The notes under the pieces were generated by a model that was given only the letters and a program-made list of their open reading frames with translations, was not told where the DNA came from and did not search any database. A program made the translations under genes and the position numbers. Source: a virus. From it: a stretch of DNA of 30,569 nucleotides. The DNA lies in the IMG/VR virus record IMGVR_UViG_3300002132_000146, positions 1 to 30,569 of that record; one strand, written 5' to 3'. Of this stretch, positions 1 to 30,569 are shown one piece after another. Every line of letters starts with the position of its first letter. Position 1 is the stretch's first letter.

Positions 1-2580
1 CTGTTCTTGGTATCTAGTGGTTTCTCTAATATCTTTCATAGCATCTTGATAATCAGATACTTGATTTTGATTTATATCAGCCATAGAACCATACCCAGCA
101 GCTCTGATTTCAGCAATAGTTAAGTTATTTTGTCTATCCTTATCATTTTCCTGAATCTCAACTTGTAACTTCATTTGTTCTTCTTGAGCTTTAGCTTGAA
201 GTTGTTGTTCTTGCATTTGACGTTCTTGCTGCATTTGTTGAGCTCTTTCTTGCTCTAATCTTGTTTCTGAATCTTTTAAGATATCAGTTACTTCTGCAAT
301 AGAACTTGCTTTAACAATATTACCTAATTCATAAATTGATGCTCCTGTTGTATTATTAGTTAAAGCCATCTGCTTTAATTGCTCAAGAACTTGTCTATGG
401 TTAGTTTTAGTGGTCGCAAATACATTAAAATCTCTAAGTAATAGATCAGTACCATTTATAGTAAAATTAACCTTCTGAGCCTCTGTGGTGATGTAAGACA
501 ATCTAACACTTGGATTTGTACTATTATAATATTGTGCTAGGTCAGTTCTCATCTGATGAACTCTAGGCATCAAATGATCTGAGTGTTGCACAAAGTAAAT
601 TTCTGTTTGTGCATATGATTGTTGCATTGCATTAACAACTCCTGTTGCAGTTTCTGCTGATACTGCTCCACCTAATCTTTGTGGATTAATTCCTATTGCA
701 TCAAAACATTGTTGTTTAAAATAATTAGCCAATTGAATTCTAGACATCAACCTATTAGTTTGCTCCATATTTAGAGTTTGATAGTGATTGAAATTAGTGG
801 CATTTTCAGTATTAGTAATAGATGTATCTAAAGGAAGCATCTGAAAATCTTTCATTGCTACCCATGCTTTAGCATAATTATTTTTTCCCCAGTCTTCTCC
901 CATAGAATGACGCGGTAAAGCATTTTGATCAAACATAATAACAGTTCCTAATTCATCAATTAGAATATCTGCAATTTGATTATTAACCATGTTATAACCA
1001 ACTTGATAGGCTTTCATTAAATCTACTAAAGAAGTAGATCTTGTATTTCTATCAGAAAATACTCTACCTTCTACAGGAAGTTTACACCCATAAAGTGAGT
1101 TATTACCTTTAAATTGAAAGGGTAACCTACCTGGTTTAGTTCTGTTAATACCTAAATATATAGGATTTACATTATCATCCATTGTGGTTCTCCACATGGC
1201 AGGTACATTTGGTCCAACCTTGACACCACCCCAAACTTCATTAATCCAAATCCAATCTACATGCTCTCCTTGTAATAAAGTTTCTTTACTTTTATTTTTA
1301 AAGATAGATGTATCATAAACAGGTTTCTGAGTTACTTTATATGTTTCATCAATAATTTCTTGAATAACTTCACCATCAAATTCAATTTTGGTTAAGTGAC
1401 CTATTTTTCTTTGAGTCTTCCAGTAGATTGTAGACACTCTCATTAAATTACTATCTCCAAATCCTTCTAAGTCTTCACCTTGAGAAAGTATTTGAGTAAC
1501 AATATCACCACCACGTGCAGGATCAGCCATATAATTACTTGCATATTGTCTGTAAGCTAATCCAGGCATATTGGTATTCCATTCATGAGACCTAGTAGCA
1601 TCATAATAAGAACCATCATTTTGATAACCATTAACTTGATATTGTGCAGAACGTGCAGGATATATTCTCTGTAAAGAAGATAATTGTTTCTCATTCATCA
1701 AATAACCATATCTATCTACTACATCTGAGACAGTCATTAAATCAATCTTACCTACATAATTAGAATCAGCAATATATCTTTGATCTGGAGATTTTTGATA
1801 AAATGTAAGAACAGGATTCCATAACTCTACATCATAATCATCTTCTAGCATACGGAAATGCCAAAACTCTCTATCTGAAATAAGCATATCTCTAAATGCT
1901 CTTTCTTCTAGTTCTTGCATTCTGAATCTTTCGTCATCAATATTATGTTGATGCGATGCCCATTCTTCCACCATGCTTCTATAAGACTTACTAAAAAAAT
2001 CTTCTATCTCTGGAAGAGATTTTAATCCTTCTGGTGATAATTTTTGTTGGGCTTCTTCAGATTGTGGGTCCATGCCCATTTCAATCATTGATTGTATAAG
2101 CTGCGTTTCAGCATCAGCTAATAAAGATTCTTCAATTTGCATTCTTTTCTGCTCCAACATTTCATTATATGATTTGTCATCAACAGCTCTGAACTGAACC
2201 TTATTATATCTTTTAGAAAATTCTCCACTTAAAACATTTATTACATTTGGAACAATTGGATAAAATTTAAGTTCTAACGCAGAGTCATTCTCTTTAGTTA
2301 AAACATCCATCATATCTTTATAATCATTATCCGGCTCTACTATGTAATCTGTTTTATCAATAATACCTTTTGCTAATTTATAATTCTTTAAAAGTCTTCT
2401 AGCATTAATACGCAAAAATTCTACACCTTGAAGTTCAAGCCAATCTAAATTCCATGCTGCCCAATCATCATTTTTTTCTGAAGCTGGTAAAAACTGTATA
2501 GGTTGAGTTAAACTAGAAAACGTAGGGCCTCCTTCAGCCTTAGCTCCATTTTTTAACTGCATTGCATTTAATACTTTCAT
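1..2580 (-). CDS. Portal protein, partial (C-terminus beyond left edge)
   Basis: Open for 860 codons from an ATG at 2580 to the window edge with no stop, so the C-terminal end is missing. I call it the portal, the dodecameric ring through which DNA enters the capsid, mainly from its size and its place directly downstream of the large terminase, the usual order in crAss-like phages. The first ~100 residues are mixed; the middle is rich in Trp, Tyr and Asn; from about residue 770 a Gln/Glu-rich stretch (repeated QEQ and QMQ patterns) predicts a long coiled coil, as seen at the ends of many portals. There is no signal peptide or membrane segment. A gap of 20 bases separates it from the terminase stop, so the two are probably cotranscribed. 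A different large virion protein is possible but less likely. Confidence 0.75.
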   Translation of the reverse strand, partial: MKVLNAMQLKNGAKAEGGPTFSSLTQPIQFLPASEKNDDWAAWNLDWLELQGVEFLRINARRLLKNYKLAKGIIDKTDYIVEPDNDYKDMMDVLTKENDSALELKFYPIVPNVINVLSGEFSKRYNKVQFRAVDDKSYNEMLEQKRMQIEESLLADAETQLIQSMIEMGMDPQSEEAQQKLSPEGLKSLPEIEDFFSKSYRSMVEEWASHQHNIDDERFRMQELEERAFRDMLISDREFWHFRMLEDDYDVELWNPVLTFYQKSPDQRYIADSNYVGKIDLMTVSDVVDRYGYLMNEKQLSSLQRIYPARSAQYQVNGYQNDGSYYDATRSHEWNTNMPGLAYRQYASNYMADPARGGDIVTQILSQGEDLEGFGDSNLMRVSTIYWKTQRKIGHLTKIEFDGEVIQEIIDETYKVTQKPVYDTSIFKNKSKETLLQGEHVDWIWINEVWGGVKVGPNVPAMWRTTMDDNVNPIYLGINRTKPGRLPFQFKGNNSLYGCKLPVEGRVFSDRNTRSTSLVDLMKAYQVGYNMVNNQIADILIDELGTVIMFDQNALPRHSMGEDWGKNNYAKAWVAMKDFQMLPLDTSITNTENATNFNHYQTLNMEQTNRLMSRIQLANYFKQQCFDAIGINPQRLGGAVSAETATGVVNAMQQSYAQTEIYFVQHSDHLMPRVHQMRTDLAQYYNSTNPSVRLSYITTEAQKVNFTINGTDLLLRDFNVFATTKTNHRQVLEQLKQMALTNNTTGASIYELGNIVKASSIAEVTDILKDSETRLEQERAQQMQQERQMQEQQLQAKAQEEQMKLQVEIQENDKDRQNNLTIAEIRAAGYGSMADINQNQVSDYQDAMKDIRETTRYQEQ

Positions 2581-2600
2581 CCTAAATATTTTTAATTAGT

Positions 2601-4787
2601 CTATTTATAATTTTTAAACCCAGACCTAGTTGGTCTATCACTATTTCTTGATCTATTTTGTCCAATATTTTTAAACGGACTATACTTTAATTTACTGAAA
2701 TTATCTGACTTTACCAAAGAATTTTCTTCAGATTCTTGCCTTTTAGAATAACCTCTATTGGATTGTTGTATTTTAACAAAAGCTATTAGTGCCCCAAATG
2801 CCACCAGTCTATCTACGTTAAGACCTGGGTAATATGCTAGCATTTCTTTAATAAGCATTGGATCAGGTATTCTTTCTACTCCTAATGTTTGATTTATTAC
2901 AACACCGTTTATATCTGTTTCTTCATTTATTACTTCTCTTAGAAATTCAATAGCATAAGAAATTAAATGACTTTTAAATAGTATACCGGTATTCTTCCAT
3001 CCATATTCTTGATATACTGTTCTATTAGCACCAAGATCTTTAAGAAATAAAATTTGTTGTTTAGGTACTAAATATCTTTGTTTTTTTCTAGCAATCATAT
3101 GCTGGATAAAAAGAGATATGTTATTCTCTACAATAGTCCAAGCATTATACCATTCAATAATTAGTTCAAGTCTTTCGTGTGTTTTATTAATATCATCAAA
3201 CCTTCCACACCAAGCAGCAACAATTTTATCTTTTTCTAAAAACTGTTCAATATCTCCAGATACAGTAGTTCTAGTTACTTCAGTAGCATTCTTATAAACA
3301 AATATGCTACATAAAGAATCTGATGTAGTTGTCTTTCCTTCTGACACAGGATCAATAGATGCATAATATGCCCCAAACCCTGGACTTTTTACAGGTCTTT
3401 CCCAAACAACAATAGTACCTGTTTTATCTGTTTGTTTTTTATCTACAGGAAATCTAGTGATTGGTAATTTATTTGTTCTCTTAGCAAAGATTCCTTTTTC
3501 ATCTCTATCTAATTCAATGAGTTCATAAGGATATTCTTTTTCCTCAATTCTTTTTTGTTGTCTGCTAAGTATCCCTTGAGGAAACACGGATGCTTTTCTA
3601 TATGCAAATGCTTCAGCAATATTAAGTGGTTTTTGGGATATTCTTAATTGGAATTGTTCACTGTTTAATTCATTTTTCCATCTATCTCTTTCTATAATGA
3701 TTGCACTAACAGCATCTTCAACTAAAGAATTGCCGTAATCATCAATATAAGGGGGCATAGACCACTGTTCAGGAATAAATAACCCTGCCATACCAATAGT
3801 ACCATCAGCATCTATTAAATCAGTTTCTACAGCATATATGTCATTTGCCACAGGATTTGTAATCATATCTTTTAAAGGATTACATTGTTCTAAATCTCCC
3901 ACTGATCCTGCTGCTATAAACATACCTGTAGTCATCATACCAGAAGACATAGCAGGACGTAAATATTCATATGTTTCAGACATCTTAGGAGCAATGCCTG
4001 CTTCCTCATGAAAGAAATATGTACAAGGTCCACCTACTCCAGTTGTGGCATTTTTTTCAAATGAACCACCTTGTATTTTAGATTTAAGTCCTCTAGCAGT
4101 TTTTCTATTGCCTATTCTTACTTCAATTTGTTGTTGCCATAAAAGGACCTTTTCTGGATTGCTTGGTCTATACCATGCAGTGTGTTCATTAAGAAAAATT
4201 TTATATTCATCTAAAAACTTCCAAGATCCTTTATCATTAATAAAATCTTTTAATGATGCACCAATTTTACAAATACTACCTTCTTCAAACCAATAGGTAT
4301 TTATAAGTTTACCCATATGAAAATATGAAGATGCAATCTGACGTTTTTTAAGTATTGCAGAATGTTTATTATTTAACTCAGCTAATAATTCATAAAGAGC
4401 CATATGATATTGGGCATCTCTTACTTTAGCAAAGCCATACTTTTTTTCTTCTTTATCAAAGATTGGTAAAAAGTTTAACCACATATAATAATCTCTACTT
4501 AAATACCAAGACTTATTATCATCTTTATATATAACACCTTCTCTACATTTATTTTTTTGATCTTCCCAATATGTAGTAAAGTCTTTAGATCTAAAAGGTT
4601 TATTACAGTAAAACCCTTGAGTATTAAAAGTTTGAGCTTCTTTATTAAATTCTTGAGCTAAACTATTAAATCCATATTTGCCAGGTTCACTAAATATACT
4701 TAGTATATAATCAACAAATTGTTTTTTAGTTTCAAAATCCGTGGTTATCCACTCACCATTATAATATGTTGGAACGGATTTATACAT
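2601..4787 (-). CDS. terL: Terminase large subunit (TerL)
   Basis: ATP-driven DNA packaging motor and headful nuclease, acting at the portal. The 728-residue protein shows both halves of a TerL. The ATPase has a non-classical Walker A (LKKRQIASSYF, about 146-156), a Walker B with catalytic Glu (YFFHEEAG, about 257-264) and a coupling motif GSVGD near 294. The RNase H-like nuclease has an acidic triad plausibly at D479 (ASIDP), E554 (IVENN) and D659 (NVDRL). The Walker A of the KxRQxxxS type is common in phages with large terminases. Its start overlaps the end of the GroES-like gene by 8 bases, so translation is likely coupled. No small terminase is recognisable nearby. Confidence 0.93.
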   Translation of the reverse strand: MYKSVPTYYNGEWITTDFETKKQFVDYILSIFSEPGKYGFNSLAQEFNKEAQTFNTQGFYCNKPFRSKDFTTYWEDQKNKCREGVIYKDDNKSWYLSRDYYMWLNFLPIFDKEEKKYGFAKVRDAQYHMALYELLAELNNKHSAILKKRQIASSYFHMGKLINTYWFEEGSICKIGASLKDFINDKGSWKFLDEYKIFLNEHTAWYRPSNPEKVLLWQQQIEVRIGNRKTARGLKSKIQGGSFEKNATTGVGGPCTYFFHEEAGIAPKMSETYEYLRPAMSSGMMTTGMFIAAGSVGDLEQCNPLKDMITNPVANDIYAVETDLIDADGTIGMAGLFIPEQWSMPPYIDDYGNSLVEDAVSAIIIERDRWKNELNSEQFQLRISQKPLNIAEAFAYRKASVFPQGILSRQQKRIEEKEYPYELIELDRDEKGIFAKRTNKLPITRFPVDKKQTDKTGTIVVWERPVKSPGFGAYYASIDPVSEGKTTTSDSLCSIFVYKNATEVTRTTVSGDIEQFLEKDKIVAAWCGRFDDINKTHERLELIIEWYNAWTIVENNISLFIQHMIARKKQRYLVPKQQILFLKDLGANRTVYQEYGWKNTGILFKSHLISYAIEFLREVINEETDINGVVINQTLGVERIPDPMLIKEMLAYYPGLNVDRLVAFGALIAFVKIQQSNRGYSKRQESEENSLVKSDNFSKLKYSPFKNIGQNRSRNSDRPTRSGFKNYK

Positions 4788-5058
4788 TCACTAAAATTGC
4801 AAAAACATCACCTTCTTGAATAAGTAAATGTTCTTGATCATTATGTTTCATGGGAACAGGTAAACAATGGTCTGAATATTGAACCACATCTCCTACTTTT
4901 ATTTCTAATACACTTGCTCCTATTCCTACCACTGTTCCTACATTCTCTCTTTCTTGAGATCCATCAGGAATAATAATATTAGTGTTTTTGAAAAACTTTT
5001 CAGCTGCCTTTTGTTTTATCAGAATCTTCTTCCCTACTGGTATAATTTGTTGTGCCAT
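4780..5058 (-). CDS. GroES-like co-chaperonin
   Basis: A 92-residue protein of GroES length and pattern: an N-terminal VGKKILIKQ strand, a mobile-loop-like segment (about 24-37), then GTVVGIG near 42-48, IKVGDVVQYSDH near 53-64 and a terminal EGDVFAIL strand. GroES caps GroEL; phage versions such as T4 gp31 replace the host co-chaperonin so that large capsid proteins can fold. I infer the same role here, supported by its place in the packaging/virion module directly upstream of the terminase. No phage GroEL is in the window. The ATG at 5058 lies inside a possible 55-codon gene ending at 5000. Confidence 0.8.
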   Translation of the reverse strand: MAQQIIPVGKKILIKQKAAEKFFKNTNIIIPDGSQERENVGTVVGIGASVLEIKVGDVVQYSDHCLPVPMKHNDQEHLLIQEGDVFAILVNV

Positions 5059-5167
5059 CTTCTTTGGTTTGTTTATTTGTTATTAATGCTGTATTATCGG
5101 TTTGGTTTTTTGTTGTACAGGGCTCATCCCAATAACAAAAATGCCATATAATTTCTTTATCCTTCAT
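5000..5167 (-). CDS. Possible small hypothetical protein (55 aa)
   Basis: A short reading frame starting at an ATG (5167) that overlaps the stop of the upstream 172-residue gene as TAATG, a typical coupling signal. It begins MKDKEIIWHFCYWDEPC and ends inside the GroES-like gene, overlapping it by 59 bases in another frame. Trp, Cys and aromatic residues crowd the first 17 positions, while the rest is polar and Thr/Lys-rich. It fills what would otherwise be a 108-base gap in a very compact operon. No function recognised. The large overlap is the main argument against it. Confidence 0.4.
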   Translation of the reverse strand: MKDKEIIWHFCYWDEPCTTKNQTDNTALITNKQTKEDGTTNYTSREEDSDKTKGS

Positions 5168-5685
5168 TATATTTGGTCATAAGCTAATCCTGCACCACCT
5201 CTAACCGAACTTTCTTGTTCTTGTTTCATATCAGTAAAAGCCCCTTTATATGAATGTCTTATTTGTTCAAACTTAGCTGCTGCATTTACCATAGAATTTA
5301 TGTTACCATCTCTTCCATGTTCTATTGCAGTAACTTCCATATACTTGGCCAATCTATCAAGCATAGATTTAATACCAACATAAGCTCTATATGTAGGGGT
5401 TTCATAAAGTTTTTTACACATATCTAATGCATATCTTATTTTCCCATCTTCTGGTGATTCTTCTAATTTAATTTCTTCAATTATAATATCTTCTTTTTCA
5501 TGCTCAGGTAAATTAAAAAAAGGATTCATATCTGGATTTGGACAAGACATATAAAAAATGTATTGATATACTTGCAAATAGCTATTAGGATATTCTTCCA
5601 TAATAACATTTAAAAAAGGTAAAGCATAACAATGTTCAGTTGGAACAACTTTGGAGTTTTGTATATCAAATAATCTAATTAACAT
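5167..5685 (-). CDS. Conserved-looking phage protein of unknown function (172 aa)
   Basis: Not recognised. It is a soluble, mostly helical protein with an acidic centre (EHEKEDIIIEEIKLEESPED, about 62-81) and a C-terminal half rich in Ala, Met and Arg, ending in a glycine-rich tail (RGGAG). It is encoded between an 84-residue protein and the GroES-like gene in the packaging module, so a role in head or tail assembly is plausible but is inference from position only. The start at 5685 lies 10 bases from the previous stop. No signal peptide or membrane segment. Confidence 0.8.
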   Translation of the reverse strand: MLIRLFDIQNSKVVPTEHCYALPFLNVIMEEYPNSYLQVYQYIFYMSCPNPDMNPFFNLPEHEKEDIIIEEIKLEESPEDGKIRYALDMCKKLYETPTYRAYVGIKSMLDRLAKYMEVTAIEHGRDGNINSMVNAAAKFEQIRHSYKGAFTDMKQEQESSVRGGAGLAYDQI

Positions 5686-5695
5686 ATATTATATT

Positions 5696-5950
5696 TTATG
5701 GGTTAGTATTCATATATCCCTGTATAATAGAATAACTATCAGTGACTATTAATTCAAGTCCACTGCTTAATAAAACTCTTACTACACCAGGTAAAAAGTT
5801 CTTATTTATAGTAGAGTAATAAGCAGATACACCTACAATTTGTGACTGAGTAATATAAAATGGAGTAGCAGTATTACTATTCCAATACTGTTCTCCACCC
5901 GGATTATCGGTTAGTATTGTAACCGTAGTTAATGTAACATTTGTTGCCAT
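5696..5950 (-). CDS. Small beta-rich hypothetical protein (84 aa)
   Basis: Not recognised. Its sequence alternates Thr/Val/Ile/Ser residues, suggesting a small beta-sheet protein: MATNVTLTTVTILTDN at the start, then GVVRVLLSSGLELIVTD. There are no Cys residues and no membrane segment. It lies 2 bases from the PD-(D/E)XK nuclease stop and 10 bases from the next gene, so it belongs to the late operon. Small beta proteins in such positions are often virion decoration or connector parts, but nothing in the sequence proves this. Confidence 0.75.
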   Translation of the reverse strand: MATNVTLTTVTILTDNPGGEQYWNSNTATPFYITQSQIVGVSAYYSTINKNFLPGVVRVLLSSGLELIVTDSYSIIQGYMNTNP

Positions 5951-5952
5951 AA

Positions 5953-6765
5953 TTATCTATTATCTTTTAACCATATCATTAATGAATCAACTTCATTTTT
6001 TAAATATGGTAATTCATACATTTTTACTTCATCCAAAATAGGTTCTCCATTTTCCACTTTGGTTATTGGATATCCGTTATCATCCTCACCCACTTTAATA
6101 AACTTAACATGTTGTATTACCAACTTGCCTATTTTTAATTTTGGGTTGTGCTTTTTAATAATATACGCATAAATGCTTAGTTGTAAGTTATAATGATTTA
6201 AATTACAATCGTCCAAGTTGTTTACAGGTTTAAACATTTTATTTGTTATTCCCTCCCAACTAGTAAATCCTTTTTCTTTAATTTCTTTATTGGTTTTATA
6301 ATCATAAATATTAATGTAACCATTCACAATTTCTACTAAGTCAGCTTGTCCACAAATTCCTGCAGATTTCAAATATACTAAATGTTCAGGATATATACCG
6401 TCATCTAATTTTTGTTCAGGAGCTAATTTAATACCATCATCGTTTGTTAAAGGTTTTACAATAGGTATCTCTGTTCCATCACGCTCAATAGTATTAAAGT
6501 CTAACATATCAGTCTCTCTCTGATTATGATAAAAGTTACCCAACTTTATAGCTCGTTTTGTTTCATTATCCCATGCATCTAGTATCTCTCTTTCAGACAT
6601 CCCATACCACTTTGATCTTTTGTTTTTAGCTGATTTTTTAGCTTGACCTTTTGCATCAAATTTGGGTTTAAACATTCCTATAAAAGAGGTTACACTTAAC
6701 CACTCTATATTGTCATTGTCTACACTTTCATATGTATGTCCCTCTTCTTTAAATATAATAGCCAT
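5953..6765 (-). CDS. PD-(D/E)XK (Cas4/RecB-like) nuclease
   Basis: A 270-residue metal-dependent nuclease of the PD-(D/E)XK fold. Visible motifs are GNFYH near 76-80, GQADLVEI with the metal-binding Asp at 142, the core pair IYDYKTNK with D155 and K157, and motif QLSIYAY (195-201), which is the QxxxY helix of RecB/Cas4-type enzymes. No Cys cluster for an iron-sulphur centre is seen, so it is not a full Cas4. Likely roles are DNA end processing during packaging or recombination. The frame is open upstream to 6915, but that extension overlaps the previous gene by 146 bases and looks like out-of-frame translation, so I start at the ATG at 6765, 4 bases after the preceding stop. Confidence 0.87.
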   Translation of the reverse strand: MAIIFKEEGHTYESVDNDNIEWLSVTSFIGMFKPKFDAKGQAKKSAKNKRSKWYGMSEREILDAWDNETKRAIKLGNFYHNQRETDMLDFNTIERDGTEIPIVKPLTNDDGIKLAPEQKLDDGIYPEHLVYLKSAGICGQADLVEIVNGYINIYDYKTNKEIKEKGFTSWEGITNKMFKPVNNLDDCNLNHYNLQLSIYAYIIKKHNPKLKIGKLVIQHVKFIKVGEDDNGYPITKVENGEPILDEVKMYELPYLKNEVDSLMIWLKDNR

Positions 6766-6769
6766 AATA

Positions 6770-7012
6770 TTATGTTCTTGTGGTGTACCAATATGGTACA
6801 TCAGGATTATTTGGATCAATTGTCCATGTAATAATATTTTCTTGTTTAATTTTAGGTACCCAATCAGGAGGTAATATTGTTTTCTTATTAAATGCATTAG
6901 CTTGTGCCTCTGCATTTAATAGTATTGTTGCTGCTTCAAATGTAATCAATTTATATTCTAATAAATCTTTTACAATATCAGATACGGTAATTGGTTCAAG
7001 TAAATCGCTCAT
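6770..7012 (-). CDS. Hypothetical protein (80 aa)
   Basis: Not recognised. The N-terminal half is helical and amphipathic (VSDIVKDLLEYKLITFEAA, then LLNAEAQANAF), and the C-terminal third is rich in Pro, Trp and Tyr (PPDWVP, PDVPYWY), a pattern often seen in small phage structural or chaperone proteins. No Cys residues and no membrane segment. It sits 7 bases after the Cys-rich protein and 4 bases before the nuclease start in the late operon. Function unknown. Confidence 0.78.
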   Translation of the reverse strand: MSDLLEPITVSDIVKDLLEYKLITFEAATILLNAEAQANAFNKKTILPPDWVPKIKQENIITWTIDPNNPDVPYWYTTRT

Positions 7013-7019
7013 AATTTTA

Positions 7020-7337
7020 TTATTTAATTTGTTGGTTTATTTTTTCTTCTTGTTCTTCTGTTGTTAATGCAAACCAATATCCTTTTGGACATTCAGAAGA
7101 TAATGATCTCACTTTAAATGCTAAACTACAACCACAATCAGAACAACAAGGTTGAGTACCAGGAGCCAAACAATCAGTTCCTTTTGCATCAAACAAAGAA
7201 CAATTTATACATATTTGAAATCTATCTGTTGCAACAGCTTCAACATGTTCTTTTTTAAATATATTATTTTTAATACCTTCTAGTATTAGATCGGCATTTT
7301 TAAATACTTTTAAATATGTTTTCCATTTTTCTTTCAT
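7020..7337 (-). CDS. Cys-rich, probable zinc-binding protein (105 aa)
   Basis: A small protein with eight Cys residues in a compact centre: C43, C46, C56, C64, C65, C68, C70 and C83 (patterns CINC, PCCSDCGC and ECP). This suits one or two structural zinc sites. The N-terminus is a basic helix (KEKWKTYLKVFKNADLI) and the C-terminus is Glu/Gln-rich. It resembles small Cys-rich proteins found in the virion modules of Bacteroidota phages, but I cannot name a family. It lies between the IHF-like gene and an 80-residue gene in one operon. A DNA- or protein-binding adaptor is a reasonable guess. Confidence 0.78.
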   Translation of the reverse strand: MKEKWKTYLKVFKNADLILEGIKNNIFKKEHVEAVATDRFQICINCSLFDAKGTDCLAPGTQPCCSDCGCSLAFKVRSLSSECPKGYWFALTTEEQEEKINQQIK

Positions 7338-7347
7338 GTTGTAAAAC

Positions 7348-7701
7348 TTATTTTGCTTTAAATTCTTTTTTCTTTAGTATATCCTTTTCTAATTGTTTTA
7401 AAGCAAGTTCCATTTCTAAAATATTAGAAGTGATGTTTTCACTTTTAGCATAACCATTATAAGTACGTTTGGCAATATTACCTAACATGCTTTTGTGTCT
7501 TTTAATTGATGTCTCTAACTTATTTTTTCTAAGAATAAATGTACCTAATCCATCTACATAAATTCTTGGAAAGTCTAATGTTGACAATTTTTTTCTAAGC
7601 TTACTATAATAAAAAGTTACAAAATCATCAACTAATTGAGAATGTACTCCAACCTCTTCTGCTATTCCTTTTTTAAATTCACTATGCTTCTTTGGATTCA
7701 T
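7348..7701 (-). CDS. IHF/HU-like DNA-binding protein
   Basis: A 117-residue protein with the HU/IHF layout: an N-terminal helix pair (EFKKGIAEEVGVHSQLVDDF, about 8-27), then the beta-sheet signature YVDGLGTFILRKN (48-60), which matches the G-G-TF core of HU/IHF, then a basic arm and a long C-terminal helix. The family bends DNA as a dimer. crAss-like phages commonly carry such genes in the late module, which supports the phage assignment. Its start overlaps the end of the upstream gene by 20 bases, suggesting coupled translation. A role in genome packaging or compaction is inference. Confidence 0.85.
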   Translation of the reverse strand: MNPKKHSEFKKGIAEEVGVHSQLVDDFVTFYYSKLRKKLSTLDFPRIYVDGLGTFILRKNKLETSIKRHKSMLGNIAKRTYNGYAKSENITSNILEMELALKQLEKDILKKKEFKAK

Positions 7702-8053
7702 TACCCAGAATTTTATAATTAAGTAATACTAACCCGCTTGTCTGAACATTAATATTTTTATTAATACTAATAACTTTTTTATTTGTTCCACTTTTAACAA
7801 GCAGACTTTTTTTCTCTGCTTTTGAAATTGCATTTCTTGCTGATTGAGGACTTTTAAATATTGACTTTTCAGTTAATAAATTACAAAATTTAGATATTTC
7901 CATTTTTGGATTTTTAGAAAGTTCAGATAAAAAATCTAAATCAGTATTGCTTATTAAAAGTTTATTAAAGAAACAATAAGTAACTATTTGATACTTTATT
8001 GAATCATCAATGTCTACCTTTAATTTTAAATCTACGTTGGTTACTATTGCCAT
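7682..8053 (-). CDS. Winged-helix-like protein of unknown function (123 aa)
   Basis: Not firmly recognised. The middle (about 35-95) has short helices followed by QSARNAISKAEKKSLLVKSG and then two basic strands (KKVISINKNINV), a layout like a helix-turn-helix with a wing. It ends 20 bases into the IHF-like gene and starts 1 base from the amidase stop, so all three are probably made from one transcript. The pairing with an IHF-like gene suggests a DNA-related or regulatory role, but this is inference. Confidence 0.78.
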   Translation of the reverse strand: MAIVTNVDLKLKVDIDDSIKYQIVTYCFFNKLLISNTDLDFLSELSKNPKMEISKFCNLLTEKSIFKSPQSARNAISKAEKKSLLVKSGTNKKVISINKNINVQTSGLVLLNYKILGNESKEA

Positions 8054-8054
8054 C

Positions 8055-8978
8055 TTATAAACTCATTATCATATCAACTAAATCAGGATGAGGATAACAG
8101 TCAGATTTATCCCTCCTTACATTGGTATGTGTTAATAATCCTTTTACTTTTCCATAATAAGCATCTTCTTGAAAACCAAATGCTTCTTGAGCTCCATGTT
8201 TTTTTATAAACTCTTGTAATCCTTTTCTAATATCTATTTGATCCCTTTCTCCAACATATCTAATCCATTGTTCTGTAGCTTTGATTTGTTCTTCAGTATA
8301 ACTGTGCCATTTTAAATGACCTCTAAATGGTTTTTCTAATGTTGTTATTTCAGTTGGTGTACAACGTGATCCGACATATGTTTTATTATCATCTGTTAGA
8401 TAACCCATATTACATATTTCTAAACCAACTGAATGTCTATTCATTCTTCCAGATCCAGTTGTTCCAAGGTGCCATCCCTGGCACTTTTCTGGAAAAGCCT
8501 GGATCATTACTCCATCGTGTTCATCATCACCATTTTTATGATTCTTTCCACCCAATACAAACTCTGTAGCTATTTTTCCTCTTGTATCTCTACCCCATTG
8601 ATCCACTGTTTTATAAGGATTATTATTTCCTGCAGTGTGATGTAAGAATATATATTGATTTTCAATAGGACCTTCTAGGTATTCACCTTTAGGTAAATAA
8701 TATTTATGAATCAATTGATGATAGTTAGTTCTAAAATATCCTTCACTAATATCACTATCCTCATCAATTTCTTCTGAAACTATATCTGGTTTATTAAACA
8801 ATAAAGCCCATATAGGAGAATCAACTATACCTGTAACAGGGAAATCATTAGATAACTGAAATCTAATAACAGCTTTCTCAGTTAATGGTCCAAATGATCC
8901 ATCCGGTATAAGACCCAAGGCTCTTTGAAGAGTTTCAACATCTGAACCCTTATCCCCCTTTTTTAACATCCTCATCAT
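8055..8978 (-). CDS. N-acetylmuramoyl-L-alanine amidase (endolysin) with PG-binding domain
   Basis: Cell-wall lysin that cuts the amide bond between muramic acid and the stem peptide. Residues 4-62 form a peptidoglycan-binding type 1 domain (KGDKGSDVETLQRALGL, then DGSFGPLTEKAVIRFQ). An acidic linker (about 66-80) leads to an Amidase_2 domain with zinc ligands at H113/H114 (FLHHTAG), H284 (LLTHTNV) and a terminal site near D293/H297. No signal peptide is present, so it needs a holin or other export. Its start has three nearby Met codons (1, 2, 4), and I keep the first because it lies 2 bases from the upstream stop. It is the only classical lysin in the late module. Confidence 0.92.
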   Translation of the reverse strand: MMRMLKKGDKGSDVETLQRALGLIPDGSFGPLTEKAVIRFQLSNDFPVTGIVDSPIWALLFNKPDIVSEEIDEDSDISEGYFRTNYHQLIHKYYLPKGEYLEGPIENQYIFLHHTAGNNNPYKTVDQWGRDTRGKIATEFVLGGKNHKNGDDEHDGVMIQAFPEKCQGWHLGTTGSGRMNRHSVGLEICNMGYLTDDNKTYVGSRCTPTEITTLEKPFRGHLKWHSYTEEQIKATEQWIRYVGERDQIDIRKGLQEFIKKHGAQEAFGFQEDAYYGKVKGLLTHTNVRRDKSDCYPHPDLVDMIMSL

Positions 8979-8980
8979 AA

Positions 8981-9283
8981 CTAATCTATTTTAGATGCTG
9001 CTTCTTCCATAGCTTGTTTAAAAGCTATAGCTTCCTCAGAATTAGGGTCTACCCCATCTTTTTGATTTGCATACTGTTGAGCCATAAACATTTGGGCCTG
9101 CATACGTTCAGCTCTTGATTTCTCAATAGTAGCTAAAAGCATTTCATACTCTGCCTGTACCTCTAAATGTGGAATGTTGTCTTTGTAGAAAGTAGTGATT
9201 TCTTCTCTACGTGCATTTAATTCTTCTTTTGATAAAACAGGTTCTTTATCATCTAAAGAATTTTGGTTTTGTGAATTTGCCAT
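8981..9283 (-). CDS. Coiled-coil hypothetical protein (100 aa)
   Basis: Not recognised. It is a Glu/Gln/Lys/Ala-rich helical protein, strongly charged, with long heptad-like stretches (LSKEELNARREEITTFYKDN; AEYEMLLATIEKSRAERMQA) and no Cys or membrane segment. It lies 2 bases upstream of the amidase gene and is the first gene after a likely promoter at 9317-9324. Such coiled-coil proteins next to lysins may be scaffolds or tail parts, but no function can be assigned. Confidence 0.8.
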   Translation of the reverse strand: MANSQNQNSLDDKEPVLSKEELNARREEITTFYKDNIPHLEVQAEYEMLLATIEKSRAERMQAQMFMAQQYANQKDGVDPNSEEAIAFKQAMEEAASKID

Positions 9284-9316
9284 TGTTGATTTATTTTAAA
9301 TTAAACTTATTTAATA

Positions 9317-9324
9317 CAAATATA
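9317..9324 (-). promoter_or_regulatory. Bacteroidota-type -7 promoter element
   Basis: On the minus strand this reads TATATTTG, an exact match to the Bacteroidota -7 consensus TAnnTTTG. It lies 34 bases upstream of the coiled-coil gene start (9283) and would drive the amidase/IHF-like operon. No clear TTTG element is seen at the -33 position. Confidence 0.6.
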
Positions 9325-9385
9325 TATAAATAGTTTAACTAAAAAAAGTGTATGGCAATCTTTATTTGTATTTTATTGTTTACGA

Positions 9386-9481
9386 CTACTCATCGTTCTT
9401 GTGCGATAAAAAAGCATCAAACATGTATAATGCAAAAACAGTGAGGGTAAGTGCTAATATGATATCAAAGATCAATGTCAT
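9386..9481 (-). CDS. Small single-pass membrane peptide (31 aa)
   Basis: A very short gene: ATG at 9481, TAG at 9386. The product is one hydrophobic helix (about residues 2-20, LIFDIILALTLTVFALYM) followed by a polar end, SHKNDE. It starts 5 bases after the stop of the 94-residue basic protein and fills a gap that would otherwise hold about 200 bases without a gene. Its position just upstream of the amidase operon makes a holin-like or spanin-like helper possible, but one helix alone cannot prove this. Confidence 0.55.
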   Translation of the reverse strand: MTLIFDIILALTLTVFALYMFDAFLSHKNDE

Positions 9482-9486
9482 TTTAT

Positions 9487-9771
9487 TTACCATTTAACTT
9501 TATCAGCCCAATAAGCAGCACTCATTTTACCTTTAGATATGTTCTTACCATGTCTTGCTTTGAATGACTTCTGTCTAGCTTTTTCTGCAGGTGTGCTAGG
9601 ATTAGCTCCCGCACCACTAACACCCTGTTGACCAAAACGAATTGTTTTAACTTGATCACCTGACTTAGCAACTACTACATGAGATTTTTTAGGATGAGAA
9701 GGGGTTCTCTTAGGTTTATTAAACCCAGATACCCCCGCTCTTGCTAATCTACTATCTTTCTTTGTGGCCAT
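9487..9771 (-). CDS. Small basic conserved protein (94 aa)
   Basis: A Lys/Arg-rich protein with a pattern I have seen in many marine and gut phages and in some bacteria: KKDSRLARAGVSGFNKPKRT at the start, SHVVVAKSGDQVKTIRFGQQ in the middle and KSFKARHGKNISKGKMSAAY near the end, finishing WADKVKW. I believe it belongs to a domain of unknown function (possibly DUF6321, from memory and unverified). The high positive charge suggests DNA or RNA binding. Its start overlaps the lipoprotein stop by one base (TAATG), implying translational coupling. Confidence 0.85.
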   Translation of the reverse strand: MATKKDSRLARAGVSGFNKPKRTPSHPKKSHVVVAKSGDQVKTIRFGQQGVSGAGANPSTPAEKARQKSFKARHGKNISKGKMSAAYWADKVKW

Positions 9772-10463
9772 TATTTATTTTTTGATCCCTTACCTAATTT
9801 CATAAGTGGAACAGGTGTGCCTACAGGATAAGGCTTACCTGGTAATGCAGCAGTTATAGATTTCATACCTGATGTTACTGGAATAGCTTTACGTAACGGG
9901 ACAGCTGCTTCATTAAGTGGTCCATAACACTTAGCTAAAATAATACCAGTCTCCGTGGTGTCAACAATCTGACAAGGCATACAGAACATATTACTTTCAC
10001 TTAATACTGGGTAATCAGTGTTTACTATGAATGAGCGATTGTTAGGAGGTAGCATTTCCCACTCTCCACTAATTGGATCATACTGGGGAATATAAGTTGT
10101 AGTATCGAAATAATGATACAATGACCATACTGATTTACCATTCCACATAGTGCTTCCATCAGTGCCCGGATATTGAAAATCTTTTCTAACATTAAATACA
10201 CCTCCGTTACCCATAATAGAATCCCAGCTAGGACTTACACCATGCATTGCAAGATTTGAAACAGAGGTATCCGAAAATACAGGACAAATAGCACAGCCTT
10301 CATCAAACTCTACACCTTGAACCATCATCTTCTTTCCTGTGGGTACTGCACCTGATGCACCGCAAAATGCATATAAACCCTCATGAAGCTTTACAGCCTC
10401 TTCTTTTTTAGTACAGCTAAACAACATTGTAGCTGCAAAAATTAGTAATAATACGTTTTTCAT
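9771..10463 (-). CDS. Phage-encoded lipoprotein of unknown function (230 aa)
   Basis: The N-terminus MKNVLLLIFAATMLFSC is a lipoprotein signal: short basic start, hydrophobic core, lipobox LFSC with Cys17 as the lipidated residue, then KKEE. After the signal there are six more Cys residues, including CAIC and CMPC pairs, so disulphides or a metal site are likely. The mature part is beta-rich with many Gly, Pro and Tyr and no repeats. Host-surface lipoproteins made by phages can block superinfection or alter the envelope. A virion component is also possible because it lies in the late module. The gene overlaps its upstream neighbour by 4 bases (ATGA). Confidence 0.82.
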   Translation of the reverse strand: MKNVLLLIFAATMLFSCTKKEEAVKLHEGLYAFCGASGAVPTGKKMMVQGVEFDEGCAICPVFSDTSVSNLAMHGVSPSWDSIMGNGGVFNVRKDFQYPGTDGSTMWNGKSVWSLYHYFDTTTYIPQYDPISGEWEMLPPNNRSFIVNTDYPVLSESNMFCMPCQIVDTTETGIILAKCYGPLNEAAVPLRKAIPVTSGMKSITAALPGKPYPVGTPVPLMKLGKGSKNK

Positions 10464-10783
10464 TTTTTTGATTTTTTAGTTGGTCCACCTTTTTTAAAGT
10501 TTATATTTCCGGTGAGATTAGATTTAATATTTGGAGATAAAGAATTTAGATTTCGCTGTTGCATTGCAGCAGCCTGCACTTCATAAGAAGTATCTTCAAA
10601 GTTACGTCTTTGATCTTTTTTATTCTCTTGTTGATTAAAAAAGTCATTTGCAATCCTTTTATTATTTATATATGATTCATTAATAGCAGAATCTCTATAG
10701 GTTTTAACATTTGCAACATCAGGTCTCATCTCTGGAGATGTTATGGGAACTGCTGCCCCATATTGTGCTTTTTTACTTTTCAT
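10460..10783 (-). CDS. Basic hypothetical protein (107 aa)
   Basis: Not recognised. A polar, Asn/Gln/Lys-rich protein with a basic start (MKSKKAQYGAA) and a basic tail (NFKKGGPTKKSKK), and little hydrophobic core, so it is probably partly disordered. Its end overlaps the lipoprotein start as ATGA. It is the second gene of the late transcript after the divergent region. Such proteins are often minor virion or cargo proteins, but there is no direct evidence here. Confidence 0.75.
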   Translation of the reverse strand: MKSKKAQYGAAVPITSPEMRPDVANVKTYRDSAINESYINNKRIANDFFNQQENKKDQRRNFEDTSYEVQAAAMQQRNLNSLSPNIKSNLTGNINFKKGGPTKKSKK

Positions 10784-10788
10784 TTTAT

Positions 10789-11085
10789 TTATGGATATTT
10801 ACTTTTTAATATTTCATGTAGTCTCCCACATCTTTCATATTCTTCATATTCTTCATACCACACTATCATATTCTCTAACTCAGCTAAAGACGGTCCGTAA
10901 TCTGGATCAAAACCCATTAGTGCCGACTCATCCTCAGTTACCTGATTTAATAAAGAATCAAAGGTAATCTCTCCAACCAATACCCTATATGAATTATCAT
11001 ATGCAATATTAACCATCTCCTTCTCCACCTGTCTCTGATAAATATCATCAAGTATAGAGTCCTTATCCTTTTCTTCCTTCGCCAT
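10789..11085 (-). CDS. Acidic hypothetical protein (98 aa), first late gene
   Basis: Not recognised. A helical, acidic protein: Glu/Asp-rich start (AKEEKDKDSILDDIYQRQVE), then a conserved-looking stretch DPDYGPSLAELENMIVWYEE (about 59-78) and a terminal EILKSKYP. It is the first gene of the minus-strand module, next to the divergent control region, and lies 5 bases from the following gene. No signal, membrane segment or Cys cluster. Confidence 0.75.
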   Translation of the reverse strand: MAKEEKDKDSILDDIYQRQVEKEMVNIAYDNSYRVLVGEITFDSLLNQVTEDESALMGFDPDYGPSLAELENMIVWYEEYEEYERCGRLHEILKSKYP

Positions 11086-11343
11086 AGTAGTTATCTAGTG
11101 TTATGCTTCTATAGGGATAATATACAAAATTTTAAGATCCTATAAAAATTATTTTCCAAATTTCATTCTTTACGGGACACACAAAAAAAATATTTTCCCA
11201 AATTTTTAACCTGGTAAAGGTAATTGAAATATTGTATGTTTTGCATGTGGTGGGGGATCTTGCTATCAACTCCCCAGCTAATTTACGCGGTAAGGGTACC
11301 CCCGTTCTTGTGGTATCCATCAAATAATTATTAATTATAAATA
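11086..11343. promoter_or_regulatory. Divergent control region between late (-) and early (+) modules
   Basis: About 258 bases with no convincing gene, lying between the first minus-strand gene and the first plus-strand gene, so promoters for both directions must lie here or nearby. No exact TAnnTTTG is present. The nearest plus-strand match is TATGTTTTG at 11235-11243, one base too long. On the plus strand a hairpin can form at 11252-11275 (GGGG GAT paired with ATC ... CCCC), and a perfect palindrome GGGTACCC lies at 11294-11301. These could be operator or leader structures. The lack of consensus host promoters could mean phage-specific transcription. Confidence 0.5.
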
Positions 11344-11691
11344 ATGAATGTATTCTTCAGAAAAGTACAGATTAATCAGAACACAGGCTCAGCCGTGATT
11401 CAATGTACGTCAAATCCTATCACCAACAAGGTGACCACACTTGCTGGTGAGCAAGTAGCTACAAGTTCTATGCAGAACATTGTATTTGGAAATTTATCTC
11501 TTAAAGACCCTGAAACTAATCAGGTGATGAGAGCTAATCATCCAACTATCCAGAGACTAATGATAGCATTAGAACCTGGACAAGAAATGCCTGGCTATAG
11601 ATTCTCAAAGAATCCATGCATAGACATGAAGACTGGTGAGGAAACTAATATGTTCTGGGTGGAAGCCTATGACGTAGATAGCCCTGAGTAA
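11344..11691 (+). CDS. Hypothetical early protein (115 aa)
   Basis: Not recognised. A soluble, beta-rich protein starting MNVFFRKVQINQNTGSAVIQ, with a central VFGNLSLKDPETNQVMRANH and an end of WVEAYDVDSPE. It is the first plus-strand gene after the divergent region and is followed 11 bases later by a strong terminator, so it forms a one-gene unit that is probably expressed early and highly. Codon use (more C- and G-ending codons than neighbours) is compatible with high expression. Function unknown. Confidence 0.8.
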   Translation: MNVFFRKVQINQNTGSAVIQCTSNPITNKVTTLAGEQVATSSMQNIVFGNLSLKDPETNQVMRANHPTIQRLMIALEPGQEMPGYRFSKNPCIDMKTGEETNMFWVEAYDVDSPE

Positions 11692-11702
11692 CATCAGAAC
11701 AA

Positions 11703-11728
11703 GGGAGTGTGTAATAGCACTCCCTTTA
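11703..11728 (+). terminator. Intrinsic terminator 1 (UGUAAUAG loop)
   Basis: Perfect 7-bp stem GGGAGTG (11703-11709) with CACTCCC (11718-11724), loop TGTAATAG, followed by TTTATT. It ends the 115-residue gene. Its loop matches those of two further terminators downstream. Confidence 0.85.
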
Positions 11729-11733
11729 TTATA

Positions 11734-11993
11734 TACTCTCATCCAATTGCAGGTGGTAAACATAGATGATTTACTTCTAACTATAGCTGTCACTGAAAAG
11801 TGTAGATGTTTGCAAAACAGCATGATTTAAACAAAACAAGGGTTGCAACCTTGTGAGAGTACGACAACTATGGGGGAATGTTTTATTAATAACATTACTG
11901 GTGAAGCCATAGGGTCTATATATTTCAATTATGTAGGTGTTGGTACCAGAATCCAACTAATTATAGGTGTGTGTAACAGCACACCTTTTTTTT
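11734..11993 (+). ncRNA. Candidate structured RNA 1
   Basis: No gene fits here, but the plus-strand transcript can form nested helices. A closing stem pairs 11734-11741 (TACTCTCA) with 11854-11861 (TGAGAGTA). Inside are GTAAA/TTTAC (11756-11760/11770-11774), GCTGT/ACAGC (11786-11790/11817-11821) enclosing a GAAA-capped CACT/AGTG hairpin (11791-11802), and the palindrome GGTTGCAACC (11841-11850). A second domain has CTATGG/CCATAG (11868-11873/11907-11912) enclosing AATGTT/AACATT (11877-11882/11891-11896). The element ends in a strong terminator at 11965-11993. I infer a structured untranslated RNA. Covariation is untested. A leader for the 76-residue gene is the alternative. Confidence 0.5.
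11965..11993 (+). terminator. Intrinsic terminator 2 (UGUAACAG loop)
   Basis: Perfect 7-bp stem AGGTGTG (11965-11971) with CACACCT (11980-11986), loop TGTAACAG, then a run of eight T including the stem end. Preceded by CAACTAATTATAGG (11954-11967), a 14-base string that is repeated before terminator 3. Confidence 0.88.
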
Positions 11994-12054
11994 AAATATT
12001 AACCAGAACTCTGTAATTTTAGTTATGGTTGTTAGAAAATAAATAAAGAAAGAA

Positions 12055-12285
12055 ATGGTAAAAATAATAAACCTATTAAAAAAAGAACCTATTCAACTAA
12101 TTCATTTAGTTGATACTGATTCAGAAACACTAACTGGAAAGTTTCTTGGTATAAGACATTGGGATACTGCAGAATTAGTAGCAACAGATGTTAATGGCTT
12201 TGATGTCATAACTTTAACCAGAGATGGTAAAAAGTTTTTAGCATTAGGCTATTGGAATGAGGGAGTTGTAGAAACTCCTTTTTAA
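12055..12285 (+). CDS. Small hypothetical protein (76 aa)
   Basis: Not recognised. A small, probably beta-barrel-like protein: VKIINLLKKEPIQLIHLVDT at the start, then TGKFLGIRHWDTAELVATDV and a terminal YWNEGVVETPF. Its start follows an A/G-rich leader (AAATAAAGAAAGAA), typical of this phage. It lies alone between two candidate structured RNAs: its upstream neighbour is terminator 2, and downstream lies the 11-bp closing stem of RNA 2a. A link between protein and RNAs, such as an RNA-binding role, is possible but speculative. Confidence 0.7.
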   Translation: MVKIINLLKKEPIQLIHLVDTDSETLTGKFLGIRHWDTAELVATDVNGFDVITLTRDGKKFLALGYWNEGVVETPF

Positions 12286-12295
12286 TAAACAAACT

Positions 12296-12478
12296 AATAG
12301 TACTGTAACCTAACAATAAAGATATCCAAAAAAGATTAGGACAATTCTAATAAATTGTCACTAATACTTAGAATATTACCTCAACTATAGATAAGGGGTA
12401 ATAAGCTCATATCAACGTTAATCAACTTCTTTGGTCATTCCAGAAATGTTGTTAGGATAAAACAACAGTACTATTTTT
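12296..12478 (+). ncRNA. Candidate structured RNA 2a with 11-bp closing stem
   Basis: A stretch of 183 bases without a gene. A perfect 11-bp helix pairs 12296-12306 (AATAGTACTGT) with 12465-12475 (ACAGTACTATT), and a T run follows at once (12474-12478), as at the end of a terminated RNA. Stacked inside is a second perfect helix, CCTAAC/GTTAGG (12309-12314/12451-12456). Further hairpins are GACAATT/AATTGTC (12340-12346/12353-12359), TAATA/TATTA (12362-12366/12374-12378), CCTC/GGGG (12379-12382/12395-12398, one G-U) and CATT/AATG (12436-12439/12445-12448). Such nested pairing suggests a compact folded RNA. It does not match any riboswitch or RNA family I can recall. Not tested by covariation. 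Confidence 0.55.
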
Positions 12479-12802
12479 ACTAATGCACCACAACTTATTT
12501 CCCAAGGATAAGCAGTTGTAATAGGGGTGATAAGTAGATATGTATATTGTATTGGAAAGCTTAAAGTTAAACTGGTCGGACAGTAAACTTTAGAAAATTA
12601 TGCTACCTGCAAATATGAAATCTTCTACACACTTAAGCTATTACAACTGAGTGCAGAGGGATTGTGTAATACCTGAATAGGTAACAAATAAAAGGAAAGT
12701 AGGAAAACAAAAGGCAATACCATATTAGAGTATGTAAGAACCTTTTTGAAGTATCTTTCTTATTACAACTAATTATAGGGGGTGTGTAAAAGCACCCTTT
12801 TT
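12479..12802 (+). ncRNA. Candidate structured RNA 2b (hairpin-rich, ends in terminator 3)
   Basis: No gene is visible. The strand can form a long irregular hairpin at 12486-12529 (CACC/GGTG, ACAA/TTGT, CTTAT/ATAAG), a strong hairpin at 12562-12592 (TAAAGTT/AACTTTA and ACTG/CAGT, loop GTCGGA) and a short ACCT-GAAT-AGGT hairpin near 12673. It ends in terminator 3. It may be part of the same large RNA as 2a (about 500 bases together), a separate RNA, or an untranslated trailer. It is weaker than 2a because no single long closing stem was found. Confidence 0.35.
12780..12802 (+). terminator. Intrinsic terminator 3 (UGUAAAAG loop)
   Basis: Stem GGGTG (12780-12784) with CACCC (12793-12797), loop TGTAAAAG, then TTTTT. 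Preceded by CAACTAATTATAGG at 12766-12779, identical to the string before terminator 2, so the two 3' ends look like copies of one element. Confidence 0.82.
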
Positions 12803-12960
12803 GTTACTTCACATTGTTACTTCACAATTCTTTGATGTTCTTTCTGACATTTGTTACTTTCTTTCTCTCTGCTCTCCTACTTCCTCTCCTCTGCTCCCCA
12901 ACTAATGTACGCAGCAACTAAATATTTAAATATTAACTGCATCAGTGAGCTTTGTTACTT
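12801..12960 (+). repeat. TTGTTACTT repeats and polypyrimidine tract
   Basis: Two perfect tandem copies of the 13-mer TTGTTACTTCACA lie at 12801-12826. The core TTGTTACTT recurs at 12851-12859 and 12952-12960, giving four copies. Between them, 12861-12899 is 36 of 39 pyrimidines. No gene is credible here. Short repeats plus a strand-biased tract fit a protein-binding or replication-start region, but this is inference. Confidence 0.5.
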
Positions 12961-13224
12961 ATTATCTGGTAGTTTACACTATTTTTTATTCATTTGTGTG
13001 TTACTATTAATATGGGAGGTCTCATACACCCTATATAACCACTTTAACACACCTTACAATCACTATCACTCTATATAATAAGAGTATAGCTAACTCTACA
13101 CAGATAGACACTGTACACAGTCTTATACTCTCTCTATATATTAGTTATCTCTTCTTCTATAGGAATAGTATAACATTACCCGGAATCTCATAATTCACCA
13201 CTTAACATATAAAACCTAAAACAC
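12961..13224 (+). other. Untranslated region upstream of the 93-aa gene
   Basis: About 264 bases with no convincing gene. Inverted repeats at 13081-13088 and 13124-13131 (AGAGTATA/TATACTCT) enclose a smaller ACTGT/ACAGT pair near 13110-13119. AGAGT at 13081-13085 can instead pair with ACTCT at 13093-13097, so two folds compete. No exact TAnnTTTG promoter is seen. It may be the leader of the next gene. Confidence 0.35.
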
Positions 13225-13506
13225 ATGCAAGTATTAATTTTAAAACCAGAACTATTTGTTCAGTACAAAAGGAAAATCGGAATCTTACTATACAATTCTG
13301 ATAAAGCTCCAACGGTTAATCTATTTATAGGTGACCAACATATCGTAGTCAAACGAAATGAAATCTCATCACCTCTAGTAGATGATTTGAATGAATATCT
13401 TTTAGGTCATGAAGCCTTAAGATATTTAGCATTGGAGCATAATCTAATCGAAGTACATGATCAAGATCGTAACTCTTACTTAAACTATTATTCACTTTAC
13501 AATTAA
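13225..13506 (+). CDS. Hypothetical protein (93 aa)
   Basis: Not recognised. A small soluble protein with two parts: an N-terminal beta-rich half (QVLILKPELFVQYKRKIGIL) and a helical, acidic C-terminal half (DDLNEYLLGHEALRYLALEH). There are no Cys residues and no membrane segment. It begins after an A-rich leader and is followed 12 bases later by a membrane protein gene, so the two may form a pair. Function unknown. Confidence 0.75.
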   Translation: MQVLILKPELFVQYKRKIGILLYNSDKAPTVNLFIGDQHIVVKRNEISSPLVDDLNEYLLGHEALRYLALEHNLIEVHDQDRNSYLNYYSLYN

Positions 13507-13518
13507 AAATTAAATCTT

Positions 13519-13836
13519 ATGAAATCAATTATTAAATTATTCTATGTTATCATATTGCCATTGGCAGTATTAGTATCCAGTATCAGTTATCTTATGAATT
13601 CAGCTGATCCAAGCTATTTAGCAGTAATAGCATTATTTATAGCTGTAGTCTTTAATGCAGTGTTTTGGCTTTCTCATATGGATAAGACTTCTGTATTACC
13701 CATTCTTGATATCCAGATATTACCAATGATAGGTGTAGGAGTTCTTATTGATAAAACCTCATCACACTCAGATACTACTACATTGATGATTATGTTACCA
13801 TTTATTGCTATTGAATTTAGAAATAGAAAAAAATAA
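13519..13836 (+). CDS. Small multi-pass membrane protein (105 aa)
   Basis: Not recognised by family. Two clear hydrophobic helices (about 5-26 and 34-52) and one or two weaker ones (about 62-78 and 88-98), with a basic end (EFRNRKK) likely in the cytoplasm. It has the size and topology of a holin, but it sits in the early plus-strand region, far from the amidase, so inner-membrane modification or superinfection exclusion is also possible. It shares a probable transcript with the 93-residue gene, 12 bases upstream. Confidence 0.75.
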   Translation: MKSIIKLFYVIILPLAVLVSSISYLMNSADPSYLAVIALFIAVVFNAVFWLSHMDKTSVLPILDIQILPMIGVGVLIDKTSSHSDTTTLMIMLPFIAIEFRNRKK

Positions 13837-14002
13837 GTGCCACCAGTGACACCCTAACAACACCAGTAATATTATATCTATAGTATCACTAGATAGTAAG
13901 GCTAGGGAAATCCTTTACAACATTGGTTATAGTGGTAACCCAAACATAGTAGTACCAATCAAATTAAACGATTGGTCTACTGTGTTTTTAAAAATTAAAC
14001 AT
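13837..14002 (+). terminator. Hairpin-rich intergenic stretch ending in a strong terminator-like hairpin
   Basis: No gene is seen in these 166 bases. A strong hairpin pairs 13948-13960 with 13970-13981 (AGTAG, one bulged T, ACCAATC against GATTGGT, CTACT), with a 9-base loop and TTTTT at 13985-13989, which fits an intrinsic terminator. Upstream, CCCTA and TAGGG near 13853 and 13904, and GGTTA/TAACC near 13925-13940, can also pair, so a short structured RNA is possible. Confidence 0.6.
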
Positions 14003-14524
14003 ATGAACGAAAACAATTATAATATATCAGGCAATACAACTGAAACACTTCTTGAATCTATAATAGATAAGAAGAAGCTTATGAATCCTAATAACATAGA
14101 TAACATAATGCGTATACTAAAGAAGGGTTTAAATGCTTCTAACGTTAGCGCTCTATTAGAAATGATATTAAGTGCAAATAAGTTTGAGCCATTTGCAATA
14201 AACGATCACGTTAAGATAAAACCACCAAACTACCATGCAGGTAGAGAATTTGAGTGGGATGTTCTTATAGATAAAGGTCTTGGTACTGAAGATGGTTATG
14301 TCTTTGGTGTTATTAAAGGAGATGGTTCTTGGTCAACTGATTTTGATCCATATTATAACACAATGGATATTGTTGTATGGTACTATGATTTAGAAAATGC
14401 TCAAATTAAAACCCAGGAGATTAAGATAGACACCTTTTCTATTATTAAAATAGAAAAAGATGATATACCTTATGAAGTTAACAAAAACAAAAAAGTTCCT
14501 GAGTTAATTAATATAGAACTATAA
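14003..14524 (+). CDS. Hypothetical protein (173 aa)
   Basis: Not recognised. The N-terminal third is helical (TETLLESIIDKKKLMNPNNI; ILKKGLNASNVSALLEMILS) and the rest is beta-rich with aromatic residues (YVFGVIKGDGSWSTDFDPYY). The frame is open 7 codons further upstream to a GTG at 13982, but that extension runs into the terminator-like T run, so I choose the ATG at 14003, which follows an A-rich leader. It is followed 3 bases later by a 61-residue gene and appears to start a small operon that includes the wHTH gene. Confidence 0.78.
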   Translation: MNENNYNISGNTTETLLESIIDKKKLMNPNNIDNIMRILKKGLNASNVSALLEMILSANKFEPFAINDHVKIKPPNYHAGREFEWDVLIDKGLGTEDGYVFGVIKGDGSWSTDFDPYYNTMDIVVWYYDLENAQIKTQEIKIDTFSIIKIEKDDIPYEVNKNKKVPELINIEL

Positions 14525-14527
14525 ATT

Positions 14528-14713
14528 ATGGCAAAACTAAGTATTGAACTATTAAGAAAAGAACATAATGACTGGATTAAATTAGAAATCATAGAATCTT
14601 TTGGTGCATACATGAATTCTAAATACAATTTTGGAAATGAAGAACTTGATAATGAGTTAGATTCTAATGTAGCATTGCTAATGATAATGTCTAATTATGT
14701 CATTAAACTATAG
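14528..14713 (+). CDS. Hypothetical protein (61 aa)
   Basis: Not recognised. A short, mostly helical acidic protein (MAKLSIELLRKEHNDWIKLE at the start; NEELDNELDSNVALLMIM later). It lies 3 bases after the previous gene and overlaps the start of the wHTH gene by 17 bases, suggesting coupled translation. A partner or regulator of the wHTH protein is possible. Confidence 0.68.
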   Translation: MAKLSIELLRKEHNDWIKLEIIESFGAYMNSKYNFGNEELDNELDSNVALLMIMSNYVIKL

Positions 14714-14945
14714 GTTTGGCATTGTTAGCCGTAATGTTATAACAGCACCAGATTTATCAATGCAAGCAAAATGTCTATACTCTGCATTAGCTTGTTATGC
14801 AAACAAAGAAAGATCTTGTTTTCCATCTATATCAACACTAGCTGACGACTTGAATGTAAGTCAAAGAACAATTAAAAGACTGATAAAAGAACTGAAAAAC
14901 AAAGATCATATTACAAGGGTAGGCAGAAAGTTAATAATAAAATAA
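14697..14945 (+). CDS. Winged helix-turn-helix protein (replication- or transcription-related)
   Basis: An 82-residue protein made almost entirely of a wHTH domain of the helix_turn_helix_36 type. After the lead-in YRFGIVSRNVITAPDLSMQA comes the SALACYANKERSCFPSISTL motif (about 29-48), the recognition helix VSQRTIKRLIKEL (54-66) and a short wing (HITRVGRKLIIK). This domain occurs at the N-terminus of phage replication organisers and plasmid initiators. Here it stands alone, without the C-terminal helicase-loading part, so it may be a regulator or a DNA-binding subunit of an initiator complex. A DnaA-domain-IV-like protein at 22565 could be a second such subunit. Confidence 0.85.
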   Translation: MSLNYRFGIVSRNVITAPDLSMQAKCLYSALACYANKERSCFPSISTLADDLNVSQRTIKRLIKELKNKDHITRVGRKLIIK

Positions 14946-15030
14946 TGTTATTAGCTATATATATGCATACTAAATTCTACACATATACTAAATAGGATTC
15001 AAAATACCAAATTACTAGCTGGAATTATTA

Positions 15031-15038
15031 TAAGTTTG
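15031..15038 (+). promoter_or_regulatory. Bacteroidota-type -7 promoter element
   Basis: TAAGTTTG matches the Bacteroidota consensus TAnnTTTG exactly. It is 23 bases upstream of the ATG at 15062 in a gene-free gap of 116 bases, so it is well placed to start the next operon. No clear -33 TTTG. Confidence 0.65.
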
Positions 15039-15061
15039 TTAAGATTTACTTAGCAATTAAA

Positions 15062-15331
15062 ATGATAATACAACTACCCAATGGACGTATAATTGAATGC
15101 TCAGTTGAGCAATATCTTTCATTATCTGATGAAGAGATAAAAGATCTCAACGGTTTAAGTGCAGCTTATACTAAAGAAGTGGGTAATCCTTTTTATAACA
15201 CCTATTTTGATTCAAACCAGATTGATCTTGATGAAGATGATGATTATTTTCATGAGAAAGAACTGGCATTGGATGAAATAGATGAAATAGATAAAAGGGA
15301 AGACCCTGATTTTCAAAGGGATGATGTCTAA
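15062..15331 (+). CDS. Acidic hypothetical protein (89 aa)
   Basis: Not recognised. The start MIIQLPNGRIIECSVEQYLS has a small beta-strand pattern found in many short Bacteroidota phage proteins, and the C-terminal half is very acidic (DLDEDDDYFHEKELALDEID, with a near repeat DEIDEID). It is the first gene after the promoter at 15031. Acidic tails of this kind can be DNA mimics or binding sites for partners, but no function can be assigned. Confidence 0.75.
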   Translation: MIIQLPNGRIIECSVEQYLSLSDEEIKDLNGLSAAYTKEVGNPFYNTYFDSNQIDLDEDDDYFHEKELALDEIDEIDKREDPDFQRDDV

Positions 15332-15378
15332 AATATAGACACTCCAATCATTTTAACAATTTATTAAAAACAACAATT

Positions 15379-15945
15379 ATGCAAAGTAAAGTAAACATCA
15401 TTGCTGATGACATGGGAAATGTCATTCGCCAATCAAGTACAAGTTCAGAGTACGGGTATGTAAGACTACAACAAGACAGAGTTACATTCGGTAACAACGG
15501 CTGGGTTAAAAAGTCAAACATTAGTACATTATTACACGGTAAACTTGAAGACCTTCAATCACTAGGATTAGAGTCATTAAACAGCTTTAATGGTAAAATC
15601 GTAATTAAAGAACAGTTAGATCCATTCACTCAGAATGATCCAGATCGTGATCTTAAATATGCAGGCGATACAGGTATCATATGCTGTGTTGATGGCCAAC
15701 CTATTTATAGGAAAACATTCTTTGTTGCTGATGCAACTGCTGAGGATGTATTAGTAGCACACAATAACGGTGATGCTATTAAAGAAGCTAATGCAACCTC
15801 TTTTAATCTTGATAAATCCAAAATTGCAAAACCAGCAACATCAGCTGAAGCATTTGGATTTGATTCAAGTGATGAAGATACCGTAGATGAAACTACTAAT
15901 GAAATAGAAGAAGAAGTTCTTGAAGAAGAAACTTTTGAGCTATAA
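15379..15945 (+). CDS. Possible ssDNA-binding or replication-accessory protein with acidic tail (188 aa)
   Basis: Not recognised by family. Residues 1-115 look like a folded, beta-rich domain (GYVRLQQDRVTFGNNGWVKK; DTGIICCVDGQPIYRKTFFV). After an Ala/Asp/Lys-rich linker, the tail is strongly acidic and ends EEETFEL. A folded domain followed by an acidic tail ending in a hydrophobic residue is the layout of SSB proteins, whose tails recruit partners. A second protein here (26080-26754) has the same layout. I infer a nucleic-acid role with low certainty. It is followed by a terminator and so is the last gene of its operon. Confidence 0.78.
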   Translation: MQSKVNIIADDMGNVIRQSSTSSEYGYVRLQQDRVTFGNNGWVKKSNISTLLHGKLEDLQSLGLESLNSFNGKIVIKEQLDPFTQNDPDRDLKYAGDTGIICCVDGQPIYRKTFFVADATAEDVLVAHNNGDAIKEANATSFNLDKSKIAKPATSAEAFGFDSSDEDTVDETTNEIEEEVLEEETFEL

Positions 15946-15976
15946 CATATATAAATCTTTCTGAAGAATGTAAGGA

Positions 15977-16009
15977 GGGAACCAACACTTAGGTGAAGGT
16001 TCCCTTTTT
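15977..16009 (+). terminator. Intrinsic terminator
   Basis: Perfect 7-bp stem GGGAACC (15977-15983) with GGTTCCC (15998-16004), 14-base loop, then TTTTT. Ends the operon of the acidic-tailed protein. Its loop is unrelated to the TGTAAxAG terminators. Confidence 0.85.
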
Positions 16010-16056
16010 CATTTTTATATCTTATTCAATGTCTTATTTAAATAAAAACCATATGT

Positions 16057-16599
16057 ATGCTATCTCAAGAACAATTAAATCAAATAAAATTAGATGAAAG
16101 TAAATCTTTATTAAACCAAAGACTTCAACGTTACCACTACTATGGATTACTGGAAGAATACCAGTTACATCCAACCTCAATCATTAATACTTTTACATAC
16201 AGTTCATTAAACACATATCAGCACTTTTTATTTAAAAGAGTGTTACATGGCCTTAATGTTTATGATGCAAAAGAAGTTGAAGTTTTACATTGGGATAAAA
16301 AAAGAAGAATTTCTAAAGTTTGGAGAAGAGGGCAAAGAGAAATCAATGCTTGGAAACAGATGATATGTAATAAAAGAGTTAATGCTTTTTTTAAAAAAAC
16401 ATTTCATGGACCTACTGCAGAATTTATAATCTCAGTACCTGTTGATGAATACCTGGAAGATTATAATAATACTTTATCATTTAAGGATTTAGATGTAGAA
16501 TATGAAGACGTAATACTTATGTTTATGTCTAAAGGGTTATTACCTAAAAATTATCTTACACTTGTTCCTAATGATAGACAACAAAGTCTTAAAGGATGA
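16057..16599 (+). CDS. Hypothetical protein (180 aa)
   Basis: Not recognised. A basic, helical N-terminal two thirds (LDESKSLLNQRLQRYHYYGL; VLHWDKKRRISKVWRRGQRE) and an acidic end (DLDVEYEDVILMFMSKGLLP). The Arg/Lys/Trp cluster at about 80-95 could bind nucleic acid. It overlaps the HNH gene by 4 bases (ATGA), so they are probably translated together, and it may work with that nuclease. No signal or membrane segment. Confidence 0.75.
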   Translation: MLSQEQLNQIKLDESKSLLNQRLQRYHYYGLLEEYQLHPTSIINTFTYSSLNTYQHFLFKRVLHGLNVYDAKEVEVLHWDKKRRISKVWRRGQREINAWKQMICNKRVNAFFKKTFHGPTAEFIISVPVDEYLEDYNNTLSFKDLDVEYEDVILMFMSKGLLPKNYLTLVPNDRQQSLKG

Positions 16600-17012
16600 T
16601 TCAACAGAAAAAAAAACTATGTAACAATTGCAATACCGAACAGTTTATTTGGAAAAATGATGCTGGCAATCGGTATTGCAAGAGTTGCTGGTATAAAACT
16701 AAAAGTACAGATGCTAAACCATTAAAAAAAACTCCAGTAAATCAAAAGTCAAAGAAAATGCAAGTCATTGATCAAGCTTATAGTAAACTTAGAAAAAAGT
16801 TTCTTGAGTCTAACCCAATGTGCCAAGCAGCTTTGCATTGTTGTACTAGTAGTTCTACCGATGTTCACCACAAGAAAGGACGTGGAAGATATCACTTAGT
16901 GGTTAGCACTTGGCTTTCAGTATGCAGAACTTGTCATACATACATAGAAGAACATCCGACGGAAGCAGTTGAACTTGGATATTCAAAGAACAGAATAAAT
17001 AAAAAACCTTAA
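16596..17012 (+). CDS. HNH-family endonuclease with N-terminal zinc ribbon
   Basis: A 138-residue protein with two metal sites. An N-terminal zinc ribbon uses C9, C12, C28 and C31 (CNNC, CKSC). After a basic linker comes an HNH-like fold: DVHHKKGRGRYH with H91/H92, then VCRTCHTYIEEHP with C110, C113 and H114, close to phage recombination nucleases such as NinG and to free-standing HNH enzymes. It may act in recombination or replication-fork processing, or be a homing-type nuclease. Its place inside an operon with matched codon use favours a housekeeping phage role. The gene ends in a tandem 10-mer repeat. Confidence 0.82.
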   Translation: MIQQKKKLCNNCNTEQFIWKNDAGNRYCKSCWYKTKSTDAKPLKKTPVNQKSKKMQVIDQAYSKLRKKFLESNPMCQAALHCCTSSSTDVHHKKGRGRYHLVVSTWLSVCRTCHTYIEEHPTEAVELGYSKNRINKKP

Positions 17013-17020
17013 AAAACCTT
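17001..17020 (+). repeat. Tandem 10-mer repeat at a gene junction
   Basis: AAAAAACCTT occurs twice in a row. The first copy contains the end of the HNH gene and the second lies between its stop and the ParB-like start. Probably a slippage duplication that lengthened the leader. Confidence 0.6.
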
Positions 17021-17024
17021 AAAA

Positions 17025-17741
17025 ATGAAACACATAAAACAAAAAACAACAAAAGATTACAGTAAATTTCATTTATTACCAATGAATAGAGAAATTCAAG
17101 CTATGCATGTAGAAAAAATGGTAAGTAGTATTAGAAATATGGGTTGTATCAGAGATGTAATAGTTGCTGTAACAAACTTAATTGATGGTATTACACGCTG
17201 TTACATTATAGATGGACAACATTTGTTTACTGCTTGTCAAAGAGAAGGATTACCTATTGTTTATAGAGCTGTTAAAATTAATACTGATGAAGAATTAGTT
17301 GAAAAAATGGCTGCTTTAAATAACACAAGTAAATCTTGGAATTTAATTAATTATGTAAATGCATGGAAATATGTAAATACAGATTATATGACACTTTTAA
17401 AGTATATAAACTTATATAATTTAGAACCTTCAATGATAGCTATGATAGCTATGAATCAAACTAATGCAACAGGAACTTCCAGACTTATTAAAAAAGGTGA
17501 ATTTGTAATATCAAATTCTAAAACAGCAGAAATGTGTAAAGCATTTTCTGACTTTTTTATTAAGATAGGTACTGCGGATAGATGGATTAAATTTAATTTT
17601 TTATCTGTATTTACTAGTGAGTATGGCAAATATGACCATGCTAAAGCTTTATTGAAGTTAGATAAACATTTATCTACTATAAAAGCAATGGGAGATCCAA
17701 AATATGCTCAAGATTATATTAGAAAAAATATATTCTATTAA
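17025..17741 (+). CDS. ParB/Srx-like domain protein
   Basis: A 238-residue protein with a ParB-type N-terminal domain. HLLPMNREIQAMHVEKMVSS (about 16-35) leads to the signature IIDGQHLFTACQREGLPI (62-79), equivalent to the DGxHR core of ParB, sulfiredoxin and related folds. The second half is helical and Ile/Met/Asn-rich with a direct repeat MIAMIAM. It lacks an obvious ParB helix-turn-helix, and no ParA is in the window, so segregation is unlikely. Phage ParB-like proteins are often nucleases or regulators, and CTP or NTP use is possible. It directly precedes the tRNA cluster. Confidence 0.8.
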   Translation: MKHIKQKTTKDYSKFHLLPMNREIQAMHVEKMVSSIRNMGCIRDVIVAVTNLIDGITRCYIIDGQHLFTACQREGLPIVYRAVKINTDEELVEKMAALNNTSKSWNLINYVNAWKYVNTDYMTLLKYINLYNLEPSMIAMIAMNQTNATGTSRLIKKGEFVISNSKTAEMCKAFSDFFIKIGTADRWIKFNFLSVFTSEYGKYDHAKALLKLDKHLSTIKAMGDPKYAQDYIRKNIFY

Positions 17742-17753
17742 ATTATCAAGTAT

Positions 17754-17761
17754 TACATTTG
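17754..17761 (+). promoter_or_regulatory. tRNA-cluster promoter (-7 element)
   Basis: TACATTTG matches the Bacteroidota -7 consensus TAnnTTTG. It ends 7 bases before the first base of tRNA-Arg (17768), so transcription would start at or next to the mature tRNA 5' end. No TTTG at the -33 position. Confidence 0.65.
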
Positions 17762-17767
17762 TTAAAT

Positions 17768-17841
17768 GGTTCCATAGCTCAACTGGATAGAGCAACACCC
17801 TTCTAAGGTGTAGGTTGAAGGTTCAAATCCTTCTGGGATCA
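17768..17841 (+). tRNA. tRNA-Arg (anticodon UCU)
   Basis: Cloverleaf with acceptor GGTTCCA/TGGGATC (two G-U pairs), D-arm TAGCTCAACTGGATAGAGC, anticodon stem ACACC/GGTGT with loop CTTCTAA and T-loop GGTTCAAATCC. The anticodon reads AGA, a frequent Arg codon here. The CCA end is not encoded. Confidence 0.93.
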
Positions 17842-17845
17842 CTTT

Positions 17846-17931
17846 GGCCGAATGATGAAATTGGTAGACATGAGGGACTTAAAATCCCTTGAGCAGAGAT
17901 GCTTGTGTGGGTTCAAGTCCCATTTCGGCTA
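17846..17931 (+). tRNA. tRNA-Leu (anticodon UAA)
   Basis: Type II tRNA: acceptor GGCCGAA/TTCGGCT (first pair G-U), D-arm ending in GGTAGACAT, anticodon stem AGGGA/TCCCT with loop CTTAAAA, a long variable arm (GAGCAGAGATGCTTG) and T-loop GGTTCAAGTCC. It reads TTA, by eye the commonest Leu codon in these genes. No encoded CCA. Confidence 0.93.
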
Positions 17932-17956
17932 CTTTTATATCCGTTAAGGTATATGA

Positions 17957-18030
17957 GCTCTCTTAGCTCAGATGGTTAGAGCAAATCACTCATAATGATT
18001 AGGTCATAGGTTCAAATCCTATAGGGAGCA
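17957..18030 (+). tRNA. tRNA with CAU anticodon (Met, or Ile-lysidine type)
   Basis: Acceptor GCTCTCT/AGGGAGC, D-arm TAGCTCAGATGGTTAGAGC, anticodon stem AATCA/TGATT with loop CTCATAA, T-loop GGTTCAAATCC. The CAU anticodon means elongator Met or an AUA-reading Ile tRNA that the host TilS would modify. It lacks the initiator-type unpaired first base, so initiator Met is unlikely. No encoded CCA. Confidence 0.9.
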
Positions 18031-18048
18031 CACAAAAAAAACATTTAA

Positions 18049-19155
18049 ATGAAAAGAGAAGAAATACAAAAAGAAGCATTAGCAATAAGTTTAAAATATA
18101 CAAGAGTTGGTTTGGCTATTAGTATGGGTGTTGGTAAAACACGTATTGCTATACAACACCTAAAACAACATTATGATCCTTATATAAAAGCATTGGTTGT
18201 AATACCAAAACATTCAATAACTCAATCTTGGATCGATGAATTAGGTAAGATGAAGTTAGAAGGTATGCTAGAACATATAACTTTTACTACATACCTATCT
18301 TTAAACAAACATAGCCCATATGATTACGATATAGTTTATTTAGATGAGTGTCATAGTTTATTAGAATCACATGAACCGTTTTTATCTGTATTTAAAGGTA
18401 AAATATTAGGATTAACCGGGACACCACCCGAAACTATATATTCTGAAAAAGGAAGACTAGTCAATATATATTGTCCTATTAAATATACTTTTACTGTAGA
18501 TCAAGCAACTGACTCTAATATTTTAAATAATTATAATATAATTGTACATGAATTAGAGCTTTCTAAAGTACAAACAGTAAAAAAAAGTAGTAAAAATGGT
18601 AAATCTTGGTGGACATCTGAGTTTTTAGATTATGATTATGCAACTAGATGTTGTCAAGATGCAAATACTCCTAAACAAAAACAGTTTAGTGCAATTATGA
18701 GAATGAAAGCTATAATGAATTATGGAACCAAAGAAGAGTATGTAAAATCTTTGTCTGTTAGTTTAAATTCTAAATGTATTATATTTGCTAATACAAAAGA
18801 ACAAGCAGATAAACTTTGTAAATACAGTTATCATTCTGGTAATCCTAATAGTCAGTATAATTTAGAGTTGTTTTCAGATGGTAGAATAGACAAGTTATCT
18901 TGTGTTTTACAGCTATCAGAAGGTGTTACAATACCAAACCTCAAAGCGGGTATTGTTATGCATGCGTATGGTAATGAAAGAAAGACAGCTCAGAGAATTG
19001 GTAGATTATTAAGATTAAACCCTTCAGAAACAGCAGTGTGTCACATACTGTGCTATAAAGGTACACAAGATGAAGTATGGGTAAAAAAAGCCCTTGAAAC
19101 ATTTGACTCAAGTAAAATTAGATATTATAATCCTTTAAAAAAAGTTAACAAATGA
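18049..19155 (+). CDS. SF2 (DEAD/DEAH-type) DNA helicase
   Basis: A 368-residue superfamily 2 helicase with both RecA-like lobes. Motifs in order: Walker A ISMGVGKTR (24-32), motif Ia VVIPKHSITQSW (50-61), Walker B with DECH (99-102), motif III TGTPP (123-127), motif IV FANTKEQADKL (246-256), motif V LSEGVTIPNLKAGI (289-302) and the Arg-finger motif VI QRIGRLLRL (315-323). It is compact, with no extra DNA-binding domains. Such enzymes in crAss-like and other phages act in replication or recombination. It is the first gene after the tRNAs, and its stop overlaps the next start as ATGA. Confidence 0.93.
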   Translation: MKREEIQKEALAISLKYTRVGLAISMGVGKTRIAIQHLKQHYDPYIKALVVIPKHSITQSWIDELGKMKLEGMLEHITFTTYLSLNKHSPYDYDIVYLDECHSLLESHEPFLSVFKGKILGLTGTPPETIYSEKGRLVNIYCPIKYTFTVDQATDSNILNNYNIIVHELELSKVQTVKKSSKNGKSWWTSEFLDYDYATRCCQDANTPKQKQFSAIMRMKAIMNYGTKEEYVKSLSVSLNSKCIIFANTKEQADKLCKYSYHSGNPNSQYNLELFSDGRIDKLSCVLQLSEGVTIPNLKAGIVMHAYGNERKTAQRIGRLLRLNPSETAVCHILCYKGTQDEVWVKKALETFDSSKIRYYNPLKKVNK

Positions 19156-19283
19156 ATCATGATGATTATTTATCACAAGGAGATCCTGCAAATGAACCAG
19201 AACATGAATGCAGAGAATGTGGAAAAATGACAGATTACCAAGATTATTGCAGCAGGCAATGTTGGTTAGCAAGTCAAATGTAG
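19152..19283 (+). CDS. Tiny zinc-ribbon-like protein (43 aa)
   Basis: A short gene starting at the ATGA overlap with the helicase stop and ending in TAG. The product has four Cys in two pairs, CRECGK at about 20-25 and CSRQC at about 33-37, giving a CxxC-x9-CxxxC zinc knuckle, plus an acidic start (NHDDYLSQGDPANEPEHE). It is too short for most gene finders. Translational coupling with the helicase and the Cys pattern make it credible. It may bind nucleic acid or modulate the helicase. Confidence 0.68.
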   Translation: MNHDDYLSQGDPANEPEHECRECGKMTDYQDYCSRQCWLASQM

Positions 19284-19304
19284 TATATATTAAAAAAAAG
19301 ATAT

Positions 19305-19868
19305 ATGATATACAAATATAAAAAAGATACATTACAGTTTATACCTTTTAGAAACAAGTTGGTTTTATACATATTTTTTTTTGCTGTTATCTTATTCTTT
19401 ATCAGTTTTAAAGTTGGTGAGTATGTAACTGTTCAAAAAGTTATTGAATTAGAAGGTGGTATACATATTATTAAAGAAAATAAAGAACCTTTTAGTAAAG
19501 ATGCTTTAATAAATAAAATTAAAACTCTAAATATTAAATATCCTCATATTGTTTTAGCACAATCAATAATAGAAACAGGTCACTGGACCAGCAATATTTT
19601 TAAAGAGAATAATAATCTATTTGGTATGAGAGAAGCAAACAGAAGAATTCATACAGCTTTAGGGACACAATTGAATCATGCTTATTACAAGAATTGGCAA
19701 GAAAGTGTATATGACTATGCCTTTTATCAAAGTAGATACTTAAGCAAAATAAATTCAGAAGAAGAATATTTTAATGCTTTGGGAGCCAGTTATGCTGAAA
19801 GTCCAGATTATGTAAATGCTTTAAAAAAGTTAATTAAAGAAGAAAAGTTAAAAGAGTTATTTAAGTAA
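19305..19868 (+). CDS. Membrane-anchored glucosaminidase-family peptidoglycan hydrolase
   Basis: A 187-residue protein with a basic start (MIYKYKK), a hydrophobic helix (about 19-36) serving as an uncleaved anchor, and an outward-facing glucosaminidase domain. Residues 83-108 show the family core IVLAQSIIETGHWTSNIFKE followed by NNNLFGM, with the catalytic Glu at 90. YYKNWQESVYDYAFYQSRYL follows at 127-146. The family cuts glycan strands next to GlcNAc. It is separated from the late amidase, in the replication module, so an early or middle cell-wall role is possible. A lysis role also remains open. It begins about 20 bases after the tiny zinc protein. Confidence 0.86.
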   Translation: MIYKYKKDTLQFIPFRNKLVLYIFFFAVILFFISFKVGEYVTVQKVIELEGGIHIIKENKEPFSKDALINKIKTLNIKYPHIVLAQSIIETGHWTSNIFKENNNLFGMREANRRIHTALGTQLNHAYYKNWQESVYDYAFYQSRYLSKINSEEEYFNALGASYAESPDYVNALKKLIKEEKLKELFK

Positions 19869-19873
19869 AAAAA

Positions 19874-20092
19874 ATGAGCAACAATAAAAAACAAACAGCA
19901 GTAGAGTGGTTAATAGACCAATTAGAATGTTTTGGAAACAAGCACGAATTAACAATATCTTGGACTACAGTAGATGATTTAGTTGAACGAGCCAAAGAAA
20001 TGGACAAGCAGCAAATTATTGATGCTTATGAAACAAGTCACATATCAATGATGACTTCGGAACAATATTATAACGAAACATACAATGATTAA
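19874..20092 (+). CDS. Small hypothetical protein (72 aa)
   Basis: Not assigned a function. A helical acidic protein of a kind I have often seen in Bacteroidota phages: KKQTAVEWLIDQLECFGNKH at the start, KAKEMDKQQIIDAYETSHIS-like helix in the middle (here RAKEMDKQQIIDAYE) and a terminal EQYYNETYND. It starts 5 bases after the glucosaminidase and overlaps the next gene by 8 bases. No membrane segment or Cys cluster. Confidence 0.8.
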   Translation: MSNNKKQTAVEWLIDQLECFGNKHELTISWTTVDDLVERAKEMDKQQIIDAYETSHISMMTSEQYYNETYND

Positions 20093-20288
20093 AATACTAA
20101 TAATACTATGTTGTGAAGTGTTGACGGGTAGTAATGGTTACTCTTACCTTGTAGAAGACACATCTAATGAAAATTATACCCTCACTATGTATACCAAACA
20201 AAAATATGAAATTGGTGATACTGTAAAGTTAACTATGGATTATAAGCCAATTGATTGGAAAAGTACAAGAAAACAATCTTACAAATAA
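20085..20288 (+). CDS. Small hypothetical protein (67 aa)
   Basis: Not recognised. Begins with a short hydrophobic stretch (MIKILIILCCEVLTGSNGYS) that could be a weak signal or an internal strand, then beta-rich residues (YLVEDTSNENYTLTMYTKQK; GDTVKLTMDY). The start overlaps the previous gene by 8 bases. It may be a small exported protein, but the signal is not convincing. Confidence 0.65.
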   Translation: MIKILIILCCEVLTGSNGYSYLVEDTSNENYTLTMYTKQKYEIGDTVKLTMDYKPIDWKSTRKQSYK

Positions 20289-20295
20289 TAATATT

Positions 20296-20529
20296 ATGGG
20301 AAAAATGAAAGAAGTATTTATGGAAATGATTGAACATGAATACAAAGGAGACCACGATGCATACTTACAAGATTTAGCAAGAATAACCTGTGAAGAATTT
20401 ATACCTATAAATGAAACACCATGTCCAAATTGCTTTAATCACAGTTTGCATAGAAATGAAACTGAGTTTGTATGTGATGTATGTGCTCAAGAATTTATTG
20501 AAGTAAACAATGCTTTAAGATTTAAATAA
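20296..20529 (+). CDS. Zinc-ribbon hypothetical protein (77 aa)
   Basis: Acidic helical N-terminus (MGKMKEVFMEMIEHEYKGDH) followed by a zinc ribbon: CPNC at about 43-46, then CDVC at about 60-63. The frame is open upstream to a TTG at 20251, but that would overlap the previous gene, so I use the ATG at 20296. Its stop shares a base with the next start (TAATG). Small zinc ribbons like this often bind nucleic acid or polymerase, though the target is unknown. Confidence 0.72.
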   Translation: MGKMKEVFMEMIEHEYKGDHDAYLQDLARITCEEFIPINETPCPNCFNHSLHRNETEFVCDVCAQEFIEVNNALRFK

Positions 20530-20603
20530 TGAAAGAAACACAAATTATAATATCAGATCCTGGAGATGAACAAGAAGATTCTTTTTTATTTATATATATA
20601 TGA
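20529..20603 (+). CDS. Possible micro-protein (24 aa)
   Basis: A 24-codon frame fills the space between two genes, sharing a base with the previous stop (TAATG) and overlapping the next start by ATGA. Product: MKETQIIISDPGDEQEDSFL followed by FIYI. The double coupling is the only evidence. It could be a leader whose translation opens the next gene. Confidence 0.4.
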   Translation: MKETQIIISDPGDEQEDSFLFIYI

Positions 20604-20824
20604 AAGCAATATTAAAATTTAATTTACCGGATGATCAACATGAGTATGCTATGGCAACTCAAGGTTCAGCAATGCACTCTGTGCTTTGGGACATGGATCA
20701 ATGGTTAAGAAGTCAAACAAAATATGCACCTGATGATATAAGTGAAGATACTTATAAAGCCTTTGAATTATGCAGAGAGCAGCTAAGAGAGTTTATAACT
20801 AATGAGGGTATGAATATAGATTAA
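20600..20824 (+). CDS. Small conserved phage protein (74 aa)
   Basis: A soluble protein with a pattern I recognise from many phages, though without a known function: MKAILKFNLPDDQHEYAMAT, then VLWDMDQWLRSQTKYAPDD and a helical end (AFELCREQLREFITNEG). It lies in a run of small overlapping genes and overlaps its upstream neighbour by ATGA. It may be an accessory of nucleic-acid metabolism, judging by location. Confidence 0.82.
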   Translation: MKAILKFNLPDDQHEYAMATQGSAMHSVLWDMDQWLRSQTKYAPDDISEDTYKAFELCREQLREFITNEGMNID

Positions 20825-20827
20825 ATA

Positions 20828-20965
20828 ATGGAAAAAAAAAGACAATATAGAAGTAGTCAAGGTAAGTCACCTGATAGAATAAGTGATTCAGAAAAGCTTG
20901 CTATGCTTACTGTTGTTGCTACAATAGTTTTAATTATTGCAATGGCTTTAATTTATGGAACATGA
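20828..20965 (+). CDS. Small single-pass membrane protein (45 aa)
   Basis: A short gene ending in an ATGA overlap with the next. The first 18 residues are basic and polar (MEKKRQYRSSQGKSPDRI), followed by one hydrophobic helix (about 23-42, KLAMLTVVATIVLIIAMALI). Positive residues at the N-terminus predict a cytoplasmic N-terminus. The position 3 bases after the previous stop supports it. Function unknown. Confidence 0.62.
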   Translation: MEKKRQYRSSQGKSPDRISDSEKLAMLTVVATIVLIIAMALIYGT

Positions 20966-21345
20966 AAGATAATTTATTTATAAAAGCATCAGTTAAAGAT
21001 GGTGAGTTACATTTTCCTATAAAAGCGGTGGGTACCAGATTTAAAAACTTTTTAAATCAATTACCAGATGATTCTAAGTTAGAAATATTTGTAGGTGTAA
21101 GTGGTGAAAAAGGAAGTAATCCTCAATTAGCCCGCTTACATGCTATGATTAGAGAAATAGCCCAAGAACTTGGCTATACATTTGAAGAATGTAAACTAAC
21201 AGTGAAAAGAAAATCAGGATTATGTTTTGTAAAAGATAAACAAGAGTATTGTAAATCTTTTGCAGATTGTGATAAAGATGAGTTAAATCTTGCTATACAA
21301 GCATGTATTGAAATAGGAGATTTCAGTAATATGAACCTAAGATAG
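20962..21345 (+). CDS. Possible recombination-associated protein, weakly NinB-like (127 aa)
   Basis: Not firmly recognised. A beta-rich N-terminal part with paired strands (KASVKDGELHFPIKAVGTRF) is followed by a helix QLARLHAMIREIAQELGYTF and ECKLTVKRKSGLC. The LH-x2-IREIA-x2-LGY pattern is reminiscent of phage NinB/orf-type recombination proteins, but this is only a resemblance. Its stop (TAG, 21343-21345) touches the end of a convergent minus-strand gene with no gap. Confidence 0.75.
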   Translation: MKDNLFIKASVKDGELHFPIKAVGTRFKNFLNQLPDDSKLEIFVGVSGEKGSNPQLARLHAMIREIAQELGYTFEECKLTVKRKSGLCFVKDKQEYCKSFADCDKDELNLAIQACIEIGDFSNMNLR

Positions 21346-21771
21346 TTATTTTACTACCTTAAGTTTACCGTTTATCTCTTTGAGTTTCTCAGATACATCA
21401 GCACCTTTAACTACTAAATCAGATAATGCTTTTATATCTTCTATAGTAGCTTCTGTTTCAGTATGAATTTCTAATCCTTGTTCTTTAGCTTTATACCTCA
21501 TCAATTGGAGTAATGAAAATAAAGTATATAAATTAGATTCATATATAGTAAATTGTAACTCTTCATTTGGAGTTTCATTTTCATTAAGACCAATGAGATC
21601 ACCAAACTTTTTAAAAGTAGCAGGAAGTGTAGATGGATCTTCAGCATCCAAAATCATTTCAGATAGAATTCTTTGAAATGCTTCAATATATGCTGTATTA
21701 ACCTCTATACCAGTTATAGTTTTACTGTGATCATAGGTGACAACAGTTCTTAGTTTTTTTTCTTCACTCAT
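21346..21771 (-). CDS. Lone minus-strand hypothetical protein (141 aa)
   Basis: Not recognised. A helical, acidic protein (MSEEKKLRTVVTYDHSKTIT; EAFQRILSEMILDAED; a Lys/Glu-rich end EKLKEINGKLKVVK). It is the only minus-strand gene between 11344 and the right edge. The frame is open upstream to 21831, but that part is AT-rich intergenic DNA that reads as a false hydrophobic segment, so I start at the ATG at 21771. A -7 element at 21791-21798 lies just upstream. Its stop abuts the stop of the plus-strand gene at 21345. Confidence 0.78.
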   Translation of the reverse strand: MSEEKKLRTVVTYDHSKTITGIEVNTAYIEAFQRILSEMILDAEDPSTLPATFKKFGDLIGLNENETPNEELQFTIYESNLYTLFSLLQLMRYKAKEQGLEIHTETEATIEDIKALSDLVVKGADVSEKLKEINGKLKVVK

Positions 21772-21790
21772 ATTATAAAGTATTAGTAAG

Positions 21791-21798
21791 CAAATATA
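21791..21798 (-). promoter_or_regulatory. Promoter -7 element of the lone minus-strand gene
   Basis: On the minus strand the sequence is TATATTTG, matching TAnnTTTG, 19 bases upstream of the ATG at 21771. It lies in the 46-base divergent gap between this gene and the uracil-DNA glycosylase gene. Confidence 0.65.
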
Positions 21799-21817
21799 CA
21801 TAATTAAAATAAATACA

Positions 21818-22528
21818 ATGAGCCCAGACATAAATAATTTTAAAACACAAATAAAAACTGATATAGAAAAATCAGGATGGAATGATATACTTAATCCATT
21901 TATTGATAGTAAAGCATTTGAAGATGTATTTAATTCTTTAGTATCACTAGTAAATAATGATCAAAGATTTACACCACCTTTTAAAGATGTATTTAATGCA
22001 TTTAAGGAATGTAACTACAATGACTTAAAGGTTGTTATAGTAGGTCAAGATCCTTATCCTCAGATAGGATCAGCAGATGGTTTAGCATTTAGTTGCTCAA
22101 AAAAAGGTAAAGCTGAAAAGTCTTTACAATATATACTTAAACAAACCATAGGTGATTTTACTGATACAGGTAGAGTTATATATACTCCAGAAGAATGTGA
22201 CTTAAGACGTTGGGCCAACCAAGGTGTATTACTTATCAATACTGCTTTGACAGTTGAAATTAATAAAATTGGTTCACATTTTTGGCATTGGAAACCGTTT
22301 ACAGAATATTTGTTTTATACTCTTAATAAAAAAAACAAAGACATTGTATTTATTCTTATGGGTAAAAAAGCTGAAGCATGGCAGTTATTGTTATCAAATC
22401 ATAAACTTTTAAAATGTAGTCATCCAGCATCTGCTGCATATAGAGGTGGTATTTGGGATTCCAATGATGTTTTTAATAAAGCCAATAAAGAGTTAAAAGT
22501 TCAAAATAAAGCTTTGATAATTTGGTAA
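21818..22528 (+). CDS. ung: Uracil-DNA glycosylase, family 1
   Basis: Removes uracil from DNA as the first step of base-excision repair. The 236-residue protein is of normal Ung length and carries the family motifs: the water-activating loop GQDPYP (76-81, catalytic Asp78), the uracil-binding region GLAFSC (88-93), LINTALTV (139-146) and the Leu-loop region with catalytic His, HPASAAYRG (202-210), here HPA rather than the usual HPS. A phage Ung could protect an AT-rich genome from cytosine deamination, and crAss-like phages often have one. It is divergent from the lone minus-strand gene. Confidence 0.95.
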   Translation: MSPDINNFKTQIKTDIEKSGWNDILNPFIDSKAFEDVFNSLVSLVNNDQRFTPPFKDVFNAFKECNYNDLKVVIVGQDPYPQIGSADGLAFSCSKKGKAEKSLQYILKQTIGDFTDTGRVIYTPEECDLRRWANQGVLLINTALTVEINKIGSHFWHWKPFTEYLFYTLNKKNKDIVFILMGKKAEAWQLLLSNHKLLKCSHPASAAYRGGIWDSNDVFNKANKELKVQNKALIIW

Positions 22529-22543
22529 TTTGTTATAAATTTG
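22513..22543 (+). promoter_or_regulatory. Complete Bacteroidota promoter (-33 and -7)
   Basis: TTTG at 22513-22516, a 19-base spacer, then TAAATTTG at 22536-22543: a full match to the Bacteroidota TTTG/TAnnTTTG promoter. It begins within the end of ung and lies 21 bases before the DnaA-like gene start. Confidence 0.78.
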
Positions 22544-22564
22544 TAAATTAAACAACTAACATAA

Positions 22565-22933
22565 ATGATTGATAATCAAAAAAATACACTAAACTGTGAT
22601 AATAATTTAACATTATTTGAAGTTCAAAAAGCTTGTTTAGATGTAATGTATAAATTATACCCCGAACTTATAAACTATATAGACTTATCTTCAAAATATC
22701 GTGGAAAAGAATATGTTATGTTTAGAAAAATTTATTGTAATCTTTCTTGTACTGGAAATTATACATATAGAACTATTGGCAAATTTATAGATAGAGATCA
22801 TTCAACTGTAATTTACTCAAAAAACAACGTGGAAGATCTGTTATATATAAAAGATAAAATATATTGTAAAACATATTCGTTAATTCTAAAAACCTTAAAA
22901 ACCAATGTGGGAAATATTTCAAATAATATTTAA
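22565..22933 (+). CDS. DnaA domain IV-like DNA-binding protein
   Basis: A 122-residue protein whose middle matches domain IV of DnaA, the part that recognises DnaA boxes at an origin. FRKIYCNLSCTGNYTYRTIG (53-72) is followed by KFIDRDHSTVIYSKNNVEDL (73-92), which includes the DHSTV recognition signature (78-82). The AAA+ ATPase domain of full DnaA is absent. It may bind the phage origin and recruit the next gene product and the DnaB-type helicase. It has its own complete promoter and overlaps the next gene by 29 bases. Confidence 0.87.
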   Translation: MIDNQKNTLNCDNNLTLFEVQKACLDVMYKLYPELINYIDLSSKYRGKEYVMFRKIYCNLSCTGNYTYRTIGKFIDRDHSTVIYSKNNVEDLLYIKDKIYCKTYSLILKTLKTNVGNISNNI

Positions 22934-23495
22934 AAACAAACTGACACCTAATCAAGCAGCAGTATTATTTGGGATGAAATTAAAAATAGGAATTCCTAAA
23001 ATATTTCAATCAGATAAAGATGCATTGGTTGACTTAAAATATATTATACTCAAAGACGGCACATATGAATTAACTTCAGACGCAAAATCTTTTATAGTAC
23101 ATTTAGATAATTATTTTATTAAAGCTAAAAAGAAAACCAACATTCAATTGATGGGTAAAGACTTTAATGATAAAATAATTATTTATAGGGAGATATTTCC
23201 CAATCAAAGGTTACCAAGTGGAAAACCAGCAAGGGTAAATGCAAAAATGTTATCAGAATCATTTAGATGGTTCTTTGAAACATATGATTATACTTGGGAT
23301 CAGGTTATTGAAGCTACTAAAATGTATGTAAATGAGTACAGGGATGCAGAGTATATGTATATGCAAACCAGTCAATACTTTATATGTAAGCAAGATAAGC
23401 ATAAAGTTAAGTCTTCAACTTTAGCAGACTACTGTGATATGATTAGAGATGGTATTGATACAGAACAACAAACATTTAAAGAAAAAGTAGTATGA
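22905..23495 (+). CDS. Possible helicase loader or primosome protein (196 aa)
   Basis: Not recognised by sequence. The N-terminal third is helical (FKNKLTPNQAAVLFGMKLKI), the middle is basic, and the C-terminal half is helical and aromatic (SESFRWFFETYDYTWDQVIE; YMYMQTSQYFICKQDKHKVK). The call rests only on context: it lies between the DnaA-like gene and the DnaB-type helicase, where helicase loaders are expected. It overlaps the DnaA-like gene by 29 bases and the next gene by ATGA. Confidence 0.75.
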   Translation: MWEIFQIIFKNKLTPNQAAVLFGMKLKIGIPKIFQSDKDALVDLKYIILKDGTYELTSDAKSFIVHLDNYFIKAKKKTNIQLMGKDFNDKIIIYREIFPNQRLPSGKPARVNAKMLSESFRWFFETYDYTWDQVIEATKMYVNEYRDAEYMYMQTSQYFICKQDKHKVKSSTLADYCDMIRDGIDTEQQTFKEKVV

Positions 23496-23650
23496 CACAA
23501 GAAATAAAAGAAAAGATATTGGAAAAACTTAATTTAGTTTTGGAAGACATGCAGATGCTTAGAGAAGGTACTTGGATACCAGATGAACACAGTTGTATGG
23601 ATACAATTGATAATATAAATGATGTAATAAATATAATAGAAAATGAGTAA
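23492..23650 (+). CDS. Small hypothetical protein (52 aa)
   Basis: A short gene starting at an ATGA overlap with the previous stop and ending 8 bases into the DnaB-type helicase gene. Product: MTQEIKEKILEKLNLVLEDM, then QMLREGTWIPDEHSCMDTID and a helical end. It is acidic, without membrane segments. The tight overlaps on both sides and a protein-like composition support it. A helicase partner is possible but unproven. Confidence 0.68.
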   Translation: MTQEIKEKILEKLNLVLEDMQMLREGTWIPDEHSCMDTIDNINDVINIIENE

Positions 23651-24599
23651 ACCAACAGAAGCATGGGTAGGTCAATATGCTGCTTTTAATGAAGCATTGA
23701 AATATATGCGCGGCAGACAAAACGGGACTGAAAAGTCTATATATACTCCTTGGCCTAAATTTAATGATGCTGCTACTGATGGTTTAGAATGGAATACATT
23801 AACTGTAATTGGTGGTAGACCTGGTTCAGGTAAAACATTAATTAAAGATCAAATAGTAAGAGAATCTTTTGCACTTAATCCAAATGATGAATTTAGAGTT
23901 TTAGAATTTCAATTTGAAATGGTTGGTAGAACCTCAGCAATTAGAGAATTTAGTTCTGTAACTGGTAAGACATACAAAGAGTTATGTAGTGCTGGTAGCA
24001 TATTAACTTCTGATACACTTAATAGTTGTCATTTGTATGCTAAAGAACGGGTTAAACATCCAGTTGATATTATTTCAACACCAATGACTGTAAATCAAAT
24101 GCGTGATCAAATTGACATGTATATGAATATACATAAAGGTGTAAAGACAGCAATAACTTTAGATCATACTATGTTGGTAAAAAGAGCGCCTTATCAGAAT
24201 AATACATTAGATATGTTATTTGAATTAGGTGAGTTCTTTACACAGTGTAAAAGAGATTATCCGTGTTTATTTATTGTATTATCACAACTCAATAGAAATA
24301 TTGATAGCCCAGAAAGAGCTATAGATGGTAAGTATGGTAATTATATACTTGAGTCAGATATATTTGGTTCAGATGCTATGCTACAACATGCAGATATGCT
24401 TATTGGTATTAACAGGCCAGCTAAACAAAAGATTAGATTTTATGGTCCTGACAGATATATAATTGAAGATGATAGAACTCTTGTTTTACATTTTCTTAAA
24501 GCAAGGAATGGTGATTCAAGAATGAGTTTCTTTAAAGCAAAATTTGAAAAGATGCAAATAGATGAAATGGCAACACCGGGACAACAAGAAAGAAGATAA
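23643..24599 (+). CDS. Replicative DNA helicase, DnaB-type (RecA-fold domain only)
   Basis: A 318-residue helicase carrying the C-terminal ATPase of DnaB: Walker A GGRPGSGKT (57-65), a Walker B strand with Asp (AITLDH, 170-175), SQLNR (214-218, DnaB motif H3), the DNA-binding segment ESDIFGSDAMLQHADMLIGI (237-256) and KARNGD near 290 (motif H4). DnaB's N-terminal primase-binding domain is missing; only about 50 residues precede the RecA fold. Ring assembly and loading probably depend on the neighbouring proteins. It unwinds DNA at the fork. It is followed by a long gene-free stretch. Confidence 0.92.
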   Translation: MSKPTEAWVGQYAAFNEALKYMRGRQNGTEKSIYTPWPKFNDAATDGLEWNTLTVIGGRPGSGKTLIKDQIVRESFALNPNDEFRVLEFQFEMVGRTSAIREFSSVTGKTYKELCSAGSILTSDTLNSCHLYAKERVKHPVDIISTPMTVNQMRDQIDMYMNIHKGVKTAITLDHTMLVKRAPYQNNTLDMLFELGEFFTQCKRDYPCLFIVLSQLNRNIDSPERAIDGKYGNYILESDIFGSDAMLQHADMLIGINRPAKQKIRFYGPDRYIIEDDRTLVLHFLKARNGDSRMSFFKAKFEKMQIDEMATPGQQERR

Positions 24600-24845
24600 T
24601 TATTAATACAAAATACAAATGAGTTGGTTATTGGAGCAGTGTGGATATAATGGATGATGGAAGCACTTCTCCCCACTCAGTTGGTAACAAAATGAGCAGT
24701 AATACGGATAATGTCCGAGTAATGGTGCGTTAATTGGCACTTTGCGGTGTAATAGTTTATAAAACGGACAATAGTTATACTAATAGTGCAACATAAGGCA
24801 CATTATTAAACCTTTAAAACAAAAAAAAAATAAAAATTAAATAAA
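24600..24845 (+). ncRNA. Candidate structured RNA between helicase and next gene
   Basis: Gene-free for 246 bases in an otherwise compact module. Hairpins include CGGA-TAATG-TCCG (near 24704), two GTGC-8 bases-GCAC hairpins (24726-24741 and 24787-24802) and a longer-range GTCCG/CGGAC pair (near 24712 and 24764) that would compete with the first. The stretch is less AT-rich than its surroundings until a poly-A leader before 24846. Could be a small RNA, a leader of the next gene, or a decayed gene; the longest plus-strand frame is 27 codons. Confidence 0.35.
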
Positions 24846-25367
24846 ATGGCAAATTTAACAGTAGATCAACGTAAAAAGTTGATAAGTCAATTAAGAGAAG
24901 AACATGAAGATTATTTTCAAACAATTGGAAATATTAATGCATTGTTTATTCCAAAAAGCGCATATAGACCAAGTGGTAAAGATGAATTACATCTTCAATT
25001 TTTTACCAGTGAATTAGCAAAAAATCAAGATATTTATACTGAATTTACAACTATAGATCTTGTTGCAGAAGATCCAAAAAGAACATTATACTTTTTGAAA
25101 TATAATCCTAAATGGGAAGGTGATTATGAAAATGGTTTAACTAACGGTGGTTATGAAGTATATTGGGTACCTGTAACTGAATTAAAAGTAATAAATGATG
25201 TAACTAACAGAGGTAGATTAGTAGATGATTTTGCTAATTTACCTGATCCAGATGTATCTAAAAATATTTCTGATGATTCTTCATTAATGGTAAAACAGTT
25301 AATAGCAAAATTGGAAGAAATTAATCAAACGTTAAAAACATTAATAAACGGAAAATATAATAAATAA
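24846..25367 (+). CDS. Hypothetical protein (173 aa)
   Basis: Not recognised. Helical start (VDQRKKLISQLREEHEDYFQ), a beta-rich middle with many aromatic residues (LHLQFFTSELAKNQDIYTEF; TLYFLKYNPKWEGDYENG) and a C-terminal coiled-coil helix (LMVKQLIAKLEEINQTLKTL). It starts after an A-rich leader and ends one base before the Sak4-like gene, so it is probably part of the recombination set. The terminal coiled coil suggests oligomers. Confidence 0.8.
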   Translation: MANLTVDQRKKLISQLREEHEDYFQTIGNINALFIPKSAYRPSGKDELHLQFFTSELAKNQDIYTEFTTIDLVAEDPKRTLYFLKYNPKWEGDYENGLTNGGYEVYWVPVTELKVINDVTNRGRLVDDFANLPDPDVSKNISDDSSLMVKQLIAKLEEINQTLKTLINGKYNK

Positions 25368-25368
25368 T

Positions 25369-26052
25369 ATGGCACAATCAATATTAATCATAGCAGACTC
25401 AGGAACAGGAAAATCTACTTCAATTAGACATCTAGATCCAAGTGAAACATTTATTATAAACATTGCAAATAAACCTTTGCCTTTTAAAGGATGGAAGAAA
25501 GGTTATAGCTTAATTAGTAAAGATAATCCTAAAGGTAATTTAGCATTATCTTCTTCAGCGGCAGGTATAATTAAGGCTATCTTACATGTTAATGATAAAC
25601 TACTTCATGTTAAAACTTTAGTTGTAGATGATTGGCAGTATATGAGTTCTTTTGAATATTTTGATAGAGCTAATGAAAAAGGTTATGAGAAATTTACTCA
25701 AATTGCAGCAAACTTAGCTCAAGTAGCCAAAATGCCTAAAGATTTGAGAGAAGATTTAACAGTATTCTTTTTAACTCACTCAGAAGACGCAACTGATATT
25801 AATGGGAATAGAAGAATAAAAGCAAAAACTATTGGTAAAATGATTGATAATAGTTTAACTTTGGAAGGTCTTTTCTCTATAGTTCTTTTTGGTAAAATAA
25901 ATAAAAACGATGATGGTGCACTTGAATACGGTTTTGAAACTCAAAACTCAGGAGAGAACACATGTAAATCACCACAAGGTATGTTTGAAAATTTCTTCAT
26001 TCCAAACAACCTGCAGTATGTAAAAGACTGTATAACTAAATATGAAGAGTAA
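25369..26052 (+). CDS. Sak4-like RecA-fold ATPase (single-strand annealing protein)
   Basis: A 227-residue P-loop ATPase: Walker A ADSGTGKST (9-17) follows the start strand ILII, and the Walker B strand TLVVDDWQYM (about 84-93) carries two Asp. A further strand TVFFLTHSED (about 129-138) is the sensor region. This is the layout of AAA_24/Sak4-type phage proteins, which promote strand annealing together with SSB. The next gene encodes an SSB-like protein, the known partner arrangement, and this supports the call. Confidence 0.85.
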   Translation: MAQSILIIADSGTGKSTSIRHLDPSETFIINIANKPLPFKGWKKGYSLISKDNPKGNLALSSSAAGIIKAILHVNDKLLHVKTLVVDDWQYMSSFEYFDRANEKGYEKFTQIAANLAQVAKMPKDLREDLTVFFLTHSEDATDINGNRRIKAKTIGKMIDNSLTLEGLFSIVLFGKINKNDDGALEYGFETQNSGENTCKSPQGMFENFFIPNNLQYVKDCITKYEE

Positions 26053-26079
26053 AAATAAATTAATTAAAAAATCAAAATT

Positions 26080-26754
26080 ATGTTAAGTACAAGTGGAATG
26101 TCAGCCGGATCAGGCAAAGAAAAACCAGTAATTGAACCAGGAAATCATGTTGTTAAAATTAATTCAGTAACATTTGATCAAACACCTTATGATAGTGAAG
26201 CATACAATGTAACATTGCATGTTGAAACAGAACCTATATCAGGAGAATTTCAAGGCTTTTTAGTAGATCCAAATAATCCTAATGGACCACGTCATGCTGG
26301 TCAAGTAGGTAGAGTTAGATTTAGTCCTTATGCTTATAAGGATACAACTTTAGCTAACGGTAATGAAATTAGTCGTGACACTGAAGTTATGAAATCTATG
26401 ATATTTTTATCTGAAGCATTGGGTAAAAGAGCATCTCTAGATCAAATTAAAACAAACACTATTGAAGAGTTTATGGTAGCATGTAATGCATTGTTTTCTA
26501 ATTCTCCATTTGTAAACATGTGTTTAGGATCACGTGAGTGGGAAAACAAAGAAGGTTATGTAAACAATGATTTATATTTACCTAAGTTAAGCAAAGATGG
26601 TTTACCTATTGAAGCATTAAATACTGAACCAAGTAAACTTTTAGTTTTTGATTCAAATAATCCAAATCATTTAAGAAGAGTTGTTAAAACAGCATCACCA
26701 ACAACAAATCAATTTGAGCCTGCAAAAACGTCAGGTGATGATTTTGATTTATAA
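26080..26754 (+). CDS. ssDNA-binding protein-like (SSB-like, 224 aa)
   Basis: A beta-rich protein with an acidic, flexible tail ending GDDFDL (219-224), the hallmark of SSB-type tails that recruit partners. Core features are NHVVKINSVTFDQTPYDSEA near the start, then a strand pattern (YNVTLHVETEPISGEFQGFL) and GQVGRVRFSPYAYKDTTLAN, compatible with an OB fold such as phage SSBs of the DUF-like type. Its place directly after the Sak4-like ATPase agrees. It is followed by a strong terminator, so it ends its operon. Binding is inferred, not shown. Confidence 0.8.
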   Translation: MLSTSGMSAGSGKEKPVIEPGNHVVKINSVTFDQTPYDSEAYNVTLHVETEPISGEFQGFLVDPNNPNGPRHAGQVGRVRFSPYAYKDTTLANGNEISRDTEVMKSMIFLSEALGKRASLDQIKTNTIEEFMVACNALFSNSPFVNMCLGSREWENKEGYVNNDLYLPKLSKDGLPIEALNTEPSKLLVFDSNNPNHLRRVVKTASPTTNQFEPAKTSGDDFDL

Positions 26755-26779
26755 CAGTTAACAGGAATAGAATTAGAAA

Positions 26780-26803
26780 GGGGAGTTTAGTGCTCCCCTT
26801 TTT
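26780..26803 (+). terminator. Intrinsic terminator after the SSB-like gene
   Basis: Perfect 6-bp stem GGGGAG (26780-26785) with CTCCCC (26793-26798), loop TTTAGTG, then TTTTT. Ends the Sak4/SSB operon. Confidence 0.88.
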
Positions 26804-26823
26804 ATTTTATAATAATAAACTTT

Positions 26824-27798
26824 ATGTTTAACACTAAAAATTTAATATTAGAAATAGATGATATACCTAGTTATTGGGTGTTTCAATATTACTTAAACTT
26901 ATCTGAACGCTTAACTGGTCAAGATGTTAAAATACTTTCTGTGTTTAATCCAAATGAAAAAACACCTAGTTTATGTGTTTATGTAGATCCAAATTTACAA
27001 CAATATAAATTTAAATGTTTTTCTACAGGAAAAAATGGTAGTAAAATAGATTTAATAAAACTAATGTTTAATCTTAATTATTCTGCTGCTTTAAGAATGA
27101 TGATTAATGATTATAATCAGTATGTAAAAACTGAAGATTTTAAAGAAATTAACTTTAAACCCGTTGCTAAATGGGAAATAGATTTTATTAAGCATAGACT
27201 GTGGAATGAAGAAGATTCTGCTTATTGGTTATCATATAGAATAGGAATGTCTTTATTAAATGAATATAATGTGAAACCAATTGAATATTTTAATTTAGTT
27301 AAAGAAGAGTCAGGTAAAATTGAAGTAAATAAAATAGAGGAATCTTATATATACGGTTACTTTGATAAACATGGTGAAGTGTTTAAAATATATCAGCCAA
27401 AAAGCACATATAAATTTCACAAAGTTAAATCATATATCCAAGGTCTTGATCAATTAAAGTATGATAAACCTTACCTGGTGATTTGTTCATCACTTAAAGA
27501 TGCTTTATGCCTTAAATCAATTGGTTATAATATTGAAGTATTAGCACCAGAAAGTGAAAATACTATGATTAAACCACACATTATTGAATATTTAAAAAAG
27601 AAGTATAAAAAAGTAATTACTTTATTTGATAATGATGAAGCAGGTAGAACTGCAATTGAAAAGTATGCTAATACATATAATATTAATGGATTTGCTTTAA
27701 CTATATGCAAAGACATATCAGATGCAATGGAAAAACATGGATTTGATAAAGTTCATGCAGAATTAAAACCTTTATTAAAAGAAACAATAAATAAATAA
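26824..27798 (+). CDS. DnaG-like primase (degenerate zinc and Toprim motifs)
   Basis: A 324-residue protein with the DnaG order of domains. Residues 40-80 resemble the CHC2 zinc ribbon (FNPNEKTPSL, then FKCFSTGKNGSKIDLIKLMF), but only one of the expected metal-binding Cys seems in place. A Toprim domain spans about 214-305: LVICSSLKDALCLKSIG is the first Toprim motif with Ser where the catalytic Glu is expected, and LFDNDEAGR (267-274) is the DxD motif. It would make RNA primers on the lagging strand with the DnaB-type helicase. The changed residues raise the question of how active it is. It begins a new transcription unit. Confidence 0.85.
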   Translation: MFNTKNLILEIDDIPSYWVFQYYLNLSERLTGQDVKILSVFNPNEKTPSLCVYVDPNLQQYKFKCFSTGKNGSKIDLIKLMFNLNYSAALRMMINDYNQYVKTEDFKEINFKPVAKWEIDFIKHRLWNEEDSAYWLSYRIGMSLLNEYNVKPIEYFNLVKEESGKIEVNKIEESYIYGYFDKHGEVFKIYQPKSTYKFHKVKSYIQGLDQLKYDKPYLVICSSLKDALCLKSIGYNIEVLAPESENTMIKPHIIEYLKKKYKKVITLFDNDEAGRTAIEKYANTYNINGFALTICKDISDAMEKHGFDKVHAELKPLLKETINK

Positions 27799-27800
27799 AA

Positions 27801-28001
27801 ATGGAATTATACAATGTACCTAGAAATAGTAGAATAAGAGTGGTAGTTAATGATAAAGTACCACCGGGAGCTCCTGGAATTGAACAAGGAGAAGAATTAA
27901 ACTTTAGATCCATTGATGGAATGTATAGTTACTGCACTAGAGATAATGGTGAAGTAGTACATTTAGTTGCATGGGCTGAAGTAGAAATTATACAACCGTG
28001 A
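27801..28001 (+). CDS. Small conserved phage protein (66 aa)
   Basis: A small beta-rich protein of a type seen in many phages with no known role: MELYNVPRNSRIRVVVNDKV, then PPGAPGIEQGEELNFRSIDG and the typical end MYSYCTRDNGEVVHLVAWAE. Starts 2 bases after the primase gene and ends 1 base before the RusA-like gene, so it is embedded in the replication operon. Confidence 0.85.
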   Translation: MELYNVPRNSRIRVVVNDKVPPGAPGIEQGEELNFRSIDGMYSYCTRDNGEVVHLVAWAEVEIIQP

Positions 28002-28002
28002 T

Positions 28003-28398
28003 ATGGAAAATAAAAAATGGTTTATACCCGGATCAGTACCTAGTAGTAAAAATGGCCGAAGATGGACCGGAAAGTATTTTATAGCAAGTAAGACTGTAGT
28101 AAATTATAGGAAGCTAGCTAAAGACTATTATATCAAATTTGCTAATGATTTTAAATCAGAATTAAGTAAATATAAAACACCGGTTAAAATTCAATTTACA
28201 TTTGTCAGAGGAACTCATCATAAATTTGATTATATAAATCCTGCACAAACAGTGCAAGATGATATGGTTACATATGGTTGGCTTGAAGATGATAATGCAG
28301 AATATATATTACCGGTGTTTTATCAATATACTTATGATAAAAAAAATCCAGGTGTATGGATAGAAATTTTAAGTGAAGTAAAAGATGATGACTCATAA
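28003..28398 (+). CDS. RusA-like Holliday junction resolvase
   Basis: A 131-residue protein of RusA size. Visible motifs are the N-terminal GSVPSSKNGRRW (10-21), a basic/aromatic helix near 30-45, and the catalytic acid cluster: D76 (HHKFDYIN), then QDDMVTYGWLEDDNAEY with D86/D87 and D96/D97. These match the D-x9-D and D-x3-G-x3-DD layout of RusA. It cleaves four-way junctions during recombination or before packaging. It fits with the Sak4-like and SSB-like proteins upstream. It overlaps the next gene by 14 bases. Confidence 0.9.
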   Translation: MENKKWFIPGSVPSSKNGRRWTGKYFIASKTVVNYRKLAKDYYIKFANDFKSELSKYKTPVKIQFTFVRGTHHKFDYINPAQTVQDDMVTYGWLEDDNAEYILPVFYQYTYDKKNPGVWIEILSEVKDDDS

Positions 28399-28675
28399 TG
28401 AATTTTTTCAGATTGTCAAATTATTAAATGGATTAGATGATGATTTTGCATTAGGCATTAATTGTTATAAAAGTTTTAATTCATTAGACACTATAATACT
28501 TAATCTTTTATTTACTAAAGCACTTAAGTATGATAAAAGACATCGGTTTGTAAAAGAATTAAAATTAGTTTACACACCTATTGAACTAACCGGAAAAAAT
28601 GTAAATCAAATAATTAAACAAAACGGTGATAATGTTATTTATAAAAAAATATTATTAAAAATTATGTTACCTTAA
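28385..28675 (+). CDS. Hypothetical protein (96 aa)
   Basis: Not recognised. A small, mostly helical protein (MMTHNEFFQIVKLLNGLDDD; SLDTIILNLLFTKALKYDKR; a Lys-rich end). It overlaps RusA by 14 bases and ends one base before the VWA protein, so it is coupled to both. Two Met codons (28385 and 28388) could start it. Function unknown. Confidence 0.72.
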   Translation: MMTHNEFFQIVKLLNGLDDDFALGINCYKSFNSLDTIILNLLFTKALKYDKRHRFVKELKLVYTPIELTGKNVNQIIKQNGDNVIYKKILLKIMLP

Positions 28676-28676
28676 T

Positions 28677-29840
28677 ATGAACAACATACAAGACTTAGTT
28701 GCAAGAACAACTAAAACATTAATACTAGATGAGCCTTTTTACGGGCTCTTTTTAATTGGTATAAATAAACAATTCAGTAATAAACTACCTACAGCAGGTG
28801 TTAGTAAACATGGAATTGGCATGCAGTTAACAGTTAATCCTGAGTTCTACACAAATTTAAGTGAAGATCATAGAGTTGGACTGATAAAGCATGAACTTTT
28901 GCACATAGCATTTGGGCATTTAGTAATGAGAGATCTCTATCCAGATCATAAGCTATTTAATATAGCAGCAGATTTAGAAATCAATCAATATATATCAGAA
29001 CATAAACTTCCTCAAGGAGGCTTATTGCTTTCAAGCTTTCCAGAATTAAATCTTCCTATTAAAGCAGGAACAAAAGTTTATTATAATCTTTTGGAACAAG
29101 CTCAACAGGATGGTACTTGTCCTTCATTAGATAATTTAATGGATCAAATGGATGGAGAATCACAGTATTGCCATTCTACATGGGAGGAGTTTGATGATTT
29201 ATCTGAAGCTGATAAAAAGTTGGTACAAAAACAAGTTGATCATCAACTTAAAGAAGCTACAGAACAAACAGTCAAAAAACAAGGTACTATACCAGGTGAA
29301 TTAGCAGAACTCATTCATAGGCTTATGCATATTGAACCAGCTAAATTTGATTGGAAAGGTTATTTGAGAAGGTTTGTTGGTAATTCTAGTATAGTATATA
29401 CTAAGAAATTAAGACGTAAGTATAACAAACGTTATGCGGGTAGTCCTGGTCTTAAGATTAAATTCAAAAATCATATTCTTGTTGGTGTTGACACAAGTGG
29501 ATCTGTAAATACAGAAGAGTTAAAAGAATTTTTTAGTGAGTTAGCTCATATGTACAAAACAGGTCATAAAATTACAGTGGCACAATGTGATACACATTTA
29601 GGCAGTGTAAAAGAATTCAACCCAAAAAAGGATTGGGAAATACATGGTAGAGGTGGGACTTCATTCCAACCTGTAATAGACCACTATAATGAAAATAAAG
29701 GGTCATACACGGCACTTATATATTTAACAGATGGAGAAGCTTATCCTCCAGAGAACTGCCCTAAAAATGCTCTGTGGGTACTTAGTAGTATATCTGATAT
29801 AAATAATAAGTTACCAGGACAAGTAATAAAATTAAATTAA
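28677..29840 (+). CDS. VWA-domain metallopeptidase-like protein
   Basis: A 387-residue two-domain protein. The N-terminal half contains the zinc-peptidase signature HELLHIAFGH (72-81), then ADLEIN (98-103), as in DUF2201-type putative metallopeptidases. The C-terminal half is a VWA domain with an intact MIDAS: DTSGS (272-276), GGTSF with T328, and TDGE (351-354). Such proteins pair with MoxR-type AAA+ ATPases, which act as chaperones or remodellers, and a MoxR-like gene begins one gene downstream. In a phage this pair could mature, activate or degrade a target protein. It has no signal peptide, so it is cytoplasmic. Confidence 0.88.
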   Translation: MNNIQDLVARTTKTLILDEPFYGLFLIGINKQFSNKLPTAGVSKHGIGMQLTVNPEFYTNLSEDHRVGLIKHELLHIAFGHLVMRDLYPDHKLFNIAADLEINQYISEHKLPQGGLLLSSFPELNLPIKAGTKVYYNLLEQAQQDGTCPSLDNLMDQMDGESQYCHSTWEEFDDLSEADKKLVQKQVDHQLKEATEQTVKKQGTIPGELAELIHRLMHIEPAKFDWKGYLRRFVGNSSIVYTKKLRRKYNKRYAGSPGLKIKFKNHILVGVDTSGSVNTEELKEFFSELAHMYKTGHKITVAQCDTHLGSVKEFNPKKDWEIHGRGGTSFQPVIDHYNENKGSYTALIYLTDGEAYPPENCPKNALWVLSSISDINNKLPGQVIKLN

Positions 29841-29841
29841 T

Positions 29842-30228
29842 ATGGGAAGATATTATTCAGGAGATATTGAAGGTAAGTTTGTCTTTGGTTCTCAATCAAG
29901 TACCGCAGCAGATAGATTTGGTGTTGAAGGTCATACACCAGGTTACTTAGAGTATTATTATGATGAAACTAATTTGGATGACCTGGAAACAGAGCTTAAA
30001 CTCATAGAAGATGAAATGGGTGAACATGGTGAATATTTGAAAGTCTATTATGATCTATATGGGTCAAATGATGATGTACAAATTACATTTGAAGAGTACT
30101 TAAAAAAAGGAGATAAAAAGCCCCTAAACGAAGAACAATTATTAGAGTTCTTTGATTATAGAATTGGCAAAAAAATACAAGAGTGTATAAAAGAACAAGG
30201 TAATTGTTCATTCACAGCAGAATTATAA
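29842..30228 (+). CDS. Hypothetical protein between the VWA and MoxR-like genes (128 aa)
   Basis: Not recognised. Starts MGRYYSGDIEGKFVFGSQSS, a Gly/Tyr-rich beta start, followed by YLEYYYDETNLDDLETELKL and acidic helices ending in KIQECIKEQGNCSFTAEL. Only two Cys residues. It lies 1 base after the VWA gene and 16 bases before the MoxR-like gene, so it is part of that set and may be its substrate or adaptor. Inference only. Confidence 0.78.
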   Translation: MGRYYSGDIEGKFVFGSQSSTAADRFGVEGHTPGYLEYYYDETNLDDLETELKLIEDEMGEHGEYLKVYYDLYGSNDDVQITFEEYLKKGDKKPLNEEQLLEFFDYRIGKKIQECIKEQGNCSFTAEL

Positions 30229-30244
30229 AAAAATAAATAAAAAA

Positions 30245-30569
30245 ATGGCACAAGTAAATTTAAATGTAACAGAGTTAAAAGGTTTTGTAAATCATATAAT
30301 TACAAACAACAGGTTTCTACAAGCTAATGGGAAAAGTCCTGTATCAATAGAAGTAGTAGGAGAATCGGGAATTGGAAAAACTTCAACTATAGTTGAGCTA
30401 GCTGAAGAAAACAAATTAAAATTTGTTAAACTGAACCTTGCACAAATAGAAGAGTTAGGTGATTTAGTAGGATTTCCAGTACGTCAATTTCAAATGTACA
30501 AGGAAACAAAAGTTCAACAAAAAACAAATGACATATCTTATACTGCAGCACAAAGATCAGCTGCATCAT
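30245..30569 (+). CDS. MoxR-like AAA+ ATPase, partial (C-terminus beyond right edge)
   Basis: Open for 108 codons from the ATG at 30245 to the edge. Contains a Walker A VVGESGIGKTSTI at about 37-49, followed by KFVKLNLAQIEELGDLVGFP (about 61-80), which resembles MoxR/ATPase families where the Walker A is followed by a strand and a conserved LxDLxGxP-like segment. Together with the VWA metallopeptidase upstream it forms a MoxR-VWA pair. The rest of the gene is not visible, so Walker B and the sensor motifs cannot be checked. Confidence 0.78.
   Translation, partial: MAQVNLNVTELKGFVNHIITNNRFLQANGKSPVSIEVVGESGIGKTSTIVELAEENKLKFVKLNLAQIEELGDLVGFPVRQFQMYKETKVQQKTNDISYTAAQRSAAS

Follow-up and report, generated by a model that had tools for sequence, protein, structure and literature searches.

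A predicted pseudoknotted RNA frame with a variable arm in a terminator-bounded cassette of a virus record

The stretch at positions 11734-11993 of the window, by which we mean the entire 30,569-base virus record analysed here, raises the question of whether a segment of viral DNA with no evident gene encodes a structured RNA, and if so, what that RNA might do. Genes in the window lie on the minus strand as far as about 11,323 and on the plus strand thereafter, and the stretch lies close to this switch, as the original prediction had it. Among 50,697 phage records, 133 match the large terminase (2601-4787, minus strand); the best matches, with an identity of about 25 %, are in crAss-like phages and further ones in phages from Flavobacterium, Cellulophaga and Bacteroides, which suggests that the window belongs to a phage of Bacteroidota. 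That the stretch is free of genes is borne out: on its plus strand no ORF reaches 60 aa, nor is it filled by any plausible gene, the antisense strand carrying a mechanically called ORF of 72 aa (11605-11823, minus strand) that also overlaps the neighbouring 115-aa gene. The features of the region are as follows.

11344-11691, plus strand: 115-aa gene, preceding the element at 11734-11993
11701-11726, plus strand: T1, upstream terminator hairpin with loop UGUAAUAG, 8 nt 5' of the element
11734-11741, plus strand: beta, 5' strand of stem P1, UACUCUCA, predicted to pair with 11854-11861; compensated changes in relatives
11747-11751, plus strand: beta, J1/2, UUGCA, predicted to form a pseudoknot with the P3 loop; variants with compensation in L112, L266 and L441
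11754-11836, plus strand: beta, variable arm, including GCTGT/ACAGC and the GAAA-capped hairpin (11786-11821); sequence and length differ between relatives
11837-11853, plus strand: beta, P3 hairpin CAAGG-GUUGCAA-CCUUG, with UGCAA of the loop (11844-11848) in the predicted pseudoknot
11854-11861, plus strand: beta, 3' strand of P1, UGAGAGUA; compensated changes in relatives
11866-11914, plus strand: zeta, closing stem ACTATGGGGG ... GGTGAAGCCATAGGG enclosing a variable arm (the AATGTT/AACATT hairpin in this copy)
11916-11957, plus strand: two hairpins, CUAUAUA/UAUGUAG (11916-11936) and GUUGG/CCAAC (11939-11957)
11965-11993, plus strand: T2, downstream terminator hairpin and T-run, loop UGUAACAG (hairpin part 11965-11986)
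12055-12285, plus strand: 76-aa gene, following the element
12484-12660, plus strand: gamma, the frame within 'RNA 2a', comprising UGCACCA, a P2 hairpin of loop UUCCCAAGG, a P3 that bears the variable arm, and the end ...GAGUGCAGAGGG
12777-12800, plus strand: T3, terminator hairpin with loop UGUAAAAG, closing the cassette of the 76-aa gene and gamma

The first domain, beta, is a predicted pseudoknotted frame in which an 8-bp P1 is stacked on a 5-bp P3 hairpin whose loop pairs with J1/2. Its closing stem was part of the original prediction and can be read directly from the sequence (TACTCTCA at 11734-11741 with TGAGAGTA at 11854-11861), as can the other pairings proposed there: GCTGT (11786-11790) with ACAGC (11817-11821), the enclosed CACT (11791-11794), GAAA (11795-11798) and AGTG (11799-11802), CTATGG (11868-11873) with CCATAG (11907-11912), a stem kept in relatives, and AATGTT (11877-11882) with AACATT (11891-11896), together with the terminal hairpin at 11965-11986 and its T-run. 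The proposal of a gene-free, structured RNA with a terminator at its end holds good, but the GAAA tetraloop hairpin cannot be its defining feature, since it sits within the variable arm and is common to no relative compared; we dropped it as a conserved feature because it is absent from L002, L015 and L018, and it is absent too from the further relatives listed. Missing from that account were the CAAGG/CCTTG hairpin with its loop GUUGCAA, the predicted pseudoknot of this loop with UUGCA at 11747-11751, and the design of frame plus variable arm that is common to other phages. Folding energy was dropped as evidence for the element, given a value of -61.4 kcal/mol with a z-score of -0.88, 36 of 200 shuffled sequences folding as well.

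How widely is this frame distributed? The 3' end of beta, TGCAACCTTGTRAGAGT, was found by a pattern scan in at least 119 stretches of IMG/VR viral contigs. Among the matches listed, 102 of 106 distinct 3' ends have the 5' motif no more than 210 nt away, compared with 3.3 % of random positions; two of the other four run off the end of the locus and two (L124 and L141) are without the 5' motif. Beta is present in 20 of 28 records, usually once per record and twice in two of them, and it varies in size from 65 to 200 nt with a single junction. The ends of the first domain are common to L002, L018 and L015 and the middle differs, and relatives keep both the closing stem and the P3 hairpin CAAGG/CCTTG, with J1/2 as UUGCA or, in a short form, GCA. 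Directly 5' of beta in L091 (823-880), L108 (248-304), L163, L168 and L185 there is a short conserved element, CCACAAGGTTTCAGGCATAACC...GCAGGGGTTGACTTGTGG.

The evidence for a conserved fold comes from covariation. A script found 100 elements among the matches listed; alignment A3 comprises 70 of them, the remaining 30, mostly near-duplicates, having been excluded by eye. Of its 1180 cells 99.8 % are paired, and double-change cells number 21 against 3.7 in shuffles, with none of 500 shuffles as high. Conservation of the 3' arm in A3 was discounted as evidence, as it was this sequence that had served to fetch the loci. In the P1 3' strand the fetching pattern had left just two columns free, 228 and 234, and both covary (UA 53, AU 14, GC 2 and one mismatch; CG 64, UA 5 and UG 1). 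Because the rest of that strand was fixed by the fetch, a second, complete scan left P1 free and fixed J1/2 and P3 only, yielding 96 stretches. The comparison with relatives suggested in the original prediction favours the stem here, with at least six of the eight P1 pairs retained in 64 of 69 distinct elements and P1 broken in the other five. Counted as distinct combinations of P1 arms, 22 of 26 keep at least six of eight pairs, and 86.5 % of P1 cells are paired over the 26 compared with 74.4 % after re-pairing, a level reached in none of 2000 shuffles. P1 is broken in four of the 26 distinct pairs, and as three of these retain an intact UACUCUCA, P1 pairing alone does not explain the persistence of this strand.

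Loci gathered without the beta pattern point the same way. When a model was run over 87 sources, of which 63 were the loci listed for the pattern of a second frame, gamma, beta was found in seven of the 63 (L228, L230, L232, L236, L241, L251 and L254). Divergent members come from loci that the beta pattern had not fetched: in L251 P1 is wholly replaced yet complementary (UGUUCCCG/CGGGAACA), and in L254 P3 reads CAAGA/UCUUG, a compensated change. P3 changes are compensated in L228 as well. L232, L236 and L241 have inserts after P3, with P1 imperfect in L236 and L241, and all three keep UACUCUCA at the 5' side though the insert spoils or moves its partner, hinting that this strand has another role.

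The length of the P3 loop goes with the form of J1/2, and the putative pseudoknot shows paired substitutions. All ten elements with a P3 loop of 5 nt have the long form of J1/2, and all 40 with the short form have a 7-nt loop, one of them being given an extra base by another script. The partners change together in L112 and L266 (UUGUA with AUUACAG), and the beta-like element of L441 pairs CCCA with AUGGGAA; in other variant P3 loops, for example those of L122 and L230, the match to J1/2 is less clear. On these sequence comparisons it is well supported that beta is an RNA fold conserved through compensated changes.

For the second domain the case is of a different kind. Zeta, as ACAACTATGGGGG...GTGAAGCCATAGGG, lies 3' of beta in L002 and L018 with the same ends as in the window; in L109/L093 it follows a beta-like end, with a different arm and then a hairpin and T-run, and in L173 beta is followed by a related zeta 5' half ended by the locus boundary. 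The closing stem is invariant in the few copies available, so that its support lies in conservation with arm replacement and not in covariation; two scripts that looked for zeta with an altered stem yielded nothing of use, and as neither recovered the window copy by its stem test, this outcome does not count as evidence of absence. The two hairpins at 11916-11957 recur nearly identical in L002 and L018 and are predicted in these two and in the window.

In the window the unit formed by beta and zeta lies between terminator hairpins. Hairpins with loop UGUAANAG followed by a T-run number exactly three on the plus strand of the window (11701, 11965 and 12777) and none on the minus strand, and these (T1, T2 and T3) bound two cassettes, one with the element alone and the other with the 76-aa gene and RNA 2a. 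Terminators stand on both sides of the unit in the window and in L002, and a terminator-like hairpin with a T-run, read by eye, follows beta-zeta in L109 and L018. In L001, which is about 92 % identical on both flanks, a 114-aa ORF replaces the whole region, and among 30 sequences examined beta is present in this slot in three (the window, L002 and L015). The beta-zeta unit, as predicted here, occupies a cassette slot between terminator hairpins within a rightward gene region. Terminator hairpins of the window, L001, L015 and L018 have the loop UGUAANAG in common and different stems, and mark the ends of exchanged cassettes.

Searches of PHROG, Pfam and PADLOC with the 76-aa protein gave no match, and its single-sequence structure model was useless (pLDDT 49). 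The 115-aa protein (11344-11691) matches no family; an AlphaFold2 model of it (pLDDT 86) bears only a weak likeness to OB folds of the SSB/PriB type (best Foldseek E 0.095). PADLOC applied to eight neighbours in the window gave no toxin-antitoxin match, and one gene had weak winged-helix hits.

Beta is not the only frame of its kind. The original prediction paired the element with RNA 2a, and this second structured element does lie beyond the 76-residue gene (12055-12285), with a folding-energy z-score of -4.20 over 12286-12805. Its frame, gamma, has a 3' end found in at least 120 stretches and is present in 16 of 28 records. Among the matches listed, 105 elements have the 5' motif, 88 of these 105 carry the P2 loop UUCCCAAGG (one base being left free), the 14 distinct P2 stems are 97.1 % paired compared with 66.7 % after re-pairing, and 33 further 3' matches are without the 5' motif. 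Gamma is, by these counts, a second widespread frame with a predicted, covarying hairpin and a variable arm. A third, tRNA-like frame has an AGTCAGG acceptor, a D-arm GTGGCGGAATTGGTAGACGC and a T-arm ACAGGTTCGAATCCTGT, with a variable arm in place of the anticodon arm; examples begin at 9390 in L134, 12981 in L262, 11743 in L098 and 10332 in L114. Its arms are mostly 23-119 nt, and among the at least 112 distinct elements listed, eight have a near-canonical anticodon arm. ARAGORN labels some of these frames tRNA-Leu, a caution for users of tRNA finders. The tRNA-like frame was found in none of 25 records (including L001 and L005, both without beta), and beta, by exact pattern, in none of 31 records with the tRNA-like frame; loci L098, L114, L129 and L134 hold both. 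The two frames occur mostly in different phages.

What changes from copy to copy is the arm. A set of 97 beta arms falls into 54 families, 35 of them singletons, and the largest family (n=9) is folded, with changes on both sides in 5 of 15 pairs. Some arms are common to different frames (gamma in L274/L204 with the tRNA-like frame in L078; beta in L094 with gamma in L235), and this sharing is rare, with three pairs at E 1e-6 and none at that value in a minus-strand control. One module, GTTTGCCT...ATGGACATCAGGCT...ATAACCAAC, stands alone with its own closing stem in L015 (5345-5410) and L062, and forms the beta arm in L138 and L165. Arms compared with E. coli rRNA had no resemblance beyond the reverse-strand control. 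Mimicry of tRNA by the arms was considered and rejected, a comparison with 104 distinct phage tRNAs giving weak hits (best E 0.001, versus 0.06 for the reverse-strand control).

The structure of the element is well supported; for its function we infer, tentatively and as a best guess that falls short of an even chance, a trans-acting scaffold RNA that presents its variable arm to host factors. The product would be a phage RNA of about 230 nt in which beta (stem and pseudoknot) and then zeta (stem), each with a variable arm, are followed by an intrinsic terminator, and it would be set free as a stable RNA in its own right. The frame would serve as a nuclease-resistant scaffold with its ends sealed in the stacked stem and locked by the pseudoknot, and the arm would be the working part, with a protein or RNA of the host as its binding partner; it might, for instance, inhibit a factor of host defence or regulation or act as a decoy for one. 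An arm of this sort would explain why arms diversify on unchanging frames, fast change of the arm on a constant frame suggesting that it meets a changing partner. The free-standing position between terminators, in a slot that holds a protein gene in a close relative, also favours a trans-acting product. Counting against it is T1, which lies directly 5' of the element and leaves no room within the cassette for a promoter of its own.

Nearly as likely is a cis-acting leader or intercistronic element of an mRNA, in which the frame would mark or protect a 5' end or guide processing and the arm would be a tolerated insertion of little function; frames seem to be co-transcribed with a gene in most other phages, and it is this that lends the reading its weight. 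Of 124 beta motifs 100 fall between mechanically called ORFs, and where an intergenic beta has a called downstream ORF the two share a strand in 82 of 91 cases. A terminator precedes the next same-strand ORF in only 7 of 101 cases for beta and 7 of 141 for gamma, so that most beta elements elsewhere are probably co-transcribed with the downstream gene, and gamma often lies about 45-75 nt 5' of a start codon. A cis role is harder to reconcile with the terminator or terminator-like site after beta-zeta in the window, L002, L109 and L018, with the length of the gaps that hold beta or gamma frames (median 446 nt for 169 gaps, versus 72 nt for 2819 other gaps), and with the folding and compensated pairs of the commonest arm family.

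A new self-cleaving ribozyme, with the unpaired bases of J1/2 and L3 as active site and the arm as a peripheral stem, seems unlikely. The compact pseudoknotted junction and its strongly conserved unpaired bases would suit such a molecule, and Hatchet ribozymes do occur in L091 (46-208, in the same island as beta) and L201 (5635-5767, near gamma); however, a wider search found Hatchet in one of 50 records, no Rfam ribozyme matches beta, and peripheral stems would not be expected to be so diverse. Improbable, too, is a ligand-sensing, riboswitch-like aptamer with the conserved J1/2-L3 core as binding site, for which a conserved core with a variable stem 5' of same-strand genes might speak, but there is no consistent regulated gene (beta and gamma are not accompanied by any one gene family, the commonest downstream family accounting for nine beta elements), no expression platform is seen, and the window copy lies between two terminators.

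The trans-acting scaffold reading can be extended, more doubtfully, to an RNA display system, in which a few scaffolds (beta, gamma, zeta and the tRNA-like frame) would mount interchangeable, structured and fast-evolving arms, each acting on a host or rival factor; these phages would then stock an arsenal of RNA effectors in the cassettes that other phages use for accessory proteins. If this is so, a phage RNA family with at least 119 occurrences on contigs of uncultivated viruses lies outside Rfam and the phage records searched, offering natural RNA parts that fold stably and are ready for use, and the arms would be a handle on host factors worth attacking with RNA.

Comparison with known RNAs leaves beta on its own. 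With the covariance models of Rfam 15 at gathering cut-offs the window matches are three tRNAs, all outside the element; a permissive scan of 11600-12900 gave matches far below every cut-off, and on the loci of 11 relatives only tRNA and Hatchet were found, beta matching no family. The stack of P1 on a 5-bp hairpin whose 7-nt loop touches the 5' junction recalls the acceptor, T-arm and elbow of tRNA. Neither ARAGORN nor Rfam gives a tRNA hit at 11734-11862, however, and beta differs from tRNA in having no anticodon arm and no T-loop consensus, GUUGCAA being a loop that we take not to be a T-loop; related loci hold the tRNA-like frame with its variable arms. In L091 the Hatchet ribozyme (RF02678) sits in a phage RNA island of the kind that houses beta, and neither the window element nor beta matches its model, any cleavage being putative. 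A ToxI-like type III toxin-antitoxin RNA, which would have tandem pseudoknot repeats beside a toxin gene, is not indicated, there being no one accompanying gene family and no PADLOC toxin-antitoxin match among the eight window neighbours, and exoribonuclease-resistant RNAs, which stall a 5'-3' exonuclease, are similar only in the pseudoknotted three-way topology of gamma. In the phage collection the window region had no match, and a beta and a gamma element had chance-level matches only; the sole match in a bacterial genome (Desulforhopalus, L294) was taken as chance because the 5' frame motif is absent. We know of no other natural RNA class that combines a constant scaffold with a variable arm. 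A literature search, covering the accessible parts of its sources, yielded no description of these RNAs. On sequence grounds beta seems to represent a new viral RNA class. In its derivation it is akin to STAXI, with its repeated pseudoknots, and the other candidate RNAs in the accessible part of Weinberg et al. 2010 (PMC2864571), which likewise came from comparative genomics and to which no sequence or Rfam relation was found. The nearest kind are GOLLD and ROOL, phage RNAs to which a function has yet to be assigned, yet beta is a separate family. By the accessible part of PMC12286853 these are large RNAs of phages and prophages, ROOL of 659 nt and GOLLD often of more than 800 nt, several times longer and with different folds; the present element has no Rfam match and, in place of a multi-domain RNA of 600-800 nt, comprises about 230 nt with a swappable arm.

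Follow-up and report, generated by a model that had tools for sequence, protein, structure and literature searches.

A structured RNA family with a conserved core hairpin in an accessory island of crAss-like phages

The window analyzed here comprises all 30,569 nucleotides of the IMG/VR virus record IMGVR_UViG_3300002132_000146. The phage is crAss-like: the crAss terminase family is the one that its terminase matches, and its best relatives among annotated phages, at about 25% identity, are crAss-like as well. This group is among the most abundant viruses of Bacteroidetes (PMC10136315). On the + strand, genes for proteins of 115 amino acids (11344-11691), 76 amino acids (12055-12285; P0002), and 93 amino acids (from 13225) surround a stretch at 12296-12475, and the 76-amino-acid gene stops 11 nt 5' of it. 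The original prediction had seen no gene in this stretch, and indeed it holds no ORF of at least 60 amino acids and no ATG-started ORF of at least 40. The replication side of the window includes a helicase and a Toprim/primase-like gene, and the same module has a DUF2201 metallopeptidase-like plus VWA-like protein at 28677-29840. Three tRNA genes (Arg-TCT, Leu-TAA, and Met-CAT) lie at 17768-18031, about 5.3 kb downstream of the stretch.

The minimum-energy fold of 12296-12475 reaches −45.8 kcal/mol, compared to −24.4 ± 3.7 kcal/mol for dinucleotide shuffles, none of 200 of which does as well (z = −5.84). It contains the two nested helices that had been read from the letters, an outer one in which 11 of 11 bases are complementary and an inner one that joins CCTAAC(AA) to (TT)GTTAGG, together with the four predicted inner hairpins. 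These hairpins are thus present in the energy fold, but the inner fold is better taken from relatives, which reveal a third closing segment. The parts of the element are as follows.

12296..12475, + strand: structured RNA element, long form, complete from closing helix to closing helix (fold z as above; about 19 further copies keep the pairing)
12296..12306, + strand: P1 closing helix, 5' arm AATAGTACTGT, pairing with 12465-12475
12309..12316, + strand: second closing segment, 5' arm CCTAACAA, pairing with TTGTTAGG (energy fold; counterpart CTTTATACT/AGTATAAAG in L261)
12326..12334, + strand: third closing segment, 5' arm CCAAAAAAG, pairing with CTTCTTTGG with one A.C mismatch in the window
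12340..12359, + strand: P3 side hairpin GACAATT...AATTGTC, of varying sequence among copies (energy fold; the GAGG/CCUC hairpin of the compact form occupies the same place)
12367..12409, + strand: P4 core hairpin, stem 12374-12382/12395-12403 (covariation)
12367-12375 and 12402-12409, + strand: P4 conserved flanks, CTTAGAATA and TAAGCTCA, which can pair irregularly, leaving U.C and A.G mismatches
12383..12394, + strand: apical loop AA-CTATAG-ATAA, whose palindrome CTATAG (12385-12390) is a candidate kissing-loop contact
12416..12421, + strand: conserved single-stranded CGTTAA (from the alignment; CGNUAA in most copies)
12426..12434, + strand: third closing segment, 3' arm CTTCTTTGG, pairing with CCAAAAAAG
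12449..12456, + strand: second closing segment, 3' arm TTGTTAGG (energy fold; L261 counterpart)
12465..12475, + strand: P1 closing helix, 3' arm ACAGTACTATT, pairing with 12296-12306

The window's copy, at 180 nt, represents a long form with three stacked closing segments. The third of these is perfect in the L019 copy (seen through L279), where it reads CCAAAGAAG/CTTCTTTGG, and it is homologous to CTCAAAGAA/TTCTTTGAG in L261. A compact form of 96 to 132 nt is a junction of P1, the P3 hairpin, the P4 core hairpin, and a P6 hairpin; across all copies, the length between closing helices ranges from 96 to 185 nt.

The 115-amino-acid gene brought in 17, later about 80, relatives, and one more, L019, was found through the 76-amino-acid gene; the L019 element is 98% identical to that of the window. 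A diverged copy in L003 was spotted by its hairpin loop, and an IMG/VR scan for the loop, filtered for the flanking stem, yielded L235/L269 and L261/L277. The first covariance model of the core hairpin gave a second L019 copy with a different loop, a weak hit (E 0.07) that its closing helix subsequently bore out, and three pattern scans on the flanking strands (TAGARTA...TAWGCTCA...CGNTAA and variants) extended the family further. In total it numbers about 20 elements, the window's and about 19 further copies, in about 18 non-redundant viral contigs, among which independent lineages are only a handful. A covariance model built from compact-form copies only recovers the diverged L261 and L307 (E 4e-4 and 9e-4), and three diverged copies fold with z values of −4.66, −5.04, and −3.36. 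Pattern hits without a convincing core hairpin and closing helix were dropped (for example, L293, L294, L295, L300, L303, L308, the L313 group, L413-L415, and L417-L419), as was a 14-nt repeat, CAACTAATTATAGG, which proved too unspecific as a probe. None of 28 pattern hits in GTDB bacterial genomes has the conserved hairpin, most being look-alikes in Pelagibacteraceae and Nitrosopumilus, and BLAST of the locus or its copies against annotated phages returned nothing or only unrelated partial matches.

Covariation among at least ten diverged relatives, on which the original prediction had staked its claim of a new structured RNA, is present: across the roughly 20 elements, double compensatory changes occur in the core, the closing helix, and the side hairpins. 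Covariance-model searches, proposed alongside, recovered further copies with our own models, and no Rfam family matched. A closing helix of 8 to 14 bp can enclose every copy, and its sequence differs between lineages while complementarity is kept (AATAGTACTGT/ACAGTACTATT, TAGTATGAATTGAG/TTCAATTCATACTA, AATAACTACTACA/TGTAGTAGTTATT, TTAATATCAAGTAT/ATACTTGATATTAA, AAACCAAGTAT/ATACTTGGTTT, AATAATAGAAGA/TCTTCTATTATT, and ATATTTTCCCCT/AGGGGGAAATAT). For most copies, shuffling the flanks rarely or never gives an equal score; the helices of L291, L297, L298, L324, L337, and L416 are weak, with 20 to 69 of 200 shuffles reaching their score. Those of L296, L297, L324, L337, and L416 were read by hand, the automatic pick being another helix (hand-read pairs include AACCAAGTAT/ATACTTGGTT in L296, ATAATTAG/CTAATTAT in L297, and TAAGATAAA/TTTATCTTA in L416).

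Inside the closing helix, both sides have changed in 5 of the 10 pairs of the P4 core (5 sequences), 102 of 105 cells are paired among 11 hand-aligned representatives, and P4 covariation exceeds that of all 500 shuffles and of every slid register. For the compact form, 92% of alignment cells pair, compared to 85% when shuffled and 25 to 53% with slid partners; double changes affect eight pairs, spread across all four helices (closing, P3, P4, and P6), and the GAGG/CCUC hairpin at the P3 position is paired in 100% of cells (8 copies). At the first position of P4, 11 of 14 copies have a G.U pair, which argues for RNA rather than single-stranded DNA. Short inverted repeats often arise by chance in AT-rich phage DNA, and a chance fold in an AT-rich intergenic stretch would be the simplest dismissal of the element; the fold energy of the window's copy and the recurrence of the fold in diverged phages with compensatory changes refute it. 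The element at 12296-12475 is a real folded RNA with a well-supported fold, and its family recurs in diverged phages.

Amid freely changing stems, three strands are nearly invariant: (C)UUAGARUA on the 5' side of the core hairpin, UAUGCUCA on its 3' side, and CGNUAA beyond. Because the search patterns included them, their conservation is partly selected for, but they also occur in copies found without that bias (L003, L235, and L261, all found by the loop alone, and the second L019 copy, found by the model). Read from the sequence, the two P4 flanks could lengthen P4 by an irregular helix that contains the mismatches listed above, and such conserved irregular flanks would be the expected place for a protein or tertiary contact.

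The apical loop of P4 reads AA-NNNNNN-AUAA or a near variant in most copies, with a self-complementary hexamer. This hexamer is CUAUAG, CUGCAG, or CCUAGG in 12 of 14 aligned copies, the exceptions being L299, with a shifted palindrome (UCUAGA), and L301, with none. Treated as three pairs, the palindrome pairs in 97% of cells, with A-U, G-C, and U-A variants interchanging, and its covariation score is 0.43, compared to 0.19 for shuffles. The chance of arriving at a palindrome by random changes from CUAUAG is 0.07 for two changes and 0.02 for four, and the test rests on two changes away from the commonest loop. Some copies (L307 and the CUGCAG group) would also allow a portion of the palindrome to pair with the 3' stem strand, an alternative that L019, L297, and L416 break. 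Folding back within one molecule is not open to a self-complementary hexamer, so that kissing between molecules would most simply explain why it is maintained. A palindrome kept through changes is what one would expect to see in a kissing-loop homodimer, short of proof, and makes dimerization plausible. L019 holds two copies of the RNA at 4813-5421, with loops CTGCAG and CTATAG and the 76-amino-acid gene between them; the differing loops suggest paralogues that would kiss each other poorly.

The crAss terminase was found in 16 of 20 RNA-bearing contigs searched, the other four records being possibly incomplete, and wherever a terminase was found in such a contig it is crAss-like. In all 12 contigs mapped, the window included, the RNA lies on the strand opposite to the terminase, 3.3 to 18.5 kb beyond the terminase 5' end; it belongs to the replication-side module. 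In six phages it follows a P0001-family gene by 0.4 to 0.75 kb. It is intergenic in practically all copies, a few of which overlap only short ORFs at their edge. The downstream gene differs between copies, at a distance of about 24 to 1,000 nt. The 76-amino-acid gene was considered as a constant partner and rejected, being among the nearest genes only in the window, L019, and L261. Several long relatives, G013, G039, G042, G050, and G051 among them, have no match to the RNA, and none above chance was found in ten reference phages (crAss-like phages and the Flavobacterium phages Fpv1, FpV4, and FPSV-S29); no cultured phage in these searches carried a copy. In L002, whose P0001 is 96% and whose downstream flank is 93% identical to the window's, about 360 nt carrying a protein gene stand in place of the region equivalent to 11733-12780. 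Because of these absences and this replacement, we conclude that the RNA is accessory.

The island around the element holds further modules. A second RNA family, also apparently new, follows it directly at 12481-12660; L019 has several copies (near 5428-5610, 5727-5908, and 6196-6293), and others occur in L175, L296, L324, and L337. Its layout is UAAUGCACC, a hairpin with loop UUCCCAAGG, a long arm CAGUUGUAAU/AUUACAACUG, and then AGUGCAGAGGG. Read from the sequences, its P1 changes from TGCAC/GTGCA to TGTAT/ATACA and a pseudoknot from CCC/GGG to CAC/GTG, and its hairpin arms differ yet stay complementary. Its UAA, UCCCAAG, and GAGGG recall the twister ribozyme, a candidate that we rejected, as 12481-12660 has no Rfam match and no outer helix can be seen by eye at UAA/GAGGG. 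A third module, at 11735-11860, is closed by ACTCTCA/TGTGAGAGT (ACTCTTA/TGTAAGAGT in L003) and includes a CATCCAATTGCAGG stretch, kept in most relatives, and a GGTTGCAACC hairpin; it also occurs in L003 (near 5393-5534), L019 (near 4368-4528), and L016 (near 5768-5870). Two more candidate RNAs were seen in relatives. One, in L016 (near 5347-5405) and L004 (near 5395-5480), has the form GACACAGTTTGCC...GGACATCAGGCT...GATAACCAACGAGTGTC, and in L004 its closing helix has changed to GGCAC/GTGCC; the other, in L007 (near 5717-5793) and L016 (near 6505-6576), reads AGAG(T/C)AATGAGTCAAGCAATACCACT...GGATAAGCACTCT and has inner hairpin arms that differ. Terminator-like hairpins of the form GGGxGTGTGTAAxAGCACxCCC followed by T-rich runs (11703-11725, 11968-11990, and 12778-12800) divide the modules and sit where the relatives L002 and L004 differ, which suggests cassette exchange between similar hairpins. 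With at least one further RNA family beside the focal element, the locus has the look of a site at which several structured RNAs and small genes are exchanged.

The original prediction had also taken a T run directly after the closing helix for the end of the RNA. The five T's occupy 12474-12478, so that two of them are already inside the helix, and the run is ruled out as a conserved terminator, given that an intrinsic-terminator-like hairpin lies within 90 nt in only 1 of 19 copies. We recognized no promoter at the copies. Given that neither a conserved terminator nor a promoter was recognized, release from a longer transcript is probable.

What might such an RNA do? It is intergenic and patchy in distribution, is swapped with small protein genes, and is tied to no downstream gene, and for these reasons we favor a trans-acting accessory role. 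We propose that it is a small noncoding RNA of environmental crAss-like phages, 96 to 185 nt long, encoded within an accessory island that follows closely on the first gene of the divergent replication-side module. The virion RNA polymerase of crAss-like phages transcribes their early and middle genes, and an anti-host role is postulated for the blocks of short, homologue-free genes in their genomes (PMC10136315). The RNA would probably be transcribed early by the phage's own virion RNA polymerase, inside a longer transcript, and then be excised or persist as a stable folded island. Its long closing helix would hold a junction of side hairpins and the one invariant core hairpin, and copies would probably contact each other by the self-complementary hexamer in the loop of that hairpin, forming a dimer that acts in trans. 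The likeliest role would be accessory and host directed, with the conserved UUAGARUA/UAUGCUCA/CGNUAA core binding a protein of the host or the phage, for which the RNA would serve as decoy or scaffold. We give this explanation as a whole, an accessory trans-acting dimeric RNA from an early transcript, probably directed against the host, a probability of about 0.5. A bolder and decidedly tentative extension would see here a novel class of palindromic kissing-loop dimers made early from an RNA-rich accessory island, serving as counter-defense or host-takeover factors, in which unrelated RNA families are exchanged like accessory genes.

The main rival is action in cis on the early transcript: the RNA might shield polycistronic messages, set processing points, or allow terminator read-through by a put-like logic. 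It lies in an early operon, always in the operon's orientation and with no promoter or terminator of its own recognized, and the terminator-like hairpins described above punctuate the same stretch. We nevertheless consider this reading unlikely, if deserving of serious weight, because the position of the RNA relative to neighboring genes and hairpins is variable, with no common downstream gene; close relatives without the RNA keep the flanking genes, and a multi-hairpin core with a conserved loop exceeds the needs of a shield. The differing downstream gene and its variable distance are what lead us to prefer trans over cis.

The other alternatives are further from the evidence. A DNA-level element, such as a single-stranded recombination or replication hairpin of the integron attC kind with the palindrome as a protein or recombination site, would suit an island in which small genes and RNA modules are exchanged like cassettes between similar backbones, but it is improbable given the frequent G.U pair, which single-stranded DNA does not favor, the large sequence-invariant loop and junction strands, and the fixed strand orientation relative to gene modules. 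Somewhat less probable still is a packaging or replication RNA resembling phi29 pRNA, forming a loop-loop ring or dimer on the motor or at an origin. Loop-loop self-pairing is suggested here too, and the early location is beside the divergent switch point; this reading sits poorly with a patchy RNA that has no match in the five long relatives named above and none above chance in the reference phages, has two copies in L019, has its island replaced in a close relative, and has no pRNA match in Rfam. A Y-RNA-like partnership with a phage TROVE/Ro60-type protein was suggested by a TROVE match in the RNA-bearing phage G030, and an early gene of crAss001 encodes a TROVE-domain protein (PMC10136315). 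TROVE was found in only 1 of 13 RNA-bearing records searched, however, and in neither the long G018, G020, and G034 nor the window's record, while crAss001 has TROVE without such an RNA, so that as a general explanation this partnership is largely refuted and very improbable.

These results indicate that part of the crAss-like early region is not protein coding and instead holds structured RNAs with a conserved core. Should the RNA act in trans, the accessory weapons or regulators of crAss-like phages would have to include RNA. The palindromic loop offers a simple handle for testing self-association, and the conserved motif allows the RNA to be located in further genomes and in infection RNA-seq data already available.

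The RNA is new, falling outside any described family. Searches of the window stretch and relatives with Rfam 15 at permissive thresholds gave only chance-level hits besides tRNAs, ARAGORN reported only the three tRNAs at 17768-18031 and none at the element, and open-licence papers searched described no structured RNA of this kind for crAss-like phages. A riboswitch or 5' leader is not indicated, as no common downstream gene exists at the variable distances given above. Like put-type antiterminator RNAs, the element is a structured RNA of an early phage transcript with a specific orientation, but we see no resemblance in fold, and its position relative to promoters and terminators is not conserved. 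It shares with phi29-type pRNA the status of a small phage-encoded RNA with a proposed loop-loop self-contact; pRNA loops are complementary in pairs, not palindromic, and the distribution of our RNA is accessory rather than throughout the phage group. The retroviral DIS offers a further parallel. In HIV it is a palindromic hexamer in an apical loop, flanked by purines, that is palindromic across lineages, and the loop described here likewise sets its hexamer between purines and keeps it palindromic between lineages, although RNA, host, and context are unrelated and the dimer here is a candidate.

In behavior, the nearest analogues are ROOL and GOLLD. The original prediction's comparison with them holds as an analogy between phage RNAs and not as kinship: the ROOL and GOLLD covariance models gave no match at E values up to 5 in the window stretch or relatives, and at 96 to 185 nt our RNA is several times smaller (the two span about 600 to 900 nt, with 659 nt for ROOL env-120 and more than 800 nt for many GOLLD RNAs) and differently built. 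Like them, it is phage encoded, intergenic, without an assigned function, and accompanied by tRNA genes in the same part of the genome. Homo-oligomers of ROOL and of GOLLD are held together in part by kissing loops (PMC12286853), and the covarying loop palindrome suggests that this much smaller RNA may associate with itself as well.
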